Source: Alphaproteobacteria bacterium MedPE-SWcel
GTDB lineage: Bacteria; Pseudomonadota; Alphaproteobacteria; Rhodobacterales; Rhodobacteraceae
DNA length: 64,000 nucleotides
Assembly: GCA_001874255.1 (NCBI GenBank)
Contig: MPDC01000010.1
Span: forward strand, 62,001 to 126,000
Direction: 5' to 3'
Below the pieces are notes generated by a model that saw only the letters and a list, made by a program, of their open reading frames with translations, searched no databases and was not told the DNA's origin. The translations under genes and the position numbers were made by a program. Positions 1-64,000 of this stretch are shown in pieces (the first letter of the stretch is position 1; the number at the start of each line of letters is the position of its first letter).

Positions 1-101
1 GCGACCAGCACTTCACCGGCCGCGGGGGCCGGTGTCGGTACATCTTTCACGATCAGCGTCTCGCGTGCGGTGCCGCGTGCGGTATTGAATATCGCTTTCA
101 T
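1..101 (-). CDS. Quinone oxidoreductase / zinc-type alcohol dehydrogenase-like protein, N-terminal fragment
   Basis: The first 33 codons of a minus-strand gene are visible, starting at the ATG at 99-101, and the rest runs off the left edge. The peptide begins MKAIFNTARGTARETLIVKD and continues into a PxPxPxxGEVLV stretch. That is the usual N-terminus of the medium-chain dehydrogenase/reductase superfamily, in particular NADPH:quinone reductase (Qor-like) proteins. A GGAG ribosome binding site lies 5-6 bases upstream of the ATG. The family assignment rests on this short stretch only, so substrate and cofactor cannot be stated. Confidence 0.7.
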   Translation of the reverse strand, partial: MKAIFNTARGTARETLIVKDVPTPAPAAGEVLV

Positions 102-329
102 GCTTACTCCTGTCGTTTGGAGGGTTTCCCCGTTGCGCGCATGAGCCCCTAATTCTTCTCGGAAGGCAAGTGGAGGCAGGGCGGATTTGGACCGGCGGCG
201 CGACGGCCCGACCGCAATGGTGGCATTAACCAACATGACCGAAGTCGGGCAGGAATTAGCTATTGGGCAAGAAAACCTAACTAGCCTCGCCCCGTTGTGA
301 GTAAAGAATTCGGTCCGGGAGGCTCGTCG
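102..329. other. Divergent intergenic region
   Basis: This holds the divergent upstream regions of the quinone oxidoreductase-like gene (minus) and the GGDEF-EAL gene (plus). I see no confident -35/-10 pair. A short A-rich stretch occurs around 258-275. A GTG at 297 is in frame with the GGDEF-EAL gene, but the strong GGGAGG ribosome binding site lies just before the ATG at 330. Confidence 0.4.
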
Positions 330-2672
330 ATGCGGCTGGGGCAAACATTGACATTATTTGCGTTGATCCTTGCTGTTTTGACTGGGATTTCGTTCCTTGG
401 CTACCGGTATCTGACGCTCGCTGGCGAGTATCGGGCAGGTACTATGTCGCATTTTACCACGACACACGAAATCCTTGATATCCTGGCTGAGAACCCGGTT
501 GTGCGGCCCGCCACCGCTGCAAGATTGCAGAGCTTGCTCCACACTGCCGACGATCAGGTGCATTGGTGTATTGAAAACATCTCCACGGTCGAGCGGCGCG
601 TGCTGGAGATGATGGGGGCGGCCGACGCGCTGGGTTTGTGCGAAGACGCCATTCAGGAAACTCATGTGTCTCTGAATATTCTGGCACCTCTTCTTCTGGA
701 GGACGCCGTACAGCGCGTTGGCGAAGACGGCCCGTTTGCGCGCAATCTGGCACTTGCGGAGTCTGTCACCCGAGTACAGGAGCTGAGCCACGCATTTCGT
801 CCCCATCTCGATATGCTGGAGGCGAGACTGACCCGTCTTGTCGAGATCGGCACAGCGATAGCGAGCCTTTGTCTGGCGGTGGTCTTTGTCTTCCTGTCGA
901 AGCAGTTGATCCGCTCTTGGCGCAATCAGGCAGATCAGACCTTGCAGCTGAAACGGATGTCACAGCGGGCCGGTGCGGCAATGGGTGCGGCGACCGACGG
1001 CTTCGCGATATTTGATGAAAAACAATGCCTGGTGACATGCAACGGCCGCTACCGTGCCCTGAGCCACAGCCACCCGGAGCACGTCAGACCCGGGATGTCA
1101 GTGGAGGAAATCCTCATCAGTGCAGTCGAAGCCGGCCACTATGCGCTCAATGGCCAGTCGGCGGACCATTACGTCTCGAATTACGCGCGTCGCGTGGAGG
1201 ACAACAATTTCCGGGTCGAAACACAGCTGGAGCTTTCGGACGACCGGCACATCATCTCGCGGGTGAACGAAACCGATTTCGGCGACAAGGTCGAGACGCG
1301 GTCCGATATCACCTCGCTGGTCCGCGGGGAGCGGGATCAGCGTCATACCGCAGAGGCGCTTCAGGAAGCGAAGGATCGGGTAGAATTGCAATCCCTGCGC
1401 GATCCGCTGACGCAGTTGCCGAACCGGCGCCACCTGGACCGGGAGCTGGCGCGACGGCTCAATACCGAGGCCGTTACACTGGTCCGGATTGACCTCGACC
1501 GGTTCAAGAAGATCAACGATATCCTCGGCCATGAGGCGGGGGATTTCGTGCTTTGCCATGTTGCCGATGTCCTTCGTGATCACAGCAAGGAAGGCGATCT
1601 TCCGGCGCGTGTGGGCGGCGATGAATTTGTCGTATTGTGCCAGTCAGGAACAACACTTCGCGAAGGCGAAATACTGGCAGACCGGATCCTGAAGGCGGTT
1701 CTTGAACCCATCGCCTGGGGCAACAAGAGGTGCAATTTCGGTGCCAGTTTCGGGGTCGCGAGCGGCGAACCGGGGGTGACAGACGCCAGTGAATTGCTGA
1801 GCAATGCCGACGCTGCGCTCTATCGTGCCAAGGCCTCGGGGCGGGCGACGGTCGAAGTCTTCACCTCTGAGATGCGCGCGGAGGCGCTTGCCGAACGTGC
1901 GCTTGCCGATCGATTGCCACACGCGCTCGATGCGGGGGAAATCGTTCCCTACTACCATACCCAGCATGACGCGCAGAGTTGGTCGCTTGCCGGGGTCGAA
2001 GTTCTGGCGCGCTGGAACCATCCGGAACTGGGCGTGCTGTCACCCATTAAATTTCTGGGCATTGCCAAACAGTTGGGGCTTGAGGCTGAACTGGACGGTC
2101 ACATCTTTGAAACCGCAGTACAACAGATGAGCGTGCTGAACGCGCAGTCGATCACCATACCCCGCGTGGCGTTCAACGTGAGCGCCCCGCGGATCATGGA
2201 ACCGGGGTTCCTGGAATCGGTGCAGGCCCGGATACCTGAAAATCGTGATCGGTTTGCCTTTGAAATTCTCGAGTCGATCTCCTGCGAGGAAGAAGGAGAA
2301 GCGCTGATCTTTTGTATCGATGCGCTCAAGGATATGGGGTTCCAGATCGATGTGGACGACTTTGGGTCCGGCCATGCTTCGATCAACGCGGTTTTGAACA
2401 TTGAACCGGATGCGATCAAGATCGACCGGAATATCATCTTCCCGTTGGGGCAGAGCGACCGGGCCGAGCGGATGGTCGCCTCGGTCGTGGATCTCGCGCA
2501 TACGTTGGATGTCAAAATCGTCGCCGAGGGCGTTGATACTCTCGATAAGGCGGAGCTTTTGCACAGGTTTGGCTGCGATGTCCTGCAAGGGTTCTACTTT
2601 TCCAAGCCTTGCAGCTTTGAGGAGTTGCAGGCGAAATTGATGGAAATTGGCCTGGATCGCAGTGCCATCTGA
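330..2672 (+). CDS. Membrane-anchored GGDEF-EAL cyclic-di-GMP turnover protein
   Basis: Predicted 780-residue inner-membrane regulator of cyclic-di-GMP. It has a membrane helix near residues 5-26, a roughly 145-residue presumably periplasmic segment, a second helix near 172-195, a PAS-like region, a GGDEF domain and an EAL domain. The GGDEF motif is intact at 429-433. The upstream inhibitory-site position reads KEGD rather than RxxD, so product inhibition may be weak. The EAL domain has EVL at 557-559, plus FNVS, FEILES, DDFGSG (676-681), KID and AEGVD, so the metal-binding phosphodiesterase residues look retained. The ATG at 330 is preferred over an in-frame GTG at 297 because GGGAGG lies 7 bases upstream. 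Whether it acts as cyclase, phosphodiesterase or both cannot be read from sequence. It is monocistronic. Confidence 0.93.
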   Translation: MRLGQTLTLFALILAVLTGISFLGYRYLTLAGEYRAGTMSHFTTTHEILDILAENPVVRPATAARLQSLLHTADDQVHWCIENISTVERRVLEMMGAADALGLCEDAIQETHVSLNILAPLLLEDAVQRVGEDGPFARNLALAESVTRVQELSHAFRPHLDMLEARLTRLVEIGTAIASLCLAVVFVFLSKQLIRSWRNQADQTLQLKRMSQRAGAAMGAATDGFAIFDEKQCLVTCNGRYRALSHSHPEHVRPGMSVEEILISAVEAGHYALNGQSADHYVSNYARRVEDNNFRVETQLELSDDRHIISRVNETDFGDKVETRSDITSLVRGERDQRHTAEALQEAKDRVELQSLRDPLTQLPNRRHLDRELARRLNTEAVTLVRIDLDRFKKINDILGHEAGDFVLCHVADVLRDHSKEGDLPARVGGDEFVVLCQSGTTLREGEILADRILKAVLEPIAWGNKRCNFGASFGVASGEPGVTDASELLSNADAALYRAKASGRATVEVFTSEMRAEALAERALADRLPHALDAGEIVPYYHTQHDAQSWSLAGVEVLARWNHPELGVLSPIKFLGIAKQLGLEAELDGHIFETAVQQMSVLNAQSITIPRVAFNVSAPRIMEPGFLESVQARIPENRDRFAFEILESISCEEEGEALIFCIDALKDMGFQIDVDDFGSGHASINAVLNIEPDAIKIDRNIIFPLGQSDRAERMVASVVDLAHTLDVKIVAEGVDTLDKAELLHRFGCDVLQGFYFSKPCSFEELQAKLMEIGLDRSAI

Positions 2673-2745
2673 TCCTGCGCTCGGTGTACCGACACAGGCG
2701 CTATTGGCAACATCGGCAAACTATCAATATCATGCCAATAGGGCC

Positions 2746-3546
2746 TCACGGCGAGCCAGGGGATGAGTGTTGCGGGCGCAAAAGCGCTAGTGTCTCCGCT
2801 TGCAACGGGGCGCGACTGGCGAGAACTGCCCCACCGTGCTTCAGGAACTGCGACAGGTCGCTCACTCGAACGGTGCCTCCGGCCTCTTGGACGAGCAGCA
2901 ACCCCGCCATTGCGTCCCAAGGATTGAGGTGCCCTTCGAAATAGAAATCTGCCCAGCCCGCAGCAACAGCAAGCAAGCCAAAACAAGCTGCACCTTGGCG
3001 GCGATAGTCATAGCCTACCCGGAGCAGGCCGCCGATTGTGCCGAGGTGATCCTGTAACTCCAGCCGGACGGAATGCCCCAGGATTGCAAGTCTGCTGTCG
3101 GTTTCAGCGTGCTGCGGCAGATGCATTCTCTGGCCGTCGAGGAAGGCCCCTTCGCCGCGCGCGCACCAGGCGATGCGATCGAGGTCGGGCAGGGCAATTG
3201 CGCCCAGGACGATCTCCGTCTTTCGCAGACAGGCGATGGAAACACCCCATTCCGGCAGGCCATGCAGGTAATTGGTCGTGCCATCAATGGGATCGACAAC
3301 CCAGGTGAACGGACCATATGCGGTCTGGCCAGTTTCTTCGCCGAGAAACCCATCGTCGGGAAATGCGGTCAGGATGCGGTCGCGCAGCATCGCCTCCACC
3401 GCCTGATCGGCTTTGGTGACAAAATCCTGCCTGCCCTTGACCGACACAAAACCGGTGCCCTGTTCGGCGCGCATGGCACGGGCGAGCTGCCCGGCCTCCT
3501 GTGCCAGGCTGCGGGCAAGATCCTGTCGGGAGGGTGATCTGGTCAT
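2746..3546 (-). CDS. Inositol monophosphatase family protein
   Basis: Predicted 266-residue soluble Mg-dependent phosphatase of the inositol monophosphatase/SuhB/CysQ fold. The metal-binding signatures are present: GEETG around residues 69-73, VVDPIDGTTN at 83-92 and a C-terminal NPWDAMAG motif. Start chosen at 3546 because ATG overlaps the stop of the upstream LacI-type gene as ATGA, the same coupling used throughout this operon; an ATG 10 codons earlier is possible. It is the last gene of an operon with a tandem glycerophosphodiesterase and a carbohydrate-type ABC importer. It may therefore dephosphorylate an inositol or sugar phosphate released from the imported compound. The family also includes bisphosphate nucleotidases and fructose bisphosphatases, so substrate is inferred. 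Confidence 0.93.
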   Translation of the reverse strand: MTRSPSRQDLARSLAQEAGQLARAMRAEQGTGFVSVKGRQDFVTKADQAVEAMLRDRILTAFPDDGFLGEETGQTAYGPFTWVVDPIDGTTNYLHGLPEWGVSIACLRKTEIVLGAIALPDLDRIAWCARGEGAFLDGQRMHLPQHAETDSRLAILGHSVRLELQDHLGTIGGLLRVGYDYRRQGAACFGLLAVAAGWADFYFEGHLNPWDAMAGLLLVQEAGGTVRVSDLSQFLKHGGAVLASRAPLQAETLALLRPQHSSPGSP

Positions 3547-4562
3547 GTGGCTGAGTACCTTGTTGTGCCGCGCCAAACCGGCGAGATCGGGATCGTCGCC
3601 ACCACGAAGTCGCGGTCGGGATCTTCGATTCTGGCCTGCATCAGATCAACGGCCAGCAAGGCGGCCGCCGCCGCGTCCTGCCGGATCGTCGACAGGTTGT
3701 TTCCAAGCCACCCCGCCTGTTCGATGTCATCATAGCCGAGGATCTGCAGATCCTGCGGGACCTGCCAATTATATTTCACCCTCATCCCATCGAGAAAACC
3801 GAGCGCCAGGAGGTCGGTGGTGCAAAACACCGCGTCAACAGAACGGTCCTGCGCCACAAACAGGTCCGCGGCTTCGAGCCCGTCAAGATAGTTCTGTCGC
3901 CTCGGTTCGATCACGGTCACGGGCAGGCAGGCGGCGCGACAACAGTCGGCGAAGACCCGCGCGCGCCCCGACACGGTGTAGGTTTTTTCCTGCGGCTCAA
4001 GGACTGCGAAGCTCTCTCCACCGGCCTGCCGCAGCATGTCAAAGGCCATCCGGCCCGAGGCTTCGATGTCCAGCTGCACGCGATCAGCTTCGGCATCGTG
4101 CACATCCCGGTTTACCAGCACAACCGGAACTGACAGCCGCTTGCACTCGTCAATGATGTCGGCGGGCGGGGAGTCGGAGGTCACGAGCATTCCGGCCACA
4201 TTGTAGTTGAGCAGCCGGTCGATCAGACCAGAGAGTGCCGCATCGCCCTCGGCGACAATCAGAAGCGGGCAATAGCCCTTCGCCAGCAGCTCTCGTGCTG
4301 CTACCTTGACCTGAAGTGCCCGGTAGGGCGTGTCGAGGCGCGAGGCCACCACCCCGACAAGGCCGGAGTTCTGGTTGTGCAATCCGCGGGCCAGATAGTT
4401 GACACGATAGCCAAGCTCCTGTGCGGCCTTGATGACGCGTTCGCGGGTTTCTTCAGAAACCCGGCCGGTGCCTGACAGGGCACGTGACACGGCGGACCGG
4501 TGGACATTGGCCATACGGGCGACATCAAAGGATGTTGGCTTTTTCTTTTTCTTCTCGGTCAT
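3543..4562 (-). CDS. LacI-family transcriptional repressor
   Basis: Predicted 339-residue regulator. The N-terminal helix-turn-helix (about residues 10-35) has the family pattern SFDVARMANVHRSAVSRALS, followed by the hinge helix and a periplasmic-binding-protein-like effector domain. The sequence GYDDIEQAG near the C-terminal third is typical of the LacI/PurR core. Its ATG overlaps the stop of the phosphodiesterase gene by 4 bases, and its own stop overlaps the phosphatase start. It is thus embedded in the operon it probably controls. A perfect palindrome with a central CG at 10619-10630, upstream of the first operon gene, is a plausible operator. The inducer is unknown; the transported substrate or a breakdown product is the natural guess. 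Confidence 0.95.
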   Translation of the reverse strand: MTEKKKKKPTSFDVARMANVHRSAVSRALSGTGRVSEETRERVIKAAQELGYRVNYLARGLHNQNSGLVGVVASRLDTPYRALQVKVAARELLAKGYCPLLIVAEGDAALSGLIDRLLNYNVAGMLVTSDSPPADIIDECKRLSVPVVLVNRDVHDAEADRVQLDIEASGRMAFDMLRQAGGESFAVLEPQEKTYTVSGRARVFADCCRAACLPVTVIEPRRQNYLDGLEAADLFVAQDRSVDAVFCTTDLLALGFLDGMRVKYNWQVPQDLQILGYDDIEQAGWLGNNLSTIRQDAAAAALLAVDLMQARIEDPDRDFVVATIPISPVWRGTTRYSAT

Positions 4563-5986
4563 GGCTGAAATCGGGCCTGTATATGGTCGCGGAACAAGAA
4601 GGGAAAATGCAGGTTCGCCAGATCCGGAGCGGCGGCAAGAATCTGGTCAAAGATCTCCGTGTCCCGCCCCATGTAGGCCACCATCGGGCGAACACCTGCG
4701 GCACGGCAGCGAGGGAATTCCGAGAAATCCTCGGTATGGGTGTATTCGATGATCGCGGGGGACAGGGTGGTCAGAGCGGTCTTCAGGTCAGGCAGGTCCT
4801 GACGGCGGATCATGATCCGTGCATCGGGGGCAGCATGGCGCAGCGCGACAAGACGGTCATGATCAAAGGCCCAGAAGAAACAGCGATGCATTGCGTCCCG
4901 CTCGCGCACGGCCGCAATGACGGCGGCGGGATCGGCAGATTTCAATTCCACATACAATTGCCCGTCATAGGCTGCTGCAATATCGAGGATATCGGCAAAC
5001 CCGGGCACTTTCTCACCGCTGAAATGGCCGGAGTACCAGCCGCCGGCATCCAGGTGCGCACAGGTTTCGGATGTCGCCCAGTTGACAGCGCCCCGGCCAT
5101 CGGTGGTGCGGTCGAATGTGGGGTCATGTATCACGGCCAGAGTGCCATCGGACAGGGACTGGACGTCCAGCTCCACGACGTCAAAGCCGGCTGCAAAGGC
5201 ACAGATTGCGGCTTCGGCGGTGTTTTCCGGCGCAAATTCCGTGGCACCGCGGTGGCAAACGATCTCCAGCGGTCCGAGCGCGCGCGCCCGGAACGGATGC
5301 ACCAGTTCAGGCCGGTCAGAGCAGATGCCGAGGACCGGCAGGTGCCGCAAATCCGCCATGCGCACAGGGTCTTCCTCGTGCCAAAGAACAATGCTCTGGC
5401 CCCGGTCGCGGGCGCGGGCGAAGAAATCCGGGGTCAGCTGGTCCTGTGGCCGTTCCAGCCGTTCCCAGCACAGGTGGATGATATCCGCCCCCTGTGCATG
5501 TTCAAACGGGTCAACGCCAGGCGGCACCAGCGCAGCGCGGGGGTAGGGGCAGTCAACGGCCGCCAGCGCCGCTACGGCCCGTGGATCAAATGTGCCGAGG
5601 ATGGCGCGGTCGATACCCTGGGCGATCAGCGCCTGCATGACCGGGATTGCGGCGACCGGATCCTTGATGTCCGCATAGATCCCGGCCTGCCGCGCCACGG
5701 CAAGCGCCAGAACACTGGCCAGGGGAACCGCAGATACGCCGAGATCCCTTGCCGCTTGCGAGAGTTCGTCGGCGGTCAGCTGCGCGACAGCGCGACCGTC
5801 CGGCAGGGTGGCATCATGGCAGGCGACCAATGTGCCACATGCGGCCCGCCGGATATCGACTTCCCAGAAGTCCGCGCCGAGACGGGCGGCCTTCTCATAG
5901 GCCTCGAGCGAGCCTTCCGGCGCATAGGCCGAGGCGCCACGATGAGCGATCGCGTAGGGGCGATCCGGCGTCATCCAATCCGTCAT
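4559..5986 (-). CDS. Tandem-domain glycerophosphodiester phosphodiesterase
   Basis: Predicted 475-residue protein carrying two copies of the GDPD fold, which hydrolyses glycerophosphodiesters to glycerol-3-phosphate and an alcohol. Copy one starts at residues 11-19 (YAIAHRGAS) with APEGSLEAY and WEVDIR following. Copy two, beginning near residue 240, has VCHRGA, APENTAEA, VELDVQ and IHDPTFDRTTDG. Copy two matches the catalytic consensus well. In copy one the APENT position reads APEGS and EVD is followed by IR, so it may be less active or have another specificity. Most bacterial UgpQ enzymes have a single domain of about 250 residues. No signal peptide is seen, so it should act in the cytoplasm on imported substrate. 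It is coupled by ATGA overlaps to the ATPase gene before it and the LacI gene after it. Confidence 0.94.
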   Translation of the reverse strand: MTDWMTPDRPYAIAHRGASAYAPEGSLEAYEKAARLGADFWEVDIRRAACGTLVACHDATLPDGRAVAQLTADELSQAARDLGVSAVPLASVLALAVARQAGIYADIKDPVAAIPVMQALIAQGIDRAILGTFDPRAVAALAAVDCPYPRAALVPPGVDPFEHAQGADIIHLCWERLERPQDQLTPDFFARARDRGQSIVLWHEEDPVRMADLRHLPVLGICSDRPELVHPFRARALGPLEIVCHRGATEFAPENTAEAAICAFAAGFDVVELDVQSLSDGTLAVIHDPTFDRTTDGRGAVNWATSETCAHLDAGGWYSGHFSGEKVPGFADILDIAAAYDGQLYVELKSADPAAVIAAVRERDAMHRCFFWAFDHDRLVALRHAAPDARIMIRRQDLPDLKTALTTLSPAIIEYTHTEDFSEFPRCRAAGVRPMVAYMGRDTEIFDQILAAAPDLANLHFPFLFRDHIQARFQP

Positions 5987-6981
5987 AGTCGGGTTCCATC
6001 TTGATCAAACCGCAGCAGCTGGTCATGGGCAAGGCCCCAATCGACCGTTGTTCCCGGCGTGATACCAGACCCGGCCGGTTGGATGGAGCGCAATATCTCT
6101 CCGGTCGGGAGCTGGACGTCGAAAAGATCCTCACGCCCCTGGGTTTCAACAAAGGTGATCCGCCCGCTGACGCCTTCGCCGAACTGGGGCCCGAAGGCTT
6201 CGGGGCGAATGCCGTATTGCGTCACGCCGGGGGCCGCCAGTCCAAGGCCCTTGCCCGACAGGAAGGAGATTGGCGGATTGCCGAGAAAACCTGCAACAAA
6301 CTGATCTTCCGGCGCCGCATACATCGCCGTCGGCGTGTCATATTGTACGATGCGCCCGCCGTTCATCAGCGCGATGCGATCGCACATGGACATGGCCTCT
6401 ACCTGATCATGGGTCACCAGAATGGCCGTCAGACCGGTTTCCTGCTGCAGGCGTCGGATCTCGGACCGCATTTCAAGGCGCAGCTTGGCGTCGAGGTTGG
6501 CAAGCGGTTCATCCAGCAGCAGGAAATCGGGCTGCCGGACCAGCGCGCGGGCCAGTGCAACGCGTTGCTGCTGCCCGCCCGAGAGCTGTGCGGGGCGGCG
6601 CTCCAGCAGCGCCTCGATATGGACCAGCGCGGCGTATTTCCGCACCAGCTTCTCCCGGTCGATGCGGTTCATTTTCTGCACCTTCAACGGAAAGGCGATG
6701 TTCTCCGCCACTGTCATATGCGGATAGAGCGCGTAGTTCTGGAACACCACGCCGACGTTTCGCGACTGGCTGGGCAAATGGGCCACGTCGGTGCCCCCGA
6801 ACAACAGTCGGCCCTCGTCGATGCGGTGGATGCCGCAGATGGCAAACAACGTGGTGGACTTGCCGCAGCCTGAGGGGCCGAGCAGGGCGATCATTTCGCC
6901 GGAGTGAACCGAGAGTGACATGTTCTCGATCACAGTGGTGTTGCCGAAACGCTTGGTGAAGTCGATCAGATCAAGTTGCAT
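5983..6981 (-). CDS. ABC importer ATPase, MalK/UgpC type
   Basis: Predicted 332-residue cytoplasmic ATPase of a carbohydrate-type importer. Walker A is GPSGCGKST (about residues 34-42), the signature is LSGGQQQR, Walker B is FLLLDEPLANLD, and the switch histidine lies in LVTHDQ. A C-terminal OB-like (TOBE) segment follows from about residue 235, as in MalK and UgpC. Its start overlaps the stop of the upstream permease as TGATG. It energises the permease pair encoded at 6981-9154 and its stop is coupled to the phosphodiesterase gene. Confidence 0.95.
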   Translation of the reverse strand: MQLDLIDFTKRFGNTTVIENMSLSVHSGEMIALLGPSGCGKSTTLFAICGIHRIDEGRLLFGGTDVAHLPSQSRNVGVVFQNYALYPHMTVAENIAFPLKVQKMNRIDREKLVRKYAALVHIEALLERRPAQLSGGQQQRVALARALVRQPDFLLLDEPLANLDAKLRLEMRSEIRRLQQETGLTAILVTHDQVEAMSMCDRIALMNGGRIVQYDTPTAMYAAPEDQFVAGFLGNPPISFLSGKGLGLAAPGVTQYGIRPEAFGPQFGEGVSGRITFVETQGREDLFDVQLPTGEILRSIQPAGSGITPGTTVDWGLAHDQLLRFDQDGTRL

Positions 6982-7823
6982 CAGCCTTTGGTGCCTCCGC
7001 CATAGATGTTCATGAGGTGTTTTTGAAAGAAGAGATAGATCACGACGACGGGCGCCGCGTAGAACAGGCCCACGGCCTTGAACAGGTTGAAGTCTGCTTT
7101 GGTGTCGTCGAGGATCAGGCTGTTGAGGTAGGTGGAGAGCACCTGTGCCTCTGAACCCGGCGCCAATACTTGCGGCAGGATGTATTCAGACCACCCAGAC
7201 AGAAAGGAAAACAGGATCAGTGCCATCAGCCCCGGCTGCACCTGTGGCAGCACCAGATGCCACCAGACGGCAGCGCGACTGGCACCGTCCTGCACCCCGG
7301 CCATTTCGATCTCCCAGGGGACGGTGTCGTAAAACCCCTTCATGATCCAGATCCCCAAAGGCAGCTCCAGCGCGGTTTTCACCACGATGACGCCAATCAA
7401 AGTGTCATAGAGGCCCAGCATCTGCAGGATCAGGAAAATGGCGATGATCAGCGTGATCGTCGGAAAGGCATGCAGCACGATGAGCCCCGCGAGGAAGAAC
7501 CCGCGGGCCGGGAAGTTCAGTCTGGACAGGGCATAGCCTGCCGTCAGCGATACCATCGTCACCACCAGCGCCGAGGTGGCCGCAAAGATGAATGTGTTGG
7601 CGGTGGCGGTCCAGATACTGCCGCGCCCCTCTGCCACGGGTTCCCAAAGAAAGCGGAAATGTTCCAGCGTGACGCGAGCCGGAAGCAGCGTGCCCGGTCC
7701 GGTGTCGGTAAAGGCGTCGATCACCGAGTAGAGGCACATGATCATCAGCGGCAGGGAGACCAGCGACAGCACCAGAAGAATGGGCCAGTTGCGGTAGGAA
7801 GAGGGCGCGGACATACGTGTCAT
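6981..7823 (-). CDS. Carbohydrate-type ABC importer permease (MalG/UgpE-like)
   Basis: Predicted 280-residue integral membrane subunit with about six helices. The EAA loop, which contacts the ATPase, is visible in the second half as the segment around EMAGVQDGASRAAVWWHLVLP. The open frame extends far upstream, but the start at 7823 is chosen because ATG overlaps the stop of the preceding permease as ATGA and the protein then has family length. An internal ATG three codons later (7814) is also possible. It pairs with the product of 7820-9154. Confidence 0.94.
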   Translation of the reverse strand: MTRMSAPSSYRNWPILLVLSLVSLPLMIMCLYSVIDAFTDTGPGTLLPARVTLEHFRFLWEPVAEGRGSIWTATANTFIFAATSALVVTMVSLTAGYALSRLNFPARGFFLAGLIVLHAFPTITLIIAIFLILQMLGLYDTLIGVIVVKTALELPLGIWIMKGFYDTVPWEIEMAGVQDGASRAAVWWHLVLPQVQPGLMALILFSFLSGWSEYILPQVLAPGSEAQVLSTYLNSLILDDTKADFNLFKAVGLFYAAPVVVIYLFFQKHLMNIYGGGTKG

Positions 7824-9154
7824 CCTTCGATCAGTGGCGTGGTGATCAGGCGTTTGAAGTTGAACAGGCGGAAATACAGCAAGCTCGCCAGGAGCCCCAT
7901 CACCACCAGAACAAGTGCAAAGGCGGCGCCCAGCCCGTATTCCAGATTGCCGCCATAGTTGTTGAGCGCCGTGTGATAGGCGGCCAGCGACCAGACCTCG
8001 GTCGACCGACCCGGGCCGCCGTCGGTGGCGAGAAGGATATATTCGAACGAGGTCAGCAGGGACAAAGTCTGATAGCAGGTGATGAACAGGATCGGCCATG
8101 ACAGCTGCGGCAGGATGATCCAGCGCACCTGCTGCCAGCGGCTGGCGCCATCGACTTCGCTGGCCAGAAGCATGGAGGTCGGAATGGCCCGGATCGCGGA
8201 GGAGAATATGATCATTCCCATCGACGAGCCGACAAAGCCGTTGATCAGCACCACCGCCGTCCAGGCATGATAGGAGGTGTCGAGCATCCAGTTTTTCGGG
8301 CTCATCCCGAAATACCCGCTGAAGGTCGCGAGGAACCCGGTGTCCCAGGTGAACCAGCGCCACATCATCACATAGAGAACCGGAGGCAGGATGCGCGGCA
8401 GGAACCAGATTGCGCGGAACGTCGTCGCCTGGCCCTTTGGCAGGTAAAAGGTGGTAATCGCGAGAAACAGACCGAAGCCCACGCTGAAGGCGAGCGTCAG
8501 CGTCACATAGAGGGCGGTATTTGCGGCATAGCGCAGGGTGGAGGGCAGGGCGAACAGCAGCGACACATTCTCGGTGGTCCAGGCCCAGCCGGTATAGGCG
8601 CCGGCGGTGATCTCTGCGGCGTGGGTGGGCGCGATCCCTGTTTCCGCCAGAGCCGCAGCGAACTGAGCCTCGTCAGCAAAGCGTTCGTTCAGGATCGACC
8701 GTTTGAACAGATCGGCGGCGGCCTTGCGCTCGCGCGTTTTGCGAATTGCATTGTCGCGGAGATCTTTCAGCGCCCGCTCCATGTCGCGACGCTCGGCGAA
8801 CTCTGCCCCGCCGTGCAGCCGGTCCATCTCTGCTGCGGTGGCGGCTGTTGTCGCGGCGGCCAGTGCTGCCAGCCCTTCTGCGTCCACCCGGTAGCCGCCG
8901 GACGCCAGTTTTTCCAGCATGTCCTTCGGCAGGCCGTCATCGGCAAGGGAGCGGAGCGTGGCCGTGTTCAACAGGTATTCTCCACCGGTGACGCCGGTGG
9001 CGGTCGACATGTTGGTGAAGGCAAAGAACCCCGTCAGCACCACGGGCAACAGGAAGAACAACGCCACCATAACAAGGGCGGGGCTGAGGAAGGCGAGGCC
9101 CAGCCAGTTTACTCTGCGCATGACAAGTCCCGATGTCTGAAGTGAGGAGGTCAA
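7820..9154 (-). CDS. Carbohydrate-type ABC importer permease with large N-terminal insertion (MalF/UgpA-like)
   Basis: Predicted 444-residue membrane protein, about 150 residues longer than a typical UgpA. After the first helix (about residues 18-45) comes a roughly 140-residue hydrophilic, alanine- and charge-rich segment (about 50-190). Five further helices and an EAA loop (SEVDGASRWQQVRWIILPQL) follow. The extra segment sits where MalF carries its periplasmic P2 loop, so it may contact the binding protein. The first possible ATG is at 9154. An ATG at 9121 (MRRVNWLG) gives a more usual N-terminus and has a weak GGGA upstream, so the start is uncertain by 11 codons. Confidence 0.92.
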   Translation of the reverse strand: MTSSLQTSGLVMRRVNWLGLAFLSPALVMVALFFLLPVVLTGFFAFTNMSTATGVTGGEYLLNTATLRSLADDGLPKDMLEKLASGGYRVDAEGLAALAAATTAATAAEMDRLHGGAEFAERRDMERALKDLRDNAIRKTRERKAAADLFKRSILNERFADEAQFAAALAETGIAPTHAAEITAGAYTGWAWTTENVSLLFALPSTLRYAANTALYVTLTLAFSVGFGLFLAITTFYLPKGQATTFRAIWFLPRILPPVLYVMMWRWFTWDTGFLATFSGYFGMSPKNWMLDTSYHAWTAVVLINGFVGSSMGMIIFSSAIRAIPTSMLLASEVDGASRWQQVRWIILPQLSWPILFITCYQTLSLLTSFEYILLATDGGPGRSTEVWSLAAYHTALNNYGGNLEYGLGAAFALVLVVMGLLASLLYFRLFNFKRLITTPLIEG

Positions 9155-9207
9155 AGCCGGGAAGGCGGCGAGCCGCCCTCCCGATCATCTTGGGGGGAAG
9201 CTGTTGT

Positions 9208-10554
9208 TCAGCGTATGATCAGCTCGTCGCCCAGTTTCGCCCTGAGTTCTGCTTCGACCGCGGCAACGGCCTCTGCCGGAGTCTGAACGCCGGTCCAGGC
9301 CGCCTCGAGCCCCTTCCACATGGTTTCGGAGAACGCACCGTATTGCAGGTGGTTGGGCTGTGCATTGGCGGTCCCAAGCAGGCGCGTCGTGGCCTCGTCG
9401 GCCCAGCGGTCGCCGGAATACAATTCAACATTGGACTGCTGCCTGGTGATGCCAAGGTGGGCAGATTTGATCGCATGCAAAGAGTTCATGCGGGGCTCCG
9501 AGGCGATCTTGATCAGCTGTGCCGAGACATCTTCGACCATGTCATCCTGTTGATCGGTCATCAGATAGACCAGCGGATGGGTGATCGTGTTGGCGTGACC
9601 AGTGTCATTGCCGGCCGGGATCAGGGAAAACTGGATGGTGCCGAAGAAATCATCGTTGCCTTCCTTGCCGGTGTAGCGGGCATAGTGCCAGGTGCCGCCA
9701 TGCCACAGGGCCGCCTTGCCGTTGGCGACCTCGTTGTACCACTGGCTCCAGTCTGTGCCGATGTGGTTCTTGCGGGTGACGCCTGCGGCCACCGCATCAA
9801 CGAAGAACTGGTACATCTCTTCCATCGCGGCCTTGTCGAGCACCAGCTTGCCGGTCTCGGGATCCTGCAACTGGCCGCCAAAGGATTGATAGAACTGGGC
9901 ATAGTCCGGCCCGTTGGAGACACGGGGATAGAAGCCATATCCTTCTTCGACGAGCCCCATCTCGACGGCCTTCTTGGCGTCTGCCAGCACATTGTGCAGC
10001 GTGTAGTCACCAGAGGCGACCCGGGCAGGCAGCGCGTCGATTTCGGCGTCGGAATAGCCGATCCCCTTCATGGTGTCCTTCCAGAAGAAGAACGGGCGGC
10101 TTTCCGCATCCTGCGGCAGCCCCCATTGCACGCCGTCATAGGCCGCGATTTCCATCAGGTTCGGGTAGATGTCATTCAGGGGCCAGGAGTCGAGGTCGAG
10201 GTAGTCTTCGACCGGCACGATATAGCCCGCCTGGGACCAGGGGGCGATGTCGAGATGCGAGGTCACGACAATGGCCGGAGCGGTGCCGGCCTCTGCCGCC
10301 AGCGTCACGGATTGTTTGAACTCGTCCCATCCCCCAAAATCGCGTTTGGCTTCGATGGTGATGTTCAGCTCTTCGCCCTGGATGGCGTATTCACGCTCCA
10401 GGATGTCGGCCGCGAGTTCGATGGCTTCCCAGCGATAGCTGTCCGCGTCGTTGGAGCCGCCGGCCCAGACGTTGATGGTTATATCCTTGGCAGCGGCGGC
10501 AGAGCCGCAAGCCACAATGGCAGTGGTTGCAAGAAGAGCACGCAGATTGGTCAT
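9208..10554 (-). CDS. Extracellular (periplasmic) carbohydrate-type solute-binding protein
   Basis: Predicted 448-residue periplasmic receptor. The N-terminus is a signal peptide with hydrophobic core LLATTAIVACGSAAAA and probable cleavage after AAA. The mature protein has the cluster-1 binding-protein features: an ITINVWAGGSND opening strand and a central GKAALWHGGTW segment resembling the GKAAM motif of UgpB/MalE-like receptors. It is the first gene of the seven-gene operon running to 2746. The downstream phosphodiesterase and phosphatase suggest a phosphorylated polyol or glycerophosphodiester ligand, but the sequence does not prove this. Confidence 0.94.
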   Translation of the reverse strand: MTNLRALLATTAIVACGSAAAAKDITINVWAGGSNDADSYRWEAIELAADILEREYAIQGEELNITIEAKRDFGGWDEFKQSVTLAAEAGTAPAIVVTSHLDIAPWSQAGYIVPVEDYLDLDSWPLNDIYPNLMEIAAYDGVQWGLPQDAESRPFFFWKDTMKGIGYSDAEIDALPARVASGDYTLHNVLADAKKAVEMGLVEEGYGFYPRVSNGPDYAQFYQSFGGQLQDPETGKLVLDKAAMEEMYQFFVDAVAAGVTRKNHIGTDWSQWYNEVANGKAALWHGGTWHYARYTGKEGNDDFFGTIQFSLIPAGNDTGHANTITHPLVYLMTDQQDDMVEDVSAQLIKIASEPRMNSLHAIKSAHLGITRQQSNVELYSGDRWADEATTRLLGTANAQPNHLQYGAFSETMWKGLEAAWTGVQTPAEAVAAVEAELRAKLGDELIIR

Positions 10555-10618
10555 GGTCGTTTCCCCGTTTGGTTGGTCATGGGAGCGATGTGATTTGGCG
10601 TAGGTGTTTCGGTGTCGT

Positions 10619-10630
10619 GCACACGTGTGC
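10619..10630. promoter_or_regulatory. Candidate LacI-family operator
   Basis: A perfect 12-bp palindrome, GCACACGTGTGC, lies 65 bp upstream of the binding-protein start codon. LacI-family operators are usually palindromes of this size with a central CG, and the operon encodes its own LacI-type protein. No convincing -35/-10 pair could be fixed around it. Confidence 0.5.
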
Positions 10631-10693
10631 GCTGACAGATGCAGAGGTAGTCGATTCGTGTTTCACTTTTTTGACGGTGGCGCTTGGCGGACC

Positions 10694-10735
10694 GAAAAAA
10701 CAAAAAAGGCGCCCCGGATTGGTGTCCGGAGCGCC
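10694..10735 (-). terminator. Intrinsic terminator of the methylarginine/amino-acid ABC operon
   Basis: An 11-bp GC-rich stem (10708-10718 with 10725-10735, one internal mismatch) with a 6-base loop. On the minus strand it is followed by TTTTTTGTTTTTT. It lies 31 bp downstream of the dimethylargininase stop codon. Confidence 0.88.
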
Positions 10736-10765
10736 CTTTGCCGTGCGGTGAAATAGATACTTCTA

Positions 10766-11563
10766 TCAGGAGGTTGGCGTGAATCTCAGGGACGGGCAGG
10801 ACATGCCGCCATCCAGTTTTGCGGCCTCCGAGTTTCCGATCTCACGCACCTTGTATCCTGCAGCCGCGAGCCGGTCCCGGGTGGCGGGGAACCCTGCGGG
10901 CATCAGCACAAGATCATTGAAACGGATCGTATTCGCCGCCGCTTCCTCGCCTTCGGCGGTATGGATGACCTGATATCCTTCAAAACACCCCGATGCCGCC
11001 AGCCGCTCGGTCGCCAAAACGGTCTCTGCGTCAAGCAACGAACAATCGGTCTTGAAATGCAACACGCCCGCCGGGGTGATCACCTCGCGCACGGTATAGC
11101 CCCAATCGGCAACCCGGGCGCGCAACTCGGCAATCCCGGCCGCATTGGTGCGGGCAGAGCGGCCCACGAGGATCTCGTGCTCCGTGGTCAGAATGTCGCC
11201 ACCTTCGATATAGCTGTCGGCACCGGTGATCGCGCGGACCTCGCCATAGAGCGCGCGCAGATGCGGTGCCATCTCTGCCGCCTCGCCGAGCCGCGAGGGT
11301 GCGCCGGGGCGCATGATGACGGCGCCTTCGGGCAGGCACAAGGCAGTGTCCTCGACAAAGACCGCATCCGGGTAGGGCTCCAGCGGCTCCAGCAGGGTGA
11401 CGTCGGCGCCGGTTTCGCGCAGGGCCGCGACATAGTCGGCGTGGTGTTGCTGGAACAGGGCGAGGTCGGGCGTGCCCACATCCACGGCGCGCAGCCCGTC
11501 GGTGATGCTGGCGCTGGGCCTGCGCGAAATGGCGTGGGTGAAACGGAAAGAGCGGTCCGTCAT
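10766..11563 (-). CDS. ddaH: Dimethylarginine dimethylaminohydrolase (dimethylargininase)
   Basis: Predicted 265-residue cytoplasmic enzyme of the guanidino-group-modifying superfamily. It hydrolyses N-omega-methylated arginines to citrulline and methylamine or dimethylamine. The substrate/catalytic signatures are visible: FVEDTA near residue 70, SYIEGGD, catalytic His in LHFKTD (H169) and the nucleophilic Cys in GGMSCPSLRF (C256). Length matches the bacterial family. It is the last gene of an operon with a complete polar-amino-acid ABC importer. This supports import of methylarginine, or arginine-like compounds, for nitrogen. Arginine deiminase is unlikely because the protein is short and the DDAH signatures fit better. 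Confidence 0.95.
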   Translation of the reverse strand: MTDRSFRFTHAISRRPSASITDGLRAVDVGTPDLALFQQHHADYVAALRETGADVTLLEPLEPYPDAVFVEDTALCLPEGAVIMRPGAPSRLGEAAEMAPHLRALYGEVRAITGADSYIEGGDILTTEHEILVGRSARTNAAGIAELRARVADWGYTVREVITPAGVLHFKTDCSLLDAETVLATERLAASGCFEGYQVIHTAEGEEAAANTIRFNDLVLMPAGFPATRDRLAAAGYKVREIGNSEAAKLDGGMSCPSLRFTPTS

Positions 11564-11601
11564 GGGTCAAAGTCCTTTGTCAGATCAGGTCAGGGGGCGG
11601 C

Positions 11602-12294
11602 TCAGGCCGTGCGACGTGGCAACCGGCGTTCCATCAGCCGGAAGGCCACCACCAGTACGAACGTGAGGCAGAGGTAGATCAGCGCCACAAACAGCAGCGG
11701 TTCATATATGCGATAGGTCTCCTGTCGGACGATGCCGCCGACGCCGTAGACCTCAAAGACGGTGATGGTCGCGGCCAGCGGTGTCGACTTCAGCGTCAGG
11801 ATGAACTCTCCCGCCAAGGTGGGAAAGACGTTCTGCAATGCGCGTGGCAGCCAGATCCGGCGCAGCACGGTGAAAGGCGACATGCCCATGGCCCGCGCGG
11901 CCTCCAGCTCGCCCCGCGGCACACCGCGAAAGGCGCCGCGCATGATTTCACCCTCATAGCCCGCGACGCTCAGGGAAAAGGCAACAACGGCATAGGGAAA
12001 GGCCTCTCGCAAGAGCGGCCAGATCAGTGTCTCCCGGATGCCGGGGATGAAGGGGAACAGCGAGCCGAGGCCGTAGTAAATCAGCCAGAGCTGGATCAGG
12101 AGCGGGGTGCCCCGGATCACGGTGCAAAAGGCGCGCGCGGCCCAGGCAAGCGGCCAGGGTCCGGTCACCTGTACCAGCCCGATGGGGATCGCCAATGCCA
12201 TGCCAAAGAAGATCGACAACCCCAGAAGTTGCAGCGTGATCCACAGCCCCTCGAGAAATTTCGGGGCATATTCCGGTATCCAATACCATTCCAT
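11602..12294 (-). CDS. Polar amino-acid ABC importer permease (HisM-like)
   Basis: Predicted 230-residue inner-membrane permease with about five helices. It carries the amino-acid-family motif TVIRGTPLLIQLW and an EAA loop, ARAMGMSPFTVLRRIWLP. The ATG at 12294 gives the expected N-terminus (MEWYWIPEYAPKFLEGLW) and lies 14 bp after the stop of the partner permease. The open frame itself continues upstream through that gene. It forms a heterodimer with the product of 12309-13022, as in HisQM/ArtQM systems. Confidence 0.94.
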   Translation of the reverse strand: MEWYWIPEYAPKFLEGLWITLQLLGLSIFFGMALAIPIGLVQVTGPWPLAWAARAFCTVIRGTPLLIQLWLIYYGLGSLFPFIPGIRETLIWPLLREAFPYAVVAFSLSVAGYEGEIMRGAFRGVPRGELEAARAMGMSPFTVLRRIWLPRALQNVFPTLAGEFILTLKSTPLAATITVFEVYGVGGIVRQETYRIYEPLLFVALIYLCLTFVLVVAFRLMERRLPRRTA

Positions 12295-12308
12295 TCCGCC
12301 CGCCCCCC

Positions 12309-13022
12309 CTACGTCTGCGCCGGCTGGCCGCGCCGCAAGCGCCGTTCCAGCAGACCGAAGCCAAGGGACGACACCAGCGTCAAAGCCAGATAAAGCGCGC
12401 CTGCGGCCATGTAGAACATGAAATATTCGCGCGTCGCGCCGGCGGCTTGTTTGGTCTCCAGCGCCAGCTCGCCAAAGCCGACAACGGCCAGCAGTGCCGT
12501 GTCCTTGGTGGTGATCAGCCAAAGGTTGGACAGGCCCGGCAACGCATAGGGCAGCATGATCGGCAGGGTGATCCGGCGCAGCAGCTTCAGCGGCCCCAGC
12601 CCCATGGCGCGGGCGGCTTCGACCTGACCCGGCGGCACTGCCTGAAAGGCGCCGCGGAACACTTCGGTGGAATAGGCGCCCTGCACGAGCCCGATCACAT
12701 AGATCCCGGCCCAGAGGCCACTGATGTCGGCGCGCTCCAGTCCCAATGCTTCGCGGACAACATTCAACAGGTCCGTGCCCGCGTAATAGAGCAGCAGGAT
12801 CAGCACCAGCTCGGGCACCGCTCGGATCACGGTGGTATAGATCTCCAGCCCCCAGCGCAGGACGACACCGCCGTGCAGTTTGCCCATGGCGCCGCAAAGA
12901 CCGATCAGCAGCCCAAGCGCATAGGCGCCCGCGGCGATCTGTATCGTCCGCAGAAGACCCATCAACAGGTTTCCACCCCAGCCGGGCGGGCGCAGGGCAA
13001 GAAGATCAAGGGCACTGTCCAT
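12309..13022 (-). CDS. Polar amino-acid ABC importer permease (HisQ-like)
   Basis: Predicted 237-residue inner-membrane permease. It has the N-terminal segment GLLRTIQIAAGAYALGLLIG and the family motif TVIRAVPELVLILLLYY. The EAA loop is ARAMGLGPLKLLRRITLP. It is the third gene of the operon, between the binding protein and the second permease. Confidence 0.95.
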   Translation of the reverse strand: MDSALDLLALRPPGWGGNLLMGLLRTIQIAAGAYALGLLIGLCGAMGKLHGGVVLRWGLEIYTTVIRAVPELVLILLLYYAGTDLLNVVREALGLERADISGLWAGIYVIGLVQGAYSTEVFRGAFQAVPPGQVEAARAMGLGPLKLLRRITLPIMLPYALPGLSNLWLITTKDTALLAVVGFGELALETKQAAGATREYFMFYMAAGALYLALTLVSSLGFGLLERRLRRGQPAQT

Positions 13023-13096
13023 ATGGCGCGGAGCTTTCGTCGAAATGAAATGTGCCGGGCTGCATCACGGATACAACCCGGCCAGTCCAGCAGGGA

Positions 13097-13864
13097 TCAG
13101 CCGCCGAAGATGTCGAAATCGAAGTATTTGTCCGAGATCGCCTTGTAGGTGCCGTCATCACGGATCTTCTGGATCGCTGCGTTCATCTTGTCGCGCAGCT
13201 CCGTGTCGTCCTTGCGGATGCCGCCCCCCACACCGGGGCCAAAGATCGCCACATCGCTCAGCTCGGCCTTGATTTCAAAACCTTGCCCGGCGTCGCTGTC
13301 CAGGAAATCCTGAAACGCCAGACTGTCGCCGACGACGGCATCGACGCGGCCCGCAACCAGATCCTGATTGTGCTCGTCAAAGGTATTGTAGCTCTTGACG
13401 TCGGCGGAGCCGCCAAAATGCGCCTCCACATAATTGGCATGCGTGGTGGAGACCTGAACACCGACGTATTTTCCGTCGAGGCTGGCGGGGTCGCCGGTCA
13501 GCTCCATCGATTTGGGGCCCACCAGAACGGCGGGGGTGTTGTAGTATTTGTCCGAAAAACTGATGGTTTTCATGCGCTCTTCGGTGATCGACATGGAGGC
13601 CATGATGACGTCCATCTTTTCCGACAACAGCGCCGGAATGATACCATCCCATGCGACCGGGACGATTTCGCATTCTTCGTCCATGGCGGCACAAATGGCA
13701 CCGATCATTTCGATCTCCCAGCCCTGCCAGCTGCCATCGGCGGCTTTTTCGGCGAACGGCGGATAGGGTTCGGCCGCGATGCCGATTTTCACATCGGCGC
13801 TGGCCATGCCGGTAGTCAGCAAGAGTGCCGCCGTGGTGGCGGTGAGTTTGTTCATTTTTATCAT
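13097..13864 (-). CDS. Periplasmic polar amino-acid binding protein (arginine/lysine/ornithine type)
   Basis: Predicted 255-residue secreted receptor with signal peptide (TATTAALLLTTGMASA, cleavage after ASA). The mature start DVKIGIAAEPYPPFAEKAADG and the GWEIEMIGAIC segment are the family-3 (HisJ/ArgT/ArtJ) signature. Start chosen at 13864 (MIKMNKL) because GGGAG lies about 10 bases upstream; the frame is open further upstream without a signal peptide. Together with dimethylargininase downstream, a cationic, perhaps methylated, arginine ligand is inferred. Confidence 0.95.
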   Translation of the reverse strand: MIKMNKLTATTAALLLTTGMASADVKIGIAAEPYPPFAEKAADGSWQGWEIEMIGAICAAMDEECEIVPVAWDGIIPALLSEKMDVIMASMSITEERMKTISFSDKYYNTPAVLVGPKSMELTGDPASLDGKYVGVQVSTTHANYVEAHFGGSADVKSYNTFDEHNQDLVAGRVDAVVGDSLAFQDFLDSDAGQGFEIKAELSDVAIFGPGVGGGIRKDDTELRDKMNAAIQKIRDDGTYKAISDKYFDFDIFGG

Positions 13865-13931
13865 GATGTTGAGCTCCCTGTGTGGTGGTTTGTTGGTTTG
13901 GTGTACCGGCGATCGCCAAATGCCGGTCGAT

Positions 13932-14714
13932 TTAATGGACTGAGGCGACAAAGGCCCTGCATCGATCGCTGAGCGGCGCGCCAAAGACCTGTTCCGGGGG
14001 GCCTTCTTCTTCGATTTGTCCCTGGTGCAAATAGAGGACCTTGCTGGACACATCGCGGGCAAAGCGCATCTCATGTGTGACCAGCAGCATCGTTCGGCCC
14101 TCGTCCGCCAGTTCCCGGATCACCTTCAGCACTTCGCCCACCAATTCAGGGTCCAATGCGGACGTCGGCTCGTCAAACAGCATCACCTGCGGGTCCATCG
14201 CCAGCGCGCGGGCAATGGCGACCCTTTGCTGCTGGCCTCCCGACAGATAGGCCGGATAGGCGTCGCGCTTTTCCCAGAGGCCCACACGGGCCAGATGGGC
14301 CTCTGCCCGGGCAATTGCCTCAGCACGGCCAAGGCCGAGGATTTGCATTGGCCCCTCGATCACATTCTGCAGCACGGTCATATGCTGCCACAAATTGAAG
14401 GATTGAAACACCATGCCAAGTCTGGCCCGAAATCCTTCGAGCTGACGGCGGTCTCTTGCGACCAGCCCGTCACGTCCGGGCTTCAGGATCAGCTGCTCTC
14501 CACCCAAATGGATCTGCCCGCTGGTCGGGGCCTCCAACATGTTGATGCAGCGCAAAAAGGTGCTCTTTCCAGAGCCACTTGACCCGATCAGGGACACAAC
14601 GTCTCCGTCCTGAGCAGCCACCCCCACGCCCCGCAATACATGCGCCGTGCCAAAATGCTTGTGAAGGTCGCGCACCTCGATGGCAGGGGGCAGGGGCACG
14701 GGGGCGTCGGGCAT
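13932..14714 (-). CDS. Polar amino-acid ABC importer ATPase (HisP-like)
   Basis: Predicted 260-residue ATPase and first gene of the operon ending at ddaH. It has Walker A GSSGSGKST, signature LSGGQQQR, Walker B VMLFDEPTSALDPE and switch VTHEM. It resembles HisP/GlnQ and should drive the HisQM-like permease pair. A candidate promoter lies directly upstream. Confidence 0.95.
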   Translation of the reverse strand: MPDAPVPLPPAIEVRDLHKHFGTAHVLRGVGVAAQDGDVVSLIGSSGSGKSTFLRCINMLEAPTSGQIHLGGEQLILKPGRDGLVARDRRQLEGFRARLGMVFQSFNLWQHMTVLQNVIEGPMQILGLGRAEAIARAEAHLARVGLWEKRDAYPAYLSGGQQQRVAIARALAMDPQVMLFDEPTSALDPELVGEVLKVIRELADEGRTMLLVTHEMRFARDVSSKVLYLHQGQIEEEGPPEQVFGAPLSDRCRAFVASVH

Positions 14715-14747
14715 CGTCAGGGTCCATGGGTTGCGTCAGGTGTCGGC

Positions 14748-14777
14748 AGCCTAGGTCCGTTAATGTCCGGACGTCAA
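14748..14777 (-). promoter_or_regulatory. Candidate promoter of the amino-acid ABC/ddaH operon with upstream inverted repeat
   Basis: On the minus strand TTGACG (14772-14777) and TAGGCT (14748-14753) are separated by 18 bases and lie 34 bp before the ATPase start codon. Just upstream of the -35 is a TGCAC-gact-GTGCA inverted repeat at 14784-14797, a possible regulator site. This was found by eye only. Confidence 0.4.
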
Positions 14778-14962
14778 CACTGTTGCACGACTGTGCAGCT
14801 TTTTATTTGTGGCATGGCCAGCCACCCGGGCCCAAACCCTGCGTTTGGCGTAACGGCGCGCAAGGCGCGACTTGTTTGTGTCGACTGGACTGCAAACTGG
14901 ACTGCAAAGGGCAGGGAAAAGAGCCGGGAAATGCGCGATGAACAGGGGGGATGGGGGGGGCG

Positions 14963-15724
14963 CTACACCGCTGTCTTGACCTTGGCGCGGGACGCGGGTG
15001 TGTCAGCTTCGTACTTCAACGCGTCGCGGTCACGCATGCAATCATCGACGTACCGCCGCAGCAGTTCCGTATAGAAACATATCTCTATTGGATCATCGCC
15101 CATCGGACGGTGTATCTTGGTCAGTCGTGAGGCCGCGGCGCGCTGATCCCGAACCTGATCAAGATAATTGGCGATATTTGCAAGTGGAGGGTAGAGATTG
15201 TCCAGGGCCTGAACCGTTTTGCGCCTCTTTTGAAAAGATGGGCTATATGGATCAGAACTTTCGCGTCGAAAAATCCGGTTAATCAGATTGGTGAGCCGGG
15301 CAACACGGATCGTGATGGCCCTGATGTGGGACTGGCGTCTGGCATTGGTCGGGAGGCAGCGGGCCGGTTGCTTGCGTAACGCTTTGAAATACCCGAATGG
15401 GCTTATTCTGCTGAGGAAATCCTGCCGGAGTTGTGCGGAAAGGCGCGTTCGGGGATTATCGTCCCCATCGGCGGGGATATCGACATGCCGGAGTGCACCA
15501 GCCGTACGGGTGCCGGAGAAAAAAAGGATGTGCTGCATTTGGCCTGCTTGAAGTCGTACGGTTTCAAGCGGTCGATCCAGGCCCGGTTCAGGCACGCGGA
15601 TTTCAACGGTCAAAATGCGCCCTGCGACGACGCCCAGCTCATACATAACGCGATACCAACTCATAAAAACACGTTCGGGTAGTGTACCGCCCCCCTTGAA
15701 CAAGGCAAGCTCGAAGGGGCGCAT
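14963..15724 (-). CDS. Hypothetical protein
   Basis: An open frame of 253 codons that I do not recognise. The product is basic and Arg-rich, has no signal peptide or membrane helix, and shows no clear catalytic motif. Its middle (about residues 125-200) is rich in Arg/Asn and looks helical. Codon third positions are less GC-biased than in neighbours, which may mean recent acquisition or a weakly expressed gene. The start is uncertain: at 15724 a TACAAT box lies only about 3 bp before the ATG and no ribosome site is seen, while an internal ATG at 15664 is an alternative. No good plus-strand gene competes for this stretch. Confidence 0.5.
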   Translation of the reverse strand: MRPFELALFKGGGTLPERVFMSWYRVMYELGVVAGRILTVEIRVPEPGLDRPLETVRLQAGQMQHILFFSGTRTAGALRHVDIPADGDDNPRTRLSAQLRQDFLSRISPFGYFKALRKQPARCLPTNARRQSHIRAITIRVARLTNLINRIFRRESSDPYSPSFQKRRKTVQALDNLYPPLANIANYLDQVRDQRAAASRLTKIHRPMGDDPIEICFYTELLRRYVDDCMRDRDALKYEADTPASRAKVKTAV

Positions 15725-16128
15725 ATATTGTAGAGGGCGCTTAGATTGAGGCTTTTTATTGTAGAGCCGGGCCGCATTGGTCCAGGTGTGAAAACTGGTT
15801 ATGGAGATTTTTCTCGACGTTCACCTCCCCGAAAATGGGGAGGGTGTAAAAACTTAAGAAAAATTAACCAATATTGCTGGCTGAGCCGGTTTTTTCAGAA
15901 TTTCCCTCGCGATTTGGCGCGATTTCCTGCCCAATCTCGCCGCGACTCAAGTGGAACGGCCACCGCGTCTGGCACCGCGACAGGTGGTTTTCCGCCTGCA
16001 TCCGATACATCCTTTAGGCTTGAAGCTTTTGTCTTGCGCTGCTCCCTGCCGAGCCATACGGTTGCCCTGTGCAGCTTCTGGCAGTGAGTGAGCGCTTGAT
16101 CGGTTTTGCAGCGGAAGGGAGAGCTCGA
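15725..16128. other. Intergenic region upstream of kynA
   Basis: About 400 bp between the hypothetical gene and kynA, divergently oriented. It is more AT-rich than its surroundings in 15740-15900. A CCTCCCC/GGGGAGG hairpin with a 6-base loop lies at 15824-15843 but has no T-run. No gene is supported here; the long minus-strand open frame covering it is antisense to kynA. Confidence 0.5.
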
Positions 16129-16968
16129 ATGAGCGACAAACCATATGATCCCGGCACGGAAGGGGCGCGCATGGGGTTTGCTGATGCCATGTCCTATGCT
16201 GATTATCTCCACCTGGATACGTTGTTGCAGCAGCAGCACTGCCTCAGCGATGCCCATGATGAGATGTTGTTCATTATCCAGCATCAAACCAGCGAACTTT
16301 GGATGAAGCTGGCCTTGCACGAGTTGCAGGCAGCCCGCACCGCGCTGCAGCAGGGACACACACAGACCATGTTCAAGATGCTGGCCCGGGTCAGCCGAAT
16401 TTTTGAACAGTTGAACAGTGCCTGGGATGTGTTGCGGACCATGACACCGGCCGATTACACGCGATTTCGCGCGGCGCTCGGCCCGTCTTCGGGGTTTCAG
16501 TCGCATCAATACCGGATGATCGAATATATTCTCGGCAACCGAAACCCGAATATGCTGCGCCCGCATGAACACGTACCAAAGGTGCATGCAATGCTGTCGG
16601 CTGAACTGGCACGCCCCAGTTTCTATGACGAGGTGACACGCTACCTCTATCAAACGCTTGACGGCCACACCGATGCCATGCCGGTTCCGGATCTCGGCTC
16701 TGCGCATGAGTTGAATGCGGATATCCAATCCCGCTGGCTGCAGGTCTATGCCGATATCGAGACGCATTGGACGCTCTATGAATTGGCCGAAAAGCTCGTC
16801 GATCTCGAGGATTACTTTCGCCGATGGCGCTTCAATCATGTGACCACCGTCGAGCGGGTCATCGGTTTCAAACGTGGCACCGGCGGCACCTCCGGCGTCG
16901 ACTATCTGCGGCGTATGCTCAGCGTCGAGCTGTTTCCCGAACTCTGGACCCTGAGAGGCGATCTCTGA
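16129..16968 (+). CDS. kynA: Tryptophan 2,3-dioxygenase
   Basis: Predicted 279-residue heme enzyme opening the indole ring of L-tryptophan to N-formylkynurenine, the first step of the kynurenine pathway. Family segments are clear: [44 protein letters not shown] and the C-terminal [14 protein letters not shown]. The start at 16129 has GGAAGGGAGAG upstream and matches family length; an ATG 20 codons earlier is unlikely. It is followed after one base by kynureninase, so the two are surely cotranscribed. Confidence 0.97.
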
Positions 16969-16969
16969 C

Positions 16970-18160
16970 ATGACAACACTGCCCCGCAAGCATCTCTTCG
17001 ACATCCCCGAAGGCACAATCTATCTCGATGGCAATTCGTTGGGGCCCTTGCCGACCGGCGCGGTGGCGCGGGCGACCAAAGTGCTGACCGAGGAATGGGG
17101 CCGCGAATTGATCCGGGCCTGGAATACCGCAGACTGGATGGAGCTGCCGCAGAAGGTCGGCGACCGGATTGCGGGGCTCATCGGGGCCGCGCCCGGCAGT
17201 GTGGCCACCGGCGATACGCTGTCGATCAAAGTGTATCAAGCGCTGGCGGCCGCGTTGAAATTGCGCCCGACCCGCCGTGTGATCCTGTCCGACACCGGTA
17301 ATTTCCCCTCCGATCTCTACATGGCACAGGGGTTGATTGCCACGATCGGAAAAGACTACGAGTTGATCACCGTCGCCCCGGAGGAGGTCGCCGACGCCAT
17401 CAGTGAGGACGTGGCCGCAGTCATGCTGACCGAGGTCGATTACCGATCCGGTCGGCGCCACGATATGGGCGAGCTGACGGCCAAAGCGCATCGGGCCGGC
17501 GCCGTGATGATCTGGGACCTGGCCCACAGCGCCGGTGCGGTGCCGGTGGATGTCACCGCCTGCAATGCCGAATTCGCGGTGGGCTGTTCGTACAAGTACC
17601 TCAACGGCGGGCCTGGCGCGCCTGCGTTTATCTACGCCCGACCCGATATTGTCCTGGCAGTGGAGCCTGCGTTGTCGGGCTGGCTTGGCCATGATGCTCC
17701 CTTCGCGATGGAGCCGTCCTATCGCCCCGCAATGACCACTGAACGCCTTCGGGTGGGCACCCCGCCGATTGTGCAGCTCTCCATTCTGGATGCGGCGCTT
17801 GATGTCTGGGAAGGTGTGGACCTGGCCGACGTCCGCAGGGCTTCGGTGGCGCTCTGCGAGACATTCATCAAAGAGGTGGAACGGCGCTGTCCGCAGTTGA
17901 CACTGGCCTCTCCCCGCGAGGCTGCAAAGCGGGGGTCTCAGGTTTCCTTTGCGTTTTCAGATGGGTATCCAGTCATGCAGGCGTTGATCGACCGCGGGGT
18001 CATAGGCGATTTTAGGGCGCCGAATATCCTGCGGTTCGGGTTCACGCCGCTGTATATCGATCACGATGACGTGGTGGCGGCCGCCGAAATCCTTGAGAAG
18101 GTGATGGCGCATGAGATCTGGAAGGAGCCGAAATATCAGGTCCGCTCTCGGGTGACTTGA
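16970..18160 (+). CDS. kynU: Kynureninase
   Basis: Predicted 396-residue PLP enzyme cleaving L-kynurenine to anthranilate and alanine. It begins with the substrate-site motif IYLDGNSLGPLP. The PLP-lysine motif is GCSYKYLNGGPG with K209, preceded by WDLAHSAGAVPVD. Length is normal. It follows kynA by one base. Kynurenine formamidase, needed between the two steps, is not in this window. Confidence 0.97.
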   Translation: MTTLPRKHLFDIPEGTIYLDGNSLGPLPTGAVARATKVLTEEWGRELIRAWNTADWMELPQKVGDRIAGLIGAAPGSVATGDTLSIKVYQALAAALKLRPTRRVILSDTGNFPSDLYMAQGLIATIGKDYELITVAPEEVADAISEDVAAVMLTEVDYRSGRRHDMGELTAKAHRAGAVMIWDLAHSAGAVPVDVTACNAEFAVGCSYKYLNGGPGAPAFIYARPDIVLAVEPALSGWLGHDAPFAMEPSYRPAMTTERLRVGTPPIVQLSILDAALDVWEGVDLADVRRASVALCETFIKEVERRCPQLTLASPREAAKRGSQVSFAFSDGYPVMQALIDRGVIGDFRAPNILRFGFTPLYIDHDDVVAAAEILEKVMAHEIWKEPKYQVRSRVT

Positions 18161-18464
18161 TCCCGGCGACCCACGTCCGGTGGTGCAAGCCTGTCGTGGC
18201 CTGCTTTTCTGCAGGGTGGAGATTTGACAAACAGTAGTCCTGGGTGCCATCGTCACGGCAATGATCGGGATAGCCACGCGGCCAAAAGACAGACGAATGC
18301 CGATGTTCCGTCCCCGAAACCCCCGCGCGAACATGCGGCGCTGCGTCTTGGCTGAAACAGTCTGAAGGCGCTCAGGAACCGGGCTATATGAGCCGCCGCC
18401 TGTGTTCAGCGCAGTATAGAGCGTTTGTCTGACCTGTCCCCCGGCAAGCCAGAGAAAGAGGAAA
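18161..18464. other. Intergenic region between kynU and the CHAD gene
   Basis: About 300 bp with no credible gene on either strand and no clear terminator. A good ribosome binding site (AGAGGA) sits immediately before the CHAD start at 18465. Confidence 0.4.
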
Positions 18465-19997
18465 ATGGCTGCACAGCAAAGCTGGAGTTTCCTTCTTGAA
18501 GGCCCGTTTGACTGGATCGACCTCGGCGGTGATCCGGGGGGCTTTCGTGTTGAAATGGATGCTGCCGGACCTTGGACACCATTTCGCATTTTGGACAGTC
18601 ATGATCAGAAGTTGCGGCAGACAGGACGGGCTCTGCTGCAATCCGGAGACCAGCTCACTCTGCTGGAAGCCGACCACGCTCCGCGGTGCCAGCCTGCGGG
18701 GCGTGGTGGCGACTTTCCCTCCGATTTGCCGGATGGGCCGGTGCGCAAGCTGACGCAAAAGCTGTTCCCGCTACGATGCTTTTTATCGCAGGCAACGGGG
18801 CATATGCAGCACAGTCTGCTCCGCGTGGTGGGGGATGAACACAAGACCCGGTTTCAGGCTGAGGTTGCACGTTTTCAAAGGTGCACGGACGATGCCCCGG
18901 TTCATGTGGTCACTTTTTCGCAGCCTCCGGGAGAGGAGCGGGCTCTGGCGTCGATGCGTCGGGCTCTGATGGCACATGGAGCTGTAGACTGGACGGCCGA
19001 GAGGTTTGCGACCGCACTTGCGCTGGGGGCGGTGTCCTATGTGGCGAAACCGGAAACGATTTTTGCCGAAGGGGATACGGCATTTGATGTGGCGGTCCAG
19101 ATCATCGGGAATTACATCGCCGTTGCCCGCGCCAATGAAGCAGGCATAATCGCTGATCTGGATAGCGAGTTCCTGCATGACTATCGCATCGCCTTGCGCA
19201 AGATCCGCTCCGTGCTCAGCCTGTTTCCAGGCGTCTTCGACAGCGTAGAGACCGCCGAGCTGAAAGCCACGTTTGCGGCGCTGATGTCGCCGACCGGTCG
19301 GCTTCGGGATCTGGATGTTTATCTGATGGAGCAAGAGACCTATGCCATCCTTGTGCCCGCCCGGCTGCGCGCAGGGTTGCAGGTCATGTTTGATGCATTC
19401 GCTGAGGAGCGAAATGGATGTCACGCGCGGTTGGCTCAGCATTTGGAAAGCCCGTCCTATCATCGGACAATGGCGACATTGGCAGATCAGTTGTCCCATC
19501 CTGCAGGGCTCCTTCGTGGCAAGAACGGCGGTGTGAAGGCGGAGGCATACGCCCGCAAAAGGCTGTGGAAACGCTACCGCAAAATCTGCAGGATTGCCGA
19601 ACACATACACGACGACACCCCCGACGCGGAGATCCATGAACTGCGTATCGCATGCAAGAAGCTGCGCTATCTGCTGGAGTTTTTTGCGCCGTTGTTCCCG
19701 GCCAAGCGCACCAGGCGCGTGATCAAGCGTATGAAGAGATTGCAGGACAATCTCGGCGCTTTCAACGACTACTGCGTTCAGTTGGACGCGTTGGCCCGTT
19801 TCGTTGCGACCAATGCAGCATTGGAGGGCCCCCGACGAAGAGAGGCGACCCGGAGTATCGGGGCATTGAGTGCGGCCCTCGATCAGAAGCGCCGGGTAGA
19901 ACGCGCTCGGGTGCTGGAAAATCTCGATCATTTCAATGGTGCTGCAACTCGCGCCGATCTGCTGGCCTTGTGCCGTGGAAAGGGAGTGGCTGCGTGA
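18465..19997 (+). CDS. CHAD domain protein with degenerate CYTH-like N-terminus
   Basis: Predicted 510-residue soluble protein. Residues about 205-495 form a CHAD domain, the conserved histidine alpha-helical domain known to bind polyphosphate. Typical pieces are DFLHDYRIALRKIRSVLSLF-like FLHDYRIALRKIRS, TGRLRDLDVYL, EIHELRIACKKLRYLLEFF and LQDNLGAFNDY. The first 200 residues carry a shadow of a CYTH/triphosphate-tunnel fold: an FRILDSHDQKLRQTG stretch resembles the YYDTPDxxLRxxG element, but the ExExK metal motif is absent. It thus looks like a ygiF-type CYTH-CHAD fusion whose CYTH half has decayed. A free CYTH protein is encoded 0.4 kb downstream. Confidence 0.88.
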   Translation: MAAQQSWSFLLEGPFDWIDLGGDPGGFRVEMDAAGPWTPFRILDSHDQKLRQTGRALLQSGDQLTLLEADHAPRCQPAGRGGDFPSDLPDGPVRKLTQKLFPLRCFLSQATGHMQHSLLRVVGDEHKTRFQAEVARFQRCTDDAPVHVVTFSQPPGEERALASMRRALMAHGAVDWTAERFATALALGAVSYVAKPETIFAEGDTAFDVAVQIIGNYIAVARANEAGIIADLDSEFLHDYRIALRKIRSVLSLFPGVFDSVETAELKATFAALMSPTGRLRDLDVYLMEQETYAILVPARLRAGLQVMFDAFAEERNGCHARLAQHLESPSYHRTMATLADQLSHPAGLLRGKNGGVKAEAYARKRLWKRYRKICRIAEHIHDDTPDAEIHELRIACKKLRYLLEFFAPLFPAKRTRRVIKRMKRLQDNLGAFNDYCVQLDALARFVATNAALEGPRRREATRSIGALSAALDQKRRVERARVLENLDHFNGAATRADLLALCRGKGVAA

Positions 19998-20057
19998 ATG
20001 TCGCCGCCTGCCACCCACCACCACAATACGGGAGGTTGGGAGGGGCGTGCTGCCACG

Positions 20058-20129
20058 GTCAATCTGGCTGCTTCGGTCAATCTGGCTGCTTCGGTCAATC
20101 TGGCTGCCACGGTTGATCTGGCCCGTGCC
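20058..20129 (+). repeat. 18-bp tandem repeat, about 4 copies
   Basis: Units of gtcaatctggctgcttcg repeat at 20058, 20076 and 20094, the third with a changed end, with a diverged fourth at 20112. They lie in the 383-bp gap between the CHAD and CYTH genes. The period is a multiple of three and the unit would read VNLAAS in one frame. That frame (19998-20381) fills the gap exactly, but it has no ribosome site of note and no recognisable domain. I see nothing else in this gap. Confidence 0.85.
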
Positions 20130-20380
20130 GCTGCGCAGTCTGGCGTGCGAGATTTGACGTGTGATCCCGACCCGCAGGGTGCTTCGGGTTGTGGGTCAGG
20201 TGCTTGCATGACCCGGAGGCGGTGCAAGCCATTGCATGGCCTCAGGCAGGAGCGATGGCGGGGCAACCGTGGTGGGCTGCTCTGGAAGTGTCGGGTCCTT
20301 GCGGCCGTACGAGACCTATCCATATCATTCGCTACGTGGCGGACAATACCAGATGTACTCGAGGAAAATCAGGGGGAATG

Positions 20381-20857
20381 ATGAAAGAGATCGAACGGAG
20401 ATACCTTGTGGCCCGCCGCCCCGATTTGTCGTCTGCCGTGGCGTCCCGCGTCAGACAAGGCTATCTGACTGTGCTCGATGACAGTACCGAGTTGCGCCTG
20501 CGTCAGAAGGGCGAGCTGTTCTTCCTCACGCAGAAAGGCGGCGTGGGGCGTGTGCGCGAGGAACGGGAAACGGAGCTGACCGAGGCGCAATTCGCCACCT
20601 TCTGGCCCGGAACCGAGGGACGTCGTATCGAGAAAACTCGCTGGACGGGGCAGCTGACCGACGGTCTGGCGTTCGAGCTGGATATCTTCGAAGGTCCGTT
20701 GGCTCCTCTGGAAATCGTTGAGGTGGAATTCGCGGATGAGGCCAGGGCAGAGGCATTCTTGCCGCCGGATTGGTTTGGGACGGAAGTCACAGAGGTCGCG
20801 GGTTACGGCAACAAATTCCTCGCGGTTCATGGGGCGCCAAGTGAGATTGGCCGGTGA
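20381..20857 (+). CDS. CYTH domain protein (triphosphatase/adenylate cyclase-like fold)
   Basis: Predicted 158-residue soluble protein. It has the N-terminal EIERRYLV motif (ExExK/R type), RQGYLTV, TELRLRQKG, FLTQKGG, RWTGQL, ELDIFEGPLAPLEIVEVEF and the C-terminal EVTEVAGYGNKFLA. CYTH enzymes hydrolyse inorganic triphosphate or related compounds in a beta-tunnel. Start chosen at 20381 because AGGGGGA then has normal spacing; an ATG one codon earlier is too close. It lies downstream of the CHAD gene in the same direction, so the two probably act together in polyphosphate metabolism. Confidence 0.92.
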   Translation: MKEIERRYLVARRPDLSSAVASRVRQGYLTVLDDSTELRLRQKGELFFLTQKGGVGRVREERETELTEAQFATFWPGTEGRRIEKTRWTGQLTDGLAFELDIFEGPLAPLEIVEVEFADEARAEAFLPPDWFGTEVTEVAGYGNKFLAVHGAPSEIGR

Positions 20858-21015
20858 TGAGGTCCCCAACCTGGATCTGCCGTCCAAAGCGGAAACAGCA
20901 GGTGGTCGAGATCATTTGGAGAGGTTCCGCGGAAACCCGGGGAGCACAGGCGGGGAGGGGCTCCCGCCCCCGCGTTGGTTCTTTGCAGGGCAAAGTCCCC
21001 TTGGGGTTGGGCCGG

Positions 21016-21065
21016 GCAGCCTGTCCTGCGGACAGGCTGCGGCACCGGACCTGCGGTCCGGTGCC
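21016..21065. repeat. Two adjacent perfect 11-bp hairpins with identical TGC loops
   Basis: Stem-loops at 21016-21040 and 21041-21065, each an 11-bp perfect inverted repeat around the trinucleotide TGC. They sit between the convergent CYTH gene and cobF. There is no T-run, so they are better described as a REP-like or bidirectional termination/processing element than a classical terminator. Confidence 0.8.
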
Positions 21066-21118
21066 ATGCCGAGGAGGTCTCCGTCGCGTCGAGGCGGTTT
21101 CGGTTCCACAGCGACGGC

Positions 21119-21895
21119 CTAGGGCTGCGGAGGTCCAGTCCGCTGCAATAGGTAGATATCCATGATCCAGCCATGATCTGCCCGGAGTGCAGCCCGAGTC
21201 GTCAGAATGCGGGCGCTGACGTCGGCCAGTTTGCCTGAGATGTTGATTTCATTGGCCATGCCCGCATAAGCGGACCAGTGGATGGTCACGTTCTCGGGCT
21301 GTGCGATATCTTGGAAGGCGCAGACACCGTCCAGCATGATGACCAGGGTATCGCAATCCTCGGGCCAACCACAGTCCCGGAGTCTCCGGCCAGTGGTGAT
21401 CTGAACGGGGGCTCCTATGGTGTTGAGAGGCACCCTGTGCGCGGCTGTCAGCGCCTGGATCGAGGTTATACCCGGGATCACACTCAGCTGCACGGCGCGT
21501 CGCCGCAGCAGCCGGTCGGCAATCCGCATCGTGCTGTCATAGAGGGACGGATCCCCCCATACGAGGAAACCGGCACGGCCGCCCGCAGGCAAGTGCCGGT
21601 TCAATGCGCTGTCCCAGACCTCGGCGATGGCGTCATGCCATTCGTCCACGCGGCGCTGATAATCCGCGATTGCCGGATCGCGCTCCGGCAGGTCAAATTC
21701 AATGATCTGCGGGGGCTCTGCCGCGCCTGCGAGGACGTCAACACAGATCTGCCGACGGAGCCCGGCGAGATCATCCTTGCCCGCGCCCTTGTTGGGTATC
21801 AGGATCAGATCCTGTGCGCGGATCGTCTCTATGGCCTCCAGCGTCAGGTGCTTTGGGTTGCCTGTGCCGATGCCGATCAGTGATAGATGGATCAT
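21119..21895 (-). CDS. cobF: Precorrin-6A synthase (deacetylating), precorrin-5 C1-methyltransferase
   Basis: Predicted 258-residue SAM-dependent tetrapyrrole methyltransferase of the aerobic cobalamin pathway. It removes the extruded acetyl and methylates C1. It shows the family start LSLIGIGTGNPKHLTLEA, FLVWGDPSLYDSTMR and SVIPGITSIQALTAAHRVPLN. The DPSLYDST and ITSIQAL segments are characteristic of CobF rather than the other corrin methylases. It follows cbiM on the same strand and is probably in the same riboswitch-controlled unit, separated from the main cob operon. Confidence 0.95.
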   Translation of the reverse strand: MIHLSLIGIGTGNPKHLTLEAIETIRAQDLILIPNKGAGKDDLAGLRRQICVDVLAGAAEPPQIIEFDLPERDPAIADYQRRVDEWHDAIAEVWDSALNRHLPAGGRAGFLVWGDPSLYDSTMRIADRLLRRRAVQLSVIPGITSIQALTAAHRVPLNTIGAPVQITTGRRLRDCGWPEDCDTLVIMLDGVCAFQDIAQPENVTIHWSAYAGMANEINISGKLADVSARILTTRAALRADHGWIMDIYLLQRTGPPQP

Positions 21896-22021
21896 GGTGC
21901 GTCTTTGTCAGCCTCATGGGAAAACGCGGCCCCGGTTGGGGCCGCGTCGGGATGTCAGCAATGGGGCGCCCGTCTCACATGCGGCCAGATGTCCGCTGCG
22001 CGCGCCTGTTGCCTATCGTCG

Positions 22022-22699
22022 TTATGCCGCCGCGTAGAGGCGCGGGCTGACAAGGCCGGAGCGGTCCAGGGCACGCAGGCCTTTGGCGCCGGCCAGGATA
22101 GCGAGATCGGCCAATGGCTCGATCGCGACGACCAGCATATAGGCTGCGCCGAAGGTCGCGACCGACGCCAGTGTCTCGGCACCGATGCCCTGACCATAAA
22201 AGGCCCAGAATGCCACCCAGGCCACGACGCCACCCTGATACACCGTCGACAGTGCCAGGGCCTGACCATATTTCAGGTCCACATAGGCGGTGCCCGGCGC
22301 AATCACTTTGCTGGCAAGAGCCTGCATCGCGAAGAGAGGGACCAGCAAGGTGGTGAGGTTGATGAAATATTGCGGCAGATCGACAGGGGCAAAGAACGTG
22401 CCCTGGATCAGCAGGCCTGCCGCCAGTCCAAAGGCCGCCGGAGCCGCGCCCAGGATCAGGAACAGGGTCGATCCCAGAATGAAGTGGACTTCGGACACGC
22501 CAACCGGAAAATGCGGCATGACTTCAAAGAACACGAAAACGCCCAGCGTGGCGATCGCCGCACGCAGCGCGTATGAGGCGATGTTCGTGGCTTTCAGATC
22601 GGCAAAGGTTTCCTTGGCTGCGTAGCCAAGTGCCCCTGCCGCGGTCGCATAGGACAGCGCGATCTTGGCGCCGTCGACGATCCCTGGTTCGATATGCAT
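22022..22699 (-). CDS. cbiM: CbiM-family cobalt transport substrate-specific component
   Basis: Predicted 225-residue membrane protein with about six helices. The N-terminus MHIEPGIVDG carries the Met1-His2 arrangement that binds Co/Ni in CbiM/NikM proteins; start at 22699 is set by this and by GGAGAGGAG just upstream. Further family features are HFPVGVSEVHFILGSTLFLILG and the second half with helices around the ALSTVYQGGVVAWVAF segment. No cbiN, cbiQ or cbiO is nearby, so either these are elsewhere or this protein works alone. It lies directly behind a cobalamin riboswitch. Confidence 0.9.
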   Translation of the reverse strand: MHIEPGIVDGAKIALSYATAAGALGYAAKETFADLKATNIASYALRAAIATLGVFVFFEVMPHFPVGVSEVHFILGSTLFLILGAAPAAFGLAAGLLIQGTFFAPVDLPQYFINLTTLLVPLFAMQALASKVIAPGTAYVDLKYGQALALSTVYQGGVVAWVAFWAFYGQGIGAETLASVATFGAAYMLVVAIEPLADLAILAGAKGLRALDRSGLVSPRLYAAA

Positions 22700-22744
22700 A
22701 TGTCTGTCTCCTCTCCGTCTCACCCGACGGTTTGATATGTGACG

Positions 22745-22945
22745 CATCTGGCCGGTCTCCTGACTCGCGGGTCGATGCGGACCTTTCCCCTTCCCAAACG
22801 CCCCCCGGTCGGGGCGCGCTCAGTGGGTGTCGAAAGGCCGCTCGCCGCTCACAGTCGCGGGGGCGGTTGAGGCTTCGGCGCCGCGATTGGGTCCGCCGTT
22901 CCTCATTCCCGTTTCAGTCCCGGGCGCTCAAGCACACCACGGACA
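22745..22945 (-). promoter_or_regulatory. Cobalamin riboswitch upstream of cbiM-cobF
   Basis: On the minus strand the B12-box AGTCAGGAGACCGGCC is at 22750-22765, about 50 bp before the cbiM ATG. Upstream on the same strand are the conserved CCCCGCGACTGTGAG piece (near 22848-22862) and a GGGAATGAGGAA piece (near 22898-22910). Their order and spacing fit the cobalamin riboswitch core. The element lies between the cobA stop and cbiM, so adenosylcobalamin should repress cbiM and cobF separately from the main operon. The 5' boundary is approximate. Confidence 0.9.
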
Positions 22946-23013
22946 CCAAATGCATTTCTCTGTGTGACTCCGCTATGGGCGCGGGTCAAGTTTGTATACG
23001 TCCTGACCGGGGT

Positions 23014-23754
23014 CTATTCCGACGTTGATGGGTCTTCTGGTTCGGCCAGAGGCCCGTAGAGGATCAGGACCGGCGCCGGGCTGTCAATTCGCGCCAGCCG
23101 TGACGGCAGCTCTGCCACCGTGGCGCGGTGCAGCTCCTGCGCCGGTGTGGAGATGCCGAGCGCCACCAGCGCCGGGGTCGTTTCCGGCAGGCCGGCCTCT
23201 GCCAGCAGCGGCAGCAGGGCGGCAAAGGTGCGCTTGCCCATGTAGACGACGGTCGTGGCCTCCGGGTCGGCCAGGGCCGATAGGTTCATGTGCTCGGGCA
23301 GGCCCCCGGTCACATCATGGCCGGTGATGAACTGCAACCGGCGGGCGGTCAGACGGCGGGTGAGGGGAATGCCCGCTGCTGCCGCCGCCGCAGAGGCCGC
23401 CGTGACGCCGGGGACGATTTCATAGGCGATACCCGCCGTCCGGAGCGCACTCAGCTCTTCCTCCAACCTGCCGAAGACACCCGAGTCACCGGATTTCAAC
23501 CGGACCACTTTTGCGCCGGAGCGGGCGTAATCAACCAACAGCTGGCTGACGTGGTCCTGTTTCGGCGAGGGCCGACCCGCCCGTTTCCCGACCCCGACAA
23601 GATCCGCGTCAGGGCGGGCATGGGCGAGGATCGGACCGGAGGACAGATCGTCGAACAATACGGCATCCGCCGCCTCCAGCCGCTTGACCGCCTTCACGGT
23701 CAAAAGCTCCGGATCGCCGGGACCGGAGGATACAAAGCTGACAAATCCGCTCAT
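23014..23754 (-). CDS. cobA: Uroporphyrinogen-III C-methyltransferase (cobalamin branch)
   Basis: Predicted 246-residue SAM methyltransferase converting uroporphyrinogen III to precorrin-2. Signatures are FVSSGPGDPELLTVKAVKRL, VRLKSGDSGVFGRLEEEL, PGVTAASAAAA, PLTRR and TTVVYMG. The usual RLKGGDP motif reads RLKSGDS here. ATG overlaps the cobB stop by 4 bases, and it is the last gene of the long cob operon. A second enzyme of the same reaction is encoded at 56216-57082 with the nitrite reductase genes. Confidence 0.95.
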   Translation of the reverse strand: MSGFVSFVSSGPGDPELLTVKAVKRLEAADAVLFDDLSSGPILAHARPDADLVGVGKRAGRPSPKQDHVSQLLVDYARSGAKVVRLKSGDSGVFGRLEEELSALRTAGIAYEIVPGVTAASAAAAAAGIPLTRRLTARRLQFITGHDVTGGLPEHMNLSALADPEATTVVYMGKRTFAALLPLLAEAGLPETTPALVALGISTPAQELHRATVAELPSRLARIDSPAPVLILYGPLAEPEDPSTSE

Positions 23755-25067
23755 GCGCGTTCCCCCGTGATCAGATGAAAGAAGGTTCCCGTCACATGTC
23801 CCTTGACCGAACCGGTTTCCGGCACCGGATTGCCGTCGGCGTCCATCACCCGGGCCAGAGGCGCATCGGGTTCATCGAGAATGGTGGAATAGTGGAATTC
23901 ATGCCCGCGCAGGAACGCATCTGCGGCAAAGCCCGGCATTGCCGACTGTAGGTGGGCGCGGCGGTAGCCAAGGTGGAACTTGCGTTTCTCATAGGAGGTG
24001 ACCAGCCCCAGCAGGCCCGCCATCTGGTGGCGATGGCCATCCTTGTCGATCAGGGCCTCTCCCAGAGCCATATAGCCCCCGCACTCGCCATGCACCGGTT
24101 TGGTCTGCGCATGTTTCTGCAGGCCTTTGCGCCAGGTCTCGGCTGCCGCCAGCGTTGCACCATGCAGCTCCGGATAGCCGCCGGGCAACCAGACCAGGTC
24201 GGCATCCGCCGTGGGCGCCTCGTCGTTCAGCGGCGAAAATGGCAGGATCTCTGCGCCGGCGGCGCGCCAGCCTTCCAGCAGATGCGGATAGGTGAAGGAA
24301 AACGCCGCGTCCCGTGCCAGCGCGATCCGCTGCGCGGGCGGCTGTGGCAAGGCCGCAGGGGCCGGAGCCGCCGCACCACCGGCAAGGGCCCGGATCGCAT
24401 CCAGATCCACATGCGCGCGTAAAAACGCCGCATAGCCTGCAATGGCGGCCTCAAGGTCCGGATGCTCCACCGCCTGGATCAGGCCGAGGTGACGTTCCGG
24501 CAGCGCCAGGTCACCGCGCCGGGGCAGGGCGCCGAGAACGGTGATGCCTGCGCGCTCCATTCCCAATCGGGTGAGCCGTTCGTGGCGTGGGCTGGCGACC
24601 CGGTTGAGGATCACGCCCGCAAAGGGCAACTTGGGCAGGTAGCTCTTGAACCCAAGTGCGGTGGCGGCGGCGGATTGCGCCTGACCGCCCACGTCGATGA
24701 CCAGCACCACCGGCCAGCCCATGCGCAAGGCGGTTTCGGCCGAAGAGCCAAATCCCGATTGCCCGCGCGTGGCGACGCCGTCGAACAGCCCCATCGACCC
24801 CTCGCCGATGCAAATACCGGCTCCTGTGGCTTGCATCGTCACCGCATCCAGCACCGCGCCGTCCATCGCCCAGGTGTCCAGATTGAAGGACGCCCGCCCG
24901 GCTGCTGCCAAGTGAAACGCCGGATCGATGTAATCCGGGCCGCTTTTGAACGGCTGCACCGTCAGGCCGTCCTCTGTGAGGGCCCGCAGCAGCCCCAGCA
25001 TCACCGTCGTTTTGCCGGTGCCGGAGGAGGGGGCGGAGATCATCAGCCCCTTGGGGAAATCGGTCAT
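23751..25067 (-). CDS. cobB: Cobyrinate/hydrogenobyrinate a,c-diamide synthase
   Basis: Predicted 438-residue glutamine-dependent amidase that amidates the a and c carboxylates (CobB in the Pseudomonas denitrificans naming, CbiA elsewhere). The N-terminal P-loop reads SAPSSGTGKTTVMLGL. The C-terminal class I glutamine amidotransferase domain has the nucleophile Cys in GECGGYMALG. Start at 25067 has CAGGAG 8 bases upstream; an in-frame ATG at 25118 lacks a site. It lies 60 bp after cobM. Confidence 0.95.
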   Translation of the reverse strand: MTDFPKGLMISAPSSGTGKTTVMLGLLRALTEDGLTVQPFKSGPDYIDPAFHLAAAGRASFNLDTWAMDGAVLDAVTMQATGAGICIGEGSMGLFDGVATRGQSGFGSSAETALRMGWPVVLVIDVGGQAQSAAATALGFKSYLPKLPFAGVILNRVASPRHERLTRLGMERAGITVLGALPRRGDLALPERHLGLIQAVEHPDLEAAIAGYAAFLRAHVDLDAIRALAGGAAAPAPAALPQPPAQRIALARDAAFSFTYPHLLEGWRAAGAEILPFSPLNDEAPTADADLVWLPGGYPELHGATLAAAETWRKGLQKHAQTKPVHGECGGYMALGEALIDKDGHRHQMAGLLGLVTSYEKRKFHLGYRRAHLQSAMPGFAADAFLRGHEFHYSTILDEPDAPLARVMDADGNPVPETGSVKGHVTGTFFHLITGERA

Positions 25068-25127
25068 CGGCGGTCTCCTGCGGTTGGATGGGGGGCGGCC
25101 ATCGCGGCCGGCAGGCACAGGCTGTCT

Positions 25128-25922
25128 TCAGTCATCGCCTTCGCTCCATTCCGACCACGGGCTGGCCGCGCTCTGCGGGCGGTAGCGGCGGTCGTAATCG
25201 GCCCCATAGAGGCAGCTCTCGGCGAAATCCTCCGCCCCGAGAGCAGGCCCGACCAGGATCAATGCCGTGCGCCCGCGGGCGCCGTCGGTGGCTTCGATGA
25301 CGGTGCCGAGGGTCGCCTTGACGATCTTTTGATCCGGCCATGTGGCGCGCCAGACGATGGCCACCGGACAGTCACCACCATAGGCGGGCGAGAGCCGCGC
25401 CACCACATCGTCGAGCACCTGTACAGACAAATGGATGGCCAGCGTCGCGCCGGTGCGGGCAAAGTTTTCCAGCGTCTCGCCCTCGGGCATCGCCGAGGCG
25501 CGCCCGGAGGTGCGGGTCAGCACCAGCGATTGGGCCACACCGGGCAGGGTCAGTTCGGTGCCCAATGCGGCGGCGGCGGCGGCAAAGGCGGGAACGCCCG
25601 GTGTGATGTCATAGGCAATGCCGAGATCCCGCAGCCGACGCAATTGTTCCCCCATGGCCGACCAGACAGAGAGATCGCCGGAATGCAGCCGTGCCACATC
25701 GTGACCGGCCTCATGGGCGGCGGCGATCTCGACCATGATCTCGTCCAGCGACAGGGGCGCGGTGTTGATGATCCGGGCGCCGTCCGGGCAATGGGACAGC
25801 AGCGCCTCCGGAACGAGCGAGCCTGCGTAGAGGCAGACCGGGCAGGCGGCAATCAGGTCGCGTCCGCGCAGGGTGATGAGGTCGGCCGCGCCCGGTCCGG
25901 CACCAATGAAATGAACAGTCAT
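25128..25922 (-). CDS. cobM: Precorrin-4 C11-methyltransferase
   Basis: Predicted 264-residue tetrapyrrole methyltransferase. Family motifs: [26 protein letters not shown] (the CobM/CbiF-specific YAGSLV), [26 protein letters not shown] and [15 protein letters not shown] overlaps the stop of the upstream cobE by 4 bases. Confidence 0.96.
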
Positions 25923-26290
25923 GTTTCTATCGTCTCCGCTACGGCCAGGGTGGCATGGCCATCCGAGGTCACTCGTCTTGTGTGGATCAGCTGGGCGTCG
26001 GCGCCGTGGTGTCGTGCGGCGACCAGGGCCAGGGCCTCAGCCACCGATCCGGTGTTGAACCGCGCCTGGATGCGCGGCGAAAAGCTGGGTGTCGAGACGC
26101 CGGAAATCGCGGAATCCTCGACAGAAATGAGGGGCAGGGCGGCCGTCTGCGCAAACTCCTGAAATTGCGCGAGGCCCGCCTTGGTGCGGAGCACGGCAAT
26201 CGCGGCCGGAGGCGGCGCCACGGCGGCCAGCGCCTCGGTCAGGCTATCGGCGCTCACGCGGGAGGAGAACCCAATTCCGGCGATGATCAT
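25919..26290 (-). CDS. cobE: CobE / CbiG C-terminal-like cobalamin biosynthesis protein
   Basis: Predicted 123-residue protein matching the C-terminal domain of CbiG, known as CobE in aerobic-pathway organisms. It opens [17 protein letters not shown] and has the conserved [23 protein letters not shown] and [12 protein letters not shown] pieces. Its exact step in the aerobic pathway is not settled. The short start at 26290 is set by the ATGA overlap with cobL; the frame is open further upstream but only as antisense. Both ends are coupled to neighbours by 4-base overlaps. Confidence 0.9.
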
Positions 26291-27483
26291 CGGGTGACGC
26301 TCCATTGCAGGACGGGACGGGCCCGCTCCCAACCGCGCATGGCGCCCAGGGGGCCTGCCTCGGCGATCTCGGCCTTCAGCAGATGGCCTCCGTGGCGGGC
26401 ATGGGCCTGCATCAGCAGGGTTTCGGTTTCCAGGGTGACGCCATTGGCGACCAGTCGGGTGCCCGCGGGCAGGATGTTCCAGAGCGCGTCCAGCAAGGCC
26501 TGTGATCCGCCGCCACCGACAAAGACGCAATGTGGGATCGGCTGCCCCCCCAGAACGTCCGGCGCCCGGCCTTCGACGACAGTCATCCGGTGGGCGACGC
26601 CAAAGGTCTCGGCGTTGCGGCGGATGTTCATCAGCCGGTCCGCGCGGGGCTCGAAGGTGGTTGCGGTGGCACCGCGCGCGGCCAGGCACCATTCGACCGA
26701 AACCGAGCCGGACCCGCCGCCGATATCCCAGAGATGTTCGCCGTGGCGCGGGGCCAGGGCCGAGAGCGTCAGGGCGCGGACCGGCCGTTTGGTGATCTGA
26801 CCGTCACTGGCGAAGGCGGCGTCGGGCAGGCCGGAGGCCTGGGGCATTCCGGCGCCGGTGACGTCGATTGCTGCGACGACGGGGGCCGTGACGCCGGTCA
26901 GATCGAACGCCTGTGCCGTTGTCGAGCGACAGCGCGCATGAGGCCCGCCGAGACGTTCCAGAATATGCAGGCGGCTGGACCCATGCCCCTGGGCCTGCAG
27001 CCACTGTGCCAATGCGCGGGCCGCGTCGCCGTCGCGCAGGGTGCAGATCGCCTGCGTGTCGCGCCCGAGCAGGGGCAACAGTGATGAGAACGGCGCGGCA
27101 TGGAGGCCGAGGCACAGCGTCGCCTCGAGTTTCCAGCCCAGCATGTTTGCGGCAAGTGTGAAGCAGGACGGAGCCGGATGCGACACCCATTCGGCGCGGT
27201 CGAGGTCGCGCAGCAGGCTGCCGCCGGCCCCGTGCCAGAAAGGATCACCAGAGGCGAGGACGACCACCGGGCGGCCACGCGCGGCCAGCACCGGGGCGGT
27301 GGAAAAGGGAACTGGCCAGGCCTGACCGCGAGGGCCTGCATCCACCAGAGCCAGATGCCTGGGACCTCCGAAGATGATTTCTGCCTCGTCCAACGCCCTT
27401 CGGCTTGCACTTGACAGGCCATCGAGGCCATCTTCGCCCAGCCCGATCAGGGTCAACCACGCGCTATGAATAGGATCAGCCAT
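26287..27483 (-). CDS. cobL: Precorrin-6Y C5,15-methyltransferase (decarboxylating)
   Basis: Predicted 398-residue bifunctional enzyme. Residues 1 to about 205 form a tetrapyrrole methylase (LIGLGEDGLDGLSSASRRAL, VLASGDPFWHGAGG). The C-terminal half is a CbiT-like Rossmann methyltransferase/decarboxylase with LWDIGGGSGSVSVEW. ATG at 27483 has AGGAG 7 bases upstream and shares the palindrome CATG with the oppositely directed cobK start. A start 17 codons further upstream is possible but has no obvious ribosome site. Its ribosome binding site lies inside cobK antisense sequence. Confidence 0.95.
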   Translation of the reverse strand: MADPIHSAWLTLIGLGEDGLDGLSSASRRALDEAEIIFGGPRHLALVDAGPRGQAWPVPFSTAPVLAARGRPVVVLASGDPFWHGAGGSLLRDLDRAEWVSHPAPSCFTLAANMLGWKLEATLCLGLHAAPFSSLLPLLGRDTQAICTLRDGDAARALAQWLQAQGHGSSRLHILERLGGPHARCRSTTAQAFDLTGVTAPVVAAIDVTGAGMPQASGLPDAAFASDGQITKRPVRALTLSALAPRHGEHLWDIGGGSGSVSVEWCLAARGATATTFEPRADRLMNIRRNAETFGVAHRMTVVEGRAPDVLGGQPIPHCVFVGGGGSQALLDALWNILPAGTRLVANGVTLETETLLMQAHARHGGHLLKAEIAEAGPLGAMRGWERARPVLQWSVTR

Positions 27484-28246
27484 GACGAAACTCCTGCTTT
27501 TGGGCGGCACCACGGAGGCCTCGCGCCTGGCCATCGCTCTTGCGGAGGCATGGGGCGGAGCTGGTCCGGGAGCCGGGCGTCAGGCGGTGTTCTCCTATGC
27601 GGGCCGAACCGCGCGCCCGGCCTCGCAGCCGTTGCCCTGCCGGATCGGCGGTTTCGGGGGCGTTGCTGGGCTGGCGGCCTATCTGCGCCATGAGGCCATC
27701 ACGCATGTGGTCGATGCAACGCATCCTTTTGCGTCGCAAATGTCGGCCAATGCCGTGGCGGCCTGTGGGGAGGCCGGAGTGAAACTGCTGGGGTATGAGC
27801 GACCGGAATGGCTGGCGCAGCGCGGGGACATCTGGATCCGTGTCCCCGATATGGCAGGGGCAGTTGCAGCATTGCCCGAAGCAGCCGCCCGGGTGTTCCT
27901 GGCGATCGGCAAGCAGCACGTGGCGGCCTTTGCCGCACGGCCGGGCAACCACTATCTGTTGAGGTTGGTGGACACGCCCGACGCTCCGCTGCCGCTGCCG
28001 CTGCCGAAGACCAGTGTCGTTGTGGCCCGGGGTCCGTTTGGCGCCGAAGGGGATGAAGCGTTGATGCGCGCCCATGCCATCACCCATGTGGTTGCCAAGA
28101 ATTCTGGTGGCAGCGGTGCGCAGGCCAAGCTGGTTGCGGCCCGTGCGCTTGGCCTGCCGGTCGTGATGATCGACCGGCCGCGCAGTCCGCCCCGTCAGGT
28201 CGTTGGGTCGGTTGCAGAGGTGATGAGCTGGCTGGACCACGCCTAG
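27482..28246 (+). CDS. cobK: Precorrin-6A reductase
   Basis: Predicted 254-residue NADPH-dependent reductase. Motifs: LLLLGGTTEASRLA at the N-terminus, THVVDATHPFASQMSANA, AIGKQHVAAFA and THVVAKNSGGSGAQAKLVAA. It is the only plus-strand gene in the cob block. It lies exactly between cobL and cobJ: its ATG overlaps the cobL ATG in CATG, and its TAG overlaps the cobJ TAG in CTAG. AGGA lies 7 bases upstream inside the cobL frame. Any promoter must lie inside cobL. It is antisense to any transcript running from cobJ to cobL. Confidence 0.95.
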   Translation: MTKLLLLGGTTEASRLAIALAEAWGGAGPGAGRQAVFSYAGRTARPASQPLPCRIGGFGGVAGLAAYLRHEAITHVVDATHPFASQMSANAVAACGEAGVKLLGYERPEWLAQRGDIWIRVPDMAGAVAALPEAAARVFLAIGKQHVAAFAARPGNHYLLRLVDTPDAPLPLPLPKTSVVVARGPFGAEGDEALMRAHAITHVVAKNSGGSGAQAKLVAARALGLPVVMIDRPRSPPRQVVGSVAEVMSWLDHA

Positions 28247-29127
28247 TGTTCTTTCTGACCGGACGGTGACGGGGACTGTGAAGCGGGTAGATGCTCTGGC
28301 GTGTCGTCGGGCATGTGGTCGGGCGTGTGGCCGGATTTGTGTCCGGGATTATGTCCGGGCGCAAATCGCGGAGTATAGACGTATTTGCCCACCTGACGGG
28401 TTTCGCGGGTGCCGACAATCACCACGGTCCGCATATCTGCCATCTCTGGCGTTGCGTCGCGCAGCGCGACCGTCAGGAGGGCCTGACCCGGTTTGGTGAC
28501 GTCCCGGGCGAAGGTGATAAGGGTCTCTTCGCCGCAGGCCGCGCGGAGCACCTCAAGCGCCCGGGCGAACTGATGGGGTCTGGATTTCGAGCGCGGGTTG
28601 TAAAAGGCCATGGCCAGACCGGCTTCGACGACCAGCTGCAACCGACGCTCGATGAGCGCCCAGGGTTTGAGGTTGTCGCTCAGGTTGATGGCGGCGAAGT
28701 CATGCCCCAGCGGGGCGCCGATGGCGGCGGCGGCGGCCAGCATCGCGGTAATGCCCGGCAGCACCCGGATGTCCAGCGTGCGCCAGGACGAAGGCCCGGC
28801 CTCCAGCGCCTCGAACACGGCCGAGGCCATGGCAAAGACACCTGGGTCGCCAGAGGAGACGACGACAACCTGTCGCCCCGCCGCCGCCATTTGCAGCGCA
28901 TGGGTGGCGCGGTCGATCTCGACGCGGTTGTCGGAGGCATGCAGAACCAGGCCTTTGCGTGGCTTGACCCGGTTGACGTATGGAATGTAGCCAACCACAT
29001 CGGTGGCGGTCGCAAGCGCTGCGTGGACCTCTGGGGTGATCATGTCATCCGAGCCGGGGCCGAGGCCGACGATTACGACGTGGCCCGGGACACTGTGGGC
29101 GGTTTGGTCGGGGGGCAGAGACGTCAT
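28243..29127 (-). CDS. cobJ: Precorrin-3B C17-methyltransferase with His-rich tail
   Basis: Predicted 294-residue methyltransferase doing the ring-contraction and C17 methylation step. Family features: VIVGLGPGSDDMITPEV, VGYIPYVNRV, VVVSSGDPGVFAMASAV, PGITAMLAAAA, GHDFAAINLSDNLKPW and MAFYNPRSKSRPHQ. The catalytic core ends with the RQVGKYVYTPR segment near residue 250. After it comes an unusual tail with six tetrapeptide repeats (PGHN, PGHK, SGHT, PDHM, PDDT, PEHL). The start is coupled to cobI by ATGA, and the stop overlaps cobK tail-to-tail. Confidence 0.95.
   Translation of the reverse strand: MTSLPPDQTAHSVPGHVVIVGLGPGSDDMITPEVHAALATATDVVGYIPYVNRVKPRKGLVLHASDNRVEIDRATHALQMAAAGRQVVVVSSGDPGVFAMASAVFEALEAGPSSWRTLDIRVLPGITAMLAAAAAIGAPLGHDFAAINLSDNLKPWALIERRLQLVVEAGLAMAFYNPRSKSRPHQFARALEVLRAACGEETLITFARDVTKPGQALLTVALRDATPEMADMRTVVIVGTRETRQVGKYVYTPRFAPGHNPGHKSGHTPDHMPDDTPEHLPASQSPSPSGQKEH
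28288..28359 (-). repeat. 12-bp in-frame repeat encoding the cobJ His-rich tail
   Basis: Six consecutive degenerate 12-bp units inside cobJ, read on the minus strand as Pro/Ser-Gly/Asp-His/Asp-X tetrapeptides. It lies just upstream of the cobJ stop and the shared CTAG. Confidence 0.9.
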
Positions 29128-29843
29128 GGTCGCCGCCCTTGTCCGTGCAGCAGCACAATCGAGAAATAGGGAACCGGGCCAGTCACATCCGTGAGTTTGC
29201 GCACTGTTTGGGCCGGCATGGTGCCGCGTTCCACCAGCCAGGCATCCTCCAGTCGGCCCGCGGCTGCCAGGGCCCGCCGCAGCTTGGGCAGGTTGCGCCC
29301 GATCTTCATCACGACAAGGGCATCGGTTTCCGCGGCGCGTTGGGTCAGCTCCTGTTCCGACAGGGTTGCCATTGCGACGGTCAGAACATCATCGCCCCAG
29401 GTGATCGGCACTCCCGTGGCGGTCCAGCAGCCGGACATGCCGGTGATGCCGGGGATGATCTCGATTTGGGCGCGGCCTTCGAGGCGGCTGTGCAGGTGCA
29501 TGAAAGACCCGTAGAGAAAGGGATCCCCCTCGCAGAGAACCACGAGGTCCTCGGTCCGGGCAATTTCCGCCAGCGTATCGGACCATCGGTCATAGAACTC
29601 TGACAGCAGCCGATTGTATTCCGGGTCGGAAAAGTGGATTTCGGTGGTGACCGGATATTCCATCGCGTGTTCGGTCACGCCGTCGGGCAACAGGCCTTCG
29701 ACAATGGCCCGCGCCTGCCCGGCGCGACCTTCCTTGCGGAAATAGGCCACGTGGCGGGCGGATTGCAGCACCCGCCAGCTCTTGACGCTCATCAGTTCCG
29801 GATCGCCGGGGCCGAGCCCTGCGCAGATGACTTTGCCGGTCAT
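29124..29843 (-). CDS. cobI: Precorrin-2 C20-methyltransferase
   Basis: Predicted 239-residue methyltransferase: VICAGLGPGDPELMSVKSWRVL, YFRKEGRAGQAR, LCEGDPFLYGSFMHL, IIPGITGMSGC and MKIGRNLPKLR are CobI/CbiL signatures. The first ATG at 29849 overlaps the cobH stop as ATGA but has GGAAGGA directly abutting it. The ATG at 29843 has that same site at proper spacing, so it is preferred. The stop is coupled to cobJ. Confidence 0.95.
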   Translation of the reverse strand: MTGKVICAGLGPGDPELMSVKSWRVLQSARHVAYFRKEGRAGQARAIVEGLLPDGVTEHAMEYPVTTEIHFSDPEYNRLLSEFYDRWSDTLAEIARTEDLVVLCEGDPFLYGSFMHLHSRLEGRAQIEIIPGITGMSGCWTATGVPITWGDDVLTVAMATLSEQELTQRAAETDALVVMKIGRNLPKLRRALAAAGRLEDAWLVERGTMPAQTVRKLTDVTGPVPYFSIVLLHGQGRRP

Positions 29844-29845
29844 TG

Positions 29846-30475
29846 TCATTCCTTCCAGGACGCGAGCGCATTGACAGCCGCCACGGTGATCGCCGACCCA
29901 CCGAGGCGACCTTTGACGATCATTGCAGGCACGGGAAGATCCTCCATCAGCGCGTCTTTTGACTCGCGTGCGCCGACAAAGCCCACGGGGCAGCCGATGA
30001 TCGCGGCCGGGCGCGGGCAGCCGGGATCCTTGAGCATGTTGAGGAGATGAAACAAGGCGGTGGGGGCATTGCCTATGGCGACAACGGCCCCGGCAAGGTG
30101 AGGGCGCCACAGTTCGAGCGCCGCGGCAGAGCGCGTGTTGCCCATCTCCTGCGCCATACCGGGCACCTTGGGATCGCGGAGGGTGCAGATCACTTCATTT
30201 GCGGCGGGCAGACGCGGGCGGGTGATGCCCTCGGAGACCATATAGGCATCACAGAGGATCGGTGCGCCACCGGCGACCGCAGCCCGCGCGGTTTCAGCCA
30301 TACCGTCAGAGAAGCGGATATGCTGTTCCAGGCCAACCATGCCGGCGGCGTGGATCATCCGAACCACGACGCTTTCTTCGTCGCGGCTGAACCGGACGAG
30401 ATCGGCCTCGGCCCGGATGGTGGCAAAGCTCTCGGCGTAGATCTTGGCGCCGTCGGTTTCATAGGTGTGCAGCAT
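29846..30475 (-). CDS. cobH: Precorrin-8X methylmutase
   Basis: Predicted 209-residue enzyme moving the C11 methyl to C12 to give hydrogenobyrinate. The catalytic histidine sits in VVRMIHAAGM. Other conserved parts are DAYMVSEGITR, AIGNAPTALFHLL, IIGCPVGFVGARESK and VKGRLGGSAITVAAVNAL. It begins one base after the cobG stop. Confidence 0.97.
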   Translation of the reverse strand: MLHTYETDGAKIYAESFATIRAEADLVRFSRDEESVVVRMIHAAGMVGLEQHIRFSDGMAETARAAVAGGAPILCDAYMVSEGITRPRLPAANEVICTLRDPKVPGMAQEMGNTRSAAALELWRPHLAGAVVAIGNAPTALFHLLNMLKDPGCPRPAAIIGCPVGFVGARESKDALMEDLPVPAMIVKGRLGGSAITVAAVNALASWKE

Positions 30476-30476
30476 G

Positions 30477-31676
30477 TCAGCGGTCTTTCGTCAGGACGTC
30501 GGGCGCGGCGCGCAGGGCTGCGGCGCTGAGCGAGGTGAGGGCCGGGCTGGCGTCAGCGCGCCCGTTGCGAATGAGATCAAAGCGGTCGCGCCCGGTGGCC
30601 ACAAGGGTCACATCCGAGGGCTTGGGGTGGGCGCAGCCCTTGGTGCAGCCAGAGACGTGCAATTGGGTCCCAGGTGGAAGGTGCGGGGCCAGATCGCGGG
30701 CCAGGGCGCGGGTGGACGCGTGCGCCTGCAGGCAGCCGGGGGCTCCGGTGCACGCAATCACTTGCAGGCGCGGGTCCGTCGCGTCGAGTATCAGGCCGGG
30801 CAGGGGACCGAGGGAAGCCGTGCCCTCGACAAGCAGCATGCGCCAGGGGGTCAGTCGCATTGCATGGCCGGTCTCGGCCAGAGTGGCCAGGGTGCGGGCC
30901 GATATCTGGCCGAACTCCAAGGCCACCAGTGTTCCGATTGCGATCCTGCCCGGGCCTGGTCGGGCCGTGCTGCCAGGCGGGACAGGGCTGTATGCGACGG
31001 TTGCGTCATGCGATGAGGGTGGCTCGCGGCGCGCAATCAGGTGGTGCATCCTGCCTCGACCGCCCGGCGCGCCGCCTTGGGTCAGGAACCAGCGGGCGAG
31101 CGCCACCGCCGCTTCGGCTGCGCGGTCTTCCGGTACGATCAGGGCCGTTCTCGACCCATCGGCGCGCACTATGAGGTTGTCTCCGTGGCGTTCGATCCGG
31201 ATGTCGGCGGAGGTCTCCCGCAACATTGGCTCTTTGTCTGTGTCGACGGCAAAACCGAACTTTCCCGGCAGGGTGAGGTCCGCTGCTGCCGCCAGTCTCG
31301 CGCTCAGATCATCGGCGATCCGATGGCTGCGATCTCCGGCAGTCCAGAATGGTGTCAGCAGAATATTGCGACGGCTCTCTGATGCGCTGTCGCGATCCAC
31401 CAGCCCAAGCGCCCGCAGTTCTGCAATCAGCCTCAGGTGATCCTCTGGCCGGATACCGCGCATCTGCAGGTTGGCCCGGGACGACATATCGAGCATGCCA
31501 TTGCCAAAGCGCAGGGACAAATCCGCCACGGCCCGTGCCTGATCAGCGCTGAGACGAGCGAAGGGCGGCCGAATGCGGACCACCAACCCATCGCCCGACA
31601 TCATCGGTCGCAATGCGCCGGGGCACCAGCCGTAGATTTTTGGGGCATCGTTTCGGGAGGAGGTCGGCTCGCTCAT
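30477..31676 (-). CDS. cobG: Precorrin-3B synthase
   Basis: Predicted 399-residue oxygen-dependent iron-sulfur enzyme related to sulfite/nitrite reductases. It oxidises precorrin-3A, a step specific to the aerobic pathway. The N-terminal half has GWCPGALRPM and SRANLQMRGI. The metal-centre cysteines are in CTGAPGCLQ and VSGCTKGCAHP (CX5C and CX3C). Start at 31676 overlaps the cobN stop as ATGA. Confidence 0.95.
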   Translation of the reverse strand: MSEPTSSRNDAPKIYGWCPGALRPMMSGDGLVVRIRPPFARLSADQARAVADLSLRFGNGMLDMSSRANLQMRGIRPEDHLRLIAELRALGLVDRDSASESRRNILLTPFWTAGDRSHRIADDLSARLAAAADLTLPGKFGFAVDTDKEPMLRETSADIRIERHGDNLIVRADGSRTALIVPEDRAAEAAVALARWFLTQGGAPGGRGRMHHLIARREPPSSHDATVAYSPVPPGSTARPGPGRIAIGTLVALEFGQISARTLATLAETGHAMRLTPWRMLLVEGTASLGPLPGLILDATDPRLQVIACTGAPGCLQAHASTRALARDLAPHLPPGTQLHVSGCTKGCAHPKPSDVTLVATGRDRFDLIRNGRADASPALTSLSAAALRAAPDVLTKDR

Positions 31677-34600
31677 GCGGCGCCCTCCAGGGATGCAAGG
31701 ATGAAATTGCGCCGTGTCACCCAAAGCCCTGCCGCGCGCAGGGCACGAAACCGGTCCCACATTGCCTGCAATGCCGCCGGGTTCTCGCGTTCGAGAAATG
31801 CGACCAGATCTTCACGACCCAAGGTGGCCTCGAAATAGAGGTCGAAAAGATGCGCCGGAACCACCTGCGCCAGATGCGCAAAGGCCGCCATATGATCAAG
31901 CGTCGCCGCGATTTCGGCACCACCGCGAAACCCGTGGTTCATCATTGCGCTGGCCCATTGGGGATCGGCGGCGCGGGCGCGGGTGACGCGGGCGATTTCC
32001 TCCTGAAGGCTGCGCGCCTGTGGCCGCTCCATTCGGGTTGCATCCATGTGGTAAAGGCTGGGCGTCGCGGCGCCGAGCCGGGCCATGGCGGCGGCAAAGC
32101 CTGCCTCATGGGCGGCGTAGTCGGAGGCCACCAGCACATCGGTCTCTGCCAGATCCTGCAGGTGCACGAAGCTATCGGCGTTTTGCAACCGCTGCTCCAA
32201 TGCCGCACGTGCCTCGGTGATCTCGCCGCGGGCGTCTATGGCATGGGAGGAGGCGGCCAGCCAGGCTTCTCCGGCGGCAGACCGCGCCGCTTCGGAATAG
32301 TCATCCAGATGCGCGGTCATGGCGAGACCGTATTGGCCGGGTTTGGGGCCGAATACGCGTGGCGCGCTGGCCAGATAGGGGTTGTCGGCGACAGATTCCT
32401 CTCGGCCCGATAGAGCGGCGGCTGCGGCTTCGAACATCTGCGCAAGGCCGGGGAAGACATCCCGGAACAAGCCAGATACGCGCAGGGTCACGTCGATGCG
32501 GGGGCGGCCCAGAAGCGCCAGTGGGATAATCTCGAACCCCGAGACCCGTTCTGATCCCGCGTCCCACTGCGGCGCGAGGCCGGCAAGATGCAGCGCCATG
32601 GCAAATTCCTCGCCCGCGGTGCGCATGGTGGCAGAGCCCCAGAGATCCACCACCAGCCCTTTCGGCCAGTCGCCGTGGTCCTGCAGGTGGCGGCGCAACA
32701 GCTCTTCCGCCAGTTTGACCCCCTGCGCCTGCGCCGCCCGCGACGGCACCGCCCGCGGATCGGTGGTAAAGAGGTTGCGCCCCGTCGGCATCACATCCGA
32801 CCGACCACGGTAGGGGGACCCCGACGGCCCCGGGGCAATCATCCGCCCCGCCAGCGCCTCGGTCAGCCCTGTCAGTTCTGCACCACCATGCGCGCCGTGG
32901 CCGAAGACATGCAGCCCCTCGCCGTACTGGCTTTCCTTGATGTCGCAGACAAAGCGGTCGATGCGCGTGATCGCCTCGGCGGCGGAGGCCGCCGCCGAGA
33001 GGCCGAGATCCTGTTCCACCCCGGTTCCCTGCGCCTCGGTGCGGATGTCGGCGATCAGCCGGTCGCGGCGCGCCGGATCGAGCCCGTCTGCGGTGGAATA
33101 TTCGTCCAGCAGGCTCTCCAGCCGCCCCATGCCGGCTGGCAGACTGGTCTGGGCCAAGGGCGGTGGCATATGGCCGAGGGTCACGGCGCCGATACGGCGT
33201 TTGGCCTGCGCGGCCTCGCCGGGGTCGTTGACGATGAAGGGGTAAATCACCGGCATCGCACCGACAAGCGCTTCGGGCCAGCAGGTCTGCGACAGAGCCA
33301 CTGCCTTGCCCGGCAGCCATTCCAGCGTGCCGTGCGCCCCCACATGCACCAGCGCATCTGTTTGCGTTTGTAGCCAAAGATAGAAGGCGACATAGGCATG
33401 GCGCGGCGTGCGGTCCAGATCGTGGTAGTCGTCGTCGCGGGCCGCCACATCGCCGCGCTCGGGCTGGAGCGCAATCAGTGCCTTGCCCGCGCGCAGGGCG
33501 CGAAAATGCACTGCACCGTCCTGCACGGCGGGATCATTTTCCGGCCGGCCCCATGCGGCATGCAGGTCTGACTGCAGGTGGGCGGGCAGGGTTTGCAGCG
33601 CGGTTTCGTAGTCCCTCAGCGGCCAGCGCAGGGTCTCGGTGGAGAGGCGGGTGCCAAGGTCGCCTTCGGGGTGGATGTCATAGCCTTTGGCGGCGAGGGC
33701 CGCGAGGATCGCCTCGGTCGAGGCCAGAGCATCCAGCCCGACCGCATGGGCGATATTGTAGTCCCGGCCCGGATAGGTCGAGAGCACCAGCGCGAGGCGC
33801 TTGTCGCCGGGGGCTGTGTGGGCGAGGCGCAGATGGGCCTCGATGCGATTGAGTGCTGACTCCACCCGCTCCGGATCAGCGCGGTGGATGAAACGGGAGT
33901 ACTCCAGATCGGGGTCGCGTTTGCTGGGGGATTTGAAGCTGACCACCCCTGCGAACAGCCGACCGTCCACCTCGGGCAGGACCACATGCATGGCGAGGTC
34001 GGCCGGAGAAAGCCCCCGGTCGGCCAGGTCCCAATCCTTGCGCCGCGCGGTGGAGAGCGCCACCTGAAACACCGGACAGCCGGTGAGGCTGAGCGGGGAG
34101 GCGCTGCTGTTGCGCCCCTGGGCCGAAAAGGCGGTGGCGTTGATGATGGCAACGGGAGCCCGCGTGGGAAGTTCGGCCTGTAGCCAGTCCACCACGGCGG
34201 CGGCCTTGAGGCTGGTGGCAAAGACGCCAAAGGCCGCATAGCCGCGCGCCCGCAGACCGGCAATCAGCGCATCCACCGGCGCGGTGTCGGCTGAGGTGAG
34301 GTAGGAGCGGTAGAAACTGATCAGAACCAACGGCTTGTCTGGTGCGGACAGGGTGCTCAGGGTGCCCTGATCCGGGTCATAATAGCCAAAATCGGGCACC
34401 GATTTCTGACCCATCACCGGTCCGGCATAGAGCCCCGCCGCCAACGCCAGCTGCGCCAGCGCGGCCTGTGCGGCGACGGCACCGCCCGCGTCACAGAGCG
34501 CCTGCAGACGCCGAAGGGTCGAGGTGGGCAGGGTGGACAGCTCGTCCAGGCGCGGATCTTCCTGACCGTCGGCGGGCAGCACGGCCAGCGCGATCCCCTT

Positions 34601-34918
34601 GCGCCGCGCCAGATCCTGAAGCGTTGCGAGACCGTATGGCCAATAGCTTTCGCCACCGATCAGCCGGATCAGCACGCCCTTGGCGCCCTCCAGCGTCTGT
34701 TCGGCGTAGACATCGACCGAGAGCGGATGCTTCAGCGCCACCAAATTCGCGAGCCGGGTCGTCGGCAGCGCGCCGCCCGCCCGGTGCCAGCCCGCGGCAA
34801 AGGCGCCGAGGTCACTGTCGGAAAAAGACAGTACCACCAGATCGCCGGGGGTCTGCCCGACGTCATAGGGGGTGTCTGTTTCTCCGAGCCCGTGGCTTTC
34901 GCGGAAGACGACGTGCAT
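31673..34918 (-). CDS. cobN: Cobaltochelatase subunit CobN
   Basis: Predicted 1081-residue large subunit of the ATP-dependent aerobic cobaltochelatase (CobNST), which inserts cobalt into hydrogenobyrinate a,c-diamide. The conserved core LVHVGAHGTLEWLPGKAVALS lies near residue 520, with SPYRGRSDVMPTGRNLFTTDPRAVPS and VVDLWGSATMRTAGEEFA following. It is somewhat shorter than the P. denitrificans protein (about 1275 residues). cobS and cobT are not in the window. The start codon lies 148 bp after cobW, with two intercistronic hairpins between. Confidence 0.96.
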   Translation of the reverse strand: MHVVFRESHGLGETDTPYDVGQTPGDLVVLSFSDSDLGAFAAGWHRAGGALPTTRLANLVALKHPLSVDVYAEQTLEGAKGVLIRLIGGESYWPYGLATLQDLARRKGIALAVLPADGQEDPRLDELSTLPTSTLRRLQALCDAGGAVAAQAALAQLALAAGLYAGPVMGQKSVPDFGYYDPDQGTLSTLSAPDKPLVLISFYRSYLTSADTAPVDALIAGLRARGYAAFGVFATSLKAAAVVDWLQAELPTRAPVAIINATAFSAQGRNSSASPLSLTGCPVFQVALSTARRKDWDLADRGLSPADLAMHVVLPEVDGRLFAGVVSFKSPSKRDPDLEYSRFIHRADPERVESALNRIEAHLRLAHTAPGDKRLALVLSTYPGRDYNIAHAVGLDALASTEAILAALAAKGYDIHPEGDLGTRLSTETLRWPLRDYETALQTLPAHLQSDLHAAWGRPENDPAVQDGAVHFRALRAGKALIALQPERGDVAARDDDYHDLDRTPRHAYVAFYLWLQTQTDALVHVGAHGTLEWLPGKAVALSQTCWPEALVGAMPVIYPFIVNDPGEAAQAKRRIGAVTLGHMPPPLAQTSLPAGMGRLESLLDEYSTADGLDPARRDRLIADIRTEAQGTGVEQDLGLSAAASAAEAITRIDRFVCDIKESQYGEGLHVFGHGAHGGAELTGLTEALAGRMIAPGPSGSPYRGRSDVMPTGRNLFTTDPRAVPSRAAQAQGVKLAEELLRRHLQDHGDWPKGLVVDLWGSATMRTAGEEFAMALHLAGLAPQWDAGSERVSGFEIIPLALLGRPRIDVTLRVSGLFRDVFPGLAQMFEAAAAALSGREESVADNPYLASAPRVFGPKPGQYGLAMTAHLDDYSEAARSAAGEAWLAASSHAIDARGEITEARAALEQRLQNADSFVHLQDLAETDVLVASDYAAHEAGFAAAMARLGAATPSLYHMDATRMERPQARSLQEEIARVTRARAADPQWASAMMNHGFRGGAEIAATLDHMAAFAHLAQVVPAHLFDLYFEATLGREDLVAFLERENPAALQAMWDRFRALRAAGLWVTRRNFILASLEGAA

Positions 34919-34980
34919 TGGGTTGGTCCGCTTCGTTCAAATCAGAGAGGGCAGCCTCCGACCCTGAGGGGTGCGACGGG

Positions 34981-35026
34981 CCCTCCCGAGGGGAGGGGCG
35001 GGCCCGCCCGGCGTGGCCGCCGGGCG
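34981..35026. repeat. Two GC-rich hairpins between cobW and cobN
   Basis: A CCCTCC/GGAGGG hairpin at 34981-34997 and a perfect 9-bp stem at 35005-35026 with loop tggc. They lie in the largest gap inside the main cob operon and have no T-run. They may set mRNA processing, stability or partial termination between cobW and cobN. Confidence 0.7.
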
Positions 35027-35066
35027 AGACCTCAAGGCGAGAGGTCGGCGCCCTTGGTTCGTGAGA

Positions 35067-36101
<1,035 letters not shown>

Positions 36102-36104
36102 GGA

Positions 36105-36542
36105 TCAGTCCTTTGCAGCAGGGTCTGCGGAGAGGTCAACGCCGGGCAGATGGACCGGCGGGATACGGGCGATGGATTGTTTGCGAAACACCACGGGGCG
36201 TTCGCGCCAGGGCACAAACCCATCCGTGGTGGCCGCATAGGCGGAGGTGCCAGCGACAATATCGTCGAGGTGGGTGTCGGGGTCGAGATCGCCGTAGATG
36301 TAGCTCCAGCGATCCGGGCCGCCGGACAAATGCAGGGTGCAGCCGCGGGAGCAGGCCGACAGGCATTCGACCCCGCGCACGGTGACGCCATCGGGCAAGG
36401 CAGCAGCGGCCAGACGTTCGGCCAGACGTTCGGTCAGGATCCGGCCCGGGCGGGTCGCCTCCGGGTCGGCGCCCGCGCGGCGGCAGGTGGTGCAGACGGT
36501 CAGGACCACCGGGTCTGCGGGCTGTGTCGGGCTATCACCCAT
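36105..36542 (-). CDS. DUF1636 family predicted metal-binding (thioredoxin-like ferredoxin) protein
   Basis: Predicted 145-residue protein with the family pattern VCTTCRRA near the N-terminus and VECLSACSRGCTLHLSG in the middle, giving Cys residues for a metal or [2Fe-2S] centre. The family is commonly found next to cobW in alphaproteobacteria, and its function is unknown. It is the first gene after the second cobalamin riboswitch, so it is B12-regulated together with cobW and cobN. A role in cobalt handling is inferred from position only. Confidence 0.88.
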   Translation of the reverse strand: MGDSPTQPADPVVLTVCTTCRRAGADPEATRPGRILTERLAERLAAAALPDGVTVRGVECLSACSRGCTLHLSGGPDRWSYIYGDLDPDTHLDDIVAGTSAYAATTDGFVPWRERPVVFRKQSIARIPPVHLPGVDLSADPAAKD

Positions 36543-36662
36543 GCGGCCTATACTCCTTCCTCTCGGGCGGGTGGGGCAGGCCAGAAGGGGGTTCTGCGGC
36601 CACGCGACGGTGGTGACAGGCCCTCAACCGGTCGCGGAACACCCCGTCCGCCGGTTCACGTC

Positions 36663-36880
36663 AGTCGTTGGCAGGTCTCCCGGCTTGCGGATGCCAGTGC
36701 CATGGCGGCGGCGCTGACGGTCTTCCCGCCTTCCCGGCTGTGCCTTGCGGCAGGGGCCAGTGGCGTCTGGAGACCTCTCCGGTCACGGTCGCGGGGGCGG
36801 CTGTGCTTGGGGGCGCTGGTGGCGGCCCTGTCACATTCCCTCTTCGCCCGAAGAACACGCCTTCGGGAACCAACAAAAAC
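36663..36880 (-). promoter_or_regulatory. Cobalamin riboswitch upstream of the main cob operon
   Basis: On the minus strand the B12-box AAGCCGGGAGACCTGCCAA is at 36668-36686, followed downstream by the DUF1636 ATG at 36542. The conserved CCCCGCGACCGTGACC lies at about 36781-36796 and GGGAATGTG at about 36830-36840. This is the order expected of the cobalamin riboswitch. The 5' end is approximate. The element is antisense to the upstream region of cobO, whose GTG start is at 36943. Confidence 0.92.
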
Positions 36881-36942
36881 CCCCTTGCGCCATGGCGGTA
36901 CTCTTTGTCAAGACATGGGGCCAAACAGCAGGAGTGAACCCC

Positions 36943-37590
36943 GTGAGCGACCAGACGTCATCGACGACCAAAAGCGACATTTCCGAAGAGGAAGCGGCGC
37001 GTCATGCTTCCAAGATGGCCAAGAAGAAGGCCGCGCGGGACAAGATGATGAAAACCAAGGACGGTGAAAAGGGCCTGATCATTGTGCACACCGGCCCGGG
37101 CAAGGGCAAATCCTCCAGTGGATTCGGGATGATCATGCGCTGCATTGCGCATGGGATGCCCTCGGCGGTGGTGCAATTCATCAAGGGGGCCTGGCAGACC
37201 GGCGAACGCACGCTGATCGAGGAAAACTTCTCGGATCTGTGTCAGTTCTATGCGATGGGCGAAGGGTTCACCTGGGAAACGCAGGACAAGGCCCGTGATA
37301 TTGCCGCCGCGCAAAAGGGCTGGGAAAAGGCCAAGGAGATGATCCTTGATGAGGCCAACACCATGGTTCTGCTGGACGAAATCAATATCGCCTTGCGGTA
37401 TGACTATCTCGACCTGCAGGAGGTTCTGGAATTTCTGGTGGAGCACAAGCCGGTGATGACCCATGTGGTGCTGACCGGGCGGGGGGCGAAGGACGAGCTG
37501 ATCGAGATCGCGGATCTGGTGACGGAAATGACGCAGATCAAACATCCGTTCCGGGCGGGCATCAAGGCGCAGAAAGGCGTCGAATTCTGA
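36943..37590 (+). CDS. cobO: Cob(I)yrinic acid a,c-diamide adenosyltransferase
   Basis: Predicted 215-residue ATP:corrinoid adenosyltransferase (CobO/BtuR/CobA-type). Features: HASKMAKKKAARDKMM, the P-loop IIVHTGPGKGKSSSGFGM, VQFIKGAWQTGE, MVLLDEINIALRYDYL and VVLTGRGAKDELIEIADLVTEM. The start is the GTG at 36943 with AGGAG 9 bases upstream; it gives the family N-terminus. It is transcribed away from the riboswitch-controlled cob operon. Confidence 0.96.
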   Translation: MSDQTSSTTKSDISEEEAARHASKMAKKKAARDKMMKTKDGEKGLIIVHTGPGKGKSSSGFGMIMRCIAHGMPSAVVQFIKGAWQTGERTLIEENFSDLCQFYAMGEGFTWETQDKARDIAAAQKGWEKAKEMILDEANTMVLLDEINIALRYDYLDLQEVLEFLVEHKPVMTHVVLTGRGAKDELIEIADLVTEMTQIKHPFRAGIKAQKGVEF

Positions 37591-37641
37591 GATCCGGCTG
37601 AGATCCGGCTGAGATCCGTCTGGGGTCTGTCTGGAGTCTGG
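37589..37641 (+). repeat. 11-bp tandem repeat overlapping the cobO stop codon
   Basis: Two identical units gagatccggct (37589 and 37600), then three progressively diverged ones to 37641. The first unit includes the last two bases of the cobO stop. A GC-rich CCGCGC/GCGCGG hairpin follows at about 37645-37672, without a T-run. Confidence 0.75.
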
Positions 37642-37778
37642 CACCGCGCGGCGCCACCTCGGGCGGCGCGGATCTGTCGGGGCAAGATCAAACTTCAGCT
37701 TGAGGACGCAGCCGTCCCGCCTACCTTGCAAAGGGCCATCACCGAAACTGGGGGTGCGCCTGAATTGGAAGGTCTGGA

Positions 37779-39437
37779 ATGAACGTGAATGAAAACCTCG
37801 CAAAAGTCGCCGTGGTCGGATTGGGGCCACGCGGACTGGGCGCGCTGGAGGCGCTGGGCGAGCGGCTCTTGCGCGATGGTCGCCGGATGTCGGTCGATGT
37901 GTTCGATCCTGCATCCTTTCCCGGGGCGGGCCCCAACTTCTGTCCCGAAGAGAGCCCGCTGTGCCTGTTGAATATACCGATCCGGGATATTGCCATTCGC
38001 CCGCCGTCCTTTTCGACCTGTGGTCGCTTTGCCGATTGGCTCGATCAGACACCGGACCCGGACAGTTTCCCCACCCGGGCCGATCTGGGGCGCTATCTGC
38101 AGGCCCGTCTGACCGATGTGTGCGGGCTGGACATCATGCCGGTGACCCTGCATCCGCAATGCGTGGAGCAGATTGAACCCTGTGCAGACGGCTGGAAACT
38201 GAACACCGGAGGGCGTTGGTTCGGCCCCTATGCCGAGGTTCTGTTGACCTTGGGCCAGCCCAGGACGGAGGCTGACGAACAGCTCGCGGACTGGACAAGA
38301 CACGCGCAACGTTCGGGGCTTCATCTGGCGGATGCCTATCCGGCCCGCCGATTGGAGGACCTGGCGCAGGGCTGGCAGGGACAGACGGCCGCGATACGGG
38401 GGCTGGCATTGTCGTCCTTTGACGTGTGCCGGGCGCTGACATCTGCGCAGGGCGGGCAGTTTCAGGCACAGGGATATATCCCTTCGGGCCGCGAACCCAA
38501 GCGTATCATTGCGTTTTCTCTGGATGGCAAACCGCCCTTTGCCAAGCCGGAAACGGAACAGATTGATGCGCGGTTCGAACCAATGGCGGCCGAAACCAAA
38601 GTGTTTGTCTCGGCGCTCGATCAGGCGGCGTCCTCAACTCCCGAAGCTGCGGCGGAGGTCATCAACGCTGCGGTGGCACCTGTGGTGATCCGGATTTTGG
38701 ATATCCCTCCGGCTTCTGACGGCGCAGACGAGATCATGGAGTGGCTGCAGACAGAATGGTCCGCGCCCTCGACACAGGAAACCGGCAGCCCGCGTGATAT
38801 TCTGCGCAGAGGCATCGAGCTTGCCGAAGGAAAGTGGCCGCCCACGATAGGCTATAGTGTCGGGCAAATCTGGCGAAAATGGCAGGACGCGTTTCGCGCA
38901 GGCTTCAATCCTGCGGCCGTTTCGGCTGAGACGGCCAAGGCCATCGTCGGGTTCGATGAAGGGTTGAAGCGATATTCCTATGGGCCGCCTGTGTCCTCGG
39001 CACGCGAAATGGAGGCTTTGATAGAGGCGGGCATTCTTGATCTGTCATTCGCCACCGACCCGGATATCGACCTGTCCGAGACCGGATGGAGACTGTCGTC
39101 AGGGGATGCGACGGTCGAGGCCGCGATCATGATCGATGCGGTTCTGCCCTCTCCCGACCTGTCGGCCGTGATTGCGCCGCTGGTGCCGGATTTGATCGAT
39201 AGCGGGCTGTTGCAGCCCGTCGCGGCCGGGCTGGCGGCGCAGACCGCGGCAGACGGACGTGTTTTCGACCAGCAGGGCGCTCCGGTTCCGGGGCTCTGTC
39301 TTTTGGGGCGTCTCGCGCTTGGCAGCGTGATCGCGGTCGATTCACTCCATGATTGTTTTGGCGAGGCGACCAGCCGCTGGGCCGCCGGAGTTCTGGCGCG
39401 GATCGCGGCGGGCGCGCAGCCTGTGGAACCAAACTGA
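37779..39437 (+). CDS. FAD/NAD(P)-binding protein (NAD_binding_9-like)
   Basis: Predicted 552-residue protein with an N-terminal dinucleotide-binding motif VAVVGLGPRGLGALEAL (about residues 10-26). Further family features are FPGAGPNFCPEESPLCLLNIP, the RPPSFSTCGRFADWL stretch, and a C-terminal ALGSVIAVDSLHDCFG. These match the FAD-NAD(P)-binding family, whose members are uncharacterised oxidoreductase-like proteins. It precedes a catalase gene by 72 bp in the same direction, hinting at a shared redox-stress role. Reaction and partner are unknown. Confidence 0.82.
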   Translation: MNVNENLAKVAVVGLGPRGLGALEALGERLLRDGRRMSVDVFDPASFPGAGPNFCPEESPLCLLNIPIRDIAIRPPSFSTCGRFADWLDQTPDPDSFPTRADLGRYLQARLTDVCGLDIMPVTLHPQCVEQIEPCADGWKLNTGGRWFGPYAEVLLTLGQPRTEADEQLADWTRHAQRSGLHLADAYPARRLEDLAQGWQGQTAAIRGLALSSFDVCRALTSAQGGQFQAQGYIPSGREPKRIIAFSLDGKPPFAKPETEQIDARFEPMAAETKVFVSALDQAASSTPEAAAEVINAAVAPVVIRILDIPPASDGADEIMEWLQTEWSAPSTQETGSPRDILRRGIELAEGKWPPTIGYSVGQIWRKWQDAFRAGFNPAAVSAETAKAIVGFDEGLKRYSYGPPVSSAREMEALIEAGILDLSFATDPDIDLSETGWRLSSGDATVEAAIMIDAVLPSPDLSAVIAPLVPDLIDSGLLQPVAAGLAAQTAADGRVFDQQGAPVPGLCLLGRLALGSVIAVDSLHDCFGEATSRWAAGVLARIAAGAQPVEPN

Positions 39438-39509
39438 AATCCGCGCGTTTGGAAGGGGAACGCAGTGTTCCGCCATCTGTTGAATGGCGGCCTTCCAGGA
39501 GACAGTTTT

Positions 39510-41618
39510 ATGGCAGATCACGAAAGGCTCTACCGCGCGACAGCGGAGACCCAGTCATCCACCGAAACCGTGGAACGACCGGTTGAGGTCGGCAACGGCG
39601 GCGAACCTCACCAGCGCGGGGATGGTCCTGTGTTGACGACATCACAGGGGGTGCCGGTCAGCGACAACCAGAACACCCTGCGTGCGGGGCCGCGCGGTCC
39701 GGCGCTCATGGAGGATTTTCATTTCCGCGAAAAGATCTTTCATTTTGACCACGAACGTATCCCGGAGCGTGTCGTGCATGCGCGCGGCTATGGGGCGCAT
39801 GGCTATTTCGAGACGACAGAAGACCTGTCGGATCTGACCTCTGCGCATTTGTTTCAGGAAAAAGGGCGCAGGGTCCCTGCTTTCGTGCGGTTTTCGACCG
39901 TGGCGGGGAACAAGGGCTCGGTCGATCTGGCGCGCGACGTGCGCGGCTTTGCGGTCAAGCTTTATACCGAGGAGGGCAACTGGGATATCGTCGGCAACAA
40001 TATTCCTGTCTTCTTCATTCAGGATGCCATGAAGTTTCCGGACCTTGTGCACTCGGTCAAGGAGGCACCGGACCGCGCGTTTCCACAAGCTCAATCGGCG
40101 CATGACAATTTCTGGGATTTCATCTCGTTGATGCCGGAATCGATGCACATGATCATGTGGGCGATGTCGGACCGGGCGATCCCGAGGTCGTTCCGCTTCA
40201 TGGAAGGTTTTGGCGTGCACACCTTCCGGTTTGTGAATGCCGAAGGCAAAGGCCAGTTCGTGAAATTCCACTGGAAACCGAAACAAGGTCTCCAATCCGT
40301 CATCTGGGACGAGGCCGTCAAGATCAATGGCGCGGACCCCGATTTCCATCGTCGCGATCTCTGGGCGGCCATTCAGAACGGCGACTATCCGGAATGGGAA
40401 CTTGGCGTTCAGGTCTTTGACGACGACTTCGCGGACAGTTTTCCTTTCGATGTGCTCGATGCAACCAAGCTGATCCCCGAAGAAGACGTGCCTGTTCGCA
40501 TCGTCGGGCGCCTGGTTCTTGACCGCGTTGTCGACAACTTCTTTGCCGAGACAGAGCAGGTGGCATTTTGTACGCAGAACATCGTGCCTGGGATCGATTT
40601 CACCAACGACCCATTGCTGCAGGGGCGTAACTTTTCCTACCTTGATACGCAGACCAAGCGGTTGGGCGGGCCGAATTTCACCCATATTCCGATAAACGCT
40701 CCGAAATGCCCGTTTCATCATTTTCAGCAGGACGGGCACATGGCGATGCACAATCCCGCTGGGCGCGCCAACTACGAGCCCAACAGCTGGAGCGAAGGCG
40801 GCCCGCGTGCGGATGCCGAGCGAGGGCACCGCTCCTACGCCGAGAATGTCGACGGGGAAAAGCGCAAGGCGCGCGGTGAGCTGTTCGCAGATCACTACAG
40901 CCAGGCGCGACAGTTCTTTCTCAGCCAGACCGAAGTCGAACAAAGCCACATCGCCGACGCCATCGTTTTCGAACTGTCCAAGGTTGAAACTCCGGCGATA
41001 CGGGAGCGATTGGTGGCGCATCTGCCGAATATCGACGCGGATCTGGCCAAGGCCGTGGCGGATGGTCTCGGTCTGAAGGGGGTGCCTGCGGCCCATGAAC
41101 CAGCGCGGGAGCCGGTCAAAGATCTTCAGACCTCGGAGGCCTTGTCGATCCTGAAAAATGGTCCCGAGAGCTTCGCCGGGAGAAAAATGGGCATGCTGTT
41201 GACCGACGGTATCGAGGACGAGCTGCTTGACAGCATGATCGATGCGGTCAAGGAGGCTGGCGGTATGGTCGAGATCGTCGCGCCAACCATCGGTGGGATC
41301 GTGACGGCCAATGGCAAGAACGTCCCGGCGCAGCAGAAGATAGATGGCGGTCCGTCGGTTCTCTATGATGCGGTGGTGATCTTGGTTTCCGAAGAGGGAG
41401 CCGACGAATTGAAAGAGATGCACGCCGCCAAAACTTTTGTCGCGGATGCCTTTGCCCATGGCAAGTTCATGGCTGTTGGCGACGCGGGTGCGGAGCTGCT
41501 GAACGCGGCGGGCGTCACCGAACCGGACTCTGGTGTGCAATCCCTGTCGAAAAAGAGTGATGCCAAGGCCTTTGTGTCCACATGTGCCAAAGTGAGGCAT
41601 TGGGACCGCTTGGCATAA
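39510..41618 (+). CDS. katE: Large-subunit catalase (HPII/KatE type)
   Basis: Predicted 702-residue heme catalase. Catalytic His is in [11 protein letters not shown] (H90). The proximal heme ligand Tyr is in RNFSYLDTQ (Y377), and the clade-2 core [24 protein letters not shown] is clear. Beyond residue about 540 there is the extra flavodoxin/DJ-1-like C-terminal domain ([17 protein letters not shown] onward) found only in large-subunit catalases. Start at 39510 has CAGGAG 9 bases upstream. It decomposes hydrogen peroxide in the cytoplasm. Confidence 0.96.
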
Positions 41619-41988
41619 CCATCTGATCGGCCCCCTCGGCCTGTGATTTCAGGGTCTGCGGCGGCGCTCTGCAGATCCTGACCCCCTTGGCGCCAGCGCG
41701 TGAAAGACATCATATGCCTTTGATGTGGAGCCTGAAACGAATGGGGCCAGTAAAAATGGGGCCAGTAAATTTGCGGCGGCGCGTCTTCTGGCGCGCCGTC
41801 GATGTCGGCTTTTGTCACGTACCTGCGCCTGACCGCTGTGTCACCCGAGGCCGCCTGCGCGCAGGGATTTCCCTGCAAGGCCGAACAATGCGTCCTGTGG
41901 CACGCGGGGAAAATGCAGGTGACGCTCGCGTCGTTCTGCAGTACCGTTTTTATGCTACACACGTTATGCGATTTAAAAAGGGCGTCAT
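41619..41988. other. Intergenic region with hairpin after katE
   Basis: A 10-bp stem with one G-T pair and an 11-base loop at 41650-41680 lies 32 bp after the katE stop. It may terminate katE although no T-run follows. A short direct repeat, atggggccagtaaa, occurs at 41741 and 41757. The 40 bp before the kinase gene are AT-rich (near 41945-41980) and may hold its promoter. No gene is supported. Confidence 0.45.
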
Positions 41989-43176
41989 TTGAATACTTCG
42001 ACAGCAACCCATGATTTCCAGGCTGACATCGACGCGATTGGTCGCAGCCAGATCATTCCGACCCTTCTCGAGACTGTGCTGTTGGCGACGGGAATGGGAT
42101 TTGCTGCCGTGGCGCGCGTGACCGAAGCCCGGTGGGTCACCTGTAGCGCTCTGGACCAGATTTCCTTTGGGCTGACCCCTGGTGACGAGCTGGAGGTCGA
42201 GACGACGCTCTGCCACGAAGTGCGGCAGTTCGATCAGGAGATCGTCATTGACGACGTGCGGCACGACCCGCTCTACCAGAACCACCATTGCCCGCAGCGC
42301 TATGGGTTTCGCAGCTATATCTCCATTCCGATCCGGCAGGCGGATGGGACGTTCTTCGGCACGATCTGTGCGATTGATCCGGAGCCGCGTCAGCTCAGGG
42401 ACGACCGGGTTCTGGGGATGTTTCGACTGTTTGCCCAGATGATCGCCGAGGCGCTGGACGCTGATGAAGCATATGCCCAAAGCCAATCCGCGCTTTCGCA
42501 TGAACGGGAACTTGCCTCGTCACAAGAGCAGTTCATTGCCATCCTGGCCCATGACCTGCGCAATCCGGTCGGTGCCTTGTCCGCGGGTTTGCGCATGATC
42601 GAACGGCGCGATATCGACGACAAGGCCGCAGAATTGGTCCAGCTGATGCGGGGATCCGTGAACCGCATGGGGTTGCTGATTGAAAACCTTCTCGATCAAG
42701 CGCGCAAACGGAGCGGCGGGGGGATTTTGATCGAACGCGTCGTGGCCCACGATCTCGACAGGTCGCTGGCACAGATCGTGTCGGAGTTTCAGGCCGTCGC
42801 GCCGGAGCAGGTTATTCAGGCAAACATTCATATCCCCGATCCGGTTCAGTGTGACGTCCCCAGGATCTGTCAGCTGTTTTCCAATCTTCTGAGCAATGCC
42901 GTCTCCCACGGGCGTCCGGGCCTGCCGATCGAAGTCAGCGTGTCCACGCAAAGCGACAGGTTTGCCCTGTCGATTTCCAACTACGGCGATCCCATCCCGG
43001 AGGATCAGTTGCCGAGTCTGTTCGAACCGTTCAAGAAGGGCCCCAATCGTCCGGAGCGCAACGGGTTGGGGCTGGGTCTCTATATTGCATCGGAAATTGC
43101 CAAGGGGCATGGCGGCACGTTGTCCGTGTCTTTTGATGACGAGCGGAACACGTTTTCATTCGTGATGGAAATGTGA
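41989..43176 (+). CDS. GAF-domain sensor histidine kinase
   Basis: Predicted 395-residue cytoplasmic kinase without membrane helices. It has a GAF domain (about 20-165: LCHEVRQFDQEIVIDDVRHDP, SYISIPIRQADGTFFGTICAID). The H-box is ILAHDLRNPVGALSAG, the N-box LFSNLLSNAVSHG, and the G-boxes NYGDPIPED and GLGLGLYIASEIAKGHGG. The start appears to be the TTG at 41989, since the next in-frame ATG would remove part of the GAF domain. No response regulator is adjacent except the ANTAR protein NasT 0.4 kb downstream, which is not a classical partner. The signal is unknown; GAF domains may bind heme, nucleotides or bilins. Confidence 0.92.
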   Translation: MNTSTATHDFQADIDAIGRSQIIPTLLETVLLATGMGFAAVARVTEARWVTCSALDQISFGLTPGDELEVETTLCHEVRQFDQEIVIDDVRHDPLYQNHHCPQRYGFRSYISIPIRQADGTFFGTICAIDPEPRQLRDDRVLGMFRLFAQMIAEALDADEAYAQSQSALSHERELASSQEQFIAILAHDLRNPVGALSAGLRMIERRDIDDKAAELVQLMRGSVNRMGLLIENLLDQARKRSGGGILIERVVAHDLDRSLAQIVSEFQAVAPEQVIQANIHIPDPVQCDVPRICQLFSNLLSNAVSHGRPGLPIEVSVSTQSDRFALSISNYGDPIPEDQLPSLFEPFKKGPNRPERNGLGLGLYIASEIAKGHGGTLSVSFDDERNTFSFVMEM

Positions 43177-43374
43177 CTGGCCCGCGCATTGGGGGGCAAC
43201 CTGTGTCAGTATACAAATGGGGGAGGGGGCGCCACGCCGACCTGTGTTCTCAGGGTTCGGACCATGCGCTTTCGTCCGGGCCGCCGCTCGTGTCGCCGGT
43301 GACGCACTAGAGCGTCGCCCGTCGGGGCGCATCACGGTATTCCGTCGTCGTCACAACAAGAACGCCGCATCTTG

Positions 43375-43486
43375 TGATGAGGCTCGCGTGATGTGGCTCG
43401 CGTGATGAGGCCCTCGTGATGAGGCTCGCGTGATGAGGCCCTCGTGATGAGACCAGGGCGATGAGACCAGGTCGATGAGGCCGGGC
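43375..43486 (+). repeat. 14-bp tandem repeat, 8 copies, upstream of nasT
   Basis: Eight contiguous 14-bp units of the type tgatgaggctcgcg. The first five share TGATG(A/T)GGC with alternating ctcgcg/cctcg ends, and the last three are diverged. The period is not a multiple of three and no spacers exist, so it is neither coding nor CRISPR. It occupies most of the 420-bp gap between the kinase gene and nasT. I see no other feature there. Confidence 0.9.
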
Positions 43487-43596
43487 CGCCTATTCTGTAA
43501 CCACTCTGGCCATTCCTGCCGATCAGATTGACGCCGGAGGTTCATATCGGGGCGAATTCGCTTGTCCGCTCCACGCTGCCTTGGCATGCAGCGCCC

Positions 43597-44181
43597 ATGG
43601 AGCCCAAACTTACCATTGTCGTTGTCGAGGACGACCGAGACCGCGCGATTGCGATCGTTGACGCGCTCAGGATGGCTGGCGATCACGACGTGGTGGTGAT
43701 TGCCAATGCCAGTGGTCTTGCGCGCAGGATCGTCGCCCATGCGCCCGACATCGTGCTGATCGACATCGACAACCCGACGCGCGACATGCTTGAGGAACTG
43801 ACGCTGGCCTCCGGACCTCTGGAGCGGCCGGTTGCGATGTTTGTCTCCGGCGAGGCGGGCGGGCTGGCCCGGGCCGCGATCGAGGCCGGTGTCTCGGCCT
43901 ATGTCGTCGACGGCCTGTCCCCGGAACGCGTCAAACCGGTGATGGACACGGCCATCGCCCGGTTCCGCATGGTCAAACAGATGCGCACGGAACTGGCCGA
44001 GACCCGCCGGGCGCTGGAAGAGCGCAAGGTCCTGGATCGTGCCAAGGGACTTTTGATGAAGGCCAAAGGCATTGACGAGGACGCGGCCTATGCGCTGTTG
44101 CGCAAGACGGCAATGGATCAGGGGCGCCGTGTGGCGGATGTCGCAGAGGCATTGGTGACGGCATCGGAGTTGTTGCGATGA
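43597..44181 (+). CDS. nasT: NasT, ANTAR-domain RNA-binding antiterminator
   Basis: Predicted 194-residue regulator. The N-terminal pseudo-receiver has EDD (11-13) and a candidate phospho-acceptor position D56 in IVLIDID. The C-terminal ANTAR domain (about 130-185) has ERKVLDRAKGLLMKAKGIDEDAAYALLRKTAMDQGRRVADVAEAL. In known NasT proteins ANTAR binds paired hexaloop hairpins in the leader of nitrate assimilation operons and prevents termination. The start at 43597 gives the family N-terminus although no clear ribosome site is present. It overlaps nasS by ATGA. Confidence 0.95.
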   Translation: MEPKLTIVVVEDDRDRAIAIVDALRMAGDHDVVVIANASGLARRIVAHAPDIVLIDIDNPTRDMLEELTLASGPLERPVAMFVSGEAGGLARAAIEAGVSAYVVDGLSPERVKPVMDTAIARFRMVKQMRTELAETRRALEERKVLDRAKGLLMKAKGIDEDAAYALLRKTAMDQGRRVADVAEALVTASELLR

Positions 44182-45353
44182 AGACGGTCACTTTGCCGGT
44201 TGCCTATATGCCGCTTGTGGATGCGGCGCCGTTGATCGTGGCGCAGGAAATGGGCTTTGCCGAATCCGAAGGGATTGCGCTGGATCTGATCGCCGCCCCC
44301 TCCTGGTCTTCGGTGCGCGATATGTTGGCCTTCGGGCGTGTGGATGCGGCGCATTTGCTCTCCCCCGTGCCGGTCGCCATGGCGCTTGGGCTGGGGGGGG
44401 TCACAACGCCGGTTTCGGCGGTCATGGTGCTGTCGATGAACGGCAATGTCATCGGTGTGGGCCGCACGCTGGAGGCGCGGCTGCGCCAGAATGGCTATGG
44501 CTTTGACTTTTCCGATGCCGCCGCTGCGGCTCAGGCCTTGGCACAGGTCGCCGAGGGGCCGATGGTGTTTGGGGTTCCGTTTCCCTTTTCAATGCACACC
44601 GAGCTGTTGCGGTATTGGTTCGAACAGACCGAACTGGGCGGCACGGCGGTCGAAATCCGCACGGTTCCGCCGCCGCTGATGGCCGAAGCACTGGCTGCGG
44701 GCGATATCGATGCCTTCTGCGTGGGCGAGCCCTGGGGATCTGTTGCCGTCGACCAGGGGTCCGGGGCGTTGTTGCTGCCCGGCAAGGCGATCTGGTCTTT
44801 CGCGCCGGAAAAGGTCCTTGCGGTCCGCACCGATTGGGCCGAGACCGAACCGCATCTGCTGCGCCGTCTGATGCGTGCGGTCTGGACCGCAGGTCAGTGG
44901 TTGGCGCAGCCCGATGCCCGGACGGCGGCTGCGGAGATCTTGTCGAGAAAGACCTACCTTGATGTGTCGCCGGAATTGATCGACAGGGCCCTGCACGGAC
45001 GCTTTACGATTTCTGGCCATGCCGAACAGCGCGAAGTCCCCGGTTTTGTCGAGTTCCACGAAGGCGCTGCGAGCTTCCCATGGCGCAGCCAGGCCCGGTG
45101 GATGGCTCACCGGCTGAGCCTGCGTCACGGACTCCCGCCCGAGGCAGCGATGGACACGGCGGCAGAGGTCTATCGCAGCGATCTATATCGCGGTCACATG
45201 GTTGCGGGAGATGCGGATATGCCTGGCGCCTCGGAAAAGCTCGAGGGCTCGATTCGCCATGCCACCGCCGTCGCCTCGCAGAAAGGTCAGCTGACTTTGC
45301 TGCCCGACTCGTTCTTTGATGGGCGCGTTTTTGATCCAGACGCGGAAAGCTGA
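44178..45353 (+). CDS. nasS: NasS, cytoplasmic nitrate/nitrite sensor
   Basis: Predicted 391-residue protein of the NrtA/NasF binding-protein fold but without a signal peptide (it begins MKTVTLPVAYMPLVDAAPLI). Conserved pieces are VGEPWGSVAVDQG and a central FGVPFPFSMHTELLRYW. In characterised systems NasS binds NasT without nitrate and releases it when nitrate or nitrite is bound. The direct translational overlap with nasT and the ANTAR-type leader after it support this role. Confidence 0.93.
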   Translation: MKTVTLPVAYMPLVDAAPLIVAQEMGFAESEGIALDLIAAPSWSSVRDMLAFGRVDAAHLLSPVPVAMALGLGGVTTPVSAVMVLSMNGNVIGVGRTLEARLRQNGYGFDFSDAAAAAQALAQVAEGPMVFGVPFPFSMHTELLRYWFEQTELGGTAVEIRTVPPPLMAEALAAGDIDAFCVGEPWGSVAVDQGSGALLLPGKAIWSFAPEKVLAVRTDWAETEPHLLRRLMRAVWTAGQWLAQPDARTAAAEILSRKTYLDVSPELIDRALHGRFTISGHAEQREVPGFVEFHEGAASFPWRSQARWMAHRLSLRHGLPPEAAMDTAAEVYRSDLYRGHMVAGDADMPGASEKLEGSIRHATAVASQKGQLTLLPDSFFDGRVFDPDAES

Positions 45354-45463
45354 CCAAAAAACGGGCAAATTCATGCGCCGCATCACGGGAATGAACCACC
45401 AGCGCCGCAGCGCAGAAGTTTTCTCTGGAACGCGGCCCTGGGCTTCTTCATATCTTAAGGCAC

Positions 45464-45532
45464 CGGCTCACAATGGCGTGCGCCGATCCGAATTTCTCCC
45501 AATGACAGGGAAACGCTGAGCAAGGTCGCTCA
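45464..45532 (+). promoter_or_regulatory. Candidate ANTAR (NasT) target: two hexaloop hairpins in the nitrate operon leader
   Basis: Hairpin 1 at 45464-45485 has a 7-bp stem with one mismatch and loop AATGGC. Hairpin 2 at 45517-45532 has a perfect 5-bp stem TGAGC/GCTCA and loop AAGGTC. Both loops are six bases with A at position 1 and G at position 4, the rule known for ANTAR target RNAs. The 3' arm of hairpin 2 overlaps the base of the downstream terminator stem, so the two are mutually exclusive. The 31-base linker is longer than in many examples. Confidence 0.78.
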
Positions 45533-45576
45533 CTCTCCGCCGGTAATTTCCGGTGGTTGGTGATGTGGCTTTTTTT
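45530..45576 (+). terminator. Leader terminator (attenuator) of the nitrate assimilation operon
   Basis: TCAC (45530-45533) can pair with GTGA (45560-45563) around a CCGCCGG/CCGGTGG stem (45537-45556, loop taattt). Seven T residues follow at 45570-45576. The 6-base gap before the T-run is slightly long; an alternative pairing with GTGGC would close it. It ends 50 bp before the first structural gene. Confidence 0.72.
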
Positions 45577-45625
45577 GCGTTTCGACTGCGGTCTCCCCCG
45601 CTAGTGTCCACGGAAAGGACAGAAG

Positions 45626-46993
45626 ATGAACAGACTTATCTTGAGCCTTGTAGCCTCAACCGCACTGACCAGCCCCGCATTCGCCGAAATGCTTGAACTG
45701 GAAAAAGACGAACTGACATTCGGCTTTATCAAACTCACTGACATGGCGCCGCTCGCCGTTGCATATGAACAGGGGTATTTTCTGGACGAAGGCCTGTTTG
45801 TAACGCTTGAGGCGCAGGCCAACTGGAAGGTGCTGTTGGACGGCGTGATCGACGGCCAGTTGGACGGTGCCCATATGCTGGCAGGTCAGCCGCTGGCTGC
45901 CACCATCGGCTACGGGACCGAGGCCCATATCATCACGCCATTCTCGATGGATCTGAACGGCAACGGGATCACGGTTTCAAACGATGTCTGGGAAAAGATG
46001 CTGCCGCATATTCCCAAGATGGAGGATGGCCGCCCGCAGCACCCGATTTCCGCAAGCACGCTGGCGCCGGTGGTCGAGGAGTTCAAGGCAGAGGGCAAGC
46101 CATTCAATATGGGAATGGTGTTCCCGGTCTCCACGCACAACTATGAATTGCGCTATTGGCTGGCGGCCGGTGGGCTGCACCCGGGCTACTACAGCCCCGA
46201 AAACGTCACCGGCCAGATCGACGCCGATGTGTTCCTCTCCGTGACGCCGCCGCCGCAGATGCCCGCCACCCTCGAAGCGGGAACGATCAGCGGATATTGT
46301 GTTGGCGAGCCGTGGAACCAGCAGGCCGTCTTCAAGGGAATCGGTGTGCCCGTGATCACCGACTATCAGCTGTGGAAGAACAACCCCGAGAAGGTATTCG
46401 GCATCAACGCCGACTTTGCCGAGCAATACCCGAATACAACCCTGGCGGTGACCAAGGCGCTGATCCGCGCCGCGATCTGGCTGGACGAGAATGACAACGC
46501 CAACCGCGATGAGGCCGTCGAAATCCTGAGCCGTCCGGAATATGTCGGTGCCGATGCCGAGGTGATCGCCAACTCCATGACCGGGTTCTTCGAGTTCGAG
46601 AAGGGCGACAAGCGCGACATTCCCGATTTCAACGTGTTCTTCCGTCACCACGCGACCTATCCGTTCTATTCGGACGCGATCTGGTACCTGACGCAGATGC
46701 GCCGTTGGGGTCAGATTGCCGAACCAAAGTCGGACGCCTGGTATGACGAGGTCGCCCGCAATGTCTACAAGCCCGACATCTACCTGCAGGCCGCACGGAT
46801 GCTGGTGGACGAGAACCTCGCGCAGGAAGCGGATTTCCCGTGGGAAAGCGATGGCTACAAAGACCCGACTCCTGCCGCCGACATCATCGACGGCATCCCC
46901 TACGACGGTCGTCACCCCAACGCCTATCTCGAGAGCCTGCCGATCGGCATGAAGGGCGATCAGACGATTGCGGGAACCGAAGTCAAAGGCTGA
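45626..46993 (+). CDS. Nitrate ABC transporter periplasmic binding protein (NrtA/NasF-like)
   Basis: Predicted 455-residue secreted receptor with signal peptide ([17 protein letters not shown]). It matches the NrtA/CmpA group: [54 protein letters not shown] and [19 protein letters not shown]. It is the paralogue of NasS with an export signal added. First gene behind the ANTAR leader; start has AGGACAG upstream. Confidence 0.95.
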
Positions 46994-47012
46994 TTTCCAG
47001 AGCGACAGGCAA

Positions 47013-47077
47013 GCCCCGGACAGATGGTCCGGGGCACCCATCATCCAGACACAGCGCCCCGGGCGCAGACCCGGGGC
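47013..47077 (+). repeat. Two intercistronic GC-rich hairpins after the nitrate-binding protein gene
   Basis: A perfect 9-bp stem at 47013-47035 and a perfect 8-bp stem at 47056-47077 lie in the 111-bp gap between the binding-protein and permease genes. There is no T-run. Hairpins at this position commonly protect the abundant binding-protein mRNA or reduce downstream expression. Confidence 0.75.
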
Positions 47078-47104
47078 CTCGCCCCTCATGACGAGGACAT
47101 GACA

Positions 47105-48187
47105 ATGACAACCGTCGATCCGAATTTCACCGAAACAGCCGCCCGCGAGGCACGTCGCGCCCGGCTTTTCACCCGCATAAATGTTGCCGACAAATGGTTT
47201 CAGGTTCTTGGGTTGAGCTGGATCACGCCACTCCTCAAAGCCTGCGCCGGGGATAATCCGCAAGCGCAGGTCAAGGAAATCTGGCGCCTTCTGGCGGTGC
47301 CGCTGCTGGCCATTTTTGCCTTTCTGCTGCTCTGGGGCACCCTGGCGCCCAAAGTGCAGACCAGCCTCGGGGCCGTGCCGGGACCGGTGCAGGTCTGGGA
47401 AGAAGTGGTGAACCTGCATCAGGACGCTCAGGCCAAGGCGGCAAAACGCGAGAAATTCGAGGCGATGGTTGAAAAACGCAACCGGCGTTTGATCGATGCC
47501 GGGCGGGCCGATGAAGTCAAATCCGTCGCCTATACCGGCGCGCCGAGTTTTTACTACCAGATCTGGATCTCTATCAAGACCGTGTTTTTCGGGTTTCTGA
47601 TCGCGACCGTCGTGGCCGTGCCGTTGGGCATTGCCGCCGGTCTGTCGCCGATTGCCAATGCGGCCCTGAACCCGTTGATCCAGATCTTCAAACCTGTTTC
47701 GCCGCTGGCCTGGCTGCCGATTGTCACGATGGTTGTCAGCGCCCTGTCGGCCTCGCAGGGGGGCTGGTTTGAGAAGTCGTTTCTGATCTCCGCAATCACG
47801 GTGACGCTGTGTTCGCTGTGGCCGACGCTGATCAACACGGCCCTTGGGGTCGCCTCGATCGACAAGGATCTGGTCAATGTTTCCAAGGTGTTGAAGATGA
47901 ACACCTGGACGAAGATAACCAAATTGGTGCTGCCTTCGGCGCTGCCGTTGATCTTCACCGGTCTGCGTCTCAGCCTCGGTGTCGGCTGGATGGTGCTGAT
48001 CGCAGCCGAGATGCTGGCGCAGAACCCCGGCCTTGGCAAATTTGTCTGGGATGAGTTCCAGAACGGCTCCTCCAGCAGCCTCGCCAAGATCATGGTGGCC
48101 GTTGTGACGATCGGGATCATCGGCTTCATGCTGGACCGCGTGATGTTCGCCCTGCAGTCGCTTTTCACCTTCACGAACAATCGGTGA
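47105..48187 (+). CDS. Nitrate ABC transporter permease (NrtB-like)
   Basis: Predicted 360-residue inner-membrane permease with about six helices. The N-terminal 60 residues are cytoplasmic and charged, then a helix LAVPLLAIFAFLLLWGTLAP. A soluble stretch of about 80 residues precedes the core with FKPVSPLAWLPI. The EAA-like loop is KVLKMNTWTKITKLVLPSALP. Two ATGs (47099, 47105) are possible; GAGGA has proper spacing only for 47105. The insertion between helix 1 and the core makes it longer than typical 280-residue NrtB. Confidence 0.94.
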   Translation: MTTVDPNFTETAAREARRARLFTRINVADKWFQVLGLSWITPLLKACAGDNPQAQVKEIWRLLAVPLLAIFAFLLLWGTLAPKVQTSLGAVPGPVQVWEEVVNLHQDAQAKAAKREKFEAMVEKRNRRLIDAGRADEVKSVAYTGAPSFYYQIWISIKTVFFGFLIATVVAVPLGIAAGLSPIANAALNPLIQIFKPVSPLAWLPIVTMVVSALSASQGGWFEKSFLISAITVTLCSLWPTLINTALGVASIDKDLVNVSKVLKMNTWTKITKLVLPSALPLIFTGLRLSLGVGWMVLIAAEMLAQNPGLGKFVWDEFQNGSSSSLAKIMVAVVTIGIIGFMLDRVMFALQSLFTFTNNR

Positions 48188-48192
48188 TCGGG

Positions 48193-49869
48193 ATGAGCAT
48201 TCTCAAATTCGACAATCTGTCCAAGTCCTTCGGCACCGGCACCCATGCCACCCACGTGCTGAAAGACATCGACCTTGAGGTCTCCGAAGCGGAGTTCCTT
48301 GTCATCCTGGGGTTCTCCGGCACCGGCAAGACCACATTGATCAATTTGATGGCGGGGCTGGAACAGCCAACCAAGGGCAAGGTCACCTTCAAGGGGCGGC
48401 CGATCACCGGACCGGGGCCGGAGCGGGGCGTGATCTTTCAGTCCTATTCGCTGATGCCCTGGCTGACGGTCAGCGGCAATGTCGGGCTTGCGGTGGATAC
48501 CGTCTTTCCGGGTCTGTCGCGGGCGCAGAAGGCTGAAAAAGTTGCCTATTACGTCAATATGGTGGGGCTCAGCCATGCCGCAACCCGGCGCCCGGCAGAG
48601 CTGTCCGGGGGGATGCGGCAGCGGGTCAACGTGGCCCGTGCGCTGGCAATGAACCCCGAGATGCTGCTGCTGGACGAACCGCTGTCTGCCCTGGATGCGC
48701 TGACCCGGGCCAATCTGGCCGATGAAATCGAACAGATCTGGGAGCAGGACAAGAAAACATGCGTTCTGATCACCAATGATGTGGACGAGGCGATCATCCT
48801 GGCCGACCGGATCATTGCGCTCAATCCCGACGGCACCCTTGGTCAGGAATTCGCGGTCTCCATTCCGCGCCCGCGTGACCGCACCGCCATGAACAGCGAC
48901 GAGGCCTTCAAACGGCTGCGGGCCGAGGTCACCAAATACCTGATGGATGTCGGGATTGAGGCCAAGGTCGAAGGGACCCGGCTGTTGCCGGATGTCACCC
49001 CGATCCACAATGTTCCGGCGGCGGTCAAACTGGCGCAGAAGACGATGATCGATGACCGTTTTCTGAACTTCAGTCAGCTTCACAAGATCTATCCCACCCC
49101 CAAAGGCCCGCTGACCGTCGTGGAAGATTTCGATCTCAAGATCGACCGTGGCGAGTTCATCAGTCTGATCGGCCACTCCGGCTGCGGCAAATCCACCGTG
49201 CTGACCATGGCTGCCGGGTTGAACCCAATTTCCAAGGGCGCCATCAAGCTGGACGGTCGCCACGTCGAAGGCGCGGATCCGGAACGGGCCGTCGTGTTCC
49301 AGTCGCCGAACCTGTTTCCATGGCTCACCGCCAAGCAGAACGTCGCGATCGGCGCCGACAAGGTCTATCCGCGCGCAAGCCAGGCCGAGCGGCAGGATGT
49401 GGTGGAATACTACCTCGAGCGGGTGGGGCTGGCCGATGCAATGGACAAACCCGCGTCGGAGTTGTCGAACGGAATGCAGCAACGCGTCGGTATCGCCCGG
49501 GCCTTCGCCCTGTCGCCGAAACTGCTGCTGTTGGACGAGCCGTTTGGCATGCTTGACAGCCTGACACGCTGGGAGCTGCAAGAGGTCCTGATGGAGGTCT
49601 GGAGCCGCACCAAAGTCACGGCCATCTGTGTCACCCATGACGTTGACGAGGCGATCCTGCTGGCCGACCGGGTGGTGATGATGACCAACGGACCACAGGC
49701 CACCATCGGCAAGATCACCAAGGTCGATCTGCCACGCCCCCGCACGCGCAAGGCGCTGTTGGAGCATCCGGATTACTACGCCTACCGGCAGGAAGTGCTC
49801 GATTTCCTCGAGGAATACGAACACGGAGCGAAACCCAAGCCGAAATCCCAAACCTTGGCTGCGGAGTAA
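48193..49869 (+). CDS. Fused double ATPase of the nitrate ABC transporter
   Basis: Predicted 558-residue protein with two complete ABC ATPase domains. Domain 1 has GFSGTGKTT, LSGGMRQRVNVARAL, LLLDEPLSALDAL, but its switch reads ITNDVDEA, with Asn for the usual His. Domain 2, from about residue 270, has GHSGCGKST, LSNGMQQRVGIARAF, LLLDEPFGMLDSL and VTHDVDEA. Cyanobacterial systems use separate NrtC and NrtD; here both are on one chain without the NrtC receptor-like domain. A GTG at 48184 overlapping the permease stop is an alternative start to the ATG at 48193. Confidence 0.94.
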   Translation: MSILKFDNLSKSFGTGTHATHVLKDIDLEVSEAEFLVILGFSGTGKTTLINLMAGLEQPTKGKVTFKGRPITGPGPERGVIFQSYSLMPWLTVSGNVGLAVDTVFPGLSRAQKAEKVAYYVNMVGLSHAATRRPAELSGGMRQRVNVARALAMNPEMLLLDEPLSALDALTRANLADEIEQIWEQDKKTCVLITNDVDEAIILADRIIALNPDGTLGQEFAVSIPRPRDRTAMNSDEAFKRLRAEVTKYLMDVGIEAKVEGTRLLPDVTPIHNVPAAVKLAQKTMIDDRFLNFSQLHKIYPTPKGPLTVVEDFDLKIDRGEFISLIGHSGCGKSTVLTMAAGLNPISKGAIKLDGRHVEGADPERAVVFQSPNLFPWLTAKQNVAIGADKVYPRASQAERQDVVEYYLERVGLADAMDKPASELSNGMQQRVGIARAFALSPKLLLLDEPFGMLDSLTRWELQEVLMEVWSRTKVTAICVTHDVDEAILLADRVVMMTNGPQATIGKITKVDLPRPRTRKALLEHPDYYAYRQEVLDFLEEYEHGAKPKPKSQTLAAE

Positions 49870-49874
49870 AATAC

Positions 49875-52304
49875 ATGAAACAGAAACTCGTCATAATCGG
49901 CGCCGGGATGGCCTCCGGTCGGGTGATCGAGCATTTGCTCGAGACAGCCCCCGAAGCTTACGACATTACGGTGTTCAACGCCGAGCCACGTGGGAACTAC
50001 AATCGTATCATGCTGTCGCCGGTGTTGTCCGGTGACAAGACCTACGAAGAGATCGTGACCCATTCCGACGACTGGTACAAAGAGAACGCGATAACCTGCC
50101 GCTTTGGTGAAAAGGTGCTGCGGATCGACCGGGAGGCCAAGCAGGTCGAGGGCGAAAAGGGCACGGTGGCCTATGACAAGCTGATTGTCGCCAGCGGTTC
50201 GAACCCGTTCATCATACCCTTGCCGGGGCATGATCTTGAGGGCGTCATCGCCTACCGCGATCTGGAAGACACGCATCGCATGATGACAATGACCAAGGGC
50301 AATCGGGTTGTTGTCATCGGCGGTGGCCTGCTGGGTCTAGAAGCGGCTGCAGGCATGGCTGCCCGTGGTGCAGAGGTCACAGTGGTCCATATCATGGGCC
50401 ACCTGATGGAGCGGCAACTGGATGAGGCCGCTGGCTATCTGTTGAAAAAGTCCCTCGAAGCCAAGGGCATTACGGTTCGCCTCAGCGCCAATTCAAAGCA
50501 AATCCTCGGCGCGGACGGGCGCGTTCGGGCGCTGCAGCTTGACGACGGCAGTGAACTGCCCTGCGATCTGCTGGTCATGGCGGTGGGCATTCGGCCCAAC
50601 ACCGCGCTGGCCAAGGACGCCGGGCTGGCCGTCGGGCGCGGGGTTCATGTCGATGATCAGATGGTGACCTCGGACGGCGATGTTCTCGCGGTGGGCGAAT
50701 GCGTTGAACATGACGGGGCGATCTTTGGGTTGGTGGCGCCGCTCTATGATCAGGCGCGGGTCGCGGCACAAACCCTTCTGGGACAGGCGGCCGCCTTTGT
50801 GCAGAAAACCCTGTCGACGAAACTGAAGGTCACCGGCTGCGATCTGTTCAGTGCTGGCGATTTTGCCGAGGGCGAGGGGCGTGAGGATATTGTCTTCCGC
50901 GATCCCTCCCGGGGCGTCTACAAACGGCTGGTGATCGAATGTGACCGGCTGGTGGGCTGTGTCATGTACGGTGATACGGCCGACGGGACCTGGTTCTTTG
51001 GGCTGATCAAGGACGCCACCTCGATAGAGGAGATGCGGGATACGCTGATCTTTGGCCAAGCCTATCAGGGGGGTGCCCAATCGGACCCTTTGTCAGCCGT
51101 TGCAGCCTTGCCGCCTGAGGCGGAAATCTGTGGCTGCAACGGCATTTGCAAAGGGACGATCGTACAGGCGATCGAAGGCGGCGCGGTGGATCTTGGCGCG
51201 GTCAAGGCGCAGACCAAGGCCAGCGCATCCTGCGGCACCTGTACCGGGCTGGTGGAACAGCTCCTGCAGGTCACGCTGGGCGAGGCATTCGAGAGGCCGA
51301 CAGTACAGCCCGTTTGCGGCTGCACAGAGCTGGGCCACGAAGACGTGCGCCGCCTGATCAAATCCCAGGGACTGAAATCACAACCCGCAGTCTGGCAGGA
51401 ATTGGGCTGGTCAACACCGAACGGATGCCACGTCTGTCGGCCGGCGGTGAATTTCTACCTCCTGGCGGATTGGCCGCTGGAGTATCAAGATGATCCCCAA
51501 AGCCGCTTCGTCAACGAGAGAAAGCACGCAAACATCCAGAAAGACGGAACATTTTCGGTTGTGCCACGGATGTGGGGGGGCATCACAAACGCCAATGAAC
51601 TGCGCGCCATTGCCGATGCCGCCGACAAATTCGGCGTGCCCACGGTGAAAGTGACGGGCGGCCAGCGCATCGACCTCTTGGGGGTCAAAGGCGAGGATCT
51701 TCCCGCCATCTGGGCCGATTTGAACCGGGCGGGACTGGTCTCTGGGCATGCCTATTCAAAGGGCCTGCGGACCGTCAAAACCTGCGTCGGCACCGATCAC
51801 TGCCGGTTTGGCACCCAGGATTCCACCGGGCTCGGGATCAAACTGGAGCAGATGCTCTGGGGCTCGTGGACGCCGCATAAGGTCAAGCTGGCGGTCTCGG
51901 GCTGTCCGCGCAACTGTGCCGAGGCCACCTGCAAGGATGTCGGCATCATCTGTGTCGACAGCGGCTATCAGGTCAGCGTCGGCGGTGCGGCCGGCATGGA
52001 CGTGAAGGAGACAGAGAGACTGGCCGATGTGGCGACCGAACAGGAGGCGATCGATGTCACCGTTGCCTTTGTTCAATTGTACCGCGAGGGCGCCAAATAC
52101 CTGGACCGGCCCTATAAATGGCTGGCCAAGGTCGGATTGGACTGGGTGCGCGAGCGCATCATGGACCCGGTCGAGAGGCGCCGTCTGATCGACGCGTTCG
52201 AACTGTCTCAAACCATCTACCGCAAGGACCCCTGGGCAGAACTCGCGGAGAAATCCCGCAGCTTTGCGCCCCTGGCGGATTTGACGCTGGAGGCCGCGGA
52301 ATGA
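49875..52304 (+). CDS. nirB: Assimilatory nitrite reductase (NADH) large subunit
   Basis: Predicted 809-residue cytoplasmic enzyme reducing nitrite to ammonium. In order it has an FAD/NAD-binding module (IIGAGMASGRVIEHLL; VVIGGGLLGLEAAAGMAARG) and a BFD-type [2Fe-2S] module (CGCNGICKG, SCGTCTG). After these comes the sulfite/nitrite reductase half-domains with the siroheme/[4Fe-4S] cysteines CVGTDHC and GCPRNC. A second Cys pair is seen in GCTELG and GCHVCRP. GGAG lies upstream of the ATG. It is coupled to nirD by ATGA. Confidence 0.97.
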   Translation: MKQKLVIIGAGMASGRVIEHLLETAPEAYDITVFNAEPRGNYNRIMLSPVLSGDKTYEEIVTHSDDWYKENAITCRFGEKVLRIDREAKQVEGEKGTVAYDKLIVASGSNPFIIPLPGHDLEGVIAYRDLEDTHRMMTMTKGNRVVVIGGGLLGLEAAAGMAARGAEVTVVHIMGHLMERQLDEAAGYLLKKSLEAKGITVRLSANSKQILGADGRVRALQLDDGSELPCDLLVMAVGIRPNTALAKDAGLAVGRGVHVDDQMVTSDGDVLAVGECVEHDGAIFGLVAPLYDQARVAAQTLLGQAAAFVQKTLSTKLKVTGCDLFSAGDFAEGEGREDIVFRDPSRGVYKRLVIECDRLVGCVMYGDTADGTWFFGLIKDATSIEEMRDTLIFGQAYQGGAQSDPLSAVAALPPEAEICGCNGICKGTIVQAIEGGAVDLGAVKAQTKASASCGTCTGLVEQLLQVTLGEAFERPTVQPVCGCTELGHEDVRRLIKSQGLKSQPAVWQELGWSTPNGCHVCRPAVNFYLLADWPLEYQDDPQSRFVNERKHANIQKDGTFSVVPRMWGGITNANELRAIADAADKFGVPTVKVTGGQRIDLLGVKGEDLPAIWADLNRAGLVSGHAYSKGLRTVKTCVGTDHCRFGTQDSTGLGIKLEQMLWGSWTPHKVKLAVSGCPRNCAEATCKDVGIICVDSGYQVSVGGAAGMDVKETERLADVATEQEAIDVTVAFVQLYREGAKYLDRPYKWLAKVGLDWVRERIMDPVERRRLIDAFELSQTIYRKDPWAELAEKSRSFAPLADLTLEAAE

Positions 52305-52630
52305 GCTGGATTGATATCGGAGCGATCGAGGACATCCCGGAACGGGGCGCGCGCGTGGTCAAAACACCGGTGGGCTGTATCGCCCTGTTTCGCACCGCAG
52401 CGGACGAAGTCTTTGCGGTATCGGACACCTGCCCGCACAAGGCCGGTCCGCTGTCCGAAGGGATCATTCACGGTCAGAAGGTCACGTGCCCCTTGCACAA
52501 CTGGGTGTTCGATCTGAACACCGGTCAGGCCGTGGGAGAGGACGGCCAGATCGCCACCTATCCGGTCAAACTGGACGGCGGCCGCATTCTGCTGGATGGG
52601 ACAGCATTGGGCAATCGGAGCGCCGCGTGA
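52301..52630 (+). CDS. nirD: Nitrite reductase small subunit (Rieske-type)
   Basis: Predicted 109-residue Rieske-fold subunit. The [2Fe-2S] ligands are intact: C44 and H46 in CPH, and C63 and H66 in CPLH. It partners NirB. The start overlaps the nirB stop (ATGA) and the stop overlaps the nasA start (TGATG). Confidence 0.95.
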   Translation: MSWIDIGAIEDIPERGARVVKTPVGCIALFRTAADEVFAVSDTCPHKAGPLSEGIIHGQKVTCPLHNWVFDLNTGQAVGEDGQIATYPVKLDGGRILLDGTALGNRSAA

Positions 52631-55260
52631 TGGACGGCGCGGACCAGCCAGAGATACGCTCGACCTGTCCCTACTGCGGGGTGGGCTGCGGAGTTTTGCT
52701 GCGCGCGGATGGACAGGGAGGGATCTCGGTCCGTGGGGACCCGGCGCATCCCGCAAACTCTGGACGTCTGTGTTCGAAGGGATCGGCGCTGGCAGAGACC
52801 GTCGGGCTCGAAGAGCGTCTGCTGGCGCCCCGGGTCCACGGGCAGGAGGCCGCCTGGGACGATGCGCTGCAATTGGTGGCTGATCGCTTCCGTGCAACGA
52901 TTGCCGAGCATGGCCCCGACAGCGTGGCCTTTTATGCCTCTGGGCAGATGCTGACCGAAGACTACTACCTTGCCAACAAGCTGATGAAGGGCTTCATCGG
53001 GTCAGCCAATATCGACACCAATTCGCGGCTCTGCATGGCCTCGACCGTGGCGGGGCATCGCCGCGCATTCGGCACCGATACTGTGCCGGGCACCTACGAG
53101 GATCTGGGCGAGGCCGATCTGGTCGTGCTGGTCGGCTCCAACCTGGCCTGGTGCCATCCTGTTCTGTACCAACAAGTGTTGGCCGCGAAGAAGGCGCGCG
53201 GCACCCGGATCGTTGTGATCGACCCGCGCCGCACCGCAAGCTGTGACGCGGCAGACATGCATCTTGCTCTGGCCCCCGGCAGTGACGTCGCCCTGTTCAA
53301 CCGGTTGCTGGCGGATCTCTCTCGGGGGCACGCGATCGATCAGGCATATCTTGCCCATACCAAGGGGTTCAGCGAAGCGCTGGAGGCAGCCTGTGCGGAT
53401 GATGTGAGTGTGACGGGCCTGAGCGAGGCCGAGATCACCCGGTTCTGCGATCTGTGGAGGCAGACAGAGAAGGTCGTGACCGTCTTCAGTCAGGGCGTGA
53501 ACCAGTCCACCAGCGGGTCCGACAAGGTCAATGCGATCCTGAATTGCCACCTGGCCAGCGGCCGCATCGGTCGCCCCGGGATGGGACCGCTCTCTGTGAC
53601 CGGCCAGCCCAATGCGATGGGCGGGCGAGAGGTCGGCGGTCTTGCCAATATGCTGGCCTGCCATCTCGATCTCGAGAACCCCGACCACCGCGCGGCTGTT
53701 CGCGATTGCTGGAACGCACCGACCATTGCGGCGTCTCCGGGGCTGAAGGCAGTCGATATGTTCCGCGCTGCAGGGGATGGCCGGATCAAGGCCTTGTGGA
53801 TCATTCATACCAACCCGGCCGTGTCCCTGCCCGAGGCCGATGCGGTGCGCGAGGCCATCGCCGTTTGTCCCTTCACCGTGGTCAGCGACATCACTGCGGC
53901 GACCGATACGGCCCGGCTGGCGGATGTGGTGCTGCCGGCAACCGCCTGGGGGGAAAAGAACGGAACCGTCACCAACTCCGACCGCACCATCAGCCGCCAG
54001 CGGGCGGTGTTGCCCGCGCCGGGGGCCACACGGCCGGACTGGGCCATTCTTGCCGAGGTTGGTCAGCGGATGGGCTGGCCCCGGGCGTTCGATTATCAAA
54101 GCCCTGCGGAAATCTTTCGGGAACACGCAGCCTTGTCGGGCATTGCCGCCCGATTGGGCCGCGACTTTGACATCTCGGGGCTCGCGACGCTGGACGACGC
54201 AGGCTATGACCACATGGCACCCGTGCGCTGGCCGGTGAGCGCGACCCGCAGGGGAGGGCGGTTCTTTGCGGATGGCGGGTTCTTTCACGCCGATGGCAAG
54301 GCGCGGTTTGTGCCGGTCCGCTACCGGAGCCCTGCCGCAAAGACTGGTCCGCGCTATCCCTATCGGCTGAATACCGGCCGGGTCAGGGATCAATGGCACA
54401 CGATGACGCGGACGGGTCTGAGCCCAAGGCTGTCCGCGCATCTGGCGGAGCCATTTCTTGAGGTGAACCCGGAGGATGCCAAGGGCCTGAGCCTCGCGCC
54501 ATCCGATCTGGTTCAGGTGCAGAGCCCCACAGGCCACGCCATATTGAGGGCTCGGATCACGGATGCCGTGCAGCCGGGGCAGGTCTTTGCATCCATGCAC
54601 TGGACGGGTGAAACCGCGCCCTCGGCCAGGATCGACGCGCTGGTCGCTGCGGCAACAGACCCGGTGTCAGGGCAGCCTGAGAGCAAGGCGAGCGTCGTCT
54701 CGGTCCGTCCGTACAAGGCCGCGTGGTATGGGTTCGCGGTGTCCTGCGCGCGGATGAAACCCACCTGTTCCTATTGGGCGCGGGCGCGGACCGGGGCTGG
54801 CTATCGCGCCGAAATGGCCGGTGATCAGATGCCCGAGGATTGGGAGGCCGAGGCACGGCGCCTGTTCGACTTGCCCGAGGCCGTCGCCGTGTCGTTTCAG
54901 GATGCTGGTCGCGGTGTGGCCCGAATTGCGCTGATGCAGGACGGCACGCTCGCGGCGGCGTTGTTTGTTGCCCGCGACCCCGTGGCGGTGATGCGCGACT
55001 ACGTCGCCACGCTGCCCGGCACCAATGCGCCGGACGTGTTGTCCGGCCGGCCCTCTGCCGACAGGCCAGACCCGGGGCCAATCCTGTGTTCCTGCTTCGG
55101 GGTTGGGGTCAACACAATCCTGCGGGCGATCGAACATCAGGGTCTGGTCACCGTCGACGCCGTTGGCGCAGCGCTGCAGGCCGGGACCAACTGCGGCTCC
55201 TGTCAGCCGGAAATTGCCGCGCTCCTGAACGCGGCTCAGGTCCGGGAGGCCGCAGAATGA
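52630..55260 (+). CDS. nasA: Assimilatory nitrate reductase catalytic subunit with C-terminal BFD domain
   Basis: Predicted 876-residue cytoplasmic molybdopterin enzyme reducing nitrate to nitrite. The N-terminal [4Fe-4S] ligands are C13, C16, C20 and C48 (CPYCGVGC ... LCSKG). Mo-bis-MGD domain pieces include NSRLCMASTVAGHRRAFG, VVIDPRRTASCDAADMHL and GPLSVTGQPNAMGGREVGGL. After the molybdopterin-dinucleotide domain a BFD-like [2Fe-2S] domain ends the protein (ILCSCFGVG ... CGSCQPEI), as in Klebsiella NasA. No separate electron-transfer subunit gene is nearby. Confidence 0.97.
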   Translation: MDGADQPEIRSTCPYCGVGCGVLLRADGQGGISVRGDPAHPANSGRLCSKGSALAETVGLEERLLAPRVHGQEAAWDDALQLVADRFRATIAEHGPDSVAFYASGQMLTEDYYLANKLMKGFIGSANIDTNSRLCMASTVAGHRRAFGTDTVPGTYEDLGEADLVVLVGSNLAWCHPVLYQQVLAAKKARGTRIVVIDPRRTASCDAADMHLALAPGSDVALFNRLLADLSRGHAIDQAYLAHTKGFSEALEAACADDVSVTGLSEAEITRFCDLWRQTEKVVTVFSQGVNQSTSGSDKVNAILNCHLASGRIGRPGMGPLSVTGQPNAMGGREVGGLANMLACHLDLENPDHRAAVRDCWNAPTIAASPGLKAVDMFRAAGDGRIKALWIIHTNPAVSLPEADAVREAIAVCPFTVVSDITAATDTARLADVVLPATAWGEKNGTVTNSDRTISRQRAVLPAPGATRPDWAILAEVGQRMGWPRAFDYQSPAEIFREHAALSGIAARLGRDFDISGLATLDDAGYDHMAPVRWPVSATRRGGRFFADGGFFHADGKARFVPVRYRSPAAKTGPRYPYRLNTGRVRDQWHTMTRTGLSPRLSAHLAEPFLEVNPEDAKGLSLAPSDLVQVQSPTGHAILRARITDAVQPGQVFASMHWTGETAPSARIDALVAAATDPVSGQPESKASVVSVRPYKAAWYGFAVSCARMKPTCSYWARARTGAGYRAEMAGDQMPEDWEAEARRLFDLPEAVAVSFQDAGRGVARIALMQDGTLAAALFVARDPVAVMRDYVATLPGTNAPDVLSGRPSADRPDPGPILCSCFGVGVNTILRAIEHQGLVTVDAVGAALQAGTNCGSCQPEIAALLNAAQVREAAE

Positions 55261-56204
55261 CTTTGGCAGACCACGTCCGTATCCTGGGCCGCGGGCCGGG
55301 GCGATCCCGCTCTCTGAACCAACAGGAAGCAACAGAGGCCATGGCGCTGATGCTCGGTGGTGACGCGGATCCGGCCGCGATCGGCGCCTTGCTGATGCTG
55401 CTGCGGATGAAGGGCGAAACGGCGGAGGAAATTGCCGGATTTGCGCAAGCGGCACAGGCGGCGATGCCGCCGATCGAGGGCGTGGATCTCGATTGGCCCA
55501 GCTATGCGGCGGGACGCACGCGGGGATTGCCCTGGTTTTTGCTGTCTGCACAGCTCGTTGCACGGTCCGGGCGGGGCGTGTTGATCCACGGGTGGAACGG
55601 GACAGACCCGAAAGTCCGGGCGGGGTTGGCGACGGCGGGCATCGCCTGTGCCCGTACGCCGGACGAGGCGGCCCATCTGATCGCACGGTCCGGGATTGCC
55701 TATCTGCCACTGGAGACGGCCCACCCGGTGGTATTCGATCTGCTGTCACTGCGCGACGTTCTGGGGTTGCGCTCCTGCATCAATACGGTCTGTCGGATGC
55801 TGAACCCGGCGCGGGCCTCGGCGAGCGTTCAGGGGGTCTTCCACCCGTCCTACCGGCTCTTGCAGGCGCATGCGGCGGAGTTGCTGGGATGGCAGAACCT
55901 GACCGTCATCAAGGGCGGCGGAGGGGAGTTCGAGCGCACGCCGGTCAAATCGGTCGAGGCGTTTGGGTTGCGCGACGGAATCCTGTGGCAGAACACTCTT
56001 GCCCCGCTCTTGACCGATCCCGACCTGCCCCGCCCGGCGGAGGACAGGGATCTTGCCGCGCTGTGGGCGGGTGCGGATGCGCCCTTCGAGGAACAGGTCA
56101 TTCTGGGCACCGCAGCTCTGGCGCTGTCGACGCTGGGAGAGGCCGATCCGCTGCGGGTCGCGCGTCAGCTCTGGACACGGCGCTCTGCCAAACGCGCAGC
56201 CTGA
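55257..56204 (+). CDS. TrpD2/YbiB-like glycosyl transferase family protein
   Basis: Predicted 315-residue protein of the anthranilate phosphoribosyltransferase (TrpD) fold. It has LNQQEATEAMALMLGGDADPAAIGALLMLLRMKGETAEEIAGF at the start and RGVLIHGWNG, RSCINTVCRMLNPARAS, VFHPSYRLLQAHAAELLG and KGGGGEFER later. The usual TrpD substrate motifs are altered, as in the YbiB/TrpD2 subfamily, which binds nucleic acid rather than anthranilate. It is translationally coupled (ATGA) to nasA. Its role in nitrate assimilation is unknown, though it recurs in such operons. Confidence 0.87.
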   Translation: MTLADHVRILGRGPGRSRSLNQQEATEAMALMLGGDADPAAIGALLMLLRMKGETAEEIAGFAQAAQAAMPPIEGVDLDWPSYAAGRTRGLPWFLLSAQLVARSGRGVLIHGWNGTDPKVRAGLATAGIACARTPDEAAHLIARSGIAYLPLETAHPVVFDLLSLRDVLGLRSCINTVCRMLNPARASASVQGVFHPSYRLLQAHAAELLGWQNLTVIKGGGGEFERTPVKSVEAFGLRDGILWQNTLAPLLTDPDLPRPAEDRDLAALWAGADAPFEEQVILGTAALALSTLGEADPLRVARQLWTRRSAKRAA

Positions 56205-56215
56205 AAGGAAAAGCC

Positions 56216-57082
56216 ATGACACGATTGCCAACGTTCAATAGTGCCACCAGCCAGCCGGTCCACAGATGCAACGATCTTGCCGGACATCGCCCACAGGGCC
56301 GCATCGCCCTGGTGGGCGCAGGCCCCGGCGCGCGTGATTTGCTGACTCTGCGGGCTCTGCGGCATTTGCAGGAGGCGGACGTCGTTTTCTATGACAGGCT
56401 TGTGGACGACGAGGTGATCGACCTCGCCCGCGAGGGGGCGGACCGCGTCTTTGTCGGCAAACATGTCGGCGCGCATGCCTGGCCGCAGGACCGTATCAAT
56501 GCCATTATCGTGCAGGAAGCCCTGAAAGGACGCAGGGTTGTGCGCCTCAAATCCGGAGATCCCGGTATTTTTGGCCGCGCGGGAGAGGAGCTTGATGCCG
56601 CGCGGGCGGCCGGGATCGACGTTTCAATCGTGCCCGGGGTAACCGCTGCCTCTGCCGCCGCCGCCGCCCTGGGGCGCAGCCTCACGGAACGCGGGCAGAG
56701 CGACACGCTCGTGCTGACCACCGGCACTGGCGCCGAGGAAAACGCGCCTCCGGATTGCGTTCGGTTTGCGGCACCGGGCACCACCATCGCGTTTTACATG
56801 TCGGTGGGGCAGGCACCTCGTATCATGGCGGGCCTGTTGCGCAGGGGCATGCCCGGCGAAATCGAGGTTCAGGTCGCCGCAGAGGTTGCAAAGTCCGGCG
56901 AGCGGCTGTTGCGGTGCCAGCTCAAGCAATTGCCGCAGGTGCTGCGGTCCAACAATGTGCAGGGATGTGCCATGATATTGGCGACTTGGCCAAGCTGCGG
57001 CAGTCTCAGCCCTGCGCGCCGGGATGTGATCGGATTTCCCTCCGCTCTGCCTCCGTCTGATCCTCAAAAGGCGATTGCATAG
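56216..57082 (+). CDS. cobA: Uroporphyrinogen-III C-methyltransferase (siroheme branch)
   Basis: Predicted 288-residue SAM methyltransferase: IALVGAGPGARDLLTLRALRHL, VVFYDRLVDDEVI, FVGKHVG, VRLKSGDPGIFGRAGEEL, PGVTAASAAAAALGRSLTERG. An extra N-terminal segment of about 28 residues precedes the core. It forms precursor for the siroheme of NirB and closes the nas operon. It differs clearly from the cobalamin-cluster enzyme at 23014-23754. AAGGA lies 7 bases upstream of the ATG. Confidence 0.93.
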   Translation: MTRLPTFNSATSQPVHRCNDLAGHRPQGRIALVGAGPGARDLLTLRALRHLQEADVVFYDRLVDDEVIDLAREGADRVFVGKHVGAHAWPQDRINAIIVQEALKGRRVVRLKSGDPGIFGRAGEELDAARAAGIDVSIVPGVTAASAAAAALGRSLTERGQSDTLVLTTGTGAEENAPPDCVRFAAPGTTIAFYMSVGQAPRIMAGLLRRGMPGEIEVQVAAEVAKSGERLLRCQLKQLPQVLRSNNVQGCAMILATWPSCGSLSPARRDVIGFPSALPPSDPQKAIA

Positions 57083-57500
57083 GCCAACAGACCGACCCAG
57101 AGGGGCGCGTTGCCAGCGGCGTTTCCTGCGGGCGCGCCGCTTTTGCCCAAGGCCTGCCGGATGGCGCGGTGTCGGCCCAATGTCTATCCGCATCGTCGGC
57201 CCGCATACTCTGCCCGTGTTGCGGGCTTCCGCGCGCCCCTGGAGCCCAAAGTCGTCGGTTACAGGGGGCAATTTACCGGATAATTGCCAAGAAACGTCGT
57301 GTCACATCCGAAAAATGCCGCTTGGCCTGCTCCTCGGTCGCCTCTACAAGTTGGCCGCACTGTTGTACCCGAGTGATTGATCCGGAATCGCGCTTGAATT
57401 GCGCGCGTTCATCCTGCAATTCAGCAGATTGCGTCACTCGTTTTTGTTGTTTGTTCCCGCTGCCCGTTGCAGCCGAATACCTTTCAGGGAGATTACCCGC
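57083..57500. other. Intergenic region after the nas operon
   Basis: About 420 bp without a credible gene. No T-run terminator could be recognised. The second half (57260-57450) is less GC-rich and may carry the promoter of the MYG1-family gene. Confidence 0.4.
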
Positions 57501-58418
57501 ATGAGCCTGTCCTATCTTGTCACCCATTCCGGTGGCTTTCACGCGGATGAGCTGTTGTCGTCGGTCGTGCTGACGCGATTGTACCCGGAGGCCAGGATCA
57601 TGCGCAGCCGGGACGATCGCTGGATCACGCCGGCTCCGGACCGGGTGATCTATGATGTGGGCCGCGCCTATGACCCGGAGGCCGGCGTTTTCGATCATCA
57701 CCAAAAGGACGCGCCTTTGCGCGAGGATGGTCAGCCCTACAGCTCCTTTGGTCTGATCTGGAAGCATTTCGGGCGGGAATACCTGCAGGCGCTTGCAGTG
57801 CCGGACGCCGATATCGAAGACATCTATGCCTCATTTGACAGCACATTCGTGTTGCCGGTTGACCTGATGGACAATGGCGCATTGGATCCCTCGGTCGCAG
57901 GGCCTTTGGTCGAGTTGACGCTGCCTGCGCTCCTGGAATCGCTGAAGCCTCCCTTCGACGTCGATGACCCGGAGGCCGATGACCGCGCCTTTCTGGAGGC
58001 CCTGACGGTGGCGCGCAGCTTCGTGGAGGCGTCGATCCGGCGCAAAGCGGCCAAATACCGGGCAGAGACCATGGTGTGCGACGCGATTGCAGAGGCCGGT
58101 AGCGCCCGCATTCTGGAACTGCCACGCGGAATGCCCTTTCGCTCTGCAATTGAAAAAACAGGTGCGGATCATTTGTTGTTTGTCGTCCACCCGCGTGGCG
58201 CCGACTGGACATTGACCACCATCCGGGTCGGAGGCGATACATTCGACAACCGCGCCGATCTCCCCGCATCCTGGGCGGGACTGACGGACGAGGCGTTGGA
58301 AGATGCCACCGGCGTGAAAGGTGCAAAGTTCTGCCACAACGGGCGGTTCATCGCGGTCGCAAACAGTCGCGAGGCGATCCTGCGGATGGCGGATCTCGCG
58401 GTGGCCGAGGTGGTTTGA
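57501..58418 (+). CDS. MYG1-family (UPF0160) DHH-type metal-dependent protein
   Basis: Predicted 305-residue protein. The family N-terminus LVTHSGGFHADELLSSVVL and VIYDVGRAYDPEAGVFDHHQKD (DHH motif) are intact, as is YSSFGLIWKHFG. MYG1 proteins are reported RNA exonucleases in eukaryotes; the bacterial role is not established. Start at 57501 is preceded by AGGGAG 11 bases upstream. The gene stands alone. Confidence 0.93.
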   Translation: MSLSYLVTHSGGFHADELLSSVVLTRLYPEARIMRSRDDRWITPAPDRVIYDVGRAYDPEAGVFDHHQKDAPLREDGQPYSSFGLIWKHFGREYLQALAVPDADIEDIYASFDSTFVLPVDLMDNGALDPSVAGPLVELTLPALLESLKPPFDVDDPEADDRAFLEALTVARSFVEASIRRKAAKYRAETMVCDAIAEAGSARILELPRGMPFRSAIEKTGADHLLFVVHPRGADWTLTTIRVGGDTFDNRADLPASWAGLTDEALEDATGVKGAKFCHNGRFIAVANSREAILRMADLAVAEVV

Positions 58419-58431
58419 GATAGCGTCTCTC

Positions 58432-58680
58432 TCATAGGCATCGGGTCCGGGGAAACTCGGCTCCTGCCATTGTGCGCGGCCGGATGTGGCGGAATGCATG
58501 CTGTGCATAGCCGCCCTGAAAGGCGCTGTTCCTCGCGTTGGCGATGGATCCTCCGAAGGTCATTTGTGCTCGAAAGTGAAGCGTCATCAGAATTTCGTCC
58601 GCATTGGGGCCTGCAAAAGGCCGATCTGCCTGCCATTCGTTCCACAGTTGGGACACGAGTTCCTGATTTTGGGCGTCCAT
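58432..58680 (-). CDS. Possible small hypothetical protein
   Basis: An 82-codon frame starting MDAQNQELVSQLWNEWQADR fills the 324-bp gap between the MYG1 and cystine transporter genes on the opposite strand. It has a protein-like hydrophilic composition at its start but no recognised domain and no strong ribosome site. A longer start at 58743 would overlap the neighbouring start codon. It may simply be an open frame in a promoter region. Confidence 0.25.
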   Translation of the reverse strand: MDAQNQELVSQLWNEWQADRPFAGPNADEILMTLHFRAQMTFGGSIANARNSAFQGGYAQHAFRHIRPRTMAGAEFPRTRCL

Positions 58681-58742
58681 TGTAATCGGCCCGGAAAAGC
58701 GACACCTCTGCCTCAACAGCAGACAGCAAGGAGTCTCTTTCA

Positions 58743-59510
58743 ATGCTCAAGACGATCTTTCAGGCCGCCGCAGTGGCCAGCTTTATGACCGCGACCGTCA
58801 GCACCACAGCACAGGCCGAGGACGGCAGCCTGAGCGTCGGTATGTCCGGTGGTTATTTTCCCTTCACCTTTGTGCGCCAGGATGTGTTGCAAGGCTTCGA
58901 AGTGGATGTGATGACTGCCGTCGGCGCCGAGACCGGCCTGGAGATCGACTTTGAAACCATGTCCTTTTCCGGCTTGGTCGGCGCCCTAGATGCGGGCCGG
59001 ATCGACACGATTGCCAATCAGATCACCATCACACCGGAACGCGCGGCCAAATTCGCCTTTACGCAGGCCTATGTGCTCGATGGGGCGCAGGTTGTGACCC
59101 GCGAAGGCAATACAGAAATTGCCGGCGTGGAGGATCTGCGGGGAAAGACCGTTGCGGTGAACCTCGGCTCCAACTTCGAACAGCTTCTGAACGCCTTGCC
59201 GTTTGCGGATGAGGTCACGATCAAAACCTATGAAAGCAATATTGCGCAGGATACCGCATTGGGCCGTGTCGATGCCTTTGTGATGGACCGGGTGTCCTCG
59301 GCGCAATTGATCCAGGAGAGCCCGTTGCCCTTGCAGCTGGCAGGCCAGCCCTTCTCGGAGATCCGCAATGCGTTGCCGTTTCGCGATGACGAAGAGGGGC
59401 GGGCCCTGCGGGACAAGGTCGACGCGGCGCTCACAACGCTGCGGGAAAACGGCACCCTGACCGAGATTTCACTCAAGTGGTTCGGCTCCGACATCACGGC
59501 GGCGCAGTAA
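58743..59510 (+). CDS. Periplasmic polar amino-acid (cystine-type) binding protein
   Basis: Predicted 255-residue family-3 receptor with signal peptide (AAAVASFMTATVSTTAQA). The mature part has LSVGMSGGYFPFTFVRQDVLQGFEVDVM, ANQITITPERAAKFAFTQ and VAVNLGSNFEQLL, closest in style to FliY/TcyA/TcyJ cystine receptors. The ligand is therefore probably cystine or a related amino acid. CAAGGAG lies upstream. Confidence 0.92.
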   Translation: MLKTIFQAAAVASFMTATVSTTAQAEDGSLSVGMSGGYFPFTFVRQDVLQGFEVDVMTAVGAETGLEIDFETMSFSGLVGALDAGRIDTIANQITITPERAAKFAFTQAYVLDGAQVVTREGNTEIAGVEDLRGKTVAVNLGSNFEQLLNALPFADEVTIKTYESNIAQDTALGRVDAFVMDRVSSAQLIQESPLPLQLAGQPFSEIRNALPFRDDEEGRALRDKVDAALTTLRENGTLTEISLKWFGSDITAAQ

Positions 59511-59513
59511 CCG

Positions 59514-60188
59514 ATGCAAGGCCTCGATCTCGAATATATGTTGGGGCTGGTTCCGGTCATCCTCGGCTATGTCCCGCTGACGCTGGCAATGGCGGCAGCG
59601 GGAATGGCCGGTGCATTGGTGCTGGCCGTCCTGCTCGCCGTCGAACGGGTTGTCCGGGTGCCGGTTCTGGATTGGCTGGTTATGTTGTTCATCAGCTTCT
59701 TCCGGGGGACGCCGTTGCTGGTGCAACTGTTCCTGTTCTACTACGGCTTGCCGCAAGTGGTGTCCTTTTTGACCCGGATCGATGGGGTGACCGCGGCGGT
59801 TCTGGGCCTGACGCTGCATTTTGCGGCCTATATGGCGGAATCAATCCGTGCCGCCATTGTCGGTGTTGACCGCAGCCAATGGGAGGCCGCGCAGTCGATC
59901 GGCATGACGCAGACGCAATTGATGCGCAGGATCATCCTGCCACAGGCGGCGCGGGTGGCGGCCCCGACTTTGGTCAACTATTTCATCGATATGCTCAAGG
60001 GCACATCGCTGGCCTTTACCCTGGGCGTCACAGAGATGATGGGGGCCGCGCAGAAGGAAGCGGCCGGCAGCTTCCTGTATTTCGAGGCCTTCCTTGTGGT
60101 CGCGGTGATCTATTGGATCATGGTGGAGACCCTCAGTCAGGCGCAAAAAGGGCTGGAAACCTATCTGAACAAGGCGTTTGTGCGATGA
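59514..60188 (+). CDS. Polar amino-acid (cystine-type) ABC permease
   Basis: Predicted 224-residue inner-membrane permease with about five helices. Family motifs: FISFFRGTPLLVQLFLFYYGLP, LHFAAYMAESIRAAIVGVDRSQWEAAQSIGMTQTQLMRRIILPQAAR-type EAA loop (near residues 115-145) and DMLKGTSLAFTLGV. It starts 3 bp after the binding-protein stop and is coupled to the ATPase by ATGA. A single permease gene suggests a homodimer. Confidence 0.94.
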   Translation: MQGLDLEYMLGLVPVILGYVPLTLAMAAAGMAGALVLAVLLAVERVVRVPVLDWLVMLFISFFRGTPLLVQLFLFYYGLPQVVSFLTRIDGVTAAVLGLTLHFAAYMAESIRAAIVGVDRSQWEAAQSIGMTQTQLMRRIILPQAARVAAPTLVNYFIDMLKGTSLAFTLGVTEMMGAAQKEAAGSFLYFEAFLVVAVIYWIMVETLSQAQKGLETYLNKAFVR

Positions 60189-60919
60189 TTTCGATCCGTG
60201 GATTGACAAAGCAGTTTGGCGACAAGGCCGTTCTGGATGATATCGACCTCGATATTGCGTCGGGCGAACGCGTGGTCATCATTGGTCCTTCGGGAACAGG
60301 AAAGTCGACTTTGCTGCGGTGCGTGAATTTTCTCGACCAGCCGGATGCGGGCCGGATTTCAATCGGGGATCTCACGGTGGATGCGGCACGGGCGCGCAAA
60401 GGCGACATTCTGGCGCTGCGGCGGCGGACCGGGTTCGTGTTCCAGAATTATGCTCTGTTTGCCAACAAGACGGCGAAAGAAAACATCATGGAGGCGCTGG
60501 TGACCGTGCAACGCCTGCCAAGAGCAGAGGCTGCCGAACGGGCACAGGCGATCCTGTCAGAGACCGGATTGGCCGACAAGGCGGACAGCTATCCCGCAGC
60601 GCTCTCGGGCGGGCAGCAGCAGCGCGTGGGGATTGGCCGTGCGATGGCGCTGAATGGCGAGCTGATGCTTTTTGACGAGCCGACCTCGGCGCTTGATCCG
60701 GAATGGGTCGGAGAGGTTCTCGACCTGATGCGGCGGGTCGCAGAGCAGAAGCAGACCATGTTGATCGTCACCCATGAAATGCAATTCGCGCGCGAAATCG
60801 CCGACCGCATCCTGTTTATGGAAGGCGGCAAGATCGTCGAATCCGGAACGCCCACAGAGATTTTCGACGCACCTCGGGATGCCCGCCTGCAACGTTTCCT
60901 GTCCCGGGTGGGGCGGTGA
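60185..60919 (+). CDS. Polar amino-acid (cystine-type) ABC ATPase
   Basis: Predicted 244-residue ATPase. Walker A GPSGTGKST, Q-loop VFQNYALFANKT, signature LSGGQQQRVGIGRAM, Walker B LMLFDEPTSALDPE and switch VTHEMQ. The start overlaps the permease stop. This completes a three-gene importer. Confidence 0.95.
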   Translation: MISIRGLTKQFGDKAVLDDIDLDIASGERVVIIGPSGTGKSTLLRCVNFLDQPDAGRISIGDLTVDAARARKGDILALRRRTGFVFQNYALFANKTAKENIMEALVTVQRLPRAEAAERAQAILSETGLADKADSYPAALSGGQQQRVGIGRAMALNGELMLFDEPTSALDPEWVGEVLDLMRRVAEQKQTMLIVTHEMQFAREIADRILFMEGGKIVESGTPTEIFDAPRDARLQRFLSRVGR

Positions 60920-61070
60920 CATCCGCATCGTGAATTGAGGCTATGAACCACGTCCTCCGCTGTCTATTCCGGCGGTGGAGGTTGTTCTTCTCTTCATGCA
61001 TCCTGGCAGGAGCCGCCGCGCGTTCTCGCTCAGACAAGACAGACCGTTTGTGTCTTCAGGGGCAGGGGGC

Positions 61071-62012
61071 TCAGTGCAGAAGCGTGAGCCAGAACAGGAC
61101 GCTCACCACGCTGGAGGCGGTCGCAATCAGGACCGAGGAGGCTGCGACCCTTTTGGCGCGACCATACATATTGGCAAATATATAGGCGTTCACGCCGGGA
61201 GCCATGGCGGCATTCAACACCCCGGAGCGGAACAAATCCTGCCGGACATCGAGCGCGCTGCCGAGGCCGTATACAATGGCCGGATGCAACAGCAGCGCAA
61301 TGACGCATACCATTGCGATGGTGCGCAAATCGCCCTCGGGCCGGTATTGCACCATGATGCCTCCCAGTGCAAACAGGGCCGTCGGCAGCCCGGCGGAGGC
61401 GACAAGCGCCAATGCGTCATCGACCGGTTCCGGTATCGAGATCCCCATCAGGTTGACCGCGAAGCCTGCGATGATGGCAAGGATCAGGTTGTTGTGGAAA
61501 ATCGCGTTCAATACGGAGGCAACCGTCCGAAAGCCTCCCTTGCCGCGATTGCGGAAGATTTCCATCGCGGTGATGCCGAGCGCGTAGCAGAACGGCGAGT
61601 GAAAGGCGATGATGGCGAAGTTGCCGACCAGCGCCTCCGGCCCGAAGGCGCGCTCGGTGATCGGCAGACCCAAAAGCACGGTATTGGAAAACAGGCAGCA
61701 GAACCCGATCGCGACGCAATCTTCCCACTCTCGTTTGAACACGAAGCGGGCGCCCAGCAGGCCTGCGAAGAAACACGTGCCGGCCCCGGTGTAGAAACTG
61801 ATCAGAAGTTTGGGGTCGAATCCCGCGCTGACATCAATGCCTGCCATGGCGCGAAACAACAGGAACGGGATCGCGACCCCTTGGGCGAATTTCATCAACC
61901 CGTCGATCTGGTTTTGGTGAAACATCCCCCGCAGGGTCAGCCCGTAGCCGATCCCGACGACGACAAAGACCGGAAGAATGACGTTGATGAGGTTGAAAAT
62001 CATGTTGAGCAA
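61071..62012 (-). CDS. AEC-family transporter
   Basis: Predicted 313-residue membrane protein with about ten helices of the auxin efflux carrier/malonate transporter-like family. It starts NMIFNLINVILPVFVVVGIGYGL-like after the ATG and has the central NTVLLGLPI and FHSPFCYALGITAMEIF segments; the C-terminal half repeats the fold. Substrate is unknown; organic acids or amino acids are typical for bacterial members. It is convergent with the cystine ATPase gene. Confidence 0.92.
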   Translation of the reverse strand: MLNMIFNLINVILPVFVVVGIGYGLTLRGMFHQNQIDGLMKFAQGVAIPFLLFRAMAGIDVSAGFDPKLLISFYTGAGTCFFAGLLGARFVFKREWEDCVAIGFCCLFSNTVLLGLPITERAFGPEALVGNFAIIAFHSPFCYALGITAMEIFRNRGKGGFRTVASVLNAIFHNNLILAIIAGFAVNLMGISIPEPVDDALALVASAGLPTALFALGGIMVQYRPEGDLRTIAMVCVIALLLHPAIVYGLGSALDVRQDLFRSGVLNAAMAPGVNAYIFANMYGRAKRVAASSVLIATASSVVSVLFWLTLLH

Positions 62013-62056
62013 AGCCTCGGTAGGGGCTGAAAATGTTGTGTGGTCTGGGCTTCAGG

Positions 62057-62854
62057 TTAAAAATCGGTGTGAATGACCATGCCGTCATAGGCCGGAGTGA
62101 TATGGTCGGGCGTCTCAGCCTCGACCGTGGCGTAGTCCAGATCAATGTGCATATTGGTCAAGACCGCTCGCGCCGGTTGCATACGGTCGATCCAGGCAAG
62201 CGCGGTCTGGTAGCAGAAATGGGTGGGATGTGGCGCATGGCGCAATGCATCAAGGACCCAGCAATCGAGCCCTTCGAGGGTCGGCACAACACTCTCGGGG
62301 ATCTGTGCCACGTCCGGCAAATAGGCCAGGTCTCCAATCCGAAATCCCAATGCGTCCATGCCGCCATGACCGACCCGGAAGGGCAGGAAAGGGATCTCGC
62401 CCCCTGCGCCGTCGATGGCAAATGCGCCGTCGATGTCGCGGATGTCGAGGATCGGCGGGTAGCTCGACCCTTCTGGCTGAATGAACGCATAGCCAAAGCG
62501 GTCGAGCAAAGCTGTTCTGGTATCGGCATCCGCATAGACCGGGATCCGTTCGCGCATATTGAAGACGATCATGCGCAGATCGTCGATACCGTGAACATGG
62601 TCGGCATGCGAATGGGTATAGATCACCGCATCCAGCCGTCCGACGCCCGCGTCCAGCAACTGGCTGCGCATGTCGGGGCTGGTGTCGATCAGCACCGTTG
62701 TGGTGCCCTCGGGGCCGTCACGCTCGACCAGCATCGAACAGCGGCGGCGCCGGTTCTTTGGGTTTTCAGGATCGCAATCGCCCCAATGGCCGCCAAGGCG
62801 CGGCACGCCGCCCGAAGAGCCGCAGCCAAGGATCGTACAGCGCAATTCGGGCAT
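62057..62854 (-). CDS. MBL-fold metallo-hydrolase (PhnP-like)
   Basis: Predicted 265-residue hydrolase. N-terminal LGCGSSGGVPRLGG and the metal motif THSHADHVHGIDDLR are typical of the PhnP/cyclic-phosphate phosphodiesterase branch. DTSPDMRSQLL and LTNMHIDLDY also fit. The start at 62854 shares one base with the tatD-family stop (TGATG). Substrate unknown; the pairing with a TatD protein and holB is commonly seen in Rhodobacteraceae. Confidence 0.93.
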   Translation of the reverse strand: MPELRCTILGCGSSGGVPRLGGHWGDCDPENPKNRRRRCSMLVERDGPEGTTTVLIDTSPDMRSQLLDAGVGRLDAVIYTHSHADHVHGIDDLRMIVFNMRERIPVYADADTRTALLDRFGYAFIQPEGSSYPPILDIRDIDGAFAIDGAGGEIPFLPFRVGHGGMDALGFRIGDLAYLPDVAQIPESVVPTLEGLDCWVLDALRHAPHPTHFCYQTALAWIDRMQPARAVLTNMHIDLDYATVEAETPDHITPAYDGMVIHTDF

Positions 62855-63669
62855 CAGGCGGCCCCAGCTTCGTATTGGGCGGCTTTCCAGAACAGGCGGT
62901 CGAAATTCTCCTGGGTGCGGGCGGCGAACTCCGCGTAGTCCAGACCAAAGACCTCGGCTCCGACTTTGGCGGTATGGGCGGTATAGGCGGGCTCGTTGCG
63001 TTTTCCACGATAGGGCGGCGGCGCGAGATAGGGGCTGTCGGTTTCCACCAGAATGCGGTCGAGAGGCGCCTCGGCAAAGATATCGCGCAGATCCTGGCTC
63101 TTGGGAAAGGCGGCGATGCCGGACATCGACAGGTAAAAACCGAGATCCAGCGCCGCCCGCCCCAATGCTGCTGAAGAGGAAAAGCAATGCATGACGCAGG
63201 TATAGGGCTTTTCGCGATGGGCGGTGCTCAGGATTTCTGCCATGTCGTCATCTGCGGCGCGCGCATGGATGATCAGCGGCAGGCCCGTTTCCTGGGCGGC
63301 CTGAATGTGAATTTTCAGGCTGTCCCGCTGCACTGCGGCGCTGTCGGCGGTATAGTGGTAGTCCAGCCCCGTCTCGCCGATGCCGACGAATTTCGGATGT
63401 TTCGAAAGTGTGACCAGTTCGTCGACCGAGGTCAGCGGCTCTTCTGCGGCGCTCATCGGGTGGGTTCCGGCGGCGTAGAACACCGGCGCATGAGCCTCGG
63501 CGATGGCGCGCACCGCGGGCTCGTTTCTCAGTCGGGTGCAGATCGTGACCATCCGGGTCACACCGGCCTCGGCGGCGCGGGACAGAACGTCGGGCAGTTC
63601 ACCGTCGAAATCCGGGAAGTCCAGGTGGCAATGGCTGTCCGTGATCCGGGGCGGGGTAGCAATGGTCAT
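62854..63669 (-). CDS. TatD-family metal-dependent hydrolase/DNase
   Basis: Predicted 271-residue TIM-barrel hydrolase. Metal ligands are H13 and H15 in DSHCHLDF, with GIGETGLDYHY, LIIHARAADDD, MHCFSS and ILVETDSPYLAPPPYRGKRNEPAY. It acts as a 3'-5' exonuclease or deoxyribonuclease in known members. The ATG at 63669 has AGAGG 8 bases upstream and gives the family N-terminus; 12 codons more are possible. Confidence 0.95.
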   Translation of the reverse strand: MTIATPPRITDSHCHLDFPDFDGELPDVLSRAAEAGVTRMVTICTRLRNEPAVRAIAEAHAPVFYAAGTHPMSAAEEPLTSVDELVTLSKHPKFVGIGETGLDYHYTADSAAVQRDSLKIHIQAAQETGLPLIIHARAADDDMAEILSTAHREKPYTCVMHCFSSSAALGRAALDLGFYLSMSGIAAFPKSQDLRDIFAEAPLDRILVETDSPYLAPPPYRGKRNEPAYTAHTAKVGAEVFGLDYAEFAARTQENFDRLFWKAAQYEAGAA

Positions 63670-63724
63670 ATTGAGGCCTCTGTCGCGTTCTTGCCGCCTG
63701 TTCACGCAGGGGAGATGTCCGCCC

Positions 63725-64000
63725 TCAGCGCGATGCGGTGTCCTGCATCTTGAACACCGTATCTAGGACCAGCGCGGCAGGGTCAAGGTTCACCGCCTGA
63801 CCGTGACGTGTCCGTTCGGTGACCATGGCCGCCAGATCCGCCCATGCCCGCGCTTTGTGCGGATCCGGCGACAGGCGCGCCAAAGCCGGGCCCTCATTCG
63901 TGGCGGCTTCGGGGGCAGGCGGCTGACCGGTCGCGCCGGTGCGGGCAAGCCGGACCAACAGCACATCGATCAGCGTCAGCATCAGTTCAAACCGCTCTCC
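63725..64000 (-). CDS. holB: DNA polymerase III delta-prime subunit, C-terminal fragment
   Basis: The last 91 codons of a gene entering from the right edge. The peptide has ERFELMLTLIDVLLVRLAR and a C-terminus with RTRHGQAVNLDPAALVLDTVF, typical of alphaproteobacterial clamp-loader delta-prime. The position directly before a tatD-family gene is the usual order. Only the C-terminus is seen, so the call leans on this and on context. Confidence 0.75.
   Translation of the reverse strand, partial: GERFELMLTLIDVLLVRLARTGATGQPPAPEAATNEGPALARLSPDPHKARAWADLAAMVTERTRHGQAVNLDPAALVLDTVFKMQDTASR

Follow-up and report, generated by a model that had tools for sequence, protein, structure and literature searches.

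A conserved open frame opposite the inverted cobK gene may bridge the cob operon of alphaproteobacteria

Introduction

Non-contiguous operons have been described in S. aureus, where menE-menC-MW1733-ytkD is such a unit and where RNase III cleavage and polymerase collision accompany it (PMC7154746), and in Dickeya dadantii, with 83 candidate units (PMC9239193). Rho, the factor behind transcriptional polarity, loads on untranslated RNA (PMC12548453). Non-contiguous operons, coupling through overlapping stops and starts, and antisense ORFs are already known separately. Here we describe a cobalamin locus that shares features with each.

Layout of the inverted cobK locus and its relatives

We analysed a window of 64,000 nucleotides from Alphaproteobacteria bacterium MedPE-SWcel (Rhodobacteraceae; contig MPDC01000010.1, positions 62,001 to 126,000), and all positions below are those of this window. 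The gene names rest on sequence, ORFs and NCBIfam matches, and the two shared motifs on the sequence.

26287–27483, minus strand: cobL, precorrin-6Y methyltransferase (CbiE + CbiT), downstream operon neighbour
27481–27484, both strands: CATG common to the cobK and cobL start codons
27482–28246, plus strand: cobK, precorrin-6A reductase
28243–28246, both strands: CTAG holding both the cobK and the cobJ stop; seen in a minority of relatives
28243–29127, minus strand: cobJ, precorrin-3B C17-methyltransferase, upstream operon neighbour
36653–36889, minus strand: cobalamin riboswitch that heads the run of minus-strand cob genes

CobK matches NF005968 with 314.9 bits (cut-off 231), CobJ matches TIGR01466 with 283.8 (cut-off 246.35), and CobL matches both CbiE (94.2, cut-off 92.9) and CbiT (92, cut-off 78.3). 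A sequence-only reading of this DNA had placed cobK base-tight between two genes of the other strand, with CATG holding both start codons and CTAG both stops; each of these points is confirmed. From the layout, any mRNA spanning cobJ to cobL is complementary to the whole of cobK. The minus-strand order after the riboswitch is cobW, cobN, cobG, cobH, cobI, cobJ, cobL, a cbiG/cobE-type gene, cobM, cobB and cobA, where cobW, cobN and cbiG/cobE are named after ORF reading and neighbours in annotated records, without a family match. Of the window's 51 rough gene calls, cobK is the sole inverted gene of its kind.

PF02571 is present in 150 of the 198 family genomes and 136 of the 385 class genomes searched. 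The loci taken are a subset of all matches—30 per search (family, class) and 160 further regions ranked by score—and amount to 220 with cobK once a second copy of the window (L060) is removed. The layout cobL(−) cobK(+) cobJ(−) is measurable in 95 of them: 71 from the window's family (the window included; L012 and L088 are one genome) and 24 from elsewhere in the class. Some loci were possibly missed, because neighbours were named by single-sequence searches. An opposite-strand gene between same-strand operon genes is found at all 95 measured loci and also at 80/80 named loci (the best 80 of 577 relatives). The latter include Rhodobacter capsulatus, Phaeobacter, Ruegeria and Leisingera, and also some records labelled Acetobacter, Bradyrhizobium, Polaromonas or Rhodoferax. 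A second layout of cobK is common: cobK and cbiD, the latter identified by eye, form a pair that faces cobA and sometimes cobM.

The sequence-only reading had proposed comparing the junctions across family genomes, and that comparison upholds the start sharing while leaving the palindromic stop a minority. In-frame sharing of CATG occurs in 63/71 family loci of the same layout versus 7/24 other alphaproteobacterial loci, and in 76 of the named loci (best 80 of 577). Four family loci have CATC, by which cobL keeps its ATG and cobK would start with ATC. The overlap of the cobK and cobJ stops is variable: lengths of 28 nt (34 loci) and 25 nt (16 loci) dominate in the family, and the 4-nt CTAG type is seen in 4/71 family loci and 16/80 named loci (best 80 of 577). 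We therefore reject CTAG as a functional element, and the importance that had been given to palindromic stop sharing is not supported. The cobK/cobJ overlap equals 1 mod 3 in 71/71 family loci, 79/80 named loci (best 80 of 577) and 22/24 class loci, the class exceptions being L051 and L160; the same phase is kept by 14 of the 15 loci in which these two genes have no overlap.

An open frame opposite cobK

27476–28240, minus strand: bridge ORF, codon for codon opposite cobK, 254 codons, GTG start, TGA end

The stretch between cobJ and cobL reads as an open frame in the position of a regular gene of the operon, a feature that the first reading had missed and that we call the bridge. The frame is open in 67/71 family loci, 77/80 named loci (best 80 of 577) and 21/24 class loci (15/17 of those without CATG, 6/7 of those with it), and the two other antisense frames of cobK are open in none of these loci. 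Family loci with CATG are stop-free in 59 of 63 cases and carry 0.38 stops per 1000 codons opposite cobK; the comparison rates in the same set are 7.83 for cobL and 6.89 for cobJ, and 41 same-family cobK genes of other context have 7.72. The aligned antisense frame holds 6.8 stops per 1000 codons in cobJ and 7.5–8.7 in cobL, versus 0.35 and 0.15 in cobK. Zero stops lie opposite cobK in each of eight plasmid records fetched (8 of 266 matches: Paracoccus, Sphingobium, Rhizobium twice, Sinorhizobium, Azospirillum, Acidiphilium and Pseudosulfitobacter). Annotation in five of the eight gives the same three genes and lacks the bridge gene; the other three have no annotation at cobK and were counted without neighbour identification.

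Aligned antisense frames are often open in GC-rich genes, as in cobJ (27/71) and cobL (19/71), and the bridge could in principle be a by-product, whether of GC content, of codon bias or of common descent. We calculated the stops expected when the CobK residues are kept and codon usage is that of each locus's own cobL and cobJ. Family loci show 6 stops versus 101.9 expected, a 17-fold deficit, and named loci (best 80 of 577) show 3 versus 130.4, a 43-fold deficit, and both speak against a by-product. The loss is confined to the codons that make a stop on the other strand: TTA, CTA and TCA together number 9 versus 213.7 expected (TTA 0 versus 43.3, CTA 4 versus 84.1, TCA 5 versus 86.3), whereas other rare cobK codons stand at 0.68–1.96 of expectation. 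Same-family cobK genes of other context show no depletion, and across all other contexts 115 control genes contain 318 stops (11.3 per 1000 codons; 31/115 open). Common descent accounts poorly for the persistence of the deficit as loci are thinned by CobK identity, with 5 stops versus 56.4 expected below 0.6 (28 loci), 5 versus 42.0 below 0.55 (15 loci) and 3 versus 25.9 below 0.5 (8 loci); these sets omit L051 and L160, both of GC under 0.5 and with broken frames. We regard the by-product explanation as scarcely credible: judged from codon usage, the minus-strand frame opposite cobK is under selection to stay open.

Some loci count against the reading. The low-GC loci L051 and L160 contain 16 and 13 stops, L025 contains 3, and seven further loci have one stop or are out of phase. 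Class loci without CATG total 17 stops versus 30.7 expected, 16 of the 17 in L051, and those with CATG total 13 versus 13.3, all 13 in L160. The cbiD-cobK layout was considered as a second bearer of a bridge and rejected: where cobM adjoins cobK (28 loci), there are 17.76 stops per 1000 codons. Also on the opposing side, TCG, which gives no stop opposite, is under-used as well in cobK (0.53), next lowest after TTA, CTA and TCA.

Junctions and product of the bridge

27476–27483, minus strand: ATGGCTGA, bridge TGA over cobL ATG; cobL codon 2 is a rare NCT

The bridge overlaps both neighbours stop to start, as translationally coupled ORFs do. Its start codon (ATG, GTG or TTG) overlaps the cobJ TGA by 4 nt in 61/71 family loci, 61/80 named loci (best 80 of 577) and 21/24 class loci; the window differs from the common ATGA/GTGA in that cobJ ends with TAG and the bridge GTG follows 2 nt later. 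At the other end, the bridge overlaps the cobL start by 8 nt (ATGNNTGA type) in 65/71 family loci and 80/80 named loci (best 80 of 577). Class loci without CATG have a different form: in 13 of 17 the bridge ends 4 nt over an in-frame cobL start (ATGA/GTGA), and in 7 of those 13 it extends 18–72 nt beyond the cobK start (L039, L041, L042, L053, L143, L144, L190). In these counts the cobL start codons were chosen among in-frame candidates.

The overlap with cobL appears to carry a cost paid in rare cobL codons. Codon 2 of cobL is GCT in 20/20 loci with Ala (6.3% elsewhere) and TCT in 33/34 loci with Ser (11.1% elsewhere), both rare codons. Because this codon is frozen as NCT before GA, a cobL start far downstream of 27483—which the sequence-only reading had named as an observation that would count against it—is unlikely.

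Gene-like start, stop and length, together with conserved openness, would also suit an overlapping gene selected for a functional protein. An antisense gene of that kind should show protein selection beyond what the opposite gene imposes, and this was not seen: antisense amino-acid identity over a codon-shuffled simulation is 1.114, no more than the 1.118 of bridge-free antisense cobL. A Pfam search of the window's bridge gave no match. A functional protein is therefore very improbable, and since identity stays at the baseline and Pfam gives no match, the bridge seems to be selected for translatability, not product.

Signals inside the overlapping genes

27491–27496, minus strand: CAGGAG, predicted cobL ribosome site in cobK codons 4–5 (from sequence)
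27405–27434, plus strand: candidate cobK promoter pair in cobL, TTGCAC (27405–27410), 18 nt, CATCTT (27429–27434)

The first reading had put the ribosome sites of cobK and cobL each inside the other gene. For cobL this is borne out by a synonymous-shuffle test over 63 loci: the site in cobK codons 2–7 has a mean anti-SD energy of −7.63 versus −4.45 for the null, with 0/400 shuffles as low, and ten control offsets in the same genes lie at most 1.3 kcal from their nulls. The putative cobK site within cobL gives a weaker signal (−5.23 versus −4.32, z −3.9), and one control offset comes to z −3.8.

A plus-strand pair, CTTGC ... CCATC, is frozen inside cobL. At cobL codon 26, 61 of 62 loci with Ala use GCA, a codon of 12% usage, and among 518 columns this one is the outlier; at codon 18, 57 of 58 loci have GAT. 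Promoters of alphaproteobacteria are reported to retain the TTG of the −35 element and for the most part to have no T at position −7 (PMC8407463). By promoter features drawn in part from that source, the pair reads as −35/−10 with an 18-nt spacer, and 95% of 63 loci have the conserved TTG at −35 and an A near −11 at suitable spacing. CTTGC is absent from 28 usable same-family copies of cobL away from cobK (a control set of 29 rows, the mis-anchored L235 left out) and from L029 and L093, where the cobK start has shifted away; L074 keeps CATG yet is missing CTTGC (TTG). Among named loci with CATG (best 80 of 577), CTTG lies within 140 nt upstream in 74/76 and the CTTG-CCATC pair occurs in 59/76, several others having CCATT. 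On this evidence cobK appears to be served by a promoter of its own within cobL. The pair is a tentative choice, since a second promoter-like site lies deeper in cobL, at codon 231, about 620 nt upstream of cobK, in 78% of 63 loci.

The promoter argument is built on single codon columns and the control set of cobL away from cobK. Windowed synonymous constraint was set aside as a proof in itself, being weak (robust z about 2–3 with the Ser AGY/TCN split); cobJ peaks in the same windows are an artefact of including sequence upstream of the cobJ start. A consensus scan gave no sigma-70 match at the locus because its consensus is of the E. coli type. RNA structure over the cobK leader was not detected (z 0.90), and a riboswitch between cobJ and cobL was rejected, with no Rfam match in 20 related loci over about 1.5 kb each side.

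Promoter-like sites also occur on the minus strand of cobK, the best in 37% (617 nt upstream of cobL) and 27% (269 nt) of 63 loci, and cobL with the later genes could have its own promoter there, cobJ transcripts ending before. None of these sites is well conserved, unlike the pair in cobL, no minus-strand terminator-like site was found inside cobK in the window scan, and the overlap of the bridge with the cobJ stop would then serve nothing. The first reading had offered separate promoters and terminators as grounds for giving up a spanning transcript; no well-conserved promoter of this kind emerged from the 63 loci, and no such terminator from the window. We consider a separate cobL promoter quite improbable, although any one species may have one.

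Discussion

A selected stop-free frame from the cobJ stop to the cobL start would make little sense unless one mRNA crosses cobK. A non-contiguous operon, with co-transcription across cobK, is therefore strongly if indirectly implied. The earlier proposal of such an operon stands in its layout and gains support from the selected frame; its picture of plain antisense RNA does not, as the stretch is an open frame.

We think it likely, from sequence comparison, that the cob operon crosses inverted cobK on one mRNA and that the opposed stretch is translated as a bridge coupling cobJ to cobL. The minus-strand operon would be transcribed through cobK and the stretch opposite it translated: ribosomes ending cobJ would restart at the start codon at its stop, read 254 codons of no particular sequence, terminate at the TGA overlapping the cobL start and restart on cobL. 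Translation of the bridge would keep about 760 nt of mRNA covered, by which Rho-dependent polarity and duplexing with cobK mRNA should be blocked, and would couple cobL translation to the upstream genes. Countering Rho-dependent polarity and coupling cobL translation are probably the role of the bridge. cobK would be made from its own promoter in the 5' part of cobL and would therefore escape the riboswitch.

The same arrangement could instead serve reciprocal antisense control, with cobK mRNA pairing with the cobJ–cobL stretch, RNase III cleavage and polymerase collision. The gene layout is that of the S. aureus case (PMC7154746), a spanning mRNA would be complementary to cobK over its full length, and cobL contains a promoter-like pair for cobK. 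Antisense control would not, however, lead one to expect an open frame whose start and stop overlap the neighbouring genes. As the explanation of the locus we judge it unlikely; it may coexist with the bridge.

We lean towards seeing in the bridge a genetic element of a new kind: a translated stretch as long as a gene, selected solely for translatability, that would let an operon cross an inverted gene while shaping the synonymous codons of the opposite gene. Non-contiguous operons in general may deal with polarity in this way. It suggests how an operon escapes polarity over about 760 nt of antisense, and places synonymous codons under selection arising from the other strand. A stop-depleted, coupled frame opposite an inverted gene could serve as a sequence-level test for real use of a non-contiguous operon. 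In Ensifer, cobF-cobM have been over-expressed as one cluster (PMC9157374); in B12 strain engineering, expression of cobL could be lost unnoticed when cobK is recoded.

Searches of the openly licensed literature found no description of such a bridge. For the Ensifer/Pseudomonas denitrificans cob cluster, overlaps between the adjacent genes cobJ, cobK and cobL have already been reported, and the available part of that account makes no mention of the antisense frame (PMC4070679). Long ORFs antisense to known genes are likewise described in E. coli O157:H7, where laoB, pop and others are reported to be genes with products (PMC5810103, PMC7103648, PMC9927249), whereas here openness appears to be what is selected, in an ORF between two operon genes. 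At either end the bridge meets its neighbour in a stop/start overlap of 4 or 8 nt, as in the ATGA-type translational coupling outlined in PMC12548453, except that the coupling ORF opposes another conserved gene and its product appears free of sequence constraint. The locus resembles the non-contiguous operons of PMC7154746 and PMC9239193 in having an opposite-strand gene within an operon, to which the operon mRNA would be antisense over its whole length; in those reports the opposed stretch is called an internal untranslated region, whereas here, as read from sequence, it is an apparently selected open frame coupled at both ends.

Variation at the cobK junctions

Among the relatives' loci compared with the window, L004, L073, L080 and L091 carry CATC in place of CATG at the cobK/cobL junction, a change that retains the ATG of cobL and would leave cobK to begin with ATC. 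Inspection of this junction in L004 and L080 revealed no nearby in-frame ATG for cobK. Judging from the sequence, AUC is a possible start codon of cobK in the CATC loci. At the other junction, CobJ of the window closes with a His/Pro-rich repeat tail, GHNPGHKSGHTPDHMPDDTPEHLP (28250-28370, minus strand), and the cobK/cobJ overlap at this locus is 4 nt, against the usual 25-28.

Other features of the window

22733-22965, minus strand: second cobalamin riboswitch (102.7 bits)
36105-36542, minus strand: candidate gene from rough calling (145 codons), lying between the first cobalamin riboswitch and cobW

The second riboswitch has cobA on one side; on the other is an ORF judged by eye to be cbtA-like, and cobF comes after that ORF.

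Other layouts and lineages

Many alphaproteobacteria (e.g. L035, L100-L104 and similar loci) display a second opposite-strand layout for cobK: a cbiD-cobK pair that faces cobA, at times cobM as well, with no bridge frame opposite cobK. Two loci labelled Polaromonas (L323) and Rhodoferax (L330), MAG labels that may be wrong, retain the layout and the open frame but lack CTTG, the -35-like part of the promoter-like pair for cobK inside cobL; one published account describes the -35 elements of betaproteobacteria as lacking TTG (PMC8407463).
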